Below are positions 1 to 64,000 of a stretch of DNA of 64,000 nucleotides, piece by piece. The position numbers and the translations under genes are program-made. This DNA is from Nymphaea colorata (lineage: Eukaryota > Streptophyta > Magnoliopsida > Nymphaeales > Nymphaeaceae), in contig NC_045140.1 of the NCBI RefSeq assembly GCF_008831285.2, positions 25,314,131-25,378,130 of the forward strand. Direction: 5' to 3'. The notes beneath the pieces are model-generated. The model saw only the letters and a list, made by a program, of their open reading frames with translations. It did not search any database and was not told the origin of the DNA. The stretch's first letter is position 1. The number at the start of each line of letters is the position of its first letter.

Positions 1-2019
1 ACAGATGAGGACAGAGGAGACTTAGGAGGTAATGTCAACTAAAGGTGTGAGAGACAAGGTTAGACTAACGGATATTAATATGACAATCATAGTCCTGAGT
101 TGAGGGTTGGCAGGTAGACTCGGTACCGGGATGTGTTTGGCTTTGGTTGTAGATCATAGGTGGGTTGATGTTCGGTGAGGCTGCATATGGCTAAAGGGTT
201 AGGGTCAAGCGATTTAACAGATATCAAGCATATTGGTTGCAATCCCACACTTGCACATGAAGTGGACACTACATGAGGGAGCAAGCTCCTGCACCCAGAA
301 TACTCAAATGAAGCATTCACCACGTATCCACTTAGTATAGACTTTCGAATATGGATGCGTGCTGTTTTTTTTTCTTATTAAATAAAAAATCTCAAGCTTC
401 ATTTTCTTCTTACCAGATCATTAGCCACCTAACTATAGGCTAAGCTTGCGGTGCAGAAGTAACAAAAGAATTCCTATGGATTCCAGGTTCTTTAATATTT
501 TACGACACACATACACATGCACACGCATATTCTTGAACAATGGGAGGTAACAGACTAAGATGTTACAGCTTGATCAAAGGCCTCAATTATTCCTCCATCA
601 ATCTACCGCCACCTCACTGGAAGATCCCTCCCAAAGCTTCGGCTTGTAACAAGGACACACCCCAGGTTCAGGAACCCTTGATTAACTCCAACTAGATGTG
701 TCAATGTGACCTACTTAGCCAAGTTTGTAGAGCCTCATTATTCCATGTCACGAACAAGTGTCTAGGTCATGAGGATTGTACATGGATCTTATTTATAAAA
801 GAATAATTTCTCACTTTTTGTTTGTAAAACCTTGGGAAAAATCTGAAAAACATTTAGAAACAATAAAACCAGCACTGTAAATACTAATAAGTTTTAAGGC
901 CATATGCGGATACATATCAATGTCAACTCTATCTCATCAAAGTCCATGCAAAAACATAGATCTTGCAATAATCAAGGAATTCAACTTAAACTTTAAAAAA
1001 CAAAAGGATGAAAGAAAAGGATGTATCAGCAAACATATTTTTTCTTTTTTTAAGATGTGAATAGAAGGATTAAAACTGCTGAAATATAAAAGCACCGATG
1101 AAAGCAAAAAGACATATTCAAAGCTTAGATAAGAGTTAAAGCACAAAGTTATGTCACAGAGAATATAAACTCGGTTTTACACATAGCTTTTCATGAATTA
1201 TTTTCGTACAAATGGGTTACACATAGCTTTCATAAAATGTTCTCGTACAAATGGGTTTACAAAAAACTAACGATATTTCTAAAAGCTTTACATGAAATAA
1301 TATTGACAAGACCCACCGCTATTTTAACAATAGCTATCCACATTCTTCGACCTGCACATTCCACATCTGCAGTGGAACGTGTCAAGACAATAACCAAAAC
1401 CCCATTATTCAAGATTCGCCATCAAGGACGCAAATGGATCACACATGGCACGGTTAAAGACATGGAGGAGTTGGAACAAAGATGATTCGGCCGTTCGGTA
1501 GCCAAAAGGACAAAACCCGCACATTGGAGCGCCCATTTTGCTTCCTACATGGTTATTGAGGGAAGCTCTAAGTATCTCGGAATCTGCTCTGGATGCAGAA
1601 GATTGGACGCTATAACGTGCGATTTTATGTCATGAGGAGCACGTAACTGCCCCGAGCTGGCTGACTATGATTTACCTGTAGCCACAAAGTTTTAACCAGA
1701 ACACTCCACAGAACCCTTAGATTGCGCCCACTCTAGTCTTTGCTGCTATCCAAGGTTCAAGGTAAAACGAAATAAACATATAATCCGATATCCGACACCG
1801 ACCATCATGTACCTTTGAGATCAAATCGGGATTCAATCACACACGAATCAAATTTCACAACAAAAAAGGGAACGGAAAAAGTGGGATAACAAGCTGTCCA
1901 TACATTTCAGGAGCAAAAAAAAAAAAAAAAAAAAAAAAATCATGAATCCCTTTGCCCAATAACGGCGACAAGAACAGATTTGAACGGAGACAGGTTTTAG
2001 ATCGGGGGAGGGAGAGTAC
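1..2019 (-). other. VDAC intron 2 (partial)
   Basis: Starts at the GT donor at 2019-2018 and continues past the left edge of the window. It holds a poly-A run on the plus strand at about 1915-1939. No coding exon or RNA gene was recognised here. The open frame at 1237-1485 on the plus strand resembles nothing I know. Confidence 0.6.
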
Positions 2020-2234
2020 CAGGCCGACGGCACTGTGCGTCGAAAAAGTAAATTTCTGGTCATAGCTATAGTCCTTCGTCAGCAGATCTGAAACAACCAG
2101 AATGGGAAGACTCTAGAGATCACAAGCGGAAAACGGAGCCAAAAAAGAGCGAAGGTAAGCGGAAAAATGAAGCAAGAAACCTCACCCTTCGCCTTCTTCC
2201 CAATGTCGCCGAAGAGCCCAGGCCCCTTGGTCAT
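2020..2234 (-). CDS. VDAC: Mitochondrial outer-membrane porin (VDAC), first two coding exons; rest off the left edge
   Basis: Voltage-dependent anion channel: a beta-barrel porin of the mitochondrial outer membrane that passes metabolites and ions. Exon 1 runs 2234 to 2186 and reads MTKGPGLFGDIGKKAK plus one base, the hallmark N-terminal helix of plant VDACs. It ends at a GT donor (GTGAGG). Exon 2 runs 2087 to 2020, after a TTTCAG acceptor, and completes a split Asp codon: DLLTKDYSYDQKF, then TFSTHSAVGL, ending at a GTACTC donor in phase 0. Splicing keeps the frame (117 nt, 39 codons of the usual ~276). I looked for exon 3 on the minus strand down to position 1 and found no match, so the remaining exons probably lie outside the window behind a long intron. 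A telo-box-like AACCCTAA lies in the leader near 2276-2286. Family call from established knowledge; exon limits read from sequence. Confidence 0.9.
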
Positions 2235-2239
2235 CTTCA

Positions 2240-3550
2240 GAGAAGAGGAATGAAAACAGGAAGAAGAAAAAGGATTTTAGGGTTCCCCGAAGGACCTCGC
2301 AGAGCCCAAGAATGGCGGAGGCAGAGACGGAGAGAAGGGCTGCCTGTGCGCCTTGCCCTTTATTCATATGTTCGCAAGAAGAGGCCTACACGTGTTTCAG
2401 GGAGGACCGAAGTTTGACGAATCGGATTCCTTCCCGAGTCATGATTCTACTGGAATCGGTTGATTTCCGACTCGGGAAAGCTTTGGTTGGGTTCAGAGGC
2501 TCGGAGCTTTTAGGGGTTGGACCGGGGATTAGAGTGGGGAATTGTTCGTATCGTCTCGTACGTGAGTATCGGAACGGCCGGTTCACTTGGGCGGCAAGAT
2601 TCCACTGCGTTGAAGGGGTCGACGGCACCAACTGGACAGTCGTGAATCTTTTTTTTCTTTAAAAAAGAAAAAAGAAAGAAAGAAAAAATCTCAATAATTG
2701 AAAATTCCTATTACTGACAAAAATCTTTAGAGAAATTCCTGTTTAATGTTAGAGCACATATCACATCTTGGGTTTTCCTTTTCAAGGTTTGGAGACGTAA
2801 GACTGAAAAGATAACGTTAGTGCATAACACAAACGTCATACTTTCAAATGGGCGAAGATTCTTAAAATTGTGGATGACATTTGTCACATGGTTTTATTAA
2901 GTATATAACTAAAACTTGAGATAGACGATAGCTTTATACAAATATGCTCAAGTTTTGATGGTATTGAAAAAAACACTTTTAAATTTAAATTCATTTCATT
3001 CAATGAGGTGGTTAAATATTATATTCAAACTCGAGGGCCTCTTTATTAGCACTTTCAAAAGGTGTTTTTATAAAGTTTTCTGCAATACATAATGACTTTG
3101 AGGTACGACAAAGTCTTGGTGAAAAAATACACTACTTTAGAGAAACCACCAGCATCAACCTTCTTGCTTGCATCTCTTTCAGGGACTTGGCAAAAATGAA
3201 CCCAAAATCATCATCATATAGTTTTTGCACAATAGTTCATCTAGCATTGATCTTACATCTTTATAATATATTTATAAATTCAAAATCACTCGTCCTTAAC
3301 TACAACTTTTGCTAATGTAAATAAGTAAAAGCAGAACAGGTTATGTGTTGATGGGCAGCATAATAGCTTGTCGTTTTTGGAGAGGCTCATTGGCAGGGCC
3401 TTTTAATGGCCGAGACAGAAATTTTTAGTTAATGTTATTTTAAAATTTTCAAATTTTAAGGGGCAAAATTATTTATAAATAAATAAAATAAATCAAGTAA
3501 ACTGTGTGAGCAATTGCCCAGAGCGGACGTTGATAATGTGGTTCATCAAG
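2240..3550. other. Intergenic, upstream of VDAC
   Basis: Contains the VDAC leader and promoter side (about 2235-2400, with a weak TATA-like AATAAAGG on the minus strand near 2368-2375). AT-rich sequence without recognisable genes follows. The stretch near 3390-3530 looks like decayed repeat DNA. Nothing else can be supported. Confidence 0.4.
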
Positions 3551-3553
3551 AGT

Positions 3554-3943
3554 AAGCCTGGGCATCGGCCTAGCCCAGCTCGATAATGAGTCGGGCTTGG
3601 GTTGGTTCGACACCTGAAATTCGGCTTCAAACTTGCTCGACGATTAAAATTTGAGCCCAAGCATGAGCCCGACCCGATTAAATTAACAATGATATTTTAA
3701 TATAAAATAATAAATAAATATAATTAATCGTACTAAAATATTATATATATATATATAAATTAATAAAATAAATATTAAAAATTATCAAGCCCACTCAAAC
3801 TTATCAGACCCACCCAGACTTATCGAGCCCACATAAGCCGGCCCGATAAATTATTGGGCCGGTCCGGTGCCATTTTTTTCGTGCCAAGCTTGGCCCAAGT
3901 CGGGCTGAATACCGACTAGCGGCCCAGTCCAGTGCCCAAGCTT
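3554..3943. mobile_element. MITE-like element with inverted ends
   Basis: The left end AAGCCTGGGCATCGGCC and the reverse complement of the right end (AAGCTTGGGCACTGGAC) are similar. The interior is non-coding and has short degenerate repeats of the type CTTATC(G)AGCCCAC at about 3785-3835. No clear target-site duplication was seen, so superfamily assignment (hAT-like is possible) is a guess. Confidence 0.5.
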
Positions 3944-3949
3944 CTATGC

Positions 3950-5065
3950 TAGTGGGTATGATGCACATGACACCCAGTGCGCCTCAAATATAGATTTTAA
4001 ACCCGAATAAGAACTGTATTAAATATGGTAATAGTCTGGATCGTGTTTTAAGATGCATATCAGTTCTTACGTTGTTCATATTGGTTGTGACCTCATGTTC
4101 GGATTAGCATCTCATGTGATACCATTCTTATTGAGTGCTAATAATCTTAACTATAAGAATGATATATATATATATATAGCTTTTATTTGTCTTCCGTGTC
4201 GGCTGATTCTTTTGACAGGGAGAACAAAAGTCAATGAATTTTTTTCCATAAGGGGAAAAAGTTGCGAGAAATCGATGTCTCTGTTTGTTCGTATCGGAAA
4301 TAGTCAGCTAAGCTAAAAGTAAGCAAGATCAAACACGCAAAAATAAAGTTCTAACTGGAAATAAATATACAATATCTAATAGAATAGCTTATCTCGCTGG
4401 ACTCATTGAGATGCTAAATAATATGCGCATTTTCTGTAATGACAACACTTAATGCACAATATCTTATTAACATTGTTTTGCACGGACGCAAGTTTGAAAT
4501 CTCAATTAGAAACTAAGACGACGGTGAGGGTCTAGGATAATTCCCTTCTTTATAAGTATGTATATACATTTGACTTGATGAAATAAATTTTCATCGTATT
4601 TAGTACAAGGAGACCAATTTTTCTTGTAATATCATCAAAAGTATGTTTTTTCCAAAATTACCTGTCCTATGACTATATGGCAAATGTTCTCGCCTTGATT
4701 CAACAAGCCGATCACTAGCATAATTAGTTACTGGCAATATGTTCATGTTCGAAATCAACTATTCGAGTATATATGAAGAAAAACATGTCGAGATAACTGA
4801 TGCCAACATTAGGGAATAGTGTTTCGGATTACCTTATATAAATATATGAGAAAATGGATTCATATCGGATTTGTTACAGCAGAAACTGATAAAGAATCAC
4901 CAAAATATATCATGCTTAAGGTTTTAATTGCTTCATTAACATATGACCCGAATGGCATGCCCTAATAGATATCAAGTCGGCTAAGCTCAAGAAGGGCAAA
5001 ATCTTATGATTAGCCATGTATAATATGTCACATGAAACTCACTACTTGTACTTCAACATGTGGAG
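3950..5065. other. Intergenic, nothing recognised
   Basis: AT-rich DNA with short TA runs (about 4160-4177). No open frame with recognisable family features and no tRNA-like structure seen on either strand. Confidence 0.4.
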
Positions 5066-5069
5066 AATG

Positions 5070-5560
5070 TAGGGCTGCACAACAAGCCGAGTCAACTCGG
5101 GTTCGACTCAAACTCACTCAAGAAAACTCGGCTCATGGTCGACTCGTTTATAAATGAGCCAAGTTCGATATAATAAAGATAGTCGAAACGATAAACAAGT
5201 TAAGTTTGAGTTTCAGGAGCTCGACTCTTTTGTATTCGAGTCGACTCACAAACTGACATTCTATATAATATTTCTAAAACCGGTTCACCAAATCACTGGG
5301 TTTAACTTCTAGGGCAAAAACAAATTTTCACAAGTTACATGAGTCAATGCTTACATGAGTTAAACAAGTTAATGTTTACACGAGTTAACGCAAAAATGAG
5401 ATAAATGTGTTAAGGAGTCGAGTTCAATTTTGTGTATTCGAGTCGAGCTTGAGCTTACTATAAGGAGCTCGACTCAAGTTCAAGCCCAGCTCGAGTTTTT
5501 TGAGCTGGGTTGAGCTCGAGCTGGTAAAATTCGGGCTCGACTCAGCTGGTGTGGAGCCCA
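5070..5560. mobile_element. hAT-like non-autonomous element or remnant
   Basis: Begins TAGGGCTGCAC and ends near GTGGAGCCCA, which form imperfect inverted ends. Both subterminal parts are rich in GAGCTCGA / TCGACTC words in opposite orientations, typical of hAT-type non-autonomous elements in plants. No transposase coding was seen and no convincing 8-bp duplication flanks it. The assignment is an inference from end sequence. Confidence 0.4.
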
Positions 5561-5564
5561 TTCT

Positions 5565-8500
5565 AAAAGACTTTTCAAGACGAAGGAGTTGACTATTTTA
5601 GGATAGGATATTCCGATTTCCTGGAGATATATAGAAGTTCCTCTCGAGTTGCCACCAAATATGAAACCCTGAGAGGGTGTATTGGAAATAAGAACACTAA
5701 GACAATGTTCTATGAACCGAATGGTGACTCTTTCAAGGTTATTTGGCAAGAAGAACGCTAAGACAATGCCGGCACTTTCCTGTCGCCAAATTCCACCAAA
5801 AGGAACCTCTCTATCTTGCATATTAACTCATACAAATCTTTCAGCGCATAAAATTCTTCCTCCAATATTTCTAAGTTGCTTCACGCGCGATTGGATTTTG
5901 ACATGAAAGATGATATATACTAAGAGAAACAATAATATTGATAGAAATGGTTCTCTAGGCGTTCATTAATGAACTGAATACCCCTAAATGAACAAGTTAA
6001 CTTTTTATTTTTTAATTTTTACGATGAATACATAAACTTTTTCCATGAACTATATATCATAGAGGAAAACTTTCTTCAAAACATCTTACGTCTATAATAA
6101 GCCCGTTGAAAAAGATAAAAGATAGATGAGACATTGGTGCAAGGGAATGTGTCATGGATAAGGAACCATGCAAAGTGGGGTTCGAGTTCAAAGATCGATG
6201 TGGCTGTCAACTTCAAGTGCAAAAAAGGGGTTGATTCCTCATGAAATTGTCTGGACTCTTCACTTGGTTCCAATCAACGAATCATTCATCAGTTCCATAT
6301 CAATGCTCCCTTGTCCTCAGTTCTTGTTGTTCTTTTGTGCGCGTTTCTTTTCTTTTTCTGGTTCCTTCCCTCTGATTCTTGAAGTGGGTTCTTTTTGACT
6401 TGCCCAGCTTTTGGTCGAGCTGAACAAAAGGCAATTTGGCTTCATTATGGACTCTTCTCTCGTTCATAGAAAGGGAGGACCCAGCTCAAAGCGCGTCGGC
6501 GTCGACCCATATAAACAGCAGTTCAACTTATAATACTTTTTAAAGGAATCCACGTCCCTGTCCATAAGATATACGCGCGTTTACAAACACGTAAAGACTA
6601 AACGATTGAGCTTAAGTCTCTGTCTCTCTTTCTCCCTCTCTCTGTCTTTCTTTCTTCTCCATGATCAACCTGTAATCGTGGGAAAAATCTGCAATATTGT
6701 TGAATGAATATTCAACACGCATGGAAATTTTGCTGATAACCGCATACTTTTGATCATGTTTTTGATCTAAAATAAGCATGCAATTGTACCATGTTTATAT
6801 GAAAGCATGGTTAGTATAGAATATCATATGACTTTGGTGTTTCAAGGTATTCGACATATACATTAGCATGAAATATGCATAAACTGGCTAAAAATTTTGA
6901 TGTACTAAGTTGAAACTGGGGCTCGAATTCCTCTTTTGAGCGCGTACATGAGCACTTTGAAGCCTTGTATGATAAACTAGGCAAAACTTTCGCAATGTGA
7001 TCGGTTTTACTCTATTTTTTTTTTCATCAAACATGGCAAAAGTTCTGCCCTTTTTAACTACTCTTTTTCCATTTAATAGTTATTCGATTTTCTTTTTTCT
7101 CTGTGAGGAGGGAAAAAGAATTCTGTTTAGGCTAAAGCATATCTTCTTCTAAAGACCTGCGCAGTACTTCATAATTAAACATGAGAAGGGTTTTCGTTGT
7201 TTTGTATTTCCATCAAACCAAACATGGCAAATGTTTTGCCTTGAATGAAACGGCGAGCCTCTTGTGTTTCTCAACCGATTCACATACATAAACTGCCTTT
7301 TGTTCTTACCAAACAACATATGTGAAAGATGTAGCAAACCAATTGTTCATCGAAAGAAATGTAGGTCCAATTGGTATAATCTTCAAACAAAATCCTCAAT
7401 CCATCTTTTTTCCTTTTCTTGTTCCTTCTGTTTAGACTTAACGCAAATCGAACAATATAAGCCAAAAATGTCAACTTCCGACTCGCTTACAATGGCGGCC
7501 ATAATTTGTCAACAGCATCATTATTGGCTGTTGAGATACTTATCTACTTTGTCATTTATCTTAGGCGAAAGTTAGATCCTGTCCTGCCCATCTGCTTCTT
7601 ACTATTCCTTTCTAAAAATCTTTAGTAGCTGATCTACATGGCTAAATCAAAGCACCATCCTGCAGGGTCATCTTCTCACCTACTTTTCCGCGTTCCCCTG
7701 CATCGTCATCTGTTTCTTGTTTGTTCCTGAGCTTAACAATTCATTAATTAGTTCTCTTCAGTTTTTCTTCTTTTCGCCTGAAGATTTCCAGGAATCACAA
7801 TCAGGAAACTATCTGCTTACCAAGTCTGACTGGAACGAACTCTTTTGATTAAGTTAATTGAGTTATTGCAAAATGTCTTGGTTTCATTTGCTGACAAGCG
7901 TCATACTTGTGTGCATGCCACTAAAATAATAAAGATGGATGGAGTAATAGTGTTTATGTTTAAATATTCAAGATTCAAGAGCCAGCTTCCTTGAATGCCA
8001 CGCTTCTTTCACGTAAGTTAAATAACATTCTCGATTGAAATGTAGGTTTGACCATCACTGCGTCGAGTTGGTCGATTAGGTACGCAGGAACATCATCAGA
8101 AACGTCTGTTTCCTGTATCTTTCTTGTCACCAAGAAGGTCTTCTAGAAGCAGTAAAACACAAGCAGTTAGGATTAGATAGTCATGATCGAGCAGTAAGCT
8201 TGTTAAGACAATTACATCTCCAGTAAACTTCCTCCAATTATTCTGCAGGGAGAGAGGGAGAGAAAGAAAGAGAGAAATTGTTTATATGGAAGGCCTAGAA
8301 GCAGTGGCGGAGTTGTGGTTGCTGTGGGAAATTGTCTACAATGCTCACAAAATTCATTTATTTACATATAGAGATTTCTTTAGTTTTTATTTATTTTTAT
8401 ATATGAGTGCCCTTCAAGTTTGAATTTTCAAGTAATAGTGCTGCTTAATTAGAAATTTTTATCTCCACCCTTCTTAGAAGGCCACAGCCACCCCACTTCC

Positions 8501-9689
8501 CCATGTCTTATTATATGGAAGGCCGAAGCCTCCTCTCCCTTCTTCCTGGTGGAGGGTCCAATGATACTTCAGGAAATGGCAGAACCACTTGGAAGCCGCG
8601 TGGGCAGTTGCCCACACCAACCTCATACCAATTCTTTATTTTGATATTGATGTATTCAGTTTTTTACTCATTTTACATATAGTGGTGTCCCTCAAGGTAC
8701 AGGAGATTTTGAATTAGTGTCTCATAACTTAAATTTCTTAGCTCTTTTCGAATGTAGGTGGAAAGCAGGACACCCTTCAACTATAACGCAACATATTGAC
8801 TATTTGCAGTTCAGAAGAAGAATAACGTTCACCAACTCCATTAGTTATGCTACGGCCCTTTAAGACTAGAGATTGTTGGATATCCAAGATTAATTAATTG
8901 AGTCGACCCATGAAGATTGAATCATGGTTTTTCACCTAGCTATCATCCCAGCTTTGAGAATCAACAAACCAGCTTCATGGCAACCAACTTAAATTGGAAT
9001 TGTATCGACTAGAAGCTGTTCTCTGAAATGACATTTTTTAGCGACCGACCGTTTCAGAGATCGTAGTTTCTTGGCAACTACGAAAAATAAAGAATGCATG
9101 GCGTAATGGTCTTATGATAACATCACAATTGTTTGCTAAAGTTTTTATTCTGCAGTGTTTGGAAAACGACCCTAAATCTCAGATTCATAGTGCATCTCGG
9201 TCCCCGGCCCATTTTTCCGGTCTGTTCTTTTCATATTAATATAAAAAAGCACCAGGTTGTCTCTATCAGTTTTCTGAAGTTGCATTTCTATAATCAAATT
9301 TAAGAAACTTCCAAGCGCCAAGTTCAGTTGCGTCTGTTACAAAAAAAAAATTGCTTTGCAATCTTGGATTTGTGCAGGTTAAGCAACTGTAGTTGCCGAT
9401 GCAAAAGAAAATAATAATATTCATATCAAATAGTCAACAACGAAGGCGACGGTCTGACCTGGTAGTCGGCCGTACAAGCTCCTGCTGGTAAACAGTACAA
9501 ACTCCATTGTCACATTATAGCCAACATTTCAGGACGCACAGTTTTGTTTTAGCAATGCTTCATTTACACGGTTTTGTGCCAGGTAAAGGCGATCCATTCA
9601 TGGGTTGGTAGTAATTGATTTTCAGAGTTCTTGTTACTTTTGGCTATCCTTTCACGTGCACCATTCATTCAGTGACCTACACGTACTTA
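5565..9689. other. Intergenic with decayed repeats
   Basis: No gene recognised. An 18-bp near-identical direct repeat (AAGAACACTAAGACAATG / AAGAACGCTAAGACAATG) occurs at about 5691 and 5751. The stretches at about 8295-8480 and 8575-8760 share a pattern (a GGCGGAG- or GGCAGAACCA-type start, then ATATAxxAGTGxCCCTC) with 10420-10610, suggesting fragments of one dispersed repeat family. Confidence 0.35.
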
Positions 9690-9699
9690 CGAATGAACT

Positions 9700-9857
9700 T
9701 ATTATATATATATATATATATATTACACATACATGTATTATATACATGCAAATATGTTATACATATTATATGTACATGTATATTATATATATACATAGTA
9801 TGTGTATATGGATATATATTATAATGTCATATATATGTGTTATTATAACATACTAAA

Positions 9858-9897
<40 letters not shown>

Positions 9898-10155
9898 ACA
9901 TTGTATTATATATGTTAACATATTAATATATGTATGTTAATATTATGTGTATACATATACGTCATATATTATTGTATGTAACGCATATACTATAATATAT
10001 AGTACAACATATTAGATATGTATATATGTTATATACATGTATTATACAACACTCTATTATAACATATCATGTGTTATCATATAGTATATATTATATATAT
10101 GTATTATTATACATATACCATGTGTAGTATGTGCATTGAATATGTATACGACATA
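9700..10155. repeat. AT-rich microsatellite tract
   Basis: Long (TA)n runs at about 9706-9722 and 9861-9894, within several hundred bases made mostly of TATATA, ACATAT and GTATAT words. Open frames here are low-complexity Ile/Tyr/Met strings and are not genes. It could behave as an easily unwound or matrix-attachment region, but that is speculation. Confidence 0.8.
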
Positions 10156-12730
10156 TAGCCTCCATCAACAATAAGAGTCAACAACCCTAAAGCTGAAGCT
10201 ACATAAAATTAGAGATCAGCCTTGGCCTGCAGTTACTTATATATATATATATATATATAAAGCGAGAGGGAGAAATTGGTAGATGCTAAATAAGTAAGTA
10301 TATGATATACAGATGTGAAATCATTTCAACCCTTCCTTTTTTTCAAATCATTAGTTTGAGAAAAATCAAAGAAAAAAAAATGATAGGATATGCACAAACA
10401 TTTGGGCAAGGCCAGCAGAGCTAAGGGGGAAAGTCATTTAATATATAAAAAAATTGAGTGATTTTTTTTTTTACCCTTCTAAAAGGAAAATGTGTAGAGC
10501 CAGTTGCCAACAAGTCTGCCCAAATTCTTTTATCTACATATTTGTTCTCAATTATTTATTTATATATTAGTGTCCTTCGGCTCTAAATCTTTTTGAATTG
10601 TGTCCCTCAGCAACAATTTGGGACTTTGCCACTATGTATATAATATGGTCGGTAACATTTCACCTTTTTATATCTCTAGAAATCAATCAACCACAACCAC
10701 AAGAGAGCAAAGGCCACTCATCGATTTCTATATATATATATATAAAGGTGAAATGTACGCGACCATAATAACAAATAATTAGGCCACTCAATTCTTCCTA
10801 CTTTCTACTTAAAAAGGTGAAATGTGGCACGCACACACTCATGTATTATTAGTAAAGTAGGAAATTAGAAACAGAATCCAGATACCACCTAATTAATGCT
10901 TGCAATTTAATTGCTCATGGAAACTATACATTGCACAGAGCTTGGCAATGTTATCATAGATTAGAAACACTCTTATCCGGAGTACTTTAGCCGTCACATC
11001 TTGCGCCTCACATCGTTATCCCCGTTACCACATAAAAGACGTGAGAAAGGAAGTCAAGTTGTGAAAGAAGATTCAAATCATCCCAAACTCTGCATTATTT
11101 TAATCACGTAAGGACAACACCAGTATTAAAAATGCTGGTGCCCGGTTGGTATCGGACCAGTACTCGTTGAATACATGCTAAATAGGCCTTGGCTTGCATA
11201 GGTAATGTGCCTATCATTTCAATAATTTGGACGGCATCCGAACGCAAGAGATTGGTAGGTGGCTACAACATTCTGCAAAAAGAAGTAGTAAACTATAGCC
11301 TTAGCTTGCGTGACGAATATGTCTTTCATTTCAGAAAGAAGTGGGCATCCTCTTTGTTTCTCCCGTTTCAACAAAGACCATTAAGATGGGACCCAAACTT
11401 AAACTGCAATTTATAGGTTTCGATATGTGGGACTACCAGAGTAGATTATGCAAAGCCAACCCCACGAAGTCCCCACCCGGCCATTTAACGGGGGTTCAGC
11501 TAGTTGGTGACCATACATTGGACGGCGTTTACATACCACCAGCCACACCTCTCTCCCAGTACTACTCATACATCATGTTCGGTATATCAAATGATACCGA
11601 TTCTAAAACTTCTTCATTGAAGATTCTTCATTATTGTTCGGATGGACGTGTAACTCGAGCAACAAATTTTTCAGTAGCCACCGACGCTTTAATCTGATGG
11701 GAACGGTTGGATGCCTTGGAACGTAGGGACGTCTACCCAACACAAAAGCCTTCCATGGATCTTGAGAACACGACGGAGTAAAATGTTGACGCTTATTTTT
11801 GTACTGTTCTTTGTTGTCCAACACTTGTTCCCACAGCAGAAGGAAATGGAAAAATCAAGGAGATTCTCGATCTCCAGTTGCTTTCTTGAACGTTTCAGAA
11901 AGGCACCATCCGACGTCGTTCCCTTCTCCGATCTAACAAAAAGAAGCATTAGCAACGCGCGTTACACCAAGACTGGTTAGATGTGAGCGAGCTGAGCCAA
12001 GTCCACTGTGCTAACCAACCACACACTGTTGTTTAAACTCGCTGTCACATTACATCAGGCGTGAACTTTCACACTGACCTAAAAGAATCTGGGATCATGA
12101 CAGCAGAACAACACACCACCATGAAAACTTCCAGAAGGCTCACTCCACGCATTCACCCCACAGACACTCTGCACAAGTGTCCCTCTATGATCTCTGTGCT
12201 CCTTCAAACGTCACTAGCTTGAAATGATCCACAGTAATGACGTTTTTGCAACTCATGACAGCACCCAACAACCTTTAATTCACAGCCTCAAGAGCGGAAC
12301 GATGATCTTCTCTCCACCTTCTTCTCAGCCGTTTCTTTTGACCATTTTCACTAATATGTTGCCTTCCATTAAAAAGACCGCCAGCACTAAAGTGACAGTT
12401 GGGACTTGGACGGACCACCCAAAAAACGGAGTAAGACTTGGAAAGCCAAACCCATATATTACAAAGAAGAAGCCAGCTCGCCGGAAAACAACCAAACAGG
12501 CGCCGGGAAACCACTTCCGGCACAAAAAGGAGAGGCCAGGAGGGGGCTTCTCTGAGTAGACCAGACAAAAGAAGGCAAAAACAGAAAAACAATTACAGGA
12601 TTCTCTTTGTTACACGTATTTACATCTTTCATGTTTCAACGCCAGAAACGCTTCGTTTTTTTCCTTTTTTCTTTTTTCGGTTCAGTATTTTTTTTTTCTT
12701 TTCTTCTTTGGATGTATCCGCACCGTCAGA
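10156..12730. other. Intergenic, including the 3' flank of the ARM-repeat gene
   Basis: A repeat-like fragment lies at about 10420-10610. Open frames between 11189 and 12560 on both strands have no recognisable domains and overlap one another, so none is supported as a gene. The part nearest 12730 should contain the 3' UTR of the ARM-repeat gene; I could not place its polyadenylation site. Confidence 0.35.
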
Positions 12731-12736
12731 TATTGA

Positions 12737-15265
12737 TTAGTCTGAGATTTCCGTCGTCCGCGCTCCGTTGCCTCCGGATCTGGGTTGCCGTAGATACCGA
12801 ATTAAAGTTTCTGCCTGAACCAATAAAGAAGAGGGAAACATCAATAGAGTTATTTAATGGGGTAGATGTAGGTAAAGCAAGTTTTTGACAAACAATCGAC
12901 CAACAGCCCACACCATCTCATGGCTAATCCACTCAATTATTGAGGGTTACTTCCCTTCTCTCTCTCTCTCTCTCTCTCGCGTTTAGATCCGGTAATTAAA
13001 CCAGGTTGCTGTGCCATACCATCAGAATCCAAAAGGGCCAAGCACAAAATTCTTTTCCCCAGTGTTGGTTATCGATTCTACAGTACAGGGCCAGCCGCCA
13101 CCTCTCTTTCTCTCTGACACCCAATAATTGAGCTCAGAATAGACCAGAGACAGATGGGTCACTTCTGCGCAAGTAGGGCAGAAGGGACATTAAATTGTGC
13201 ACCAAATTGGAAATCATGTTGATAGACTACGGCACCCTCCAGGTCGGCGGTGGACGGAATTCAACTGAAAACTTGAAAAACTCACGATGAAATCCCAAAG
13301 CTAAGCGAAGATTCCTCCAGGAAGTAAATAGCCACAAAAAGATTGGAAGACAAAACTGTTCATACATCTCCTGTGTCTTCCAAAGTCCAAGCCGAAAGAC
13401 CCATAAATTAATGCCGTTTGAATTCGAACCTAGTTTTCACGGCCTTTGACAGACGAGAAGATAGCAGGGAAGAAGCTTCGGAAAGCGCTGGGAATTAAAA
13501 ACTTTTATGCATGTTTTAGAACCGGATAAAGAAAATAACCCATCGTGGCTGCCGCCATTAATGATGCATTGGAAACTGTCGGCAACAAATATATTTTACG
13601 GGAAATTTACAAGTTTTTATTTCTAGAACATGATGAGGCGGGTTGAGGCACGTCGGATGACCCACGTGACACGCCCGCCCACGCACAGGGTTGAAACAAA
13701 AAGACCATTTCAAGGGAGTGGCAGAGAAAAGGGACCATCCCGTTTACTGAAAAATGAAGCGAACCGGTTTGGTGACTATGGCACCAGAGCACCGTCAAGA
13801 AGGCTCGAGAAAGTCTTTTCCGGAAAAGAAGAGGGTTTCCAACGTCAGGCAAGGAAAGTCAAAGGCCAAATACGACAAACAACCAGTAGAAGCAGTATAT
13901 GCTTCGGGCCTGGAAGAACTTCTATTGACCTTTCTACTCCGAGAAATCCACAATCTGACCAACTCACACGAAGGGGACCCGAAAGCAGATTCTTTGCCAT
14001 CGGCATCACTCGGTAAATAGTCCGCGGTACCAACCCGCATTCCTTTCGATGGGACAGGAATGCCAATTCGAAAAGTAAAGGACCAATCCGTCATTTTAAG
14101 AAACCCAAAAGCGGCTGGCCGGAGAGGTTTCGTTCTTCCGGCTGGTTATCTAACGAATAACGTCGATGGTCAGGCGCCTTCAAGCCCAATCAGAACGCCG
14201 GGTTCAGCTCAAGGGACCGGAAAAGGTAAGAAAAAGTCCGACTCCTACCTTCTGCCTGGCTCGAGGTGTGCCGGTTTGCGATAACGCGACGAGCGGAGGT
14301 ATCGCTCCTTCCCTGGCGACCAATCCCCGATTGCGCGTGCTGTCCTCGCAGAGCTCCAGCAGGATTCCGGCGGCGAACTCTTTCTGCCGGTGATTCCCGT
14401 CCTCCAACACCTCGACAAGCACGGGGATACCACCCTCCTCCACAAGCGAGGCCCGCGCCTCCGGCGCCGTAGCCAGGTTCAGCGTGACCAGCGCGGCCTT
14501 GTCCACCATCCCGGATTCCGGTTCCGCCATGAGGTCCACCAGCGGCCGCATCACCCCCGCCTCGACCGCCCGTACCTTGTTCTCCTTCACCGTCGTGAGC
14601 GCGAACAGCGCCACCGCCGCGTCCTTCTTCCCCCGGAGACTCCCGCTCTCCAGGAGCCTGACGAGCGGCGGTACCGCTCCCGCTCGACCGATCCTCTCCT
14701 TGATTTCGTCCTTGTGCGAGAGCCTAAGAATCGCGCACGCCGCGTTCTCCTTCGCCGTCCCCGTCCCCGTCCGGAGCGTGCGGATGAGAGCTCGGTCCGC
14801 TCCCGCGCTCAAGATCCTTTCCTTGTTTTCGTCGCAGAGCGACAGGTTCAGCAACGCCGTGACGCCGAGCTCTTGGATCTGCAATTCCGACGACTGCGCC
14901 AGCGCCACCAGCGGCTCGATCCCGCCGGCGTCCGCAATCCGAACCCGGTTCTCCATGTTGTTCTTGGCGAGCAGCCGAATCTCCATCGCCGCGCTCCGCT
15001 GCGTCTCGAGGGATTCCGACTCGAGGTCCGACACGAGCTGCGCAATCGTTTCGTCGTCGTCGGGCCGGTCGCCCATGCATGCGGCGGCAAGCAGGCCCCT
15101 GCCTCCGGAGCCCGGCGCGAACTCGCCGGAGCGATCGCTGGCACAATCGCTGAAGGCGGACGTGGTGGAGTCGGCCCTCAGCCCGTCGAGGTTGCGGCCG
15201 AGGTAGCTGAAAATGGCGGAGGGGGAATTGAACAGGCCGGAGCTGTCGCCGTCCACCGTCGTCAT
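12737..15265 (-). CDS. ARM-repeat protein (PUB4-like class without a U-box), two exons, 364 aa
   Basis: Armadillo-repeat protein of the plant group usually labelled U-box domain-containing protein 4-like, though no U-box is present. Exon 1 (15265 to 14249) encodes 339 residues starting MTTVDGDSSGLFNSPSAIFS. This ATG is the first in frame; the open frame extends upstream only through non-ATG codons. Residues ~70-355 are helical ARM repeats with signatures such as AGGIEPLVALAQ, AGAVPPLVRLLESG, EGGIPVLVEVLEDG and EGAIPPLVALSQTG. Exon 1 ends ARQK at a GT donor (14248). The last 25 codons are in exon 2 (12814 to 12737), after a CAG acceptor: AETLIRYLRQPRSG, then GNGARTTEISD and stop. This restores the conserved AETLL-YLR-PR tail of the family. 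Total length agrees with Arabidopsis homologues (~355 aa). Role: protein-protein scaffold, exact function unknown. Exon 1 is strongly GC-rich. Confidence 0.9.
12815..14248 (-). other. Intron of the ARM-repeat gene
   Basis: A 1434-bp GT-AG intron (GTAGGAG at the donor, TTCAG at the acceptor). It contains a (TC)n run at 12957-12978. Open frames within it on either strand (for example 13630-14016) have no recognisable domain and are taken as chance. Confidence 0.75.
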
Positions 15266-18200
15266 CTGGTCTGAAGCCCAACCCTCTTCCGCACTCAATC
15301 CAGGTGACTCTTCTTCTGTCTTCTCCTCCCAACTTCTCTCCTTGGCGCCGGTCCGGTCTCTCACTGTGGGCTGCCTGGGATGCCTTTGCTTTGGGTTTAA
15401 GCCTTTTAAGGGGGAGAGGAGGGTGGTGGGGGCATGGGGCCCGCTCCTTCCTCGAGGGCGTGGAATTTGCAGTCTCTCTCTGCCCTACACGTGTACAGTC
15501 CACCGCGCTCGTATTATATCGATTTTTTTATTTTTAGGTGGATAAAAGTATCGGATGGAGCTCGTGGAACAAACTTGATGCCGATAATGTCCCTGGACGA
15601 GGGATCCGGTGCCCTCGCGTCAGAGGGGCAAGACCTGGAAAAGGGTTAGGCCGAACACACGGTGGAGGCACTGGCGTTCAACTTTGGCGGTCTGCCGTTG
15701 CGTGGTCGGAGGTGAAATCTCCGCGGCGGTCAGCGCGGTAGCTCTGACCGGAGTCCGGCGAGTTACGATTACCATCCCAACAAATTTTCTTACCGGCCCA
15801 ACTTTCTTAGTCATAACCTTCAAACAGCCTCGAGATTTCAAATATTTCTGTATGGGACAAGTCCTCCTTTTTTTTTTTTTTTGACAATAGTCAAAACCAA
15901 AACGACGATGGGCCCCGGTGCCATTTAAGATGCAGCAGCCCAGCTATCATGACCATAAAGGCGCAAATCGACTCTATATATAAAAAAATAACGCGATTCA
16001 TGGTTATTTTAAAGTGAAAATCCCGCGATAAAATGGAAACTATATCTTCATTTTTTGGATCTTCTCAATTCTGAAACTACCGAACAAGAGCTTGAATACC
16101 AATAATAAACATTGTCTATTGGATTCGAAGGAAATGCAGACCCAACGAATGCATGGACTGTAAAAAATTCGAGGGGACCGTACAGAACCTCTTCGGGTGT
16201 TTGGATGACAACTTTAACCTAAGTTTTGAGAGGTAAAACACGGTTTTGTTCCAAAACACTATTCCAAAGATGTTTAGATGACATTGAAACTAGGTTTTGT
16301 TCAAACTTTTTTTTAGCAAAACATGGTTTTCATGAAGAGCTCCAAACACCTGCCTTCCACTAACTTTTTTGCCTCTAAATCAAAATTTTTACTCGTCATC
16401 CAAACCAAGTTCACAAAAATAGTTTTTTACAAAACTTGTTTTCACAAAACCAAATTGTTGGATGGTGTCATCCAAACGCTCCATTCAAGATCTTCCTTTT
16501 TTCTAGTGTTTGATGCATGAGTTTGCTGTGGAGATAAAATTCTCCTACGAAATGTACCTTGAAATGTTTTTCCCGGTTCATCAAACGCCCCCTTAGCATG
16601 GGCCAATATAGCCTCAATTATATGAGTAATGCAGTTTTTGGACGTTTCCCAGTTATTAAAAGCGTAACTTTAGGGTTCAACCGTTATAAGCAGTCCGGTG
16701 TTTGGAGGGTTCCTAATAAAAAAGAAATTGAATAATTTCAACTCATAAAGGACATGGATAGCTTTTATTAGTTGTCTGCAGTCTGCACCTATATTTAACC
16801 TTCTTGGCATTGACACTTTAAAATGAGAAAATTTTGGCAACTAGAATATCTACTACTCCGGCCTTTGGAGGGTTCCTAATAAAGAAAACTTGAAGAACTT
16901 CCAGTTTTAAAATGACTGTAGGCACTTACTTTAGCTAATTATCGCCGACTGTTTTCTTGGTAATGACCGGAAAATATATAAAACCAATTCGGGAAGCAAA
17001 GAATAAGAAGCAAAACTTTTCCGGACTTCAGATATTTATTCGATAGAAAAGGGTAGGAATTAGACGACTGTTATCACGTGGCATGTCCAAGCCTTGTCTT
17101 GTCGCCGAGCCACAAGACCTATGAATGTTCCTGGTCACGTGACCACTGGCCAGAGTGATCAAAAGTTTTAAAAACAAAGCTAAATCACCGCAGAAATAAG
17201 ACGACAAATGGCAATGAATTCGATATATATGTGTATTTATTGATTGAGTGAAGGGCGACTCTCACCGAACCATCTAACTAAAGTTGTTCATGTAAAGATG
17301 GTTGAAAGAAAAACGATAACAAAAAAGTTTAAACTAAGAACTGCATTACCATCATTTTTTTTTCTTCTGTTAACTGTTCGTCATTTCGATTGAATAGCTT
17401 TAGTTAGATGACAGAGTAGTTTTGAAAAACCACCGTCACCATTCAATATATATATATATCCAATTGAGGATTTAAGTTTCTCATCAACTACTAATATACG
17501 CACTAAGTTGTATCTGCAAGCATTCAGTGTTCCAGACTTTCACGTATCTTTCTTTGGATTTTAATTTGTGATCGCATCATCTTATCTTCAGATAGCTATG
17601 TCGATAAAAAATCCAAAATTATTGAACTACTCCCATATCCAATCCCATGTTCATCGTTAGACAATATTGGGCCTGGTTGGGTGGCTAAACCATTGAAAGC
17701 TTAATAAATTGGTAGAGCTACCAAATCATTCGGATCCAGAAAAGAAAGAAGCAGTTCAACTGCTCTACCACATGTTTCTGCACAACAGGATCCGCTTTAA
17801 TGGTTTTTCTCTTTTTACTTGAAACTGGTCCTTCTTCTTCTTTCCTTGCCTTCATCTTCAGGATCTTGCAGGCATCTAGTTGGTCAAACTTTCAGGTCGT
17901 TTCAATTTATTGTAAAAAGCACTTGCTTCAGACTCTCAACATGGAATCATTTTCTCTTAACAGGGAACCACTTGCCTTCTTTGCACTACAAAACTATGAG
18001 ATGAAGAACTGTCGAGTTTTCATAAGAAACGTCCCCCTACTTTTCTTCCCTTTTCCCTTTGTGTACCACCCATGATTTCATTGCTGTTGCTGATTAGAGA
18101 CACACCAAGTCCTCCCAAAAGCAGATCTATAGTTCTCTTTTGGTTTGTTGAAAAGTTTCTTAAAGCAAAGAGCTAACGGAAAATAATAGTTATTTTTTTT

Positions 18201-19250
18201 TATAATTAGAAAAAGAAAATGGTTCACATCACGGTCGTATCAAAGAAGGCTAGTCATATTATGAAACACAAATCCAACATAAGGCTCTCCATGAAGTAGT
18301 AGGGCCCTCAAGCCCCAAATCCTTCACCATGTCTCAAAGAGGGACTAAAAAGATAGCACATTGGATAGGTGGGCCACTTGAACACGGGTACTTCTCCCGC
18401 AAGTTTGAGACAACTCATTAAATAGATGGCTTGAATAGTTATGCTTGTAACCATTCCGTTGTACATTTCATGTCAGTCATAAAACAGGGGACTTATTTAG
18501 GCACCAAACTTCAGGGATTGCATTCAATGATAACGGCAGACGAGCTATAACTTGACAGAACGATGATACAAGGGAAATCCAAATGTGCTACTATGACTAA
18601 ATCACACATAATAATGTGTGCAGACATGCAACTGTATCAAACTAGGAATGAAAACATAAATATACATCAACTGTTAATAGAACACCCTCAGATTTGCAGG
18701 TTCGCGAAAGATGCATACATTGTTCTTAGTTCACATTAAATGCATAGTACTCATGCAAAATGCAGCATTGACTCCTGGCCACTACCTTAATTTAATGTTG
18801 AAATGGTCACTGCACCTTCATCCAACTGAAGTGGCAAGCCGATGAGAATCACGTGATCTTACAGAAAAACAAAGAGCAGATCTGGATTTTGTTGGCACCA
18901 ATCACGTGTATCCAATTTAATCCATTAGTTACCACTTACCATTATGTCGTGGCTCGTTTTAATTGCAACACCGAGGGCAAACAAGAGGGATCATGAGGAT
19001 GTTACTATTAACAAGAGGAAGAACACTCATCTAGAACCATTATCTGACAATTACAAATTGATTCCTGTAGTCACAACAAAATCTTCAGCAGTAAGCATCA
19101 GAAATGGTTTCATGTCTCCACCTTGAAAATCATCCGTTACAGCAAATAACCATACAACTAGAAACCTTGATCTACAAGAGAAATACTTGTGGAACGCTAC
19201 CCTTGAGACCAACAGAACCAGTAAGTGTTCATACTAAATCCCAACGGACA
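15266..19250. other. Intergenic: ARM-gene promoter side and repeats
   Basis: The ARM-gene leader lies just above 15265; a TATA-like CTTAAAAGG on the minus strand is at about 15408-15416. The GC-rich block at 15540-15780 has several overlapping open frames without family features. A MITE-like element lies at 16195-16482 (listed separately). Apart from these, I see only AT-rich non-coding DNA up to 19250. Confidence 0.35.
16195..16482. mobile_element. MITE-like element with GTTTGGATGACA ends
   Basis: The left end GGGTGTTTGGATGACA and the reverse complement of the right end (GGAGCGTTTGGATGACAC) are inverted repeats. The interior repeats GTTTTG / CAAAAC words in opposite orientation and has no coding capacity. 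The target-site duplication is unclear. GTTTGGATG-type ends are common among plant MITEs; the superfamily is not assigned. Confidence 0.55.
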
Positions 19251-19255
19251 AAATG

Positions 19256-22200
19256 CTACAATGCTAAGAGGGCCTCAATCTTTGCAATCTGATCTTCATC
19301 ATTCTTCGGCGGACTTCTGTTTGCTTCATCAAAAAGGTCATGTTTCCACTTTTCAACCCGAGGGCCAATAGTCCGGTCATGATTTCGATCAAACCTGTTG
19401 TACCTCCTGTCATATCTGTCTCTTCCCCTAGTGCCGCCCCCAAAATGAAAACTGCCCGGTCGTTCATCTCGCATGTTCCTCCCTTCTGGCTCAGAATACT
19501 GCCTGTTCAGCTCCTCGAGACCATGCAGATCCTGGTTTCCTCTGTTCTCAGACTTCCTTGCACCAGAATTTCGAGACTGATCCGGTTGGTTTGGATAATC
19601 GTTGGCATGTACATCAGCTGCAGTAGCATCTTCTACTGGCAGAAGCTTCTTTTCGCTGAATGCAGGTCTTTTCCGCACAGCAGATTGTGGTGCTTCAGCT
19701 TCCAACTCATAGTAACCATCATGGCGCCAAACATTGTTACTTGGTCGCTCTTGAGCCTTGTCATCCCTTGGTTTTCTGTCAGATGAAGCCAAGGCTTCTC
19801 TAGGCTTCTCGCTGAACCTTTCTCTCAGATCTGTACGCCTGCCACGCTCTGTAAAGAGAGGTATAAGTAGATGGCCAAGAAAGCAATTCGACGTTCTGAC
19901 AAAAAATGACAACTAGCATGGAAGGAAACATCACCATAGGGCCTGCGTATAAAGCTTCGACCACCCTGCCCGGCACTGCCTCGTTCATCATGCTGTGTAA
20001 GACAAGCATAGGCAGTCCGAGATAGTTACATATTGAGGCAACTGAAGGTGGAGATTGAAACAATCCCGCTAACAGGAAAAAAAGGTTTTGTATGCACTGA
20101 ATAACATCAATGAGAGTTGTATCAACATAGAATTATTATAATAACAAGAACATGCAGCTAGAAACTCAAAACTTCCGCATTCATATCAGTCCATATGCGC
20201 ATTGTAGCTTTCATAGATGATCCTGCAGCTTGTAAGTATCTATCTTCCTATCAAAAAATTAATGTATGTTCTCAGCCAAGAACCACCAAGGTAAATCAGA
20301 GATAATCAGGTATCTAAACTGAACATCACGAATCCAAAAGACTTGTGAGAAAAAATGCAAAAAGAAACACAAGCATGACTAATACCAACAAGAGCCAACT
20401 TGCACTACCCATAAATTCAATAACATCTCCAACAGCAGACATGTTTCAACTGTTCCAATTCCCAATTTTCTTCTATAATGCAACCAACCCTTAATTGTCA
20501 TCCATCAAACAAGACATTAAGAAGTGGATGTACTGATATCCAGTTTACGATACAGAAAGCTAGATAAAGCTGAAGCCCATCAATTGCTAAGACATTCACT
20601 GCTGTCTGCTCTATTGCACTTCATATAGCAATTGTCTCTGGCCTTATCCACTTCTCTCAGAAACAGAAGATAATACAATCCGCTACCTCAGAGTTTAACA
20701 TAAAATTTTTAATTGGAGCTAACATGATTGTCCGTAATCTCATCAACCACCCTAGAAACCTTCCACACCATAATCACCCCTTGCACCATGATACGACCTG
20801 TAGCTTCATTCTAACCTTCTCATAATGTATACTATTTTACTTGAAACAACTAGGCAATAGTTTTGGAACAACTTAATTGCATTTTTAGTGTTCCTCATAG
20901 GTTGTGCAATGCATGAGTATAATGTTGAGTAGCCTGAGTTGTGAAGCATCATCCTTGATGCTTACTGGAATGTCACTAACGGTTCTGCTAGATGGTACCA
21001 TCATTCATGAAGAGATCTAGTTAAACACTTTCCCTTGAAGACCACAGTAAAGCATCCTCATCTATTCAAGTCATCTCGTAGAGGGTTTTATTAGGACCAT
21101 TCCTTCAAAAGTTTATTCACAAGTTCAGCCGTTTACTAGCTAAAGACAATAAATCTCAACCTCAATGGTGCAATCTTAAGGAGCAACATGCTTTAAATCA
21201 CAAGACTAAGATCTTGGATCAATTTTAGGGAGCACAATGACAGTCACAAGGATTCTAAAGAGGCAATACAAGAAGGGAGTGACAAAGTGATAAGTACACA
21301 AGGATGGCAACAGTAAGAAGAAACGGGGAAGAAGTGCAACATTTCAAGTAGCTGTTGTGGGGAGAGACAAAATTTATAAAAGTTCTCATATGAGGAAGAG
21401 ATATGATAAAGAACTGATGAGAGAGGCCCACGAAACATGAGACAGTTCCACCACTTCAGATGAAAGCAATCTGACAATATTAAGTTGTATAATTAAAAGC
21501 AAAATTTCTCAAATGCACTGGTGTAAATCTGTTACCCTTAGGACAGGGTGGACTCTGTTGAGAGGCATTAAGTACCCAACTTGGGCAGTTGATCAAATTA
21601 CAGAGTCCTTTCTGACATATCTAAATACACCATAACCCCATTTCCAATGGAGAAGTATTATTATCCTGTTCGAAAATCAACAAGTGTTTCTAAAAGTATC
21701 ACCATGTGCTCTTCTCTCCACTTCAACATTACACAGCAACAAAATGACACAGCCAACTCTTCTACACCTCAAATGATGTGATTATGTTGAGATGCATGGA
21801 CAAAGCAGGCACATAACTCATAACTACCCAATACGGCAGTTTACCCAATTATTGGATCTTCTGACCTATTCAATTATACCAACATATCAGATATCCACAA
21901 TTCCGCATTGCCAATAGAGCATCTACTGTTATTTCCCTGGAAGAAAGACAAGCTAATGCATATAAAAGTATCATAATGTTCTTTTTTCACCACTCAATTT
22001 CATGGCAAAAAAGCCCACTCCTAGCACCTACGAGTATTTCTCCTTCCCATAAAAAATTCACAGAATGCAATTAATATTTTGCATTTCTCCTGACTAGTTT
22101 TGACTTTTTCCAGTTGTGTAATCCAAAGTTCAGCTGCCCACCAAACAACCAAAAAATTAACATGACCACAAAATCTATAAACTGAAATTTTCTGTGACCA

Positions 22201-24515
22201 AAAGACAATATCACCATTCATCCAGAAGCATTTTCTTGTATTTTTTTTCCCTCACTCATTAAACGGTCTTTTGGCTGTTCTTTTTTACAGTTGTACTTTT
22301 TGCCCACCAAAGTCAAAAGATCTTAACATCTGTATGACATGGGAGTGGATGTACAAAGGTATATACATTATATATTATCCTCTTCCTTCTTTCTTTCCTC
22401 CACTCCTCCAGCTCCTTCTTCTTCTTCTTCTTCTTCTTCTTCTTCTTCTTCTTCTTCAAGAACCTGCTTCTCCTCCTCCATCTCACCAACACAAGGTTGT
22501 CACACCAAGCTGCACCGGCGACATTCCATTGATATGGATGTGACGAACTGAGTGTCATGTCTGGACAAAATTTTGAATCCTCATTTCAAAAAGTGCAGTT
22601 TTTTTAATCCTAGATTGTCTGTGTTATTCACAAGTATCTTGTTTTTCCCATAGAGTTTTTCAAGCAGACATTGTGAAGCTCCAGTGTAGTAAAGCACAAA
22701 ACATTTTTCTCTGTTAACAATTTCTGTCTTATCTATGCCTTCAACTGCAGGCATTTCAACTTTCAACTGTGTGAACATGTGAAAAAATGAGTAATCATTG
22801 TGTGAGTGTATTAAAAAATAAACAGTTACAGATATCTACGCACAGGGAGTAGCTTATAACCAAATCAGTGTAATCGTGTGTTCAACAAGACAGTTATATT
22901 ATAGTCTTGGAACACACGACACATTAGCAGTACCCCATTCGTCCTTCAATGAGACTTCAGCACGTGAAAATTCATAACAAAAGGAAGTAATAGGTCAGCC
23001 AAGACAATAAGGTGAAACCAAAAAAGAAAAAGCCAAGATAAGCTTCAAATGACCACAAACAGACGTATAGTGAACCAGCTAAATTTTTTTGGGCTAATGA
23101 GCACTTTAAAATATGGAAATATGAGGATAATGACTACAGTCCAAATAAACATGAACCTGAAAGTATGATCGAGAACGAGGTACTTCAGTTGGATCAGATG
23201 GATGCTTAAAGCCATCAACAGTCTCATCAGGTTTATTGTTAATGGGCCCTTTTCCAGAAACACCAGATTGTATCTTAAAATCAGATGCTTCAGCTGCGGC
23301 TTCAAGTGGTAAAGCATCCTGCAGCCGTCTGCGATGTGTCTGACCCCTTTCTGCATCTTCTACACGATTTTGATTATCATATAATGATCTTTCAGGTGCA
23401 GGTTTCCCATCTCTTCTTGATCTTTTTGGACTGTAAAATCATGTTCAAGAACAAGCAACAATTAAAAATATGCATTGGAAAAGAATGAGCTGGCTGAGAA
23501 CAGCCTTTCATTGGCCACATACTCTCACAGGATGGAACACATCATTTTGAAAGATACTGATTTATAACTCAGTGTCTGATCTGCTACTAACGGATGAGAA
23601 GCTGAATCATCTCACGCTATCAGTATCAAAAACACACAGAGAACTGTAAACCTCTGTTTAAAGTTAACATTTCACGATTCATGAATGAAGTAAAATGAGA
23701 TGTTCGTTGATAACTAGGATCCGTCGAGCACATGATACTATGAACCTACAAAGGTAGGCATGGACGAGCGGAATCATAATAAAACAAGGGAAAAGAAGTA
23801 CTATTCCTAAGCACCAGTTTGGTAAATCTGGAACGAAGCGCCACGTATATTTACGTGCCTAGATGGCCTAAACCATCACAATTTTAGTAAAGCATTAAAA
23901 GGCATGAAAATTATTAAGCATGACTCCCTACAAGCATCAAATCAGAGAGCCCAACTTGAATATGACAATCGAAATGTATGTATGTCATACAATAAAGCAG
24001 AAAAAAAAAACGTCCATTAATTGTTGAGACACGTGTGGCCGTTGCGAATACATTGCCCTGATAGCAAGTTAAACAATGCATCATATCTCATTGCACCCAG
24101 CAACCAAAAACCCTTAAGAGTTCATCGGAGCCGTTGCTCAGTATACACTAACCTCCATCTCTGGTCTGGAAAAATAGCAAACCAGTTAATTTCCTAGACT
24201 AGAACTAATATCTTGATTACAGGCGAAACCTCCGCCATTTACAAATAGCTACACGTCTCCCCTGACAAACCATTTTCATGTTCTTATCTACGTATTGGAT
24301 TCCCGAGGAGGCAATTCCATCATACAAAACATAATGAAGGAAAAAAACAGCATCACTCGTCACGAGAAGCCCAAGTACCCCAAAAATCGGCTAACTGAGT
24401 ACATAACTATAGGCTATTCGCAAGGAAGAGAGATTGGATGTCACCTGGGCTCCCTTTCGAACCTCCTCGGCTGCGGGCGCTTGCCCATCGAATCTCGGCT
24501 CTCCCGTCTCCACAT
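19256..24515 (-). CDS. Conserved Arg/Asp-rich plant protein of unknown function, four exons, 331 aa
   Basis: Reconstructed from exons 24515-24445, 23430-23157, 19992-19935 and 19848-19256. All junctions are GT-AG and in frame (71+274+58+593 nt). The protein starts MWRRESRDSMGKRPQPRR, continues FEREPSPKRSRRDGKPAPE in exon 2, HDERGSAGQGGRSFIRRP in exon 3, and ends EKWKHDLFDEANRSPP, then an acidic stretch and IEALLAL. It is hydrophilic, rich in Arg, Asp, Glu and Gly, has basic KRSRR-type motifs suited to nuclear import and an RGRDRYDRRYNRF-like stretch typical of RNA-associated proteins. No folded domain was seen. The WRHDGYYELE and WKHDLFDEANRSPP blocks look like short conserved motifs. I do not know its function; nuclear or RNA-related is inference. 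A second in-frame Met (MGKRPQ) could be the start. A telo-box-like AACCCTAA lies in the leader near 24565. Confidence 0.8.
19993..23156 (-). other. Large intron of the Arg/Asp-rich gene
   Basis: A 3.16-kb GT-AG intron between coding exons 2 and 3, AT-rich. It holds a pure (TTC)14 microsatellite at 22416-22457. I see no additional exon: RSRSYFQ joins directly to HDERGSAG in frame, and open frames inside show no family features. Confidence 0.65.
22416..22457. repeat. (TTC)14 microsatellite
   Basis: Forty-two bases of uninterrupted TTC within an intron. As GAA on the sense (minus) strand it is purine-rich and could form triplex DNA; length polymorphism is likely. Confidence 0.95.
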
Positions 24516-24832
24516 CAGCACTTTCTCCGCCTCTTCCCGACCGGAATCCACCCCCCAATTTAGGTTAGGGTTCCTTCTCTAAGCTGCAGACCCGTCTGGA
24601 TATTTATCTTTTTACGAGCCTTTAAAGTCTAATCTCGTAGAATCGGAAGGAACCGAGTCTTTTTTGGAGGACGTCTGCTTAAACCCTTCCGCAAGGTGGA
24701 ACGTCCTTAGAAGCCTTTTCGTTGACTCGAACTTAGATGGATCGACTGAGGATTGAATAGTGAGTTGATTGGTTGACTCGGTTAAGTTTTAAAATAACAT
24801 TAATGTAAATCATTGAATCAAGTAAATCAAGA

Positions 24833-25051
24833 CACCCCAACGGGTAGTAGCACGATGGTGTGGGGGAAGTGCTATGTCCGCTAAGAACCCGAGTCGAGTT
24901 CTTGGGTATCACCTACCCGCTCCAGACGTGCTTTAATCCCTGACCCGTAAAAGGGCCCGAAGCAAGCTCAGAAGCTAGGGGGAGGGTGACGAGGGGCCTG
25001 TGGCCTCTCTTAGGACGGTGGAATGAACCACTCACCCTAAAAAAAAAAAAA
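24833..25051 (+). mobile_element. SINE insertion with 12-bp target-site duplication
   Basis: A 219-bp unit ending in a poly-A tail (about 25039-25051). It is flanked by perfect 12-bp duplications AGTAAATCAAGA at 24821-24832 and 25052-25063. Near the 5' end, TAGCACGATGG matches the pol III A-box consensus at most positions, and GAGTCGAGTTC about 35 bp later is a weaker B-box. No coding capacity. Size, internal promoter, A-tail and duplication together indicate a tRNA-type SINE mobilised by LINE machinery. The perfect duplication implies a fairly recent insertion. Confidence 0.8.
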
Positions 25052-25349
25052 AGTAAATCAAGATGAGTCAAAGGTAAATCAAGTTGAGTTAAGGGTGAGT
25101 CAAATCGAGTCAAGGACGAATTGGGCCAACCTTAACTCATGGCTAGGCTAGATATTTTATTGATTCAAACAATTCCGGAGCCAATTTGGCAAGACATAGT
25201 TGGCAAACTCATGATGGAGTCAGCAGAAAATTGGAGCAATGAGTTATAAAGTTGCTAGTTCAATATTTTAAGGAAAGCAGAAGTTTGTCAAAGTAAAAGC
25301 AAATTTACATCAAATTTTATGTTGTTAAAAAAAAATATATTATGGTTAG

Positions 25350-25450
25350 GTATCTATTAAACATATTAAGATAGAATCTATGATTGTAGATGCGTTTGCT
25401 AAGGTCTTAGAACCCGAGGCATTTTATGAGCATATTGCTTGAATGAGTGA
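25350..25450 (+). mobile_element. Ty1/copia polyprotein C-terminal remnant
   Basis: A short readable stretch, HIKIESMIVDAFAKVLEPEAF then YEHIA and stop, resembles the extreme C-terminus of copia polyproteins (the ADxLTKxLxxxxF region after RNase H). Nothing longer is intact and no LTR was recognised. This is a decayed scrap in intergenic DNA. Confidence 0.5.
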
Positions 25451-25788
25451 TCTATAAATTGGATTAGATAATAAGCATTCGGCTAGTTAAAATTTCCTGT
25501 ATTCAGTTTTCATGCATTTTCGTTCTTGACATTGAAATTACATTTTAGATCCGATCCAGTTGCAATTTAAAAGCGAGGTACCGATCGGATCCAAAATGTT
25601 AATTTAAAGCTCCGATCCAGACATTGTACAGACTTTTGTTCAATCACATTTGAATACAATTTCAAATTCGTAACATGCTGAACAGTCAATAAATCAGATA
25701 TGGTAGAGGTCGGTATATACAAATTGGAGGTTTTTCCTTCAGAGCCTCCACTATCACACTGCAAATAGCAATTTACGAAGAACAAGCA

Positions 25789-27107
25789 ACTGCTGAAGAA
25801 ACGCGGAGCGGCAATTGAAACCTCATCACTTTGACCTCTTCTTCTTCTTCTACTTGTTCCACTTGAGATAAATTTGGTGAGCCAAGCCACCAAACACCAT
25901 GAACACGCAACCCCATTGCTTTGCAGACAACGGATTACCACTCAACAATGAGGGTACAACTATACTTACGAACTTGGGTTGTTGTGATGGTGAGGGATCT
26001 GAACCTACTGATGGTCATGAAGATAAAGTTCTGTCCAACAGCGCCACACATACAGAACAGGAAGATGTCCCATGCTGCTCAAACGATAAAAGTTTAAAAC
26101 AGAAAAAAGGGACGCAAGAACGAGGGAATCTGGGAAAAGAGAGAGAGAGAGACCGACCTCCGGTGTGCCGCGTCCGTGAAGACCTCCCGACGGCAAGCTT
26201 TCTGGTGTCGATGAGCGAGAGACGCCGACACAGATCGTCCGTGAAGACCTCCGACGGCAAACTTTATGCAATAGCACTTTTGCAATGCAATAATACGTGC
26301 CAAATTGTAGATTTTATAATTTCTTCTAGTTCTCTTCACAATTCTTCAACTATGATCCTTTGTGTTTCAATCTGTTCTCATTTTCATGTTTGAATGAGGA
26401 TCACATCGTAATACCAAATAAACAAAATAATAATGTTAAAGATGGAAAATTACCAATATTGCGCAATCCATTACCAGCGCAATTTTCACATTATTATTTT
26501 GTTTATTTGGTATTACGATGTGATCCTGATTCAAACATGAAAATGAGAACAGATTGAAACACAAAGGATTAGTTGAAGAATTGAGAAGAGAAGTAGAAGA
26601 AATTATAAAATCTACAATTTGGCACGTATTATTGCATTGCAGAAAGTGCTATTGCATAAAGTTTGCCGTCGGGAGGTCTTCACGGACGATCTGTGTCGGC
26701 GTCTCTCGCTCATCGACACCAGAAAGCTTGCCGTCGGGAGGTCTTCATGGACGCGGCACACCGGAGGTCGGTCTCTCTCTCTGTCTTTTCTCTGCTTCCC
26801 TCGTTCTTGCGTCCCTTTTTTCTGTTTTAAACTTTTATCGTTTGAGCAGCGTGGGACATCTTCCTGTTCTATATGTGTGGCGCTGTTGGACAGAACTTTA
26901 TCTTCATGACCATCAGCAACCCGCAAGTTTGTAAGTATAGTTGTATCCTCATTGTTGAGTGGTAATCCGTTGTCTGCAAAGCAATGGGGTTGCGTGTTCA
27001 TGGTGTTTGGTGGCTTGGCTTACCAAATTTATCTCAAGTGGAACAAGCAAAAGAAAAGAAGTCAAAAGTGATGAGGTTTCAATTGCCGCTCCGCGTTTCT
27101 TCAGCGG
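25789..27107. repeat. Long near-palindromic inverted repeat (hairpin), arms ~647 and ~619 bp, loop ~53 bp
   Basis: The left arm (25789-26435) and right arm (26489-27107) are reverse complements with few differences. Both encode the same peptide series when read outward (MNTQPHCFADNGLPLNN...) and inward (CLQSNGVACSWCLVAWLTKF...). The main length difference is about 30 nt, present at 25978-26010 in the left arm and missing on the right. Each arm carries a ~24-nt direct repeat (GTCCGTGAAGACCTC...; left copies at ~26172 and ~26237). The loop contains AAAATT/AATTTT, so pairing can extend almost to the centre. No transposase or known domain was recognised. It could be a foldback element, an inverted duplication of a gene fragment, or a precursor of hairpin-derived siRNAs. 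Confidence 0.9.
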
Positions 27108-27345
27108 TTGCCTAGGTTCACATCTCACAATGGTGGTGCTCCATGACTTGAACCCAGCCTTGGAAATAGGAACAACCTTGGGAGAAGTAGCAAAAAGAGT
27201 GGAAATGGACGCAAACCTATTTGTTGAATAATGCTAAATGCTTTCAACGCCAGATGACTTAGCAGTTGTCTATAGTGGTTGGAGAATTTAATTAAGTTCA
27301 ACTTCTTCAAATTTAGTATTTGCGTAAGCTATGAATATTCTCTTT

Positions 27346-27468
27346 GTTTATAAATAGAATAAATTAAAGTAATTAAACCCTCCTTTTATGGCATGTGCGG
27401 TTTGCATGCAGTTAGAGAGATAAGTTTATAAATAGAATAAATTAAAGTAATTAAACCCTCCTTTTATG
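27346..27468. repeat. 45-bp perfect direct repeat
   Basis: A 45-bp sequence (GTTTATAAATAGAATAAATT... to CCTCCTTTTATG) occurs at 27346-27390 and again at 27424-27468, 78 bp apart. The second copy ends at the sequence leading into the left CLASSY-like arm. This may be a duplication made during the rearrangement that created that arm. Confidence 0.9.
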
Positions 27469-27490
27469 TCAGGGGAGACGTGTAGCTATC

Positions 27491-28818
27491 TGTTCAAACG
27501 TGGCATCCTCTTGGACACTGCTTATCATAGGTTTGAATAAGAATGCAGATATGTTGGAGAGAAAAACATGGTGTATTCTTCTGGCAATAAAACATTGAAA
27601 ATCCATGCTTTGAAATAGTGGCAGAAGTTTACCTGCAGTTTCAACTCAAACAGATAATTAAATGTACGTTGCCTTTGTCAATTTATGATGTGGGTATTAA
27701 ACAAGGTCAACCGATGGACTGGGATCCTCATTATATGGAGCAGGTTTTTTAAAACCTGTCTAACTGATATCAGACCCTGTCCTCAGCAGTCTCGTTATAC
27801 CTTGTCTCAAAATACTCCAGGTAGATGTTACACCCATGAATACAAAACACACCCAAAATAGTGGATGGATTACCCTAATTACTACCATTATATAAATGTT
27901 TCCATGACATCCTTCTTCAACTTTGAAACCAAAAAAAAAAAAAAGTTGGAGATGCACGTTAAAAAAAAAAAAAGTTGGAGATGCACGTTAAGTATAACAA
28001 TCCAAATCAAGCCAACTCAAACTTTGAAACGAAATTTCAGATGTCACTTTGGGCGGTTAATGGGCCTTCATTCATCAAACTCTGTACCTTTTAATTTTGC
28101 AACAATGGCAACAGGACAACTTGATCTTGGATGAACAATCTAGACACCAAATTGATTATTGAAGTAGCTTACTGTCTTCTTTTTGTTCTTTTTTTCTTGG
28201 AATCTTTCATTTCATAACTTTCCTATTCCAGGAGTCAGGCACAGAATTCTTGGATATTGTAAGGGAGGGTTCAATACCAACTTGTAAACACAAATATGTT
28301 CTAGATGAAGAAATTGGGATCATATGTGAACTTTGCAAGTTTGTAAACCTGGAGATTGGCTATACTTTACCACCTTTTGTAAGTAACTCAATCTGACGAA
28401 ACTAACTCCTCCTAATCTTGTTCTCGATTTGATTTAAACTAAACTGCTTTAATGTCCTTTGCTGCAGAACTCATGTTTAAATATGTGCGATGACTTAACT
28501 GGTAAAGAATGAAATATGAACAGACTTTCTGAATTAGATGAAGATCTGTCCCTGATACCAGACATGAGAAGCAAGCTTCTTGTCCATCAAAAGAAAGCTT
28601 TTGAGTTTATATGGAAAATATTGCTGGATCGGTTGAGATAGGAGAGATGGATCATACATCCGGCAGGGCAGGTGGTTGTATAATCTCAGACTGTCCAGGG
28701 ACTAGGAAGACGCTTCCTGTTATAGCGTTTCCTAAAAGCTACCTCAGTTTGCTTCCAGGGAACAATACCCTGGTATTAGTTCCAAAGGTTACACTCTATG
28801 CTTGGACAAGGGAGTTTG
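27491..28818 (+). pseudogene. CLASSY3/4-like SNF2 gene fragment, left inverted arm (broken)
   Basis: A partial genomic copy, introns retained, of a plant CLASSY-type SNF2 gene; intact proteins recruit RNA polymerase IV for RNA-directed DNA methylation. At about 28231-28380, after a TTCCAG acceptor, it reads ESGTEFLDIVREG... with the paired-cysteine segment YVLDEEIGIICELC typical of CLASSY proteins. A helicase-start segment follows at 28560-28818 (VHQKKAFEFIW, SGRAGGCIIS, KVTLYAWTREF). Defects: one A missing in the run after TTTATATGG (about 28613) shifts frame; the Walker A motif reads GTRKT instead of GTGKT; stops occur upstream; homology ends abruptly near 28818. Most of the helicase is absent. 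It is a reverse-complement relative of 32622-33975, and the shared intron shows DNA-level duplication rather than retrocopying. Confidence 0.75.
27932..27990. repeat. Tandem duplication of an A-run plus GTTGGAGATGCACGTT
   Basis: About 29-30 bp (poly-A, then GTTGGAGATGCACGTT) is repeated head to tail. The corresponding site in the right arm (about 33520-33555) has one copy, so this is specific to the left arm. Confidence 0.85.
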
Positions 28819-29689
28819 GAAGTTGCTCACTCTATCGGTGGCATCATGGAAACCATAATTACCAAGACTGATTCTATACAAATATTGAAATTTATTAATT
28901 AACAGCCTATTCTTGGTCCCATGTGATTGTGGATATTTTGCTCTTAAGCATGGTGTGGCCATATTTAAGGAAAACGACTACTTTCAATGGGGTTTGTCAT
29001 ACCGGAAAAGCCTAAGCCTCCCACAAGGTTCAAGGTCGCTTCGGGACCTGGGTGGGAGCATCGTCGTTGTTTGCAGTTTAGAAGATTAACACCTATAAAA
29101 ATTGAATTAATGATGTGCCATTTACACTCTGCGAGCTCAACCAACTATGATGGATATGGAAAAATTTGAGTGGCTAGACTTGCTTCTACTATGTGCTTTG
29201 ACATTTCTATTTTATTTGATTATTGGCATGCATGAAAAATCTTACATTGTTGACTTGATAAGTTGATAGACTTTCCATTTGTTTTCAGGTTAAGCTCATA
29301 GTTAAGCTCATAGCTGCTATTTACAGTTCCTTTATCATCAATAAATCCAGTGGATTAATCTTTTACAAGGTAGTTATCTATTTCTCTTTCCTATTTCCTA
29401 GAGAACAGTGTTCCATGATTTTGGATAGTTGAGGTTTGTAGGAAATCATCAGTGTACTTGTTATGTTTTTGTATAAAAGGCATTTGGTTTCCAAACTACA
29501 GTTTTTATTTCTTAACTCTTCCATAATCATTGATCTACTCATAGTCCAGGATTATGGATCACTAGGATGCATGGTCACAAATGATGGCTTGTGAATAGCA
29601 AGTCTATGACATTCAATGCATGCAATTTTCGAACAACGGTCTCAAATGGTGGGTTGTACATGTGAGTTTAATGTTTTTTCATTAAGGTA

Positions 29690-29925
29690 GTGTTTGATAG
29701 CATGAACATATGGAATTGAAAATATATTTTCAGAAATATATTTCTTGGAAAAATGGAATGAAAAAAATCTTTCCGATTTCCATTTTGATGTTTGTGTGAT
29801 GACTGAGAAATATAATTCCAGAAACATATTTATGTGTTTGATGATAAAGAAACATATTTCCAGACTTTTAGAAATATATTTCTTAGTTTGATACAGGAAA
29901 CATATTTCCAGATTTTCTAAAAGAG
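29690..29925. repeat. TE-terminal fragment with subterminal AAACATATTTCC repeats
   Basis: Starts GGTAGTGTTTGATAGCATGA, followed by at least five variants of GAAA(C/T)ATATTTC(C/T). A similar start, GGTAGTGTTTGATAAGCATG, occurs at 31769, and inverted TTTCCGGAAACATA words at 32292-32355. Dense subterminal repeats are a feature of hAT and MULE ends. Identity with a known family could not be established. Confidence 0.4.
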
Positions 29926-31823
29926 AAAGATTGATCTAACCCATAAACACACATCAAATACAGTTGGATGCTGTTGTTAAAAAGTGAGAGTCATGGATAA
30001 AAAACTTCAACTTCCATTATTTCAGAAGCGAACTGCAGCAAACTAAAAAAAAATCAACCTTAGGGGTTTTTAACTGGATTGATTGCTGGTTCCAGTAATA
30101 CGGACCACATATATGTGAGTATAACAAACTTGTATTATTTTCTGATGGTTGCTAATTTTATTCCTTTGTTCATTACTTCATTTCATTATGTTCACTAACT
30201 TCCATAAACTTTACACATTAGTTTGGACTGTACCATATCCAAGCAATATGGCACAAGATGCTTGAAGAGACTAAATAAACCTCATCAAAAGAGTTATTTT
30301 TGCAACCATTCCATTGGCCCAAAACTTTTTGCATAACTCCATTGTCTAGTTTCAGGAAAATTGACAGTTTCTAGCATCTTTAAGGTCAAAACCTTTAGAT
30401 TCACTACCTTTTCTAAATTTTGGAACTTTGAACATAAGATAAAACCTGAACAACATGAGCTACTGAGTTGAAACCTAAGCTGGCAGCAGTTATTTTTAGT
30501 TGAGAATATACTTGTATAGAAAAAAATTGATGTACAGAAGCTTCGATAGAAACAAAAGAGAGTACTTGCTCCTCCAACACACAATAAAGTAGGAGCAACA
30601 TCACTTAAACAGGGTTTAAAAATTTAATGTACAAACGATCTATGTAAACTAATAAGAAGTAACTTGCTTCTTCCAAAAACAAGCTAATAGCAGCAGCATC
30701 ACCTAAGTAGGTTCTACTTCAGACTGAAGAGAGATGCAGAATATGAGATGAAGTTAATTTCTTTAGATACATTCCCAGACGGACATACGGACCATGGAAG
30801 AAATCCTTCAACGGCAATGAGAAAAAGAACCTTTGCTTAGTGAGTGATTAGAGTGAGTGCCTTCTAAATAGAACGGAATAGTGCACTCTCCCAACACCAC
30901 CATATCGTCCCACTAGATAAGGGGACAAAGACCAACAACATTGTTATCTCATTCAGGGGACAAAAAAGTATTCTCATGATGATAATGCTCACACTATTAG
31001 ACAGAGCAGTCGATAGAAAGTTAAGCAAGATGGCAATCAGAGAACCACAATATCACAAATTATGAAACAATGAAAGAATTAAGCCTTCACTATCCAGACA
31101 ACCCTCCCATTTTAATGATTGCAGAAATGCCCCCAAACGAACCATGAAGAAGGAAGAAACCAGAATCCCAACATTGACAGAGTAGCGATAGACTATACGG
31201 ATGGCCAGCATCCTAGTACACAGAATTCGCTAAAAATAAGACTACCTTCATAAACCACCAGACCAAAGGAGCAAGATAAATAATCCCATCTTTTCAATTC
31301 GAAACCAAGTGTAAACCGATCCCTGCCCAAATTCCCAATAACAAATGGGGCAAAAAATTCCAACCAACGTAAACCCTAAACGAGCATCTTTCTGTGAACT
31401 TCCAATTGCCAAGAAACTAATTAAAAATCTTTCAATAAGTGGTAACAAAAAATCCACCAGAAACAAAGAATTTATAGAAATCAAAAGCACAACAATATAG
31501 GCCAATACAGTAACCAGCACTATCTACACGTAACTCCCAAAAAGGCTAGGGCCAGTAGCAGATCATCCGCTTCGAACAAACCCAATTTGTACTTCAGTTG
31601 AAAAATGCAAGAAGTGGAAAAGATTACAAGGAAAAGTAAGACACGCCAAGCTTTCTGCTGGTCACAAACACGCGATCCCCGAATCAATAATCGCCAAAGG
31701 GCTCACAGTCGATGGAGTTGCAGAAATTTGAAAGAAAAATGAACATCAGCCAACACATACATTTGGGTAGTGTTTGATAAGCATGAGATGATAGGCCGCA
31801 ATGGACGGTGGGAAAATGGCGGA

Positions 31824-31826
<3 letters not shown>

Positions 31827-31877
<51 letters not shown>
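31827..31877. repeat. (AG)n microsatellite
   Basis: About 50 bases of uninterrupted AG. Read on the minus strand it makes the Ser-Leu run inside a 306-codon open frame (31703-32623) that I do not accept as a gene. Confidence 0.95.
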
Positions 31878-31880
<3 letters not shown>

Positions 31881-32389
31881 TTCACCCCTGCTAGACGCTT
31901 ACGCTGGTGAGGAGATGCCCAAATCAAGCCACTGGTGAGAACGCTGTGCAGGAGGAAGAACGCTGTGCTGGCGACGGAAGGCGTCTGAGGTAGCAGCAAG
32001 GAGAGAAGGGGAAAGGCGTGACGAAGGCAGGTTGGGTGAAAAAAAGTCGCGAGGGTTTCGAGTGAGAGAGTGAGAGGGTTTTGAGGGAGACTCCTTTCAG
32101 CAGAATGAGAAAGTCGTGAGGAGGAAAACAGAGACTGGTGTTGAGGCTGCGGTGGGGGTTGAGGAAGCAGCAGGGTGAGGCAGCTGCGGAGGATGAGCAG
32201 GGTGAGACAGCTGCGAAGGATGAGAAGAGCAAGACGAGGAGGAGAGAGACGCCAGGAGCAGCGCCAACGAGCAAAAAAAATAAATAAAAAATTCCGGAAA
32301 CATATTTGCACCCCTCGGGTGGAAATATGTTTCCGGAAACATTTTTCCGGAGTCGATCTCAACGGTCGAAAATAAAATTTCGCGCAATC

Positions 32390-34930
32390 TGACTTTCTCG
32401 GACTTGTAAAAGAGGAAAAACATGAGTCGCTCATTAATAATATGCTCGGGCTTTCATACCATTTGCACAGTTTCTCAAGGCAATCCATGATCCGCTTCAT
32501 GCCAACAGGCAGCTTTAGACCACCGAGCAAACCATTTGATGCTTCACCATTCCTGGATTTCATAACCTGATAATCACGGGTTGCGTAGAGTTCATATACG
32601 GGAAGACATATCCCATTTCTCAAACTCCCTTGTCCAAGTATAGAGTGTAACCCTTGGAACTAATACTAGGGCCCTGTTCCCTGGAAACTAACTGAGGTAG
32701 CTTTTAAGAAACGCTATAACAAGAAGTGTCTTCCCAGTCCCTGGAGAGTGTGAGATTATACAGCCACCTGCCCTGCCGGATGTATGATCCATCTCTCCTA
32801 TCTCAACCGATCCAGCAATATTTTTCCATATAAACTCAAAAGCTTTCTTTTGATGGACATGAAATAGACATGAAGGTTGCTTCTCATGTCTGGTATCAGG
32901 AACCAAACATCTTCAGATCTGGCTGAATTATTAGCTATGTTTCTTAAGTTAAACTTTCAGGGCAGATCTTCATCTAAATCAGAAGGCCTGTTCATATTCC
33001 ATTCTTTACCAGTTAAGTCCTCGCACCGATTTAAACATGAGTTCTGCAGCAAAGGACATTAAAGCAGTTTAGTTTAAATCAAATCGAGAACAAGATTAGG
33101 AGGAGTTAGTTTCATCAGATTGTGTTACTTACAAAAGGTGGTAAAGTATAGCCAATCTCCAGGTTTACAAACTTGCAAAGTTCACATATGATCCCAATTT
33201 CTTCATCTAGAACATAATTGTGTTTACAAGTTGGTATTGAACCCTCCCTTACAATATCCAAGAATTCTATGCCTGACTCCTGGAATAAGAAAGCTGTGAA
33301 ATGAAAGATTCCAAGAAAAAAAAGAACAAAAAGAAGACAGGAAGCTACTTCAATAATCAATTTGGGGCCTAGATTGTTCATCCTAGTTCAAGTTATCCTG
33401 TTGCCATCGTTGCAAAATTAAAAGGTACCGAGTTTGATGAATGGAGGCCCATTAACTGCCCAAACTGACATCTGAAATCTCGTTTCAAAGTTTGGGTTGG
33501 CTTGATTTGGATGGTTAATACTAAACATGCATCTCCAACCTTTTTTTTTTTTTTCTTTTGTTTCTAAGTTGAAAAAGGATGTCATGGAACATTTATATAA
33601 TAGTAGTAATTAGGGTAATACATCCTCTATTTTGGGTGTGTTTGTATTCATGGGTGTAACATCTACCTGGCCTCTTTAGAGACGAGGTATAACGAGACTG
33701 CTGAGGATAGGGTCTGATATCAGTTAGACAGGTTTTAAAAAACCTGCTCCATATAATGACGATCCCAGTACATCGGTTGACCTTGTTTAATACCCACATC
33801 ATAAATTGACAAAGGCAATGTACATTTAATTATCTGTTTGAGTTGAAACTGCAGGTAAACTTCTGCCACTATTTCAAAGCATGGATTTTCGATGTTTTAT
33901 TGCCAGAAGAATATATCTGCATTCTGATTCAAACCTATGATAAGCAGTGTCCAAGAGGATGCCATGTTTGACACGTGCACAAATAACAAGAATCCATTCA
34001 TGACTTTGTGCTAGGCAAATTTGTGACAACATCCAGAGAAGAAGTAAAACAGATCTCAGCTGCATTATTCAGAACAATGAAATAAGAAAAGAGAACAAGA
34101 AAAACAAGAGAACCAATCCTCTTGGTCATTGAAGAGATTCAGCTTAAATAACAAAGGTACATTGCTGCAGTATGGAATAGTCATGGTTGTATCATGTAAT
34201 TCAATGCAGTAAAAGCTAAAAGGTATCCCATATTCAACCAACTTTAGGTTGTCCATGTGCATTCATAAATAGCAAACTAAAACAAGGATGAATTATTTTA
34301 CCTCATTGACTGGGGACTGTGGAACATGTAATGAGATATGTTCCAACTCTTCCCATAAACTATCAAGGTCAGAGTCGGTGTTCTCAACTTCAGTGGGTGG
34401 AGACCACTGGAGAACATTTATGGAAACATTTCTTTGCTTTGATCTTTTCATCATTTCCCACCGAGCACTAAAGGCAGTGGCAGCACTCTGTGCTCACAGT
34501 CAATGACTGCCGAAGCACTTCTAATTGTTTATTGCACTGCAAGTGAAAAAGCTTTTTGGACATTCCTTTATTGAAATAATTATTTCTAACTGTAGAACTA
34601 TATGCTTGTCTTCCATGTGACTTGTATGGCTTTCCTTGTTTCTTCATAGAGGAACTGTTGGCTGCACCGACAAATGTAATTTTTCCTTGAACAGTCTGTG
34701 ATTTGCCATCTGAAAGCTTTGGGCTACAACTTTTTCCACCTTGGATTTGTGACCTATGTGAAAACTTCACATTTACTTTTCCTTCTTTGGTTGATGTTGT
34801 TTTTTTCTGATGCTTTGGGATATTATAGAAGTTGTGGTCCTCGGATGCAGCTTCTATGACCTTCTGGTTATGAGCATCTTTAGAACCTGAAATCCAAAAG
34901 CAAGGGCAAGTATTACAGCTCACCTTGTGA
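32390..34930 (-). pseudogene. CLASSY3/4-like SNF2 gene, truncated and broken, right inverted arm
   Basis: Minus-strand remnant of a CLASSY-type SNF2 gene. In order: a charged N-terminal-like segment (34923-34500), an exon after a CACAG acceptor (about 34494-34290) with ENTDSDLDSLWEELEHISLH, the CLASSY cysteine exon (about 33290-33130: ESGIEFLDIVREG, HNYVLDEEIGIICELCKF), then WFLIPDMRS, VHQKKAFEFIWKNIAGSVEI, an intact Walker A region (SPGTGKTLLVIAFLKSYL), PRVTLYTWTREFEKWDMSS and CLEKLCKWYESPSILLMS. Homology stops near 32390, where TE-like sequence begins, so helicase motifs II-VI are missing. Other defects: an in-frame stop after DEDLP (about 32960) and a small ATGTC(T/C)AT duplication (about 32852-32872) that shifts frame before VHQKK. 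The segment 33975-32622 is duplicated in inverse orientation at 27491-28818. Family role (Pol IV recruitment in RdDM) is established knowledge; this copy looks inactive. Confidence 0.75.
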
Positions 34931-36929
34931 CTTTTGCAAAATCCTGCATTTCTGTGACTTTTTTACAAAGTGCCTCACTTCTGTCTCTGTCTTGTACCTA
35001 AATAGATTTCAAACAGAGGAACAACACTCTGATTTTGTTCCAGGTCCGACTTTCCCTTGGATTACATCAGGGCTCATGCAGGAAAATAACTTATGGCATG
35101 CCATTTTTCTAGAATTAGATGGCCTGACATTAAAGGTAATAGAGTACTCTGCTGTGTGGATCATCAAAATATCTTTTTCAAAGTACATTTTATGCTTTGA
35201 GTTGCTTGGCAGCTGCAGCAGGAATTTACAGTGTTTTTTTCTACATCTACTTACAGAAGCCCAAAGTTGAAACCGACGTATTGTACGACAACTTGCAAGA
35301 AAAATTATAAATGAATTAGAAGTATACCTGGGAAATTCTCCATCATGGATGTGAAGCTGTCAGGTTTACAGTTTCAGTTCCATTATGTGATTTTGCATTT
35401 TTTAAAATTTTTTATAAGATATTAATGTATGACCAGTTGAGGATAGGTATGATGTGATCATAGTTCATGTAATTCTCATGCCCACATCCATGTTTTACCT
35501 ATATTAATGGTTATGCTGACATATGTGATCAATGATGGGTATAACTATGATTAATATGGCAAAGACAACTTTGGTTTTATGTTAATACGATCATGGATGA
35601 GAATGATTGAAATGAAACATTATAAGATAGCAATTTTGAGTTCATAAAGTTAAGTTATCCTGCAATGCATGAACAAACAAATCACACATTTGGGAGATTG
35701 TGGTAATCTATGTGGGCCTACATGTGTTCTCACATATTTATGCATCGTATGCTATTTAATGGATAGACCTGCAATTGTGATCAATTAGGTTGGGTTTAAT
35801 TGTCATTTCCAAGAATACAAGTAATTAAAAATGTGTGCATACCAGACATGAATTTTGGATCCATTGATGGGCTGGATCTGGAAATTAATTATCAATATAT
35901 GGTAGTGGTCCTCATAGCCATAGTTTTCCAGATCAGTTTTTATTTTCCTGCGAATTTAATATCTACGATTTTTTTTCTTCATTACATTTGTCTCACAATA
36001 GGAGCAACGGATCTTTGGTTTGAATAGTTTGCCCATGTCCACTGGGATTACAATTACTGGAGCAGGTTCGGTGCAATGGTTTTTGCATTTTTGATCCAAA
36101 TCCAAGTCGACAGCTCTGACCCATCTGCCACCTTTCGGTGACCCAGTCCACGTCCAACTTGAACGCAAAATTAAGTATTCAACTGAATGACATTAATTTG
36201 AATAAAATGGACCAAAATCGAGGCAATGAGAATTATGTTTTTTCTTGACAAAAAAAACACACGTTTATACATGTCGGATTCCGGAATCCAAACACCGTTT
36301 TTTTTTTCGGGATTTCTGTTTTGATTTTTATTCAACGAGCCGTTCCGGTCACGATTGGGCTGCTGTATTTGGTCAAAGGATATTCCAATGATAAGATCCT
36401 TGGAGAGATCCATTATCCATTGATGATTGTTCGAAGTCTCTTGATAGGGAATCGAATCCCATATAGATTTGGTTCACATGGAAAGTTGGTTCATATTAAG
36501 AGCTGAATTTTTACATTCCTAAAGAAAAAATTTGCCTCTTGCAAATTGATTGAAATAATTAGTTACTGCTAGAGATGGCGTTTTTAAAAAATGGTGTTCC
36601 ACAGTACTTGACTAGAATAGGAGAAGATATTTTATACAAGCTTAGGACTTAACATGCTTTCAACTCAATTTCGAGTAAAAAAGAAGCTTTCATCAATGGA
36701 AGTCTCCCCAGTTGGGCTGCCCAGTTCCATAATCGTGTTTGCTGGGTGAGCAATCCCACTATTCAGGCGGAGAGTTGAAACCCCTTTCATAATATGGGCA
36801 TTATGCGCTAAGTTTCTTCTATGGAAAGTCTTGGTAGAAAATGTTGATGGTGACCTGATAGAAAATGTTCAAATATGTAAGTAAACTGCAAGTTAAAGAA
36901 GGGTGATGGTGACCTGATAGAAAATGTTC
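34931..36929. other. Intergenic, nothing firmly recognised
   Basis: AT-rich DNA. The open frame at 36321-36506 on the plus strand (residues such as HYPLMIVRSLLIGNRIPYRF) is not a family I know. The two near-identical 31-bp segments around 36840 and 36901 (GGTGACCTGATAGAAAATG) form a direct repeat. A copia remnant begins just beyond. Confidence 0.35.
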
Positions 36930-37480
36930 AAACTTTTCAAAAATTGGTTGGTAACTAAACTCGTTGATCTTTTAATCACTACATCACTCATACAGTCAAT
37001 GTCATCAATCGTTTCATGCCTAAACCAAGGTCAGTTCATGTGGAGGCAGCTCATAAGATCTTGAGTTATTGCAGGCTATGCAGATGCTGTTGGTAGGTGA
37101 TCCAAATGATAGAAGATTCATCTCCGGTTTTCACATATTTGTTTGAGGTAACTTGGTCACATGAAAAAATTTAAAAAGCCAGTATTGTTCTTCCGTTACG
37201 TGTAGAAGCAGAACATATAGAAGTTTGTGTAGATGAATGCCTTGTTAAAGGACATAAAGATTGAAGTATAGAGACCCATAAACTTGAGATGTTACAGTAT
37301 GACAGCCATATATATAAGTGCAAATCCAGTCTTTATTCTTTATAAAAATTCTTTTGTATCCCGGACGAGAAGAAGAATGAGAATAAACCCCTCCATATTT
37401 TACGTGGATGTAGACACGAAAGCCGAGCCACGTAAATTTTCATAGTGTCTCTCTTTTCTGTTTTTTGATCTTTTCATCTG
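36930..37480 (+). mobile_element. Decayed Ty1/copia RT-RNase H and probable LTR
   Basis: Allowing frameshifts, the plus strand reads the end of a copia reverse transcriptase/RNase H: KLVDLLITT, then VNVINRFMPKPRSVHVEAA with HKILSYC (37000-37070), YADA, RFISGFHIFV, NLVT and a KKPVLFFRYV stretch (to about 37250). Several frameshifts and stops show an old copy. Downstream, GATGTAGACACGAAAGCCGA and GCCACGTAAAT (37408-37436) resemble the GATGTAGGC...CGAACCACGTAAA block common in copia LTRs, suggesting a remnant of the 3' LTR. LTR ends and target-site duplications were not identified. Confidence 0.65.
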
Positions 37481-37856
37481 TGGTTTAAGTTCAATGATAC
37501 AAACTCCAGTATTTCGAATTTTGACAAAATGCCCATTTGTTTCAAAACGGGAAATTTGTCCGGCGGCTTCAAGAACATGATCAATTCAGCGAAAGAAGAC
37601 GAGAGATCTAGAGCGAGATAGAGGGAGAAGAAGGTGAGAGATCTAGAGAGAGGGGAAGAGAAAGAGAGAATATCATTCCTTCTTTTCGTTAATTTGACGA
37701 CAACCAGTTACCGGTCTCTGTTATTGCAAGAAGATAGATGAAAGAATAGATTTACATCTTACAGAAAACCTTCACAATTTTTAACACTTTCTCACAGCAA
37801 GAAACTTCTGTCTTTCAAAACGAAACCAGAACCCAGAGAACCGCTTCGATTCCCTT
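37481..37856. other. Intergenic, 3' side of the small-protein gene
   Basis: Purine-rich GAGAGA segments at about 37595-37670, otherwise nothing recognised. It may contain the 3' UTR of the gene at 37857-38150. Confidence 0.35.
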
Positions 37857-38150
37857 TCAATATGCAGCAGCTGATCCACCCACATGGGCCTTGGAGCCAA
37901 ACGACCCATCCTTCCACTTGTTGTAATCCGACTCCGTCGCCGCACACTGAGTCCTCCGACGCAGCTGCCCTGCCGTCGCCTCTAGTCGGAGCTCCCCGGA
38001 CCGGTCCTCGTAACAAGCCGGCGCCTCAAGGAGCAGCGGACGGTGGCGGCTGCTGCCACTGCCGGAGTTCTGAGCGAGAAGATGGTGGTAGTTGCGCCCG
38101 TTTCTGCTGTTCTTGATAGCCCTGAACACCATAGGGATGAGACCTTCCAT
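37857..38150 (-). CDS. Small plant protein of the MEGLIP family, 97 aa
   Basis: A single-exon frame that starts with the ATG at 38150: MEGLIPMVFRAIKNSRNGRN then YHHLLAQNSGSG, ending in TGA. The N-terminal block MEGLIPxVFRxIKxxRxxRNYHxL is shared with the second copy at 42143-42412. I recall the same start from short, uncharacterised plant proteins, some reported as stress-responsive; this is memory, not a search. There is no signal peptide; the N-terminus is amphipathic with a basic patch, and the C-terminus is polar. A TATA box (GTTATAAAAG, minus strand, 38284-38293) lies about 135 bp upstream of the ATG, supporting a real gene. A W-box-like TTTGACC is upstream near 38386-38393. Function unknown. 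Confidence 0.7.
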   Translation of the reverse strand: MEGLIPMVFRAIKNSRNGRNYHHLLAQNSGSGSSRHRPLLLEAPACYEDRSGELRLEATAGQLRRRTQCAATESDYNKWKDGSFGSKAHVGGSAAAY

Positions 38151-38283
38151 CTCTTCTTAATGATCAAGATGCGGAGAGATAACAGCACCACCAAGAAACG
38201 CAAGAAGAAGAAGAAGAAGATGAAGATTGAGTATTGGTAATTGGAAATCAGAAGCTGATGAGAAGAGGAGACCCAAAGGAACG

Positions 38284-38293
38284 CTTTTATAAC
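38284..38293 (-). promoter_or_regulatory. TATA box for the 97-aa MEGLIP-type gene
   Basis: GTTATAAAAG on the minus strand, about 135 bp upstream of the ATG at 38150, implying a leader of roughly 100 nt. Position and sequence fit a plant core promoter; no transcript data are available. Confidence 0.55.
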
Positions 38294-38309
38294 GGTGGGA
38301 GGCGGGGGC

Positions 38310-41300
38310 GAGTGCTCATCGGGTGCAGGTGAAAGGATTTTCAGGTTGGCGTGTTTGAAGTCGCAATCTGGTGGGAGGTCAAAGATCCACGGGGTGGCTG
38401 CTTTGAGCGCCGCACGACCAAGCGGAAAACAACCAACCAGCGTACAGAGATATATGGTTTTGGACTTTGACAACTACTGGTTTCATACACATCCAAGCAG
38501 TAAGCTTGTAAGAACGAAGAAAGTCAAGTTTTAGACGATGATGAGAAGACACACCTAAATTTTGCTTCCTCTTCGCCGCCGGAAGTTGACGCTGACCATG
38601 AAAATCAAACCAGCAATAGGCTGCTTATCATGAGTCGCTGGGCCGACCGATACACTTAGCCGAATCTCTCGAGCCTAACTGTTAATTAATATGGTCAGTT
38701 AGTTTCTAATCACGGTCTGAGTTTCTTGTTTGCGTATATTTCAGGAAAAACAGTTGGTTCCTAAGTTAGTAAAATTCCATGATCTTAGTGCTTAGAAGAA
38801 AAGCACTAGTAGTTTAACTCAACACAAAGTTTAACTCAAATTCCGAATAAAATGCGAACAAAGTGGATGTTAGAGAACCAACGGACAGATTTAGATGCGG
38901 TTACTAGTGTTCATATAGTTAAAGAGGCTGATGGAACATCTTGAACATAAGAATAACTGTGCTTTGGTAATTAAAAACAACGATTAGCGTGATTTGGAAT
39001 AGAATAGTAGTAGAGCCATGTCTTTAAGTGTGTTCTTAGAAACTATCTATAACATTAATTAGTAAATAATAATAATGATGATGAATAGAAAAAGCGCACA
39101 CAAAAGGGCAAGGAATTGTTTTTGAATTTTGTTGTAAGAAAACCAGGCAGTTTCCCGTTGATCGACGTGAAAGAAGATAACGGTCGGTTGCCTTTTTCTG
39201 GATACCAGTGGTTTCATCTAATAAAAATAAAATGATATTTGTTTCTTTGTTCATTTGACAAAATTCATGCATATCCACACGATTGCATTTAAAAAAGTTG
39301 ACTAACGCGGTTTCAAACACCTTTTTTTTTAAAAAAAAAAAACAAATATTTTACAAAGTCAATACACATCCGATCAAGTGATAGAAGCCGCATCTGAGAT
39401 GAACAATCCAGCCAAAGTTTCTAGAATGTGATCAATAAGTGTTGCGTGCCTATATGAACAAATAATCATACATGTATGTATCCATGACTAGACCAGAGAT
39501 CCAAATACCCAATGAATGACAAAGATTCGAACAGTTTATAAGATATATTTTATCTGAAGTTTTGTTTCTTTCAAATGGTATTAAGTCATTCATATTAAAC
39601 AATAGACCCCAGATTCACCTTACCTGCTCCCTGACGTGACTGTGCCTATATCGATGGAGTGGAGTTGGTAGCCACATTTTTCATGGGGGAGCACTTGGTT
39701 TTGTTACTAAAATATGTTGGCACCCGCTGGTCCGTTTGACATGGACGACGCATCGCAGGTCAAGCAGGAAGAGAACTCCGTAAAAAGAAATTGCCCACGG
39801 AAGAGGAGCGAACCTGCTCGCACCTGTTTAAGAAGCGTGACTAGTCACCTAATAAATAATGACATTGCTTCCCCAACTTTAATAAACACACACTGGTAAG
39901 GTGAACCCAGTTTGTTTGCAATATCTGTGTGCGCAAGCCTCTTTCAGAAGAAAAATTACTTTGTAAGAAAATTACCCTTGACACAAAACTGAGTGAGTGG
40001 GCACCACGATTCCCGAACATGCAAATGGGGAATCGGAACACTTGCAAACACGCCCCATGCCTCTCAAAGCAGCTGGTATCTCAGGCACGTCTACAGCTGG
40101 AATGACAAATAAAAAGAAAGAGGGAGTTTAATATGAATGCTGGTAGATGGCGAAGATGTCTTCCCACGCGTTCAGGCACTCCCTCTTCAATTTGGACGCA
40201 TTCCGGTTCTTGAGTCCCTGTTCATGATGAGGAAGGTCCCGAACATGAAGAATATGGCGTCATTCAGGTCTTACATAGTTACATGTGGGAAGGGCTTTAG
40301 AAGTCACAAGGTCAGATTATTATTATTACTATCATTATTATCGCTATGGAAATCAATGTAGCCTCTCTAATCTAATTACCTAATATCAATTGACTCTTTC
40401 CCATCACCTAACTATGATATATATATATATATATATATATATGAGGGAATGATGGCTCAGGCTATTTAGAGTCGTCCAGTTATGTAATCAAGGTTGTTGA
40501 TCTGATGTAAATAGATGGTTGACAAAAAAATATAGAGAAAAAAATGTGAACAAATGCTAGATGATTAACATACCCCTCACATTTTCTTTTGCTTATTTTT
40601 CTCCTTACCATCTATCCAACAAGTCTGATTTATATAAGTTAAGTAACTTTTCAAACCCAAGAAATATATGGATATAGCGGTTTACCTGGATTCACAAGCC
40701 GACTTGGTTGACCGGAGAAGCTTCCTGCGGGTAAGGGAGACAAGAGAGTGGATTCAAAAGTTTTTTTGGATGGAGGCCCACCATCAGTCTGTCAAACTTA
40801 ATTTAGCAGAGAGGAGCATCCAAAGCCACGTTAGGAGAAGAGATCTACCTTTTTAAGCCGATCGTTCAAGTAATGCATATTTGCAAAATGTTTGTTTCAC
40901 TTACTAAATTTGTGTTTTCATTGAACAGCATCAAGTTTTAAAGTCAAATTGTTATAGCAAAATTAGGCACTTATTCGACAGTCTTAAGCAAAGATCTTGC
41001 CCGAATTGCTAAAAGTTTTGTAGACGCCAACCCTCTCTGTAAACAGATCAAAACTGAAGTATGTTTCTCTATTCCATCAAAATTTTGACCATGTTTTTGC
41101 AAAGTTTTCGTTTTTCGGAAGGGGGGGAGGGGTGAGAGCGGCGCAACCACCTGTGCAACCATTTTAAAAGCCCACAGAACCTCATCCTCAGTATTTACCT
41201 CTCAACACCGACCAGAGTGTTACACCCATAGGGTTCGAACCTGGGATGCCTGTTTAATCACCATACATACACACTGGTTATAGAGAGAGAGCGAGAGAGA

Positions 41301-42140
41301 GAGAAATGATGTCGTTGTCTCCAATTAATCTGTCATGTGAAGAATTTTTTCTTTTTTTTGTATTTTTGAAAAAATTTTCACGTGAATATATGTAGAAGAT
41401 CTGATAATGTGAAGAAATTTTTGTATTTTTCAAAAAAAAAAAAAATCCATGTGAATTTATGTGAAGATCTCATGATGGCCTTTTTATTTTCCATTGTGTT
41501 TATCACCTGCCAATTAATTTTTAGCACTCACCAAACCTTCAACCCATCCTTTCATTCTTTGCTGCTCATAGTATGTGGTTTGCTTTCAATGCTTCAACTA
41601 CTACTTTTGATGTATTTTAGCTTGTACAACTAATCACCCATAAGTGCAGATGACATAAAATTTAAAACAAGAACTGTTCATTTACCAGCCAGCGCTCTAA
41701 GAATTGCACCAACATCCTTAAGATATTAGCCCTCATACACGATTTCTTTTGAAAAAAAAAAAAAACAAGAGACATTGGTTCCACAACAAAATTCTGGTTT
41801 CTTATTGATAACTGAAATGTTCATACCCCTTATACATCAAACATGCGTTCCTTCTCCATATATTTCATACACACGTGTCTTGAATTCAAGTATCTGAGTT
41901 TTCAAGGTATGGAACATTCAACGTTTCACTTTACTAATTAATTAAATTAACAGAAAGCAAATTAAATCGGTCGTTTGATATGAGTACGCCTGCATCCGTT
42001 CTCCGGCGAGGCCATGGAAACCTAGCGACAATGGTGGGTCTCACAGGAAAGGAGGGGCGAGAGTATGAGCTCCACGTCCTGTGAACGCGACCGCACTCTT
42101 ATCAGACAACTCCCAAGCTCCCTCGGGTAGCGACGGTTCT
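38310..42140. other. Intergenic between the two MEGLIP-type genes
   Basis: Holds (TA)n at about 40418-40442, a (GA)n patch at about 41283-41305 and a tandem-like direct repeat at 41333-41475. Open frames such as 40137-40361 and 40668-40856 on the plus strand show no recognisable features. No tRNA-like or SINE-like structure was confirmed, although GGTTCGAACC at about 41229 resembles a B-box. Confidence 0.35.
41333..41475. repeat. Imperfect direct repeat (~70-bp units)
   Basis: Two units, each with ATGTGAAGAA, a T/A-rich tract, TTGTATTTTT, (C)ACGTGAAT or CATGTGAAT, ATATGTAGAAGATCTGAT or TTATGTGAAGATCTCATG, lie head to tail. Likely a local duplication inside a decayed element. Confidence 0.7.
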
Positions 42141-42142
42141 CC

Positions 42143-42412
42143 CTAATTGGAAGGAGCAGGCACTGCTGGCGACTTGAACGTGATCTTCTCGCTGCAGTCA
42201 GATGCCGGCGAGAGAATGCCGGCGCGGAGGCGGTCCGGCCGGTCCGGCAAGCATTCGTTCTGCTCCAGAAGGCGCTCTTGGAGGAGAGGAAAGCAGCAGC
42301 CTATGGCGGTGCGGGTGGCGGGGGAGGAGAGACGGTGGTAGTTTCTGGCCCTGCTGCCGCGTTGGCTGCGCTTGATGACTCTGAACACGAAGGGGATGAG
42401 GCCTTCCACCAT
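42143..42412 (-). CDS. Small plant protein of the MEGLIP family, second copy, 89 aa
   Basis: Starts at the ATG at 42412 (MVEGLIPFVFRVIKRSQRG, then SRARNYHRLSSPA), preceded in frame by non-ATG codons, and ends in TAG. The N-terminal ~28 residues match the neighbour at 37857-38150 (MxEGLIPxVFRxIKxSxxG..RNYHxL), which has the same strand and lies about 4 kb away; the C-termini differ. This pattern suggests a local duplication with a constrained N-terminal motif and a fast-changing tail. The exon is GC-rich. A TATA-like stretch (ACCTATATATTTATAA, minus strand, about 42609-42624) lies about 200 bp upstream. Function unknown; no membrane segment or signal peptide is evident. Confidence 0.65.
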   Translation of the reverse strand: MVEGLIPFVFRVIKRSQRGSRARNYHRLSSPATRTAIGCCFPLLQERLLEQNECLPDRPDRLRAGILSPASDCSEKITFKSPAVPAPSN

Positions 42413-42449
42413 GGCCACGAGCGGTGGTTCCCCGGATGAGAGTTCATTG

Positions 42450-45400
42450 GGGTTTTATTTGAGGGGACGGGAATCGACCATCTCCGCAAGCAACGGGAGG
42501 CCCCGGCTTTTTTAAATTCAACGGTGATTGCCTAAGGCATACCTAACCGAGATGCAGTCTGCCGATTTCTTTAGTGGTCTCCATGTCCGGTTAGCCTGAA
42601 GCCGTGATTTATAAATATATAGGTACCTTAGGCATAGACATATTAATGAGAAGTAGATTTAGTTAGACGACTGACTAGTGATTCGGCCGGATTCAGAATG
42701 TTGCTTGATTTAATATACAGGAGTTCAAACTCTATTGCAAGCTGAATCTGAAGTTTGATTTTTATTCGGTTTATAAACCAAATCGTTGCATTTTAAGCTA
42801 GTTAGGATTCTAAACTCAGATTCCATTAGAAGAACATCAGATATGTTGTTCATACGCTGCAAGTCTATTGATACAGAGAGAAAAAGAGAGTCCAACTTGG
42901 CAACCAGTTAGCCAAAAGGCAACTCGTTAAGGTACTAGATAATTGGTAATTTAGATGTCCCTCGCAAGTGGGTGGTTTTACAGACAAAAAGTTACTCGCG
43001 CATGATAGCATGGAAGAATATTTTGGTAATTTGTTAAAAAGAAATGTCTTTTTTAGTTTTTAACTTTATTTATTTTTATTTTTGTATTTATAAAAAAAAA
43101 ATTTATGTGAATTAAAGATATTTTAATCATTAACCATATTGGCTCATTTTTGTATTTACAAAAAGTTTTTTTTTCAATGTAAATTAAATATATTTTAATC
43201 ATTAACCATATTACCGCATAAGCACCATATAACGGGTTTTACAATTCTTTTTCTAATATATATATATATATATATATAAAATTGTGGGCGAGCCAACTTT
43301 GAAGCGTGTGTGCGTGCCCCTTGACTCTGGCCACAATGGGAAAAGTAAAAGGGTTGTGGCCTTCCAAATCCGGAGTTTTGAACCCACGAGATCTCATCTA
43401 AATTTAACTTAAACTTATTTAGAAAATTGGCAATAGAAATTTCGAGGCTTAGTTAATAGTAGGGGGAATGTCTACTTCAAGTGAAGAATATTAAAAATAT
43501 AATAAAAATAGACTGGTTTAATTTTTCGGTTGACGAGAAAAAAAAAACACCCATTAAGAAATAAAGGGTCACAGGCTCCACCATGGATGTCTACCAAAGG
43601 TTGCCTACTAAGGATATATATATACTTAATAGAACACTTTGACTTGGCTTCTTACTTGTTTAATCTTATTAATTAAGCAAGTTTTGATATTCTAATCTGT
43701 CATTGATAATGTTGTATAGAGGCCAGCTCCAATGGTAGGCAGATCATCATGTTCATCCTTTTCAATTGGACCTGAAATTATCCGTCCTGTAAAATAAAAT
43801 ATCAACTGATGTCATCTTTGATGTAAGTATATTATCTGGATATGTACAAACTATTTTCACTTTTCCGTGCTGTCCAAGCCAAACGGAGAACCTTTTGAAC
43901 TTTATTAGTTATGTTGCTTTCATTGAGGATTGCTAGCCATCTTCTGAATTCTTTATCGGAAGCTGTTGACAACGGCTTCTCATTGTTCAAACAGGATAGA
44001 GTTGTGGGAGGAGAGAGAGTGCCCACGAAATAGAAGCGCATTAACAGGAAGCACTGCCGGAATAGAAAAACCAGTAAAAGACAAGAAAGTGCATCCAATA
44101 GAGAGGGAGAGAAAGAGTTATTAGTCAGCGGAAGAAAGAGAGAGAAGCGTGCAAGGAAGAAATGGAGCTACTGAGAGGGCGAAAACCTGCTCTCAAGATG
44201 CTTTCTTAGCCAACAGAAAAGATAAAAATTGCTAGAATTTGCTGACCTAAGGGATGCATGTCAACTGCTGTCTCTTGGGACGATCAACCGGCCGCCGGGG
44301 AACGACACGAGCCCCCGGCGGTGGGCCAGTGGCCGGGCTCCGTAATGCATGAGGAAGGTCGAACTCGATGCACCATAGATGCCACCTTCCCTAGTTTCAT
44401 TGGTCCGGCCTTTACCTACATTCTAGAGTAACCCTGAGAAGAGGATCCACCATCAGCTTCTTGGGTGCCATACAATTCTTCAAAGTCATGATGGACATAA
44501 GGCAACCAAACCTGTTTAATATTCACAAAATGTTCTTTGTGAGGTTGATTGGTGTGTCATTTCCTGAAACTTTTTTGAATTGTGGAAATCTCGCCACTGT
44601 GTATTAACACAGTTTTGAACATTGGGGTAAGAGGGAAGAAGGAAGACTTCAGCTCTCATCGGGACGATAGGATTAATCCAACCGCTCACCTGAAAAGGTA
44701 AATTAAAATCTTGACAAATCTAGACATACCCACAACAATCTGACTTCTTCATGTTTTTTTTTTTGAAATTTTTTCCCTCATTTGCTTTGAAAGCATTAAT
44801 CAAGCGAACCTAACTTGGTAGACTTTCTTCTCTTAATAAAACCCCACAAAATTGTGTGCGTTGGTTGCATATCTGGGATCGATCTAACCTCTTAAACCCA
44901 ACGTGGGTGGCGACGTTGACGGCTAAAGCCAATTAAGAATATTCCTATTGACAATTCAAACATATCTTTCAACGTTCTCTCTCGTTGGAAGAATCTTATC
45001 ACGAGAATGCTTTAGAGGAAAACGGAGAAATTCCAACCTTGTGTAAGAGGCTGTTTTCGTTGGTAATCTTCTCTCGCCACATATTGGGATCACGTTGGCC
45101 ACGCTAGAGAACCGTGCAAGAAACTGAGAAATGGATGTGGAGTGGGTGTTCCGGCAGATTCTTTGCTAACTATGTAGAACCGGCGGCCGGAGTCACTTTT
45201 CCACGAAGGTGCAGACGGATGATACGATAGACGTCTGTATGTGGCGGCGGTGCAGCAGATCGTGAACTCGGTGGGCTCGACCGCGAAGATTCTAAAACTC
45301 ACAGCCGGTCAAAGGTGTCCAAGTTGGCCGAACTCTGGCTCTCATGAAACTCAACCTTAGTTCACATTTATTTGAGCTTTATTCCATTCAAATTCTTGAC

Positions 45401-47620
45401 TGTTCTGCTCCTCGATTGTGAGGATTAGCAGCAGTCTTGATCATGAAAATTGTCTATTTTCGTAGAGGTGATGCCCATGTAGAGAGAGAGAGAGAGAGAG
45501 GTTCCAAGGATTTCTAATGCAGTTGACCGTTTCCTCAATGCAACACGAAGTTTGACGCCAGTCGCTAGTGTGTCGCGACCTGTTTTGGAAAAGATGGGGA
45601 TACTTTTAGGAATAATAACAAGCCAAGTCTTATTCCGCTAATAAGTAGTGATGTTAATGGATCATATTCAAATCATATATTATCTTAATCGTGTTTGTTT
45701 TTTCTGATATTCAGATATGAACTTTGATTTGAATACCAAAAAAAAAAAATCTGAATTTGAATCCAAAACCCAATTTCATAGTTCATATCGAATCAAGAAT
45801 CTGATTCCATAATTTGTATCCGAATCTGAATCTAAACTTTGAACCGAATCCAGTCAATTATGAAAAGGTAAGACTATTAGATATATGGCCTTTCTTTAAA
45901 CCTAAACTTGATCCTAATTCGAATCTGATCGGATATCTATGGATATTTGAATCCTTGATAAGATGTCATGTTTTCACATCGTAATGTGATCTGATTTCTT
46001 AATCAGATATTAATTTTTTTGTCATGTCCAATTTTTCTAGAACCCTTTGGTTGAATATCTCATGCAAATAGAATATATTGGCACTCCCCAAGAGAGGAGC
46101 ATTTTCCAATTAAACACTTGCTTTATTGAGTAAGGCCAATAGAACAAGATTAATCCGATGGGAACGAGTGGGGCAGTTATATTTCAAGACCTTTGCAACC
46201 GGATTCACTATTGTACTTCTTCCTTTAACTGCACAAAGATGGTAATTAATCCGTTATTTAGCTATATGTGTTTGTCATTTTACGCTGCCATGCGCTTTGA
46301 AATTGCTTCCAAGTAGGTCGATCCGTAAAGCTGCTCATTGTACCGAGATTCTTAAGGTTAGTTCCAATTCAATCCGGCGGGGTGGAGGTGTCAATGGATC
46401 CATATTTGAATCAGATATAACCTTAATACTATCTGCGGATTCAAGTATTGACATATTTGGATTTGAATTCTAATTAAAATATTAGTGAAAGAAAGTCATA
46501 TCCAAATCTAAAATCCGATCTCACAACTTGGGTTTGATCCGGATTCAAATTTTAAGATCATATCTAAATCTAAATCCGAATTTTGAACTGAACCTAACCG
46601 GATTTTAAAAAGTAGAGTATTGGATATATAATATTTATTTAAAACCAAATCCCACCTCGGTTTGATTTTTTAATTAAGTATTAAATTTTTTTAATATACA
46701 TATGCAATTCAAATAAAATATATTGACATTCCTACTCTTGATATTGATTATGACTGTCATCAAGGTGTGCAATGATAAGGTCGGCATGATCCACTGCTTT
46801 CGAATCTTCCTTTTCTGCATGAACTTCTCTGCTGTCGAATCTTCCTTTGCTGCTTCAACTTCTCTGCCGGCTCGACATCTTCCGACGGCAGGATGTTCCC
46901 GGAGAATCAGTGCCTTTTGCTTGATCTGACTTAGTTTGGTTCAGCTTGCCAGTTGCCATTCGATCGGCGCATCCTTCTCTTGACCAATTTCACGTGCATC
47001 GGTCGCACGCTTGTTGGCACGACTATTTAGATAATTTGATTCGGAAGCACATTCAAAGTTGGACATAAGAAAACACAAAGAGATATCGGAATCTTTTACT
47101 TCCAAAGCATGTATTTTTAGGGGCTTAAAGAAAAATTAGGTCCCCTTAAAACCCTTTCGAATCAATGAAGAATGGTAATAGGAGAATTTCTACTAAAATG
47201 GACTGCATTTTGGACATGATTTCGCGACGGGCCTCACATTTTGCTACCAACATTGCCTTAGGAACTTAGTTAAACTATCCAACATCAATGTTCTTTTTGA
47301 TATAGAAATGAGAGCAACTGCATAAATAAAGATTATAATACTCTTGAGGGCCGAAAGCTGGACCGTTTGATGATTTTTTTCTTCCTTTTGCCGGGGCTTT
47401 TACTAAGAAGCATCAAGAAGAAAAGGAAAAAGTTGTTCTGATTGTGGTCTACCGTCTACCAAATTTTATATACTCTTTTTCATTTTCCGAGTAGTTATCA
47501 CCATAGAACAAAGAGAGTCAGGCACGCCTACGCTCACATCTCTTCGTCCACAACCCTCGCTCTACAGTCAAACCATTATTGTCCGCCCATGGCGGCACTT
47601 ATTCGGAAGGAGGACGCAGG
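42450..47620. other. Intergenic, repeat-rich
   Basis: Contains a ~62-bp direct repeat (43079-43213), (TA)n at about 43257-43278, (GA)n at about 45480-45500, and a strong GC hairpin at about 44290-44320 (CCGCCGGGG ... CCCCCGGCGG). Stretches at 45655-46020 and 46390-46690 share GAATCxGAATCTGAAT / GGATCCxxATT words and look like related decayed repeats. Open frames at 43832-44098 and 45090-45302 (minus) have no known domain; both are unsupported. Confidence 0.35.
43079..43213. repeat. Direct repeat, two ~62-bp units
   Basis: TTTTGTATTTATAAAAA...ATTTTAATCATTAACCATATT at 43079-43140 recurs at 43148-43213 with small differences in the A/T tracts. Confidence 0.85.
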
Positions 47621-47623
47621 TGT

Positions 47624-50243
47624 CTAGCGAGCCAGGGCGCGGCGCAGGACCGGGACCAGCATCTGGGGAGCGCTGAGGTGCGGCAGGTGGCCCTCGGCTT
47701 GCAGGATCTCGACCGTGGCCTTGCCGCCCAGGTGGGCCTTCATGTAGTGGGCGACGGAGAGCGGGACGGACATGTCCTTGATCCCCTGGATGATGCAGCA
47801 CGGCACCTTGACCAGGCCCAGGATGGGCCGGAAGTCGCTGAAGAAGACCGTCTGGCACACGAACAGCGAGATGTCCGGCCTCATGTTGAAGAGGGTCCGG
47901 CTGAACTCGCGGACCGCGACGGGTACGTCGGCGCCCACCGCCAGCGGCGCGTACCCGGACACCCACGCCTCGTAGTTCGACTCCATCGCGCTGAACACCT
48001 TCTCTATCTCGTTGCGCTCGAACCCACCGTGGTAGTCCTTGTCGTTCAGGAACCTGCATCCCCGCATCTTTTAACGTTCTCTCGCCTCGGGAGAGTATTT
48101 TTAATGAAATAAAAAGAATTGAATACAAGCGAGCCAAACATGGGTTTAGGAATATCCAGCGATACGAACAGAATTTTACGATATTAATACACGTAAGATA
48201 GGTTAAACCATCGAGATCAAGTATCGGACCTCAGAAAAAGGCAGCTTCAATTCAAATAATTGATGCAAAACGACTAAGCACATTTAAAATTTCACTAGAA
48301 ATTGAAACCGTGCACCAAACTAATGATATAAATGATCCTCCATCTAGTTTTCCCTCCACAAAAATATAAAAAAAAAAAAGATCTAGTTTTACCTATATAC
48401 ATATATATATAAGAGAGAGAGAGACTTGGACAGACATCTTTTTTTACTCTATTAATGACCATCCAAGTGGGGTCTCAAATGCTTTGTACGTAAACTCATT
48501 ATAAAATGCACGGGAGGCCCAATTGTACATGATAGTTATCCAAAACTTGCGTGGCGTGGCTAACAATAAATATGCCCACACCCAGCCCCTATTAAGTCAC
48601 TGATGGTTTTATGAATCAAACAGCAAAAATGGGCCACATCCAAGAAGTGGAAGAAGGGGAGATGAACGTTCAAAATAGCTAATCAAATTACCTGGAAAGC
48701 AGGGTTTTTTTTTTTTTTTTTTATACACGAGTTTCGGTTAGAGCCCAAGCTTATCTCGTTTATTAGCAGGTCTGAGTGAGTAGGGCCCGAGCCAAGTTCG
48801 TTCGAGTAACATGAGTCAGACTGGCAGGGGCCATGGGCCCATGGCTCCCCCTCTGATTTTGATAAAAAAAAAAAATTACATGGTATAATTTATAAAAATT
48901 CCATTTGACATTGAAAAATATAATTCGTGCCCGTAATAATTTTAGAAATATCGGTCGGCCCACTGAGAAGAAATTTCTTCTTCCAACACTTGTCTCAATC
49001 GATAAAAACATTTGTTATAGTTTTCGTAACTTATTTTAATGAAAGAAAAATTGAAAGGTAGGACGGGTCATCTAAGATGATGAGCGAGCGGTTGCGATAA
49101 AAACAGCAAAATCACTTCATCTCTTTCTTCATCATTCACCCACCCACTAAAAAAACACTTACGGATACATATTGTATGCAGTTTTCCTTCTTTTAAAACA
49201 TATGGTCACACTCGAACAACATTCTTAAATAACAACACGCTTTTTTTGAAGCAAGGAAATGAAATTTGCACCAAGTTGGTTCGATTTCATTAGGGAAAAG
49301 AAAAAGCAAGGCGAAAGTATCGATCCAGAACTCGGCAGCAAGGAAGCAAATTTCTCTATCTCTTTTTTTTTTTTTCTGAAGAGAAGATAAACATGCTTTC
49401 TGAAAAAACCCCAGGTTTTGGGCTTTTAAGTTGCCAACAATAAACATTACTATTTTTTAAACAACGGGCTAATCACACTACCCGAGACTAATAAGATTTT
49501 AGACTTTTTAAAAAAATTTAAAACAAAAAAAAGGGGCCCGACGTCCTCGTAAATGACGGATGTATCCCTATACCTCATCCGAAAGAAAACATCCCCTTCG
49601 CTCTACGACTGCGAACCCGTTCCATGTATCGCGTCATTTAAAATTCATCTCTGTACAATACGGTCATTTATGAAACCGCGAGGTTCCCTCCCCGCGGTCG
49701 TCGTCGTCGTCATCTCCGTCCCCTTCTGACCGATCTTCCCTTCCGATTGAGTGGCAAGATCGTAATAAGGGGAACGGAGGGGAGAAAAGCTCGCCGCGGA
49801 AGAAACGGACGAAGAAGATGGGGAGATGAGGAGAAAAGGGGAGAAAGGAAGGAGTGAAGAGGTAGGTACCTGGGGGAGGCGCCGAGGAGGACGAGCTTGG
49901 TGAAGAGCTCGGGGCGGCGGATGGAGGCGAGGCAGCCGATCATGGCGGAGATGGAGTGGCCGACGAAGGCGCAGCGTTCGATGCGGAGGGCGGCGAGGAC
50001 GTCGAGCAGGTCGTCGACGTAGGGGTCGAGGGAGGAGTACCGGGCGAAGTCGAAGTTGTCCGGGTTGACGCTGCCGGCGCAGACCAGGTCGTAGAGGACC
50101 ACCCGGAAGTCCCTCACCAGGTACGGCAGCACCTTCTGCCACGCCGACTGGTCCGTCCCGAACCCGTGAGACAGCACCAGGAACCGGTCCCCCGTCCCCA
50201 CCACCCTCACGTTCAGAACCTCCAGCAGCGATGTCCTCCCCAT
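47624..50243 (-). CDS. D14: Strigolactone receptor D14 (alpha/beta hydrolase), two exons, 267 aa
   Basis: DWARF14: an alpha/beta-hydrolase that binds and hydrolyses strigolactone, then binds the F-box protein MAX2/D3 to trigger degradation of SMXL/D53 repressors and restrain shoot branching; it acts in nucleus and cytoplasm. Exon 1 (50243-49870) starts [18 protein letters not shown] and carries the oxyanion region [11 protein letters not shown] (residues 25-35), [12 protein letters not shown] and the nucleophile elbow GHSIS (Ser97). The donor splits Arg125 (AG|G). Exon 2 (48053-47624) resumes [12 protein letters not shown] and holds the lid helices, [14 protein letters not shown], the catalytic Asp218 (QGIKDMSVP) and His247 (EGHLPHLS). 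Length and triad numbering coincide with Arabidopsis D14 (267 aa; Ser97/Asp218/His247, from memory). The YDLVCAGS segment fits D14 rather than the KAI2 type (YDNMGAG). Both exons are very GC-rich. A TATA-like TATTAAATA lies at 50405-50413. Appears intact. Confidence 0.95.
48054..49869 (-). other. D14 intron
   Basis: An 1816-bp GT-AG intron (GTACCTACC donor, GATGCAG acceptor) that interrupts the Arg125 codon. Unlike the exons it is AT-rich. It carries a poly-T run at about 48703-48721 and a palindromic GGGCCATGGGCCCATGGC segment at about 48827-48845, likely TE-derived. No coding features. Confidence 0.8.
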
Positions 50244-50404
50244 CTCTCGATCGATCCAAGGTTCCAAATGGGGGAAAACGAAGAAGACGGAAGATAAGAA
50301 GAGAGGAAGAGGGGATTGAGACTGAGAGGAGTGATTTTGTTTTTGTTCTGAATATTTCTTCCCCCTTCTTCTTCTTCGCATTCCTCTTCCTCTGTCGTTT
50401 GGGG

Positions 50405-50413
50405 TATTTAATA
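50405..50413 (-). promoter_or_regulatory. Candidate TATA box of D14
   Basis: TATTAAATA on the minus strand about 165 bp upstream of the D14 ATG, followed by a leader with CT-rich tracts. Position fits a plant core promoter; not verified. Confidence 0.4.
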
Positions 50414-53045
50414 CGATTTTGGGCGATGGCGGATATTAGGTGATGTCTTTTTGTGGTGGTGGTGTTGCATGATGATGAGTTTATTGATTTTTTATCCCCC
50501 TTTTTTTTCTTTTTTTTACAAAAATTGCGAACGCCGGTTTCGTCTATGATCTATTTGTCAAATCCGCCTCCACTTTTCATATATTTCATTTTGCCGCTCG
50601 GTGAACCAGATCGAAACGCAGCTGTTGCTTTCATTTCATGGTTCTGGATAAAGAAAAACGTTTTGTCCTTTCCCAGAGCATCTCTCTTTCATCAATGCTC
50701 TGAATATAAGGGTTCCCATCTCTCCTCTCGTAAAGATTTTTTTTTTTAATTTTATATTAAAACTTAAATTACAATATTTAATTAATAAAATGAAAAATAC
50801 TTCCGTTTCAAACGCACTTCTTAGTTAAGCACATTTTTCAATACAAGCAAGTTGGTATTAAGAACCACCTTCAATTCAAAGCTCTTTTTTGACTAAAACG
50901 CCTTCTCTACCTCGAACTGGAATATCTTATTGGACTTCATATTCTTCTAACTATTTGATTCTGTAGCCGTTCTTTCTTTACTGATTTATGCTTTGTAAAA
51001 TAAAATAGGGGAATCCCCTGGCAGTCTGGAGTGCAGCACTTCTTCTTTTTTTTCCTCTTTTGAAATAAAAGAGAGCATCTGCGCTCAAAAAGCAAGCCTA
51101 CTTACTAATGACATAATTTTCAGTAAAGAATTGAAGCCGTTGAGGGCCTTCAGACTCGGGTCCGAACCAAAAATCACCAAACTCAAGTTAATCAGATTAC
51201 TAAACCTTGTTAGTGCAGGGCTGGAAAAATTAGTACTTTCTCTTACGGTGTAGGATTTACATTATTAAGTAGTTGATAGTTAGATGTTAAATCAGTGTTT
51301 TTTTGGGTCAGCAAGAGGTTAACACCACTCTACTCGCAAAAGAGCCCAAACCCGCTCCTCCCACCATGTCCTCCTTCTTTCCGTCTCATATATATATATA
51401 TATCATGTGGGTTCTCGGCTGTAATAGGGTTGTGGACCAATGTTTGTCAGCTAGCACATGCTCTCACATCATCATTAATACAGCGACATAGAGCCCACGA
51501 GAATTGACTTGGGAATGTGCTGTTTAATGTGCTCCTAACCCAATCTGATATTAAATGCTCCTTTTTAAATTTCTATGATCTCAGACTTTTTTTTTTATAA
51601 ATTATCCCCCAATTTCCTTTTCAATTTTCTTTGTGTTGTCTTGTAGTTTATGTGATTGGGTTGGACTTAAACTTTGGGAAAACTACCAATGCCATAAGAA
51701 GGTATTTAAGAGGAAAAACTTCGTATTTTTCAAAGAAATGTTCCTAAACCACAAGTTTTAAGAACACCTACCTCCATTCTTTTTCGAAAGAACATGGTAT
51801 ACTTACGGATGTTGTTAGACCCAGCAACCAAATTCTGGATATAATGACACAATGTTTCATAAAATAAGAATTATTCTTGGAACCTGTATTATCAGAATAT
51901 GGTAAGAACTAAGTCTAGCCTTAACTCGTTAACCCATCTCGCGCTTGAATAAAATCCAAATAAAATATTTTAAATGGATTTGGACCACCACTATCGTCCG
52001 GTGGAAAAACTTAGCAAGCAAAAGTTTCAGTAGAGGACCAATTCTTTCTCATAGTTCCATTGCAGAACCCCCCACTTTTCCTTTTCATCATCTACCCACT
52101 CAATTTTTCAAAATTGAGACTTGCCGTCACTCGTGCATCCGAACTTAGCTTTTAGGTTAACCACTGAATGACGCCGAGTAAAAGAATCGTTAACATCTTT
52201 CCTTTCTTTTCCACAATAGCGAACATTCACTTTTTTAAAAAATTAAATAAATGGATACATGCAGCACTTGATTTTTTTTTTTTTTCGTTAAAATAACAAA
52301 CTTTGTGGCCTGAAGGTTCCATTTCATGGTTATCGGGAAGGTATAACGTGTAAAATAAAATAATAAAAACCATGGAGGCATTTGGACCGGATCTGACGTG
52401 ACCTTCTAAATTTAATAGATATCCTTGTGGGTCCAATTGCGGCCCAACCCAAGGCAAAATTGGCAGTATTCTTTTCAATTTTTTTTTACTTGTTTTCGCT
52501 GATCTTCAAGGGATTTGGCGTAATTGATGGGGTGGAAGCTGATAGGCAACCAATCTACTTTTCGAATTTTTGTGACAAAACTCTCTGTACTGCAAAGGAG
52601 AGATCAACCATACACAAGTAGCACCCTAAAGCACTAAAACCGGGTCATATACCCTACGAGAACAAGCCGATCCCTTGTTCAATTCATGTTGGTGTCAACC
52701 CCTTCAAATGCCTACCTTGGCATTCAGGGGTATCTAGATGGTGCGAAAGAACGTTTAAGACGGCCATTCAATTTCCACGACATCCTTCTTATTTAAACAG
52801 GACGGAGAACAGACCATGACATCCTTCAACATGGCTCCGGAATTTTGATCAAGACAACCTAATAAAATTGAGTTTTTGATGACTGTTTGTACATGATTTT
52901 TCATTTGGGGAGACATGGTAGCATTGATTTAATTTGGGCTTGTGTACATTCCATTCTCCTAAAGATCTCTACCATATGTAGAGATAATAAGAACTCATTT
53001 TTGAATTGTACCATGAAGGGGTCGTGGGGCATCCAGAACAGTTTG

Positions 53046-53117
53046 TGAGTGTCCTATGAATCTGTTTTTAAATATTAAGACCGGTCTGTTAATTTGTAGA
53101 AAAGATTCATGGGACGT
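53046..53117. repeat. Mini-hairpin element (GTGTCCTATGAATC family)
   Basis: GTGTCCTATGAATC is followed after about 45 bp by GATTCATGGGAC, its near reverse complement. Related hairpins occur at 54191-54285 and 58067-58122. Confidence 0.6.
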
Positions 53118-54190
53118 AAAAACCAAATGACCACGAAGCCATGTATTGTGAGTGCAACTGACTCAAAAAACCGACACAAACGACTTCTTCAACTCAAAGT
53201 TTTGGTTTGAATTATTTGGACACAATTTTTGAGCAGGAAAAACCAAGTCACACTTGGAAAATGAAAGATTGAGCAATGGTTGGATTGGACTTGTGGCCGA
53301 ATCCAAACTCCATGAGGATATCTACCATAATCTAAATCAGAAAACGTACATGCAGTTTTGTATTGAGTTCCAATTCCAAAACAGTTCCCCGCATCAGACC
53401 TAATCTTGTAGCTTCTACATTTTTCTTCACGAGAACGAAGAATCACATAAGGCCAAATTAGCCTTTTGGAGGACTACAATGTTTAGAGACAGAAAATAGA
53501 GCAATTCGAGAGTCACCAATTTCGTGGGCCTTTTCGCACGCCATTCACAAAATATCCACATGTTTCACTCATATTTATGTTGGGTTCTCATAGAAGCAAA
53601 CAATTCATTGAAATAAAGAGGGCCACAAAGATCACTATAGGCCTTGAAAAACGTCACTAAATCTATAAGGAAGTTGAAGAACTAATTCATCGCAAACTGA
53701 ACTATATGTAACCATTATATCATTATGGCTCAAAGATTTGAGCAGATTCATAAAACACCTTAAAAAATGGAGTCGGATTCATAAAACAATTACAAATTGT
53801 TCCACTTGTCAAATAGGTCCTACTGCACCGAACTAGCACTGTCTCCTGGGACACCTAATGCACCAAAACAACCCGAGGCTGATTTTTTTTGCCGTCCTTT
53901 TCCTCTTTTTGCCTTCCTTATAGACTGCATGAGATTAATCCTCTTTCTTCTTTTCTGTATGCCAGAGAAAGCCACTAAAACTATTTTTGAGAATGGAGAT
54001 AACAATGAAAATTTTTCAGAAAGGAGCACAACTTTCAGCCTCACAATGAAAAACAGACTTAAAAATTTATAGATATCTGGAAGGAGGCTTTAGATATTCG
54101 ATACAACCTCTTCAAATCTTTACTTCCTCTTAATTTCAATCCAACTACAAACCTTACTACCCATAAGATTGGTCAAATGGAACACTAACA

Positions 54191-54285
54191 GAGTGTTCCA
54201 TTAATCTACCCCAAAGATTGCGGCAGGTTAAAGCTAGTTTTTCATGAACCTGCTCCAATCTTTGGAGTAGATTCATGAAACACTC
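54191..54285. repeat. Mini-hairpin element (GAGTGTTCCATTAATC family)
   Basis: GAGTGTTCCATTAATCTACC and CCAAAGATTG on the left pair with CAATCTTTGGAGTAGATTC and ATGAAACACTC on the right. The inner and outer stems make a nearly continuous ~30-bp stem over a ~35-bp loop. Confidence 0.7.
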
Positions 54286-56734
54286 ACATAGTATTTCAAC
54301 GGCCAAATGTTAGGGGCTTTAATTAGATGCCGCTAATCAGGCGAGCATGCAAAGTTCTTGCTGCCATTGCAAATTAACTGTGGCTTCCGGATAAAACAAA
54401 AAGCAAGCCCATGACCGTGGGGCCTAGAGATAAACTGCCTAGAAAATGAGGATAAGGTTTTCCGAATCTAATCCAAGCCCCCATTAGTCTATTTGGCAGG
54501 CCTGGAGACATGGTTTCTCCCCCCCACCCCCCCCTTTTCTTGTTGCCGCATCCAATCAATTTCTTTGAAAGGGACTTGGAATGTTGCCCTGTAGCTCTCT
54601 CCTTTGCACTGCAACTCTTCTCTCCCCACTCTTTTGTGGCAGGAATTGACCAGCATCCCTTGCCCTGTTTATCCCATCTACGCTGCCCAAGAGTCCTCCC
54701 ACTTTGCTAGTGATCTGTGAATCTCTCTACCCATAGAAACGATCCTTTTTTGTTTTGAGAGTTTGTGTCCCTTTCAATCCAAGTCGTGTTCGTAACAACA
54801 GAAAACTTTTCCCTACCCAAAATATTCCATTCCGGACCCAAGAGCTCTCCCACACTCAAGAACCACGTAGCACAAGGAATATTATGTAAGGTACTTGAAC
54901 TCTGCCAATCAGTTTCCAGTTTTGGTTCCACCCACCAAGAGAAAGTTACTCAAAGCATAACTTTTTAATCTTGCCAAGTGCATAGGGAAATTGTTTGTCA
55001 ACATGACACATAACATAAAAAAAGTTTAGATTTGTATTAAAGATTCTTGGAAGTCTCCCCATGTTAGAGCGCCGAGCATGATCTATACTTAATACGCCTC
55101 CCTAGTTTCCCAAGACATTTTTTTTTCTTTTTGATGAAGGCATTCATGTAATTTTGTATTTTGAGGGTTTGCCTTGACCCGGATGTTTTAGAGGGGGCAG
55201 CTTCTTGTATTCTTTGATTCTTTTGTGATAGTGGAAAACTTTGTGTGATCATGGAGGTAGGAAAACCTCGTCTCTGAATCCTTATGTCTTCTTCTTCCTT
55301 CTCCTTTTGATTTCTTCTCTTATGTTGTAAGAGAGAGAGAGAGAGATGGACGGCTTCGTCCCTAACATCCCATATTGGCTTATAAGAGAATCAAGTAAAC
55401 CATTAGTTACAATGATTCATAGGCTATGGAGGGCAAGTTGGGATCTGCTAAACCAGGAGCTCAAGCTCGGAATGAGAGCGAAACCAAAGTTATTAAATCG
55501 AAGGAGACTAAAGGTGAACAAGTTAGACGGACGGAATGCACGAGCATGCACCCTCCCAACCACAACCTTTCTCTTTGTCATTACAGATGAAGCTAAGAGT
55601 TGCTCGAGAGTGGGACTTGAAACCGGAGATTCCTTCAATTAGGATAGTGTGACTCCAACTGGTTGGCCTTTCTTATTCAGCTGAAAATAGAGGATGGCTT
55701 TATGATGATTGAAATGGCTAGTAGAAGATGACCGGTCCCCAATAAGCAGCAACCTTTCGAAAGACGGTGAGGTAAAAAACCGCGGCCACAGATGGGAAGA
55801 CTTTAGTTGTTCTCTATCCGAAAAAAGCATCACGTCCTTGTATGGTCCTCAATTGGCTTGATGAGTCAGTAGCCTTATCGTCGCCATGATTCTCTGCCTC
55901 TTAGCTTGCAACTCAGCATCTCAAAAATTTTGTGGTGGGACGGAATACAGTGAAAGGAACGGGAAAAAGAGGAAAAAAACAGAACAGAAGAAAGCACTTG
56001 ACCACATTTTTATTTTTTTTTCATGTATAGTCGGTGCATTTGCATGTTTGGCAGAACAAAAGTCAACTTCTAAAAGATACTGGGGCTTTCCACAATGGCT
56101 CGGACCAATGGCTGTTAGGTGGCCGATCACTGGATTCGAATTTTAGCCTTGTTAACTATAAGTTATTAGGGATGTCGAAGGTTCAAATTTCAGTCCCAAC
56201 CAAGCCCAATGAACTGCACTGGGTCAAAGAATCTAAAACAAAAATCTAATTATAGGCAGGTTCATGAGTTTTTTATTTTAGAGTCAAAAGTTCTATTGGA
56301 AACCCAAGGTTCAATGGCATGCTTAGAGTCTTACGAAAAGAGAATATGATGAAGCTCATTCGAATAATCTATCTGTATCATTAGACTTGGTTGTCGATTT
56401 TCGTAGCTTATTAAGTCTGAGTCGTTGTCCTAATATGACAAATATTGTTAAGCCTGATAGAACAGAGAGAAGCCGAACAAGCATAACCAATTAGAGATAG
56501 GTCCGAACGAAGAAGGAAGTCATGCATGAAACGAATAACAAGACAGAAAATCCGTATTTCTCAAACCATCTGTTCTTGATCTTTCATAATATGTTAGCAA
56601 CCACTTTCATCAGTATGTTCTCTGGGCAGGATAAGAGCAGATGCAAATGTAAGACAAAGAGGCAAAGCAACCCACAAAATGTAAAGATATGATTTCCTTG
56701 GGCGTACTAGAAGGCTTTACGCCACCAAGTCTTA

Positions 56735-57088
56735 TGCAATGTTTGGATTGAGGGAAAGGGATGGAAAGAAATGAGTGTTAAAAGAAAGGGAATGGACAGG
56801 AAAAAGAGAGAAAATGAAAGGGAAGGAAAGAGTTTCATACTGTCTTTCCTTTATCCTTTTCATCTCAATGTCTCCAATTTTGAAAGGATTCAATTTAAAT
56901 TGATCTTTTCATTTTCTTTCTTTCCCCTCTCCTTTTCATTGCATCTAAACAGGTTTTTTTTTTTTTTCTTTTCTTTCCTTTCCCTCCTTCATTAGATAAA
57001 CAAACGCTGGAATTTCCCTTCCTTCCCTCCTTCATTAGACAACCAAACACAGGAATTTCCCTTCCTTTCCCTCCATCCAAATAGGGCA
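56735..57088. mobile_element. PIF/Harbinger-like MITE with TTA target-site duplication
   Basis: A 354-bp element bounded by TTA on both sides (56732-56734 and 57089-57091). Terminal inverted repeats: the left TGCAATGTTTGGATTGAGGG and the right (reverse complement) TGCCCTATTTGGATGGAGGG match over most positions and continue AAAGG. A TTA/TAA duplication with GGG/TTTGG-type ends is characteristic of PIF/Harbinger (Tourist-type) MITEs. The interior is purine-rich on the left and pyrimidine-rich on the right, with a tandem-like CCTCCTTCATTAGA(T/C)AA segment twice near 56984 and 57027. No coding capacity. Confidence 0.8.
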
Positions 57089-57091
57089 TTA

Positions 57092-59900
57092 AGGTTTTTC
57101 ACAACCAAGTAACCAACAAAGTCGCTTGGCACTCCAGCGTACAAGCCTCAAGATTTTGTGCTACCAAGCAAACAACAAAGTCTCTAGTCCCGCTTTTCTT
57201 TTCTTTTTTTCCCTTAGAATATTTTATGGAGGGTGTGCTTAAATTTATTTCGAATCTTTAAGGTTGCGTTTAATAGCCTCGGATATTAGATCAGAGACTG
57301 CATAAAAAGGTATGTTTTGAGAAATTCTCTGTTTAAAGTTTAAACAAACCGATGATTTCAGTAGCATGGATTTAATGCATACTACATGATAAAAATATGG
57401 ATTTAATATCGTATGGGGGAAGATATGACCTTAAATCCATGGACCAAAGATCTTAGATCAATGTGGAGTTCAGATCTATGGTGAAACAAACACAACCTAA
57501 TCATGCCACTATCAAACCAAAGCGATCTATGGGTACCCAAGTTTCCTATACGCATGTTGGTGGCAGCAGCGACAAAACTAAAACACCCTCCATGTTAGAT
57601 GTGGCTTCCTCTGAACTGGATTATCTTAGTGGAGCTTAATATTCTTGTAGCTGTTTGATTGTATAGCAATTCTTTTGTTCTTGGTTATTCTTTCTGTGCC
57701 AAAGAAAGCAAGCGAACCAATTACATAATTGTTAGCAAAGGATTTAAGCAGTTTAGACAAGGGTCCGAAGCCCGAACTAAACATTACCAAAAAATTCAAC
57801 AAAATTAGGTTTCAAATCTGCTCCAAAATGCGACTATATCCTCTAAAGCAGATCCAGGAAAGCTATTACCTGCCTGACGTCCAAATAATAACTAAATCCT
57901 GTTTCAATTGGGTCTGGACTCGTTCACAAACTGTGTGGACATTCCGATTGTACTGATTTGGTTTAGGGTTTATGTGGGATCAAGATGTACCACTTCTGCT
58001 CTAAATAATATATAGGAAGCAACTCAGTTAGATCAGTAAGGGGTTGTTTGGAAGCGAAGACACTCTATGAGTGTCCCACGAGTATGAATCTACCTCAATC
58101 TTTCGGGAAGATTCATGGGACACGACCCCTAAATGACCCAACTCACATGTTTTAAATATATTTAAAAGGTTTGTTTATGTTATGTTACCTAAAAAGGTAC
58201 TCGAGAGGAGTTCAGAATTAAGATATCCATGCAAATTTATATCGGAAACTTGACATACATACTGACGCTATACACTATACAGTAGGGGCTTGGTTTAAAA
58301 ATATGCTATATTCGGGTCAAAGCTTTTCATGTCAGACCTGGTTCTATGATTATGTTTCTGGTTTCCAGTCAACGACAAACCCGATCAGGTTCGAACAAGC
58401 TCGATTCTCTAGTCATTCCTTTCAACCCTGCTTAATCAAAACAGAAGTTATTCATTTCTAAAAGGCCACTGTAAATTAATATACTTTTAATTGTGATTGA
58501 AATGAAAATGTGCATGAGTTAAAGGGGGAACAGAAACTTAGATGTATTCACAATATTAATGGCTGATAGATCAGAAACTAACTGCTTCTTCTAAATTTTA
58601 TGAGTTTTGGGTTTTTTTTTTTTTCACTTCTCCATCTCCTTCTCTATTCTCTGTTTATCTTGTTTGTGTTTATATAATTGGGTTGGACTTGAATTGGGGG
58701 TTATTGTAAACGGCTTTTTAGAGTGAAACGACCTTAAGAGGCATTTGGTAAGATTGTACTCTTGGAACCAATGTTCTTTAACTCATATTTTTCATGCTTG
58801 AAAAAAACTATGTTCTTCTTCAAAGAAGCATGGATATAACGTGCGACATTATGTTTCCTTAACAAATGCATGATATGCTTGAAACTTGTGTTATAAGAAT
58901 ATATGTTACAAAAATATAATGTTCTTATTCAAATACCATCTAAAGAAGTCACAATAAGCAAAGCAATGTCAATTTGAATGAAACTTAAACACTTAATCAC
59001 CAATTATCGCCACAACGAGTTTGAATCCAGGATAGTTAAGTACGTTCGAGTTTCAGCCGAATTTGAATTTGGTACACAAAAAATGAAGAAAAGGATCTAA
59101 CACCAGCTGCATCCGGCCCATTTGGGACCTTCAAGACGAGTTTTGTTGGATGTGAAACTTTGAAATGCAGCTGACATTTTAGTTCTAGATTTGAAAGAGC
59201 TGAGACGAACCCATGAAATATATCTTGGGGAGAACTACTGGGAATTAAGTCTAACCTCAACCTGTTAATCTAAACGTGAATACTGAACATTCCCACTCAA
59301 ATGCAATTAAAATAAATAATATTATATGGATTTGAACAACAAATATACACACTATGGGCATGGATTATCATTAAAAGGAAAGCCATAATCCGAAAGGTTA
59401 ACCCCAAATCTTTGTTGTCTTCTACCAACATTTGAACGGATCTTTCTCCTCGTGGCCATTGTCGAGTTTTAGAAGAAAAAAGTAGAACGGCAACACGCCG
59501 GTTGTGATTCAATTTGGCCTTCAAAGTAAGTACTCAAATCATGGAAGGAGCTGCGTCATCCTTAAACCAAGTTTATCACGGACACAAGCTTACAATCATA
59601 ATAATGGGTATCAAGCCAACAACAAATTTCATCTTCAATTATATTTAAATAATCATCGCCATTGTGAATAATCAATCAACAGTCATAAGAATCAGTTTTT
59701 CGTCTTTTCCTTTCTTTTCTTTTGGGGTTTTGGGAGGAAGGATTTCGGTCTTAGCCGTTCCATTTTCGTCTTCTGCGGGAAGAGAATGAACCAAGATGCA
59801 GACGGAGGAGAAGTAAAAGGAAGCGATTTTCACCACAACCACCATCACAGGATAGTGAGGGAAATGGATGAAAAGTTTAAAATGGAAAGAGGGAAAGATG
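57092..59900. other. Intergenic, nothing recognised beyond a mini-hairpin
   Basis: AT-rich DNA. A mini-hairpin lies at 58067-58122. CAAGTAACCAACAAAGTC and CAAGCAAACAACAAAGTC near 57105 and 57165 are similar. Open frames are short and without family features. The part near 59900 should include the 3' UTR of the next gene. Confidence 0.35.
58067..58122. repeat. Mini-hairpin element (GAGTGTCCCACGAGTATGAATC family)
   Basis: GTGTCCCA and ATGAATC on the left pair with GATTCAT and GGGACAC on the right over a loop of about 20 bp. The same words occur in the hairpins at 53046-53117 and 54191-54285. Confidence 0.65.
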
Positions 59901-59901
59901 A

Positions 59902-60396
59902 TCACTCTCTCTCGGAGGGGTTCCTCCAGAAGCCCGTATAGAGCTTAACCCACTCCTCATCGTCTATCGGAGACGCCTCCGTCTTCGGCAATTCGTCGAG
60001 ACACGCCTCCGTCTTCGGCAATTCGTCGAGACACGTCCCCGTCTTCGGCAATTCGTCGAGACACGCGGCTGGAGCGGCGGCGGAGTTGGGCGGCGCGGGG
60101 TGGACCTGCGAGAGCCTCGTATCCTCCCGCTTCCGCTCATGCAGGAGCACCATCTTCTTCTTGCCAGCTACACGCCGTTTTTTCTTCTTCTTGAGGGCCT
60201 TCCTACACAAACCAGCCGGCAGCCTAACCACGGTGAGTACCAAAAGGTTGACGAGACCACATGGGCAGCAGCAGCAGACGGCCGCGCACTCGGCGGTGGT
60301 TCCGCCGGCAACCTCCGCGAAATGAGCGCACGTCGAAGGCTCCTTCTTTAACAACGGCTGCCGCCGGTCGGTCGGCCGGCGCGCCAGCTGCGTCAT
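59902..60396 (-). CDS. Cys-rich small protein with a hydrophobic segment (pollen-preferential-like), 164 aa
   Basis: A single exon from the ATG at 60396 (MTQLARRPTDRRQPLLKK); upstream in-frame codons are non-ATG. Residues 35-63 read TAECAAVCCCCPCGLVNLLV then LTVVRLPAG: a cysteine cluster followed by a hydrophobic stretch, then LCRKALKKKKKRR. This CCCCPC-G-VNLLVLxVxRxPAGLCR block, plus the Trp-rich end EEWVKLYTGFWRNPSERE, is what I recall from short plant proteins annotated as pollen-preferential or unknown. Membrane association, perhaps by palmitoylation of the Cys cluster, is inference. Residues ~111-141 carry three copies of a ten-residue unit CLDELPKTEA, encoded by a perfect-to-near-perfect 30-bp tandem repeat (59971-60060). 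A TATA-like CCATAAAAGG lies at 60451-60460. Function unknown. Confidence 0.8.
   Translation of the reverse strand: MTQLARRPTDRRQPLLKKEPSTCAHFAEVAGGTTAECAAVCCCCPCGLVNLLVLTVVRLPAGLCRKALKKKKKRRVAGKKKMVLLHERKREDTRLSQVHPAPPNSAAAPAACLDELPKTGTCLDELPKTEACLDELPKTEASPIDDEEWVKLYTGFWRNPSERE
59971..60060. repeat. 30-bp tandem repeat, three units, in coding DNA
   Basis: Three consecutive 30-bp units sharing CCGTCTTCGGCAATTCGTCG, at 59971-60000, 60001-60030 and 60031-60060, differ at only a few positions. Because the unit length is a multiple of three, each adds ten residues to the encoded protein without a frameshift. Confidence 0.95.
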
Positions 60397-60469
60397 CCCA
60401 AGGCCACGATCGACCGGCTTCTCTATTCCCAACAGGGCAGGAGTCCCCGTCCTTTTATGGAGGGGAGAG

Positions 60470-63400
60470 ATGAGAAGAAGGGTGAGCGTCTTTTCTTGAT
60501 GGGGGCCTAGGAGAAGGCCAATGCCCTCTGGAATTCGACCATCACCGGAGAAAGTGGGTGGGGAGGAACGGAACTCCGCCTTCCCGACGGTCGTCCGGTG
60601 CGTCTTCGTCCTCCGTCGGGAGTGGAAGACTGCTCGTGAATGTGGCGATTGATAACACGGAGCGCCAAAAAAGGGAGGTGGGGTGGAGCTCTCGGAGACT
60701 CAGCCAATTAGGGAAGAACCCCTTCCGACGGTTTCTTTCTGAAGAGGCGAGGACCAAGGAAGGTCTTCACCTGCCGCAAATCCGGTGAGGCCTTGGAATG
60801 TCGATCGAGAAAGCGAGCTGACTCAGAGAGGGAGAAAAGACAGGTGAGAAACCCTTCAAAAGAGGAAAGGAAAGCCTGGCTTTACCATGGCAGAAGAGAA
60901 ACTGAGTGGCAATGACTGCGCAACATTGATGGCTGCATGATACGTTTCGGGATGGATGGACCATGGAGGGCGGAGGCGCCCACGAAACAATCGGACGCCC
61001 CGACTGTCGCTTCAATCCATGGAAACTTTCCTTGGACTGCCAAACTTTCTCGGTCGCCATTTTCCCACTCTGTTTTTAGAGTGCTTACTCCGTTGTTTCT
61101 GGACACGCATCCTTTTCCAAGATGTTGCTGGATGTTTACGTGGCCTCAGATGGCTCTTCACAACTAGTATTGCAAAAAAAGTTCGTCCGTGTCAACAAAA
61201 ATGTGTTGGTAGATGAATCTTTTATTGATTTTGTCCCTTTTAATCGTTTTGTTTTGTTACAAGGTAACATCTTTACAGTCTAATGTGAAAAACCGCTCCA
61301 CTCTCCCTTCTATCTTATAAGTTGTGTTTGTTTCATCGAGATCTGAATTTGATATTCTAAAATCTCTGATTCATGGATTTAGCATTAGATGTTAGACGTC
61401 TTCGTAATCTAATTTTAATTTTAATGTTAGCATGTAGCATGAGATCTCTCAAAACACACTTTTTGATGCATCCTCGGTTTTTTCTAGATGGGTAAGGGGA
61501 ATAACCTTTCACTCAAAAAATGAAAAGAAAAGAACGCCATGCGGGTAGCCCTCATTTATCTAAAACATGGAGAACCTAAAATTGAGACATTAAGTGGGTG
61601 TTTGATTACTTTACATTTGAAATATGTAAGTGGGATGATCTGATGCTTGTCCTAACATGACAAAAGAACTACAGTAAAACTCCATGGCTCATCAAACTAA
61701 GCCTCTTATGTCATATCTAAGATTCACAGTGAAATCTTGGTTTTACTTCTCTAATTTGAGAAAATGTCTTGAAACTATCAAATGCCTCCTGCATCCACCT
61801 AGAGTTTAAACGGCTTTGACAACCACTAGTTCTCCTGTAGTCCACGGAAATGCTTTCCTTGACATGATCTATTATTTGATTGCCTACCTAAGCGCTGACC
61901 CCGCTTATTGGCGTTTACAAATCAAACCAAAATTTCCAATTGATAATTCAATTTTTCCACCACATGTGGGTAGGAGGAAGTGGATGTTCAGAGGAGAATC
62001 TCTAGAATCAAGTTTCGATTCTGTCATTTCCTTACTTGGAATTTAATCACATCGGATTTGAGAAGGGCTTATTGTCCGATCTAGAAAAAGAAGAACAAAA
62101 TTCCGCTTTCCGTCTCTGCATCTTTGGAACCATTGGAAGCAAAAAAACACGTTAATTTGGTATACAAAACGTTACTTTCCTCCTTCCAACAAAAAAACGG
62201 AAACCAGCTACTTGCCTACGGCACGGGCCGTGGTTAAGACGTTAGCCGCGCACGCCACCTACAGGACCTTTCCGTGCACGTTTTGTGAACATGGTATACT
62301 TACTACTACATGATTATGCTTCTTAAATTTGAATACGATTTTTATTTGTCCTAATAGTAACTATAGAATTAAGTAAATCTTGGACTTTATGATAGCAAAC
62401 AAGCCGCCGTCGAACTAAAAAACTTTGTGCGCGTGAAATGAATGAAGACAATCCAACCTTCAGCGTTTATGGATTCCCAACTTCTTGCCAAGTTCCACTC
62501 GATGAGCAGATAGAAAGCACGCAGCAATTCGCATCCAAGCCCGTTGGAGCAGGGGCGGAACCAGGGTAGGGCTCGCAAAAAATTTACATGTAAAAGGCTA
62601 GAAACAGAGGCCTCCATCTGACTTTACATTATAAAAATCGATCTACCCCATGCGTCTTTCTTTTCAGAATTTTTACTGGAACTCAAAAGCAGCTTTTGAC
62701 CTCTTCGGCTCCGGTAAGGAGAAAATGGGGTTTCGGTTCATGTTAAGACAGTTACATTAATCTTCCTACTCGTTTGAACATTAATCGACATCTATCTGTT
62801 GAAAGATGTCTTGAAATACAAGGCAACACATCTAAGTGACAAACATGCCGCAGTATATGAAAGAAGGAGATCAGCAAGCACAGGGGCAAAACCAGAAATC
62901 TTTTTTAAGGGTCAAATAATATTTCAAAATTTGTATAAAACAATTTTTATACTGTAAGTCCCCTCCCCCACCCCTCAAAAAATAATAATAAGTGGGGACA
63001 CGCCGCACAAAGGCGAGCTCTACCTTTGCTTTCTGATGACAACACTTGCAAAAGTTTATTTTTTTATTTTTCCATTTTTAGGGAGATAATTAGTTTTTAA
63101 GCGCTTATTTGACGTGGTTTAAGTGTTGGGCAGTTTTTTATTATTCGCCCCTTTTGTTGGGCGCCATTTTATTATTAAATTTGCACTTGGGCTTCCAGCT
63201 AACATTTCTTTTTTTTTCTTTGACTTGGAAATAGGAGGGTAGAATCTAGCGGTTGCACGTAATTTTGGTTGGGGAGCAAACTCCTCCAGTCTACGTACTT
63301 TCTAAGTTAGAGCAAGCAAGAAATAGCCTTTGACTTGATTAAATTAAGTTGGGTGCAACATATTGTGTGCGGCCAAATTTGTGCATAATTGGCTTGCAAT

Positions 63401-64000
63401 GATGGAGCTAGGACCTTTTTCTCATCTCCATTAGAATAAAATTTGTGAACCTGCATGCTATTGAATCTGGTCGATGCTGACTAACTTCGACTAGGCAGGA
63501 CCACGAAACTTAGATTGGCAGGGTCGATCCGTCCAGTCAGCCACCTCAAGCCCACCCGAAACAGATCAAGTATGACTGAAACTCCCGGTTTAGTTCTGTG
63601 AACCAATTAACTAGAGGGAGGGCCGGCGGAGATGGTGGTTCCGTGTTCAAAGATTGGTTGACTTGAGTAGTAGGACTCAGGCTGCGTGGTGGGTCGACCG
63701 GTTTGGTTAACCATGTCAATTCCACAAGGAGAATCATCACCATGCCATGCAGAAAACCGTGTAGAGGCCAGAGAGGAAAAGCAGCCAAGAAAGAATACGA
63801 AGAACAAATTAAGATGGAGTGCATAATCCCGTGGGCATGGTCATTTTTTTCTCGCGCAAATTTCTAAACCATTACATCTGAAGCCAGTCTGTTTGCCTTG
63901 GCAAAACAATGAAACAGCGAAGATTCAGGAAGCAGAATCACGATAGAGACGTGGACGCGTCAAATGCAAAGGTCCCCTCCTGAGGCGGTCCTCCTTGATC
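60470..64000. other. Intergenic to the right edge
   Basis: GC-rich up to about 61150, with overlapping open frames on both strands that I cannot assign, then AT-rich. Sequences beginning GGGGCGGAACCAGGG (about 62553) and GGGGCAAAACCAGAAA (about 62882) resemble each other and look like starts of decayed repeats. The minus-strand frame at 63546-63824 (MHSILICSSYSFLAAFPLWP) has a hydrophobic start but no known relatives that I recall. Confidence 0.35.

Follow-up and report, generated by a model that had tools for sequence, protein, structure and literature searches.

We found that the window, the whole stretch of 64,000 bases analysed here, carries two facing, broken copies of a CLASSY (CLSY) gene of the CLSY1-2 type, and we estimate a probability of roughly 0.8 that they are pseudogene relics left by repeated local duplication of that gene. 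This reading draws on a deletion junction shared between two of the copies, on the sister relations among the copies, on their lesions, and on a parent gene, referred to here as G, whose frame is open. The features of the window pair are as follows (L009 coordinates refer to G and the sequence just past it; C3 is the chromosome).

27494-28818, plus strand: arm A, a CLSY1-2-like fragment without a 5' end, running from midway through intron 3 across exon 4 and intron 4 into the start of exon 5 and matching G at L009:5596-6953
28816-29148, plus strand: continuation of arm A, sequence just past the G stop codon (L009:8571-8894), which a 1.6-kb deletion has brought up against exon 5; copy F at the source locus has the same junction
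29149-29685, plus strand: 3' flank of arm A, with homology to C3:25067666-25068191, the 3' flank of F
29686-32387, no strand assigned: 2.7-kb replacement block of multi-copy repeat pieces and a C5-like stretch, in the place expected for the remainder of the gene and the old spacer
32388-35365, minus strand: copy B, a CLSY1-2-like pseudogene that spans the end of exon 2 through the first third of exon 5 and is sister to G (L009:4201-7188)
32621-33971, minus strand: arm B proper, the section of copy B that is complementary to arm A

Arm A (27494-28818, plus strand) and arm B (33971-32621, minus strand) form an inverted repeat that is complementary over approximately 1.3 kb, with a spacer of 3,802 nt. 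The original prediction had placed facing arms at 27491-28818 (plus) and 32622-33975 (minus), approximately 3.8 kb apart, and the repeat lies within 4 nt of those ends. Its extents hold for this core but stop short of the full copies, since copy B is longer (32388-35365) and A runs on to 29685 with 3'-flank sequence. The similarity at the DNA level does cross exons and introns as predicted, extending from midway through intron 3, across exon 4 and intron 4, into the first part of exon 5 in the numbering of the parent gene. By BLAST, with gaps counted, arms A and B are 90.5% identical over 1,064 columns and 88.5% identical over 295; on aligned bases only, arm A and copy B are 94.4% identical over 1,277. 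The arms have 389 of 1,305 21-mers in common and a longest exact run of 93 nt, and none of 200 shuffled versions of arm A shared any 21-mer with arm B. A similarity too low or too short for pairing had been named as grounds against the prediction; at this level of shared 21-mers the arms are alike enough for siRNAs.

The intact parent gene G lies at C3:25055445-25062491, approximately 280 kb upstream of the window pair. Its five exons, separated by GT-AG introns, join into a single stop-free frame of 1,373 amino acids, and it is the single intact copy that we found of the CLSY1-2-type gene. In a neutral simulation of substitutions (3,000 runs), a stop-free outcome arose in 2.7% or 1.6%. Exon 5 of G matches PF00176 (SNF2; 4.2e-21) and PF00271 (Helicase_C; 1.7e-18), in agreement with the claim that the fragments derive from a CLASSY-type SNF2 gene. 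Among ten open reading frames in and around the finding, that of arm A gave a partial PF00176 match (6.5e-5, below the curated cut-off), one other gave a weak match to DUF7358 (E 0.052), and the remaining eight had no Pfam match at E 0.1. When solved structures were searched, G exon 5 matched 80 sequences at E 1e-5; the best 60 of these 80 are general SNF2-family or helicase-like entries, none of them named CLASSY. The same kind of search returned no match at E 0.01 for a 72-amino-acid arm fragment and none at E 1 for G exon 2, and known RNA families gave no match at gathering score across the 64,000 bases of the window. The N-terminus of G may resemble that of CLSY1.

The prediction had called the gene CLASSY3/4-like, an assignment that our data do not uphold. 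In the portion of a published comparison drawn on here, five exons are given for 12 of 13 genes of clade 1 (CLSY1-2) and three exons for 18 of 22 genes of the CLSY3-4 clade (PMC12389316). By exon number, G thus appears to belong with the CLSY1-2 clade rather than CLSY3-4. Separate CLSY3-4-like genes, whose long exons are fewer, are located on C4 and C6, where the C4 gene and two out of three C6 copies examined fit three exons, judged by their open frames. On the exon number of G and the presence of these separate three-exon-type genes, we reject CLASSY3/4 as the parent. Like the CLASSY (CLSY1-2 clade) SNF2 proteins of plant RNA-directed DNA methylation (RdDM), a clade described in an excerpt of PMC11603163 as linking SHH1 to Pol IV, G has SNF2 and Helicase_C domains and five exons; the window copies differ in being only fragments with the first SNF2 part.

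At the source locus (C3:25.055-25.069 Mb), the full, open gene G faces a broken, deleted copy, F, tail to tail. The two are 5.7 kb apart, with a gap of 5.3 kb between their matching parts, and in opposite orientation they are 94.3% identical over 714 columns and 84.4% identical over 334. The candidate dsRNA-forming stretches of this pair are C3:25060240-25060953 and C3:25068520-25069232. The order in the window (A plus, then B minus) is the reverse complement of the order at the source (G plus, then F minus). A locus at 24.03 Mb on C3, L011, holds a G-like 5' part and reversed F 3'-flank sequence, with the 5' flank of F keeping the same outer order, and is probably a third relic of the pair. 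Further pieces of the gene or its flanks occur on C3 at 0.67, 24.99 and 25.08 Mb.

We found that copy B is sister to G and arm A is sister to F. The 1.6-kb deletion and its junction sequence are common to arm A and F, and across 651 gap-free columns eight informative sites join G and B against A and F, with none for either other pairing. The AU test gave p 0.996 for this tree and about 0.004 for each alternative, including the one in which the arms are sisters. Separate moves of A and B would fit the tree as well. In the quartet of G, B, A and L011 (206 columns) there were no informative sites. Because arms A and B fall in separate lineages by both the tree and the AU test, they are not an inverted duplication made in the window, and we reject the idea that they arose by local inverted duplication. 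The prediction of an inverted duplication is not supported, since each arm has a closer relative at the source locus, where the facing layout, which is older, also occurs. Between copy B and G, 4.4% of aligned bases differ. In the compared region, non-synonymous to synonymous changes number 5:4 (outgroup A) or 6:3 (outgroup L011) on the G branch, and 7 (plus one stop):2 and 8:3, respectively, on the B branch. The coding changes on the G branch are too few to show constraint, and thus the functional status of G rests on its open frame.

Each window copy carries its own lesions, as had been noted, and those of A and B are independent. In arm A these are a TGA nonsense codon, an in-frame gap of 60 nt, a deletion of 1 nt and the 1.6-kb deletion; copy B has a frameshift in exon 3, an 11-nt insertion and a TAG in exon 5, and has lost its 3' part. 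The 5' region of the gene is absent from both arms, as A begins in intron 3 and B in exon 2. All that remains of the SNF2 domain in the window copies is its first part, and these fragments cannot make the protein. Within the replacement block, multi-copy repeat pieces lie at about 29680-29949 and 31776-32281, and a 1.6-kb stretch (30178-31767) is 92% identical to C5:1597266-1598850. Repeats also occupy 25.8-27.1 kb of the window.

These data suggest that the window carries what is probably a reversed, eroded copy of an older tail-to-tail pair. An older event would have produced the pair, with a full gene facing a second copy, and the second copy would then have lost most of its helicase part through the 1.6-kb deletion. 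The pair would next have been copied within chromosome C3, with inversion, into the window, where A would have lost its 5' part and B its 5' and 3' parts, and repeats and C5-like DNA would have taken the place of the sequence between the two. We infer from the arrangement that the pair moved as a unit, that the source locus is the older, and that the events ran in this order. The window pair would now have no specific role beyond, at most, attracting background 24-nt siRNAs.

We consider it unlikely that the window pair is instead a natural RNAi locus like the soybean I locus, in which a transcript from an outside promoter would cross both arms and form double-stranded RNA, and the resulting siRNAs would lower the intact CLSY1-2-type mRNA, so that RdDM limits its own machinery. 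The likeness of the arms described above supports this, and siRNAs from them could, as predicted, match the intact gene, since 89 of the 4,102 21-mers of the G coding sequence are present in both arms. Both systems have inverted gene copies with relatives elsewhere. In the accounts of soybean drawn on here, GmIRCHS combines a captured promoter with a tail-to-tail 1,087-bp pseudoCHS repeat that gives rise to CHS double-stranded RNA (PMC13051633), its copies being broken and its arms of similar length to those in the window (approximately 1.1-1.3 kb); the i-i allele has two identical 10.91-kb arms across a multi-kb spacer (5.71 kb), and CHS7 and CHS8, which are silenced, each show 81% similarity to CHS4 (PMC6710647). 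Given these precedents, neither a 3.8-kb spacer nor a diverged target is fatal to the RNAi reading. However, GmIRCHS has a captured DnaJ promoter and a gap of 78 bp, compared with a gap of 3.8 kb here, and the i-i arms are identical while those in the window are 88-91% identical with gaps. A rice hairpin search, in the part of the paper relied on here, used loops below 2 kb, and its two hairpin cases of pseudogene siRNA loci were chosen with such loops and had mapped small RNAs (PMC2708354); the loop here is longer. Furthermore, the gene's own 5' end is missing from both arms, approximately 59% of the stem is intron (counted on G, L009:5596-6953 against the G exons), and the arms have drifted apart without homogenisation. 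C-to-T decay shows no clear excess in the arms: C-to-T and G-to-A changes by context, which are small counts, do not clearly separate the arms from G. CHG transitions among G, B and A number 4 in A, 2 in B and 1 in G at 101 sites, too few to weigh, and CG transitions among G, B and L011 number 5 in G, 2 in B and 0 in L011 at 28 sites. With the 5' regions missing, the arms not homogenised and their cytosine decay not clearly greater than in G, the predicted self-limiting loop is not supported, and silencing of G by the window arms would be possible but unsupported.

Such a loop might instead act at the source, where read-through of either G or F would yield RNA antisense to the other, and for silencing of G the G-F pair is a better place to look than the window pair. 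We regard this as quite improbable. Their opposite-orientation match favours it, as does the presence in F of 136 of the 4,102 21-mers of the G coding sequence. In rice, according to the excerpt cited, 38 gene-pseudogene pairs have complementary small RNAs, and 21 of these are within 10 kb of each other, compared with 437 of 11,956 pseudogenes (3.7%) (PMC2708354), and RdDM acts on a CLSY gene where OsCLSY4 targets two MITEs in the OsCLSY3 promoter (a passage of PMC12680349, citing an earlier paper). Against it, the gap between the matching parts is 5.3 kb, and the frame of G is still open, so G is not permanently silenced. We give similarly little credence to a broader version, in which the recurrent tail-to-tail CLSY1-2-type copies (two facing pairs and the probable third relic) would yield siRNAs against the single intact copy, such that a Pol IV-recruiting gene would be checked by RdDM or RNAi mainly via G-F, with the window pair supporting. 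An assembly artefact, in which the copies in the window would be haplotypes of the G-F locus put in the wrong place, as like content only 280 kb apart might suggest, is barely credible. A second haplotype should keep its orientation and should not have different breakpoints at its two ends, B and G differ at 4.4% of aligned bases, the window and 20 kb at the source have only foldback-related, short or low-scoring matches outside the CLSY pieces, and there is an additional relic at 24.03 Mb.

Among literature titles and abstract openings we found no report of a CLSY inverted repeat or pseudogene, which does not show that none is in print. As pseudogene relics, the window copies are ordinary, and they chart the spread and breakage of one CLSY1-2-type gene on one chromosome, with a single copy open. 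The G-F pair pinpoints the exact 714-nt stem to examine, and if small RNAs from the fragments reached G, they would offer a natural and testable example of silencing machinery that restrains itself.

The original prediction placed two facing CLASSY-like fragments in the window, and this was confirmed. We found two complementary arms, the right one being part of a longer copy:

27494-28818, +, arm A, complementary to arm B
32621-33971, -, arm B, complementary to arm A
32388-35365, -, copy B, spanning the end of exon 2 through the first third of exon 5
29686-32387, replacement block, occupying the position expected for the remainder of the gene and the former spacer

The arms lie 3,802 nt apart and are 90.5% (1,064 columns) and 88.5% (295 columns) identical with gaps counted, or 94.4% over 1,277 aligned bases only. 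They share 389 of the 1,305 21-mers of arm A and an exact run of up to 93 nt, while none of 200 shuffles shared any 21-mer. Apart from the arms, BLAST of the whole window against its own opposite strand (E 1e-20, minimum 150 nt) gave no inverted match except a foldback at 25786-27111 and, at 9703-10042, weak similarity (70.8-71.7% identity). The foldback adjoins arm A, is near-complete and 90.5% self-complementary over 1,368 columns, and has a 43-nt gap separating the inner arms; as a hairpin it is tighter than the CLSY arms. Parts of it have many genome copies, and the whole unit looks nearly unique among the 40 of 92 candidates scored. Elsewhere in the window, a long open frame at 14204-15484 (-) contains armadillo repeats like those of plant U-box/ARM proteins and sits in the most GC-rich 2-kb step (59%). 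Another, at 49710-50435 (-), encodes an alpha/beta hydrolase (PF12697) which we take to resemble the KAI2/D14 receptors.

The window corresponds to C3:25314131-25378130 in a genome of 407.8 Mb. A DNA search of this genome with arm A returned eight matches: three in the window, four at C3:25.06-25.07 Mb and one at 24.03 Mb. The second place holds an intact gene, G, and a broken copy, F, that faces it:

C3:25055445-25062491 including the stop (L009:1445-8491), gene G, intact, five exons with GT-AG introns, a single 1,373-aa frame
C3:25068191-25069232, opposite strand to G, copy F, broken, 5.7 kb downstream of the G stop codon

Exon 5 of G encodes SNF2 and Helicase_C domains, and its N-terminus presumably resembles that of Arabidopsis CLSY1. 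Neutral substitution simulated at G-branch rates kept the frame free of stops in 2.7% or 1.6% of 3,000 runs, depending on the outgroup. Apart from G, a search with 608 aa of its exon 5 gave no C3 match that was both long and unbroken. Relatives on C4 and C6 match this exon at 36-38%, and their open frames fit three exons (C4 and two of the three C6 copies examined); the first exon of the C4 relative is strongly acidic as read. The CLSY3-4-like gene on C6 occupies three places within 190 kb (25523169-25524932, 25634605-25636368 and 25707285-25709048), two in the same orientation and one opposite. Four copies of an exon 4-like cysteine motif lie on one strand within 31 kb at C7:16553239-16583916 and are absent from SNF2 matches at E 1e-20. 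In one published set, five exons are found in 12 of 13 CLSY1-2 genes and three in 18 of 22 CLSY3-4 genes (PMC12389316). G is thus of CLSY1-2 type by exon number, so that the CLASSY3/4-like parent first proposed is correct as to CLASSY but not as to CLASSY3/4.

Sequence comparison pairs arm B with G and arm A with F as sister copies. In the region common to all four (651 gap-free columns), eight informative sites group G with B against A with F and none supports either other pairing (13 to 0 to 0 with junction columns kept); the AU test gave 0.996 for this tree and approximately 0.004 for each rival. F and arm A also have in common a 1.6-kb deletion joining exon 5 to post-stop sequence with identical junction letters. 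An inverted duplication made locally, as originally proposed, is therefore out, since A pairs with F and B with G. Reverse-complementing the G-F arrangement gives the order seen in the window, A followed by B. This is most simply explained by a tail-to-tail pair that arose first and was later copied with inversion; we infer both that the pair moved as a single unit and which of the two places is the older. The window arms are most likely pseudogene remnants left by an older pair of facing copies. The related place at 24.03 Mb (L011) contains a G-like 5' part (91.4%), a reversed F 3'-flank piece and the F 5' flank (87.6% each), and is probably a third relic because the outer arrangement of these pieces matches that of the pair; when L011 was placed in a quartet with G, B and A, there were 0 informative sites. 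Further pieces lie on C3:

C3:673900-675063, exon 2 piece
C3:24992140-24992734, 5' flank piece
C3:25079421-25080311, 3' flank piece

Both window copies are decayed. Arm A begins within intron 3 and, besides the 1.6-kb deletion, carries a nonsense TGA, a 1-nt deletion and an in-frame gap of 60 nt; the lesions of copy B are a frameshift in exon 3, an insertion of 11 nt and a TAG. The replacement block contains multi-copy repeat pieces and, between them, a 1.6-kb stretch (30178-31767) that is 92% identical to C5:1597266-1598850 and was possibly carried by a transposon. The 5' end of G was found in neither arm, and of L009:700-4300 as searched, only the final 98 nt are present in the window.

From their sequence, the arms could in principle work as a hairpin against G. 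The two arms have 89 of the 4,102 21-mers of the G CDS in common, copy B over its entire length contains 586, and F contains 136. The original prediction proposed a self-limiting loop in which double-stranded RNA from the arms silences the parental gene; its CLASSY-type source stands, but the loop, though possible, is unsupported. Inverted-repeat silencing loci of this kind are known from plants. Soybean GmIRCHS is a 1,087-bp tail-to-tail repeat with a 78-bp gap and a captured DnaJ promoter upstream (PMC13051633), and in the soybean i-i allele 5.71 kb separates identical arms of 10.91 kb (PMC6710647). In rice, of 38 gene-pseudogene pairs that have complementary small RNAs, 21 lie within 10 kb, an enrichment over the 3.7% of pseudogenes (PMC2708354). 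RdDM acting on a CLSY gene also has precedent in rice, because OsCLSY4 controls OsCLSY3 via two MITEs in the OsCLSY3 promoter (PMC12680349). However, approximately 59% of the stem is intron, the arms have diverged with no homogenisation, and G's own promoter region is missing from the window. Cytosine decay in the arms, on small counts, is not clearly above that of G. Rfam families gave 0 matches in the window.

Any such loop would more plausibly involve the G-F pair, which includes the intact gene, than the window. This pair (C3:25055445-25069232; tail to tail, 5.7 kb) is the best place to test for self-silencing of an RdDM gene. Amborella contributes no clade-1 protein to the PMC12389316 set, and a five-exon CLSY1-2-type gene in a water lily would bear on the time of this clade's origin.
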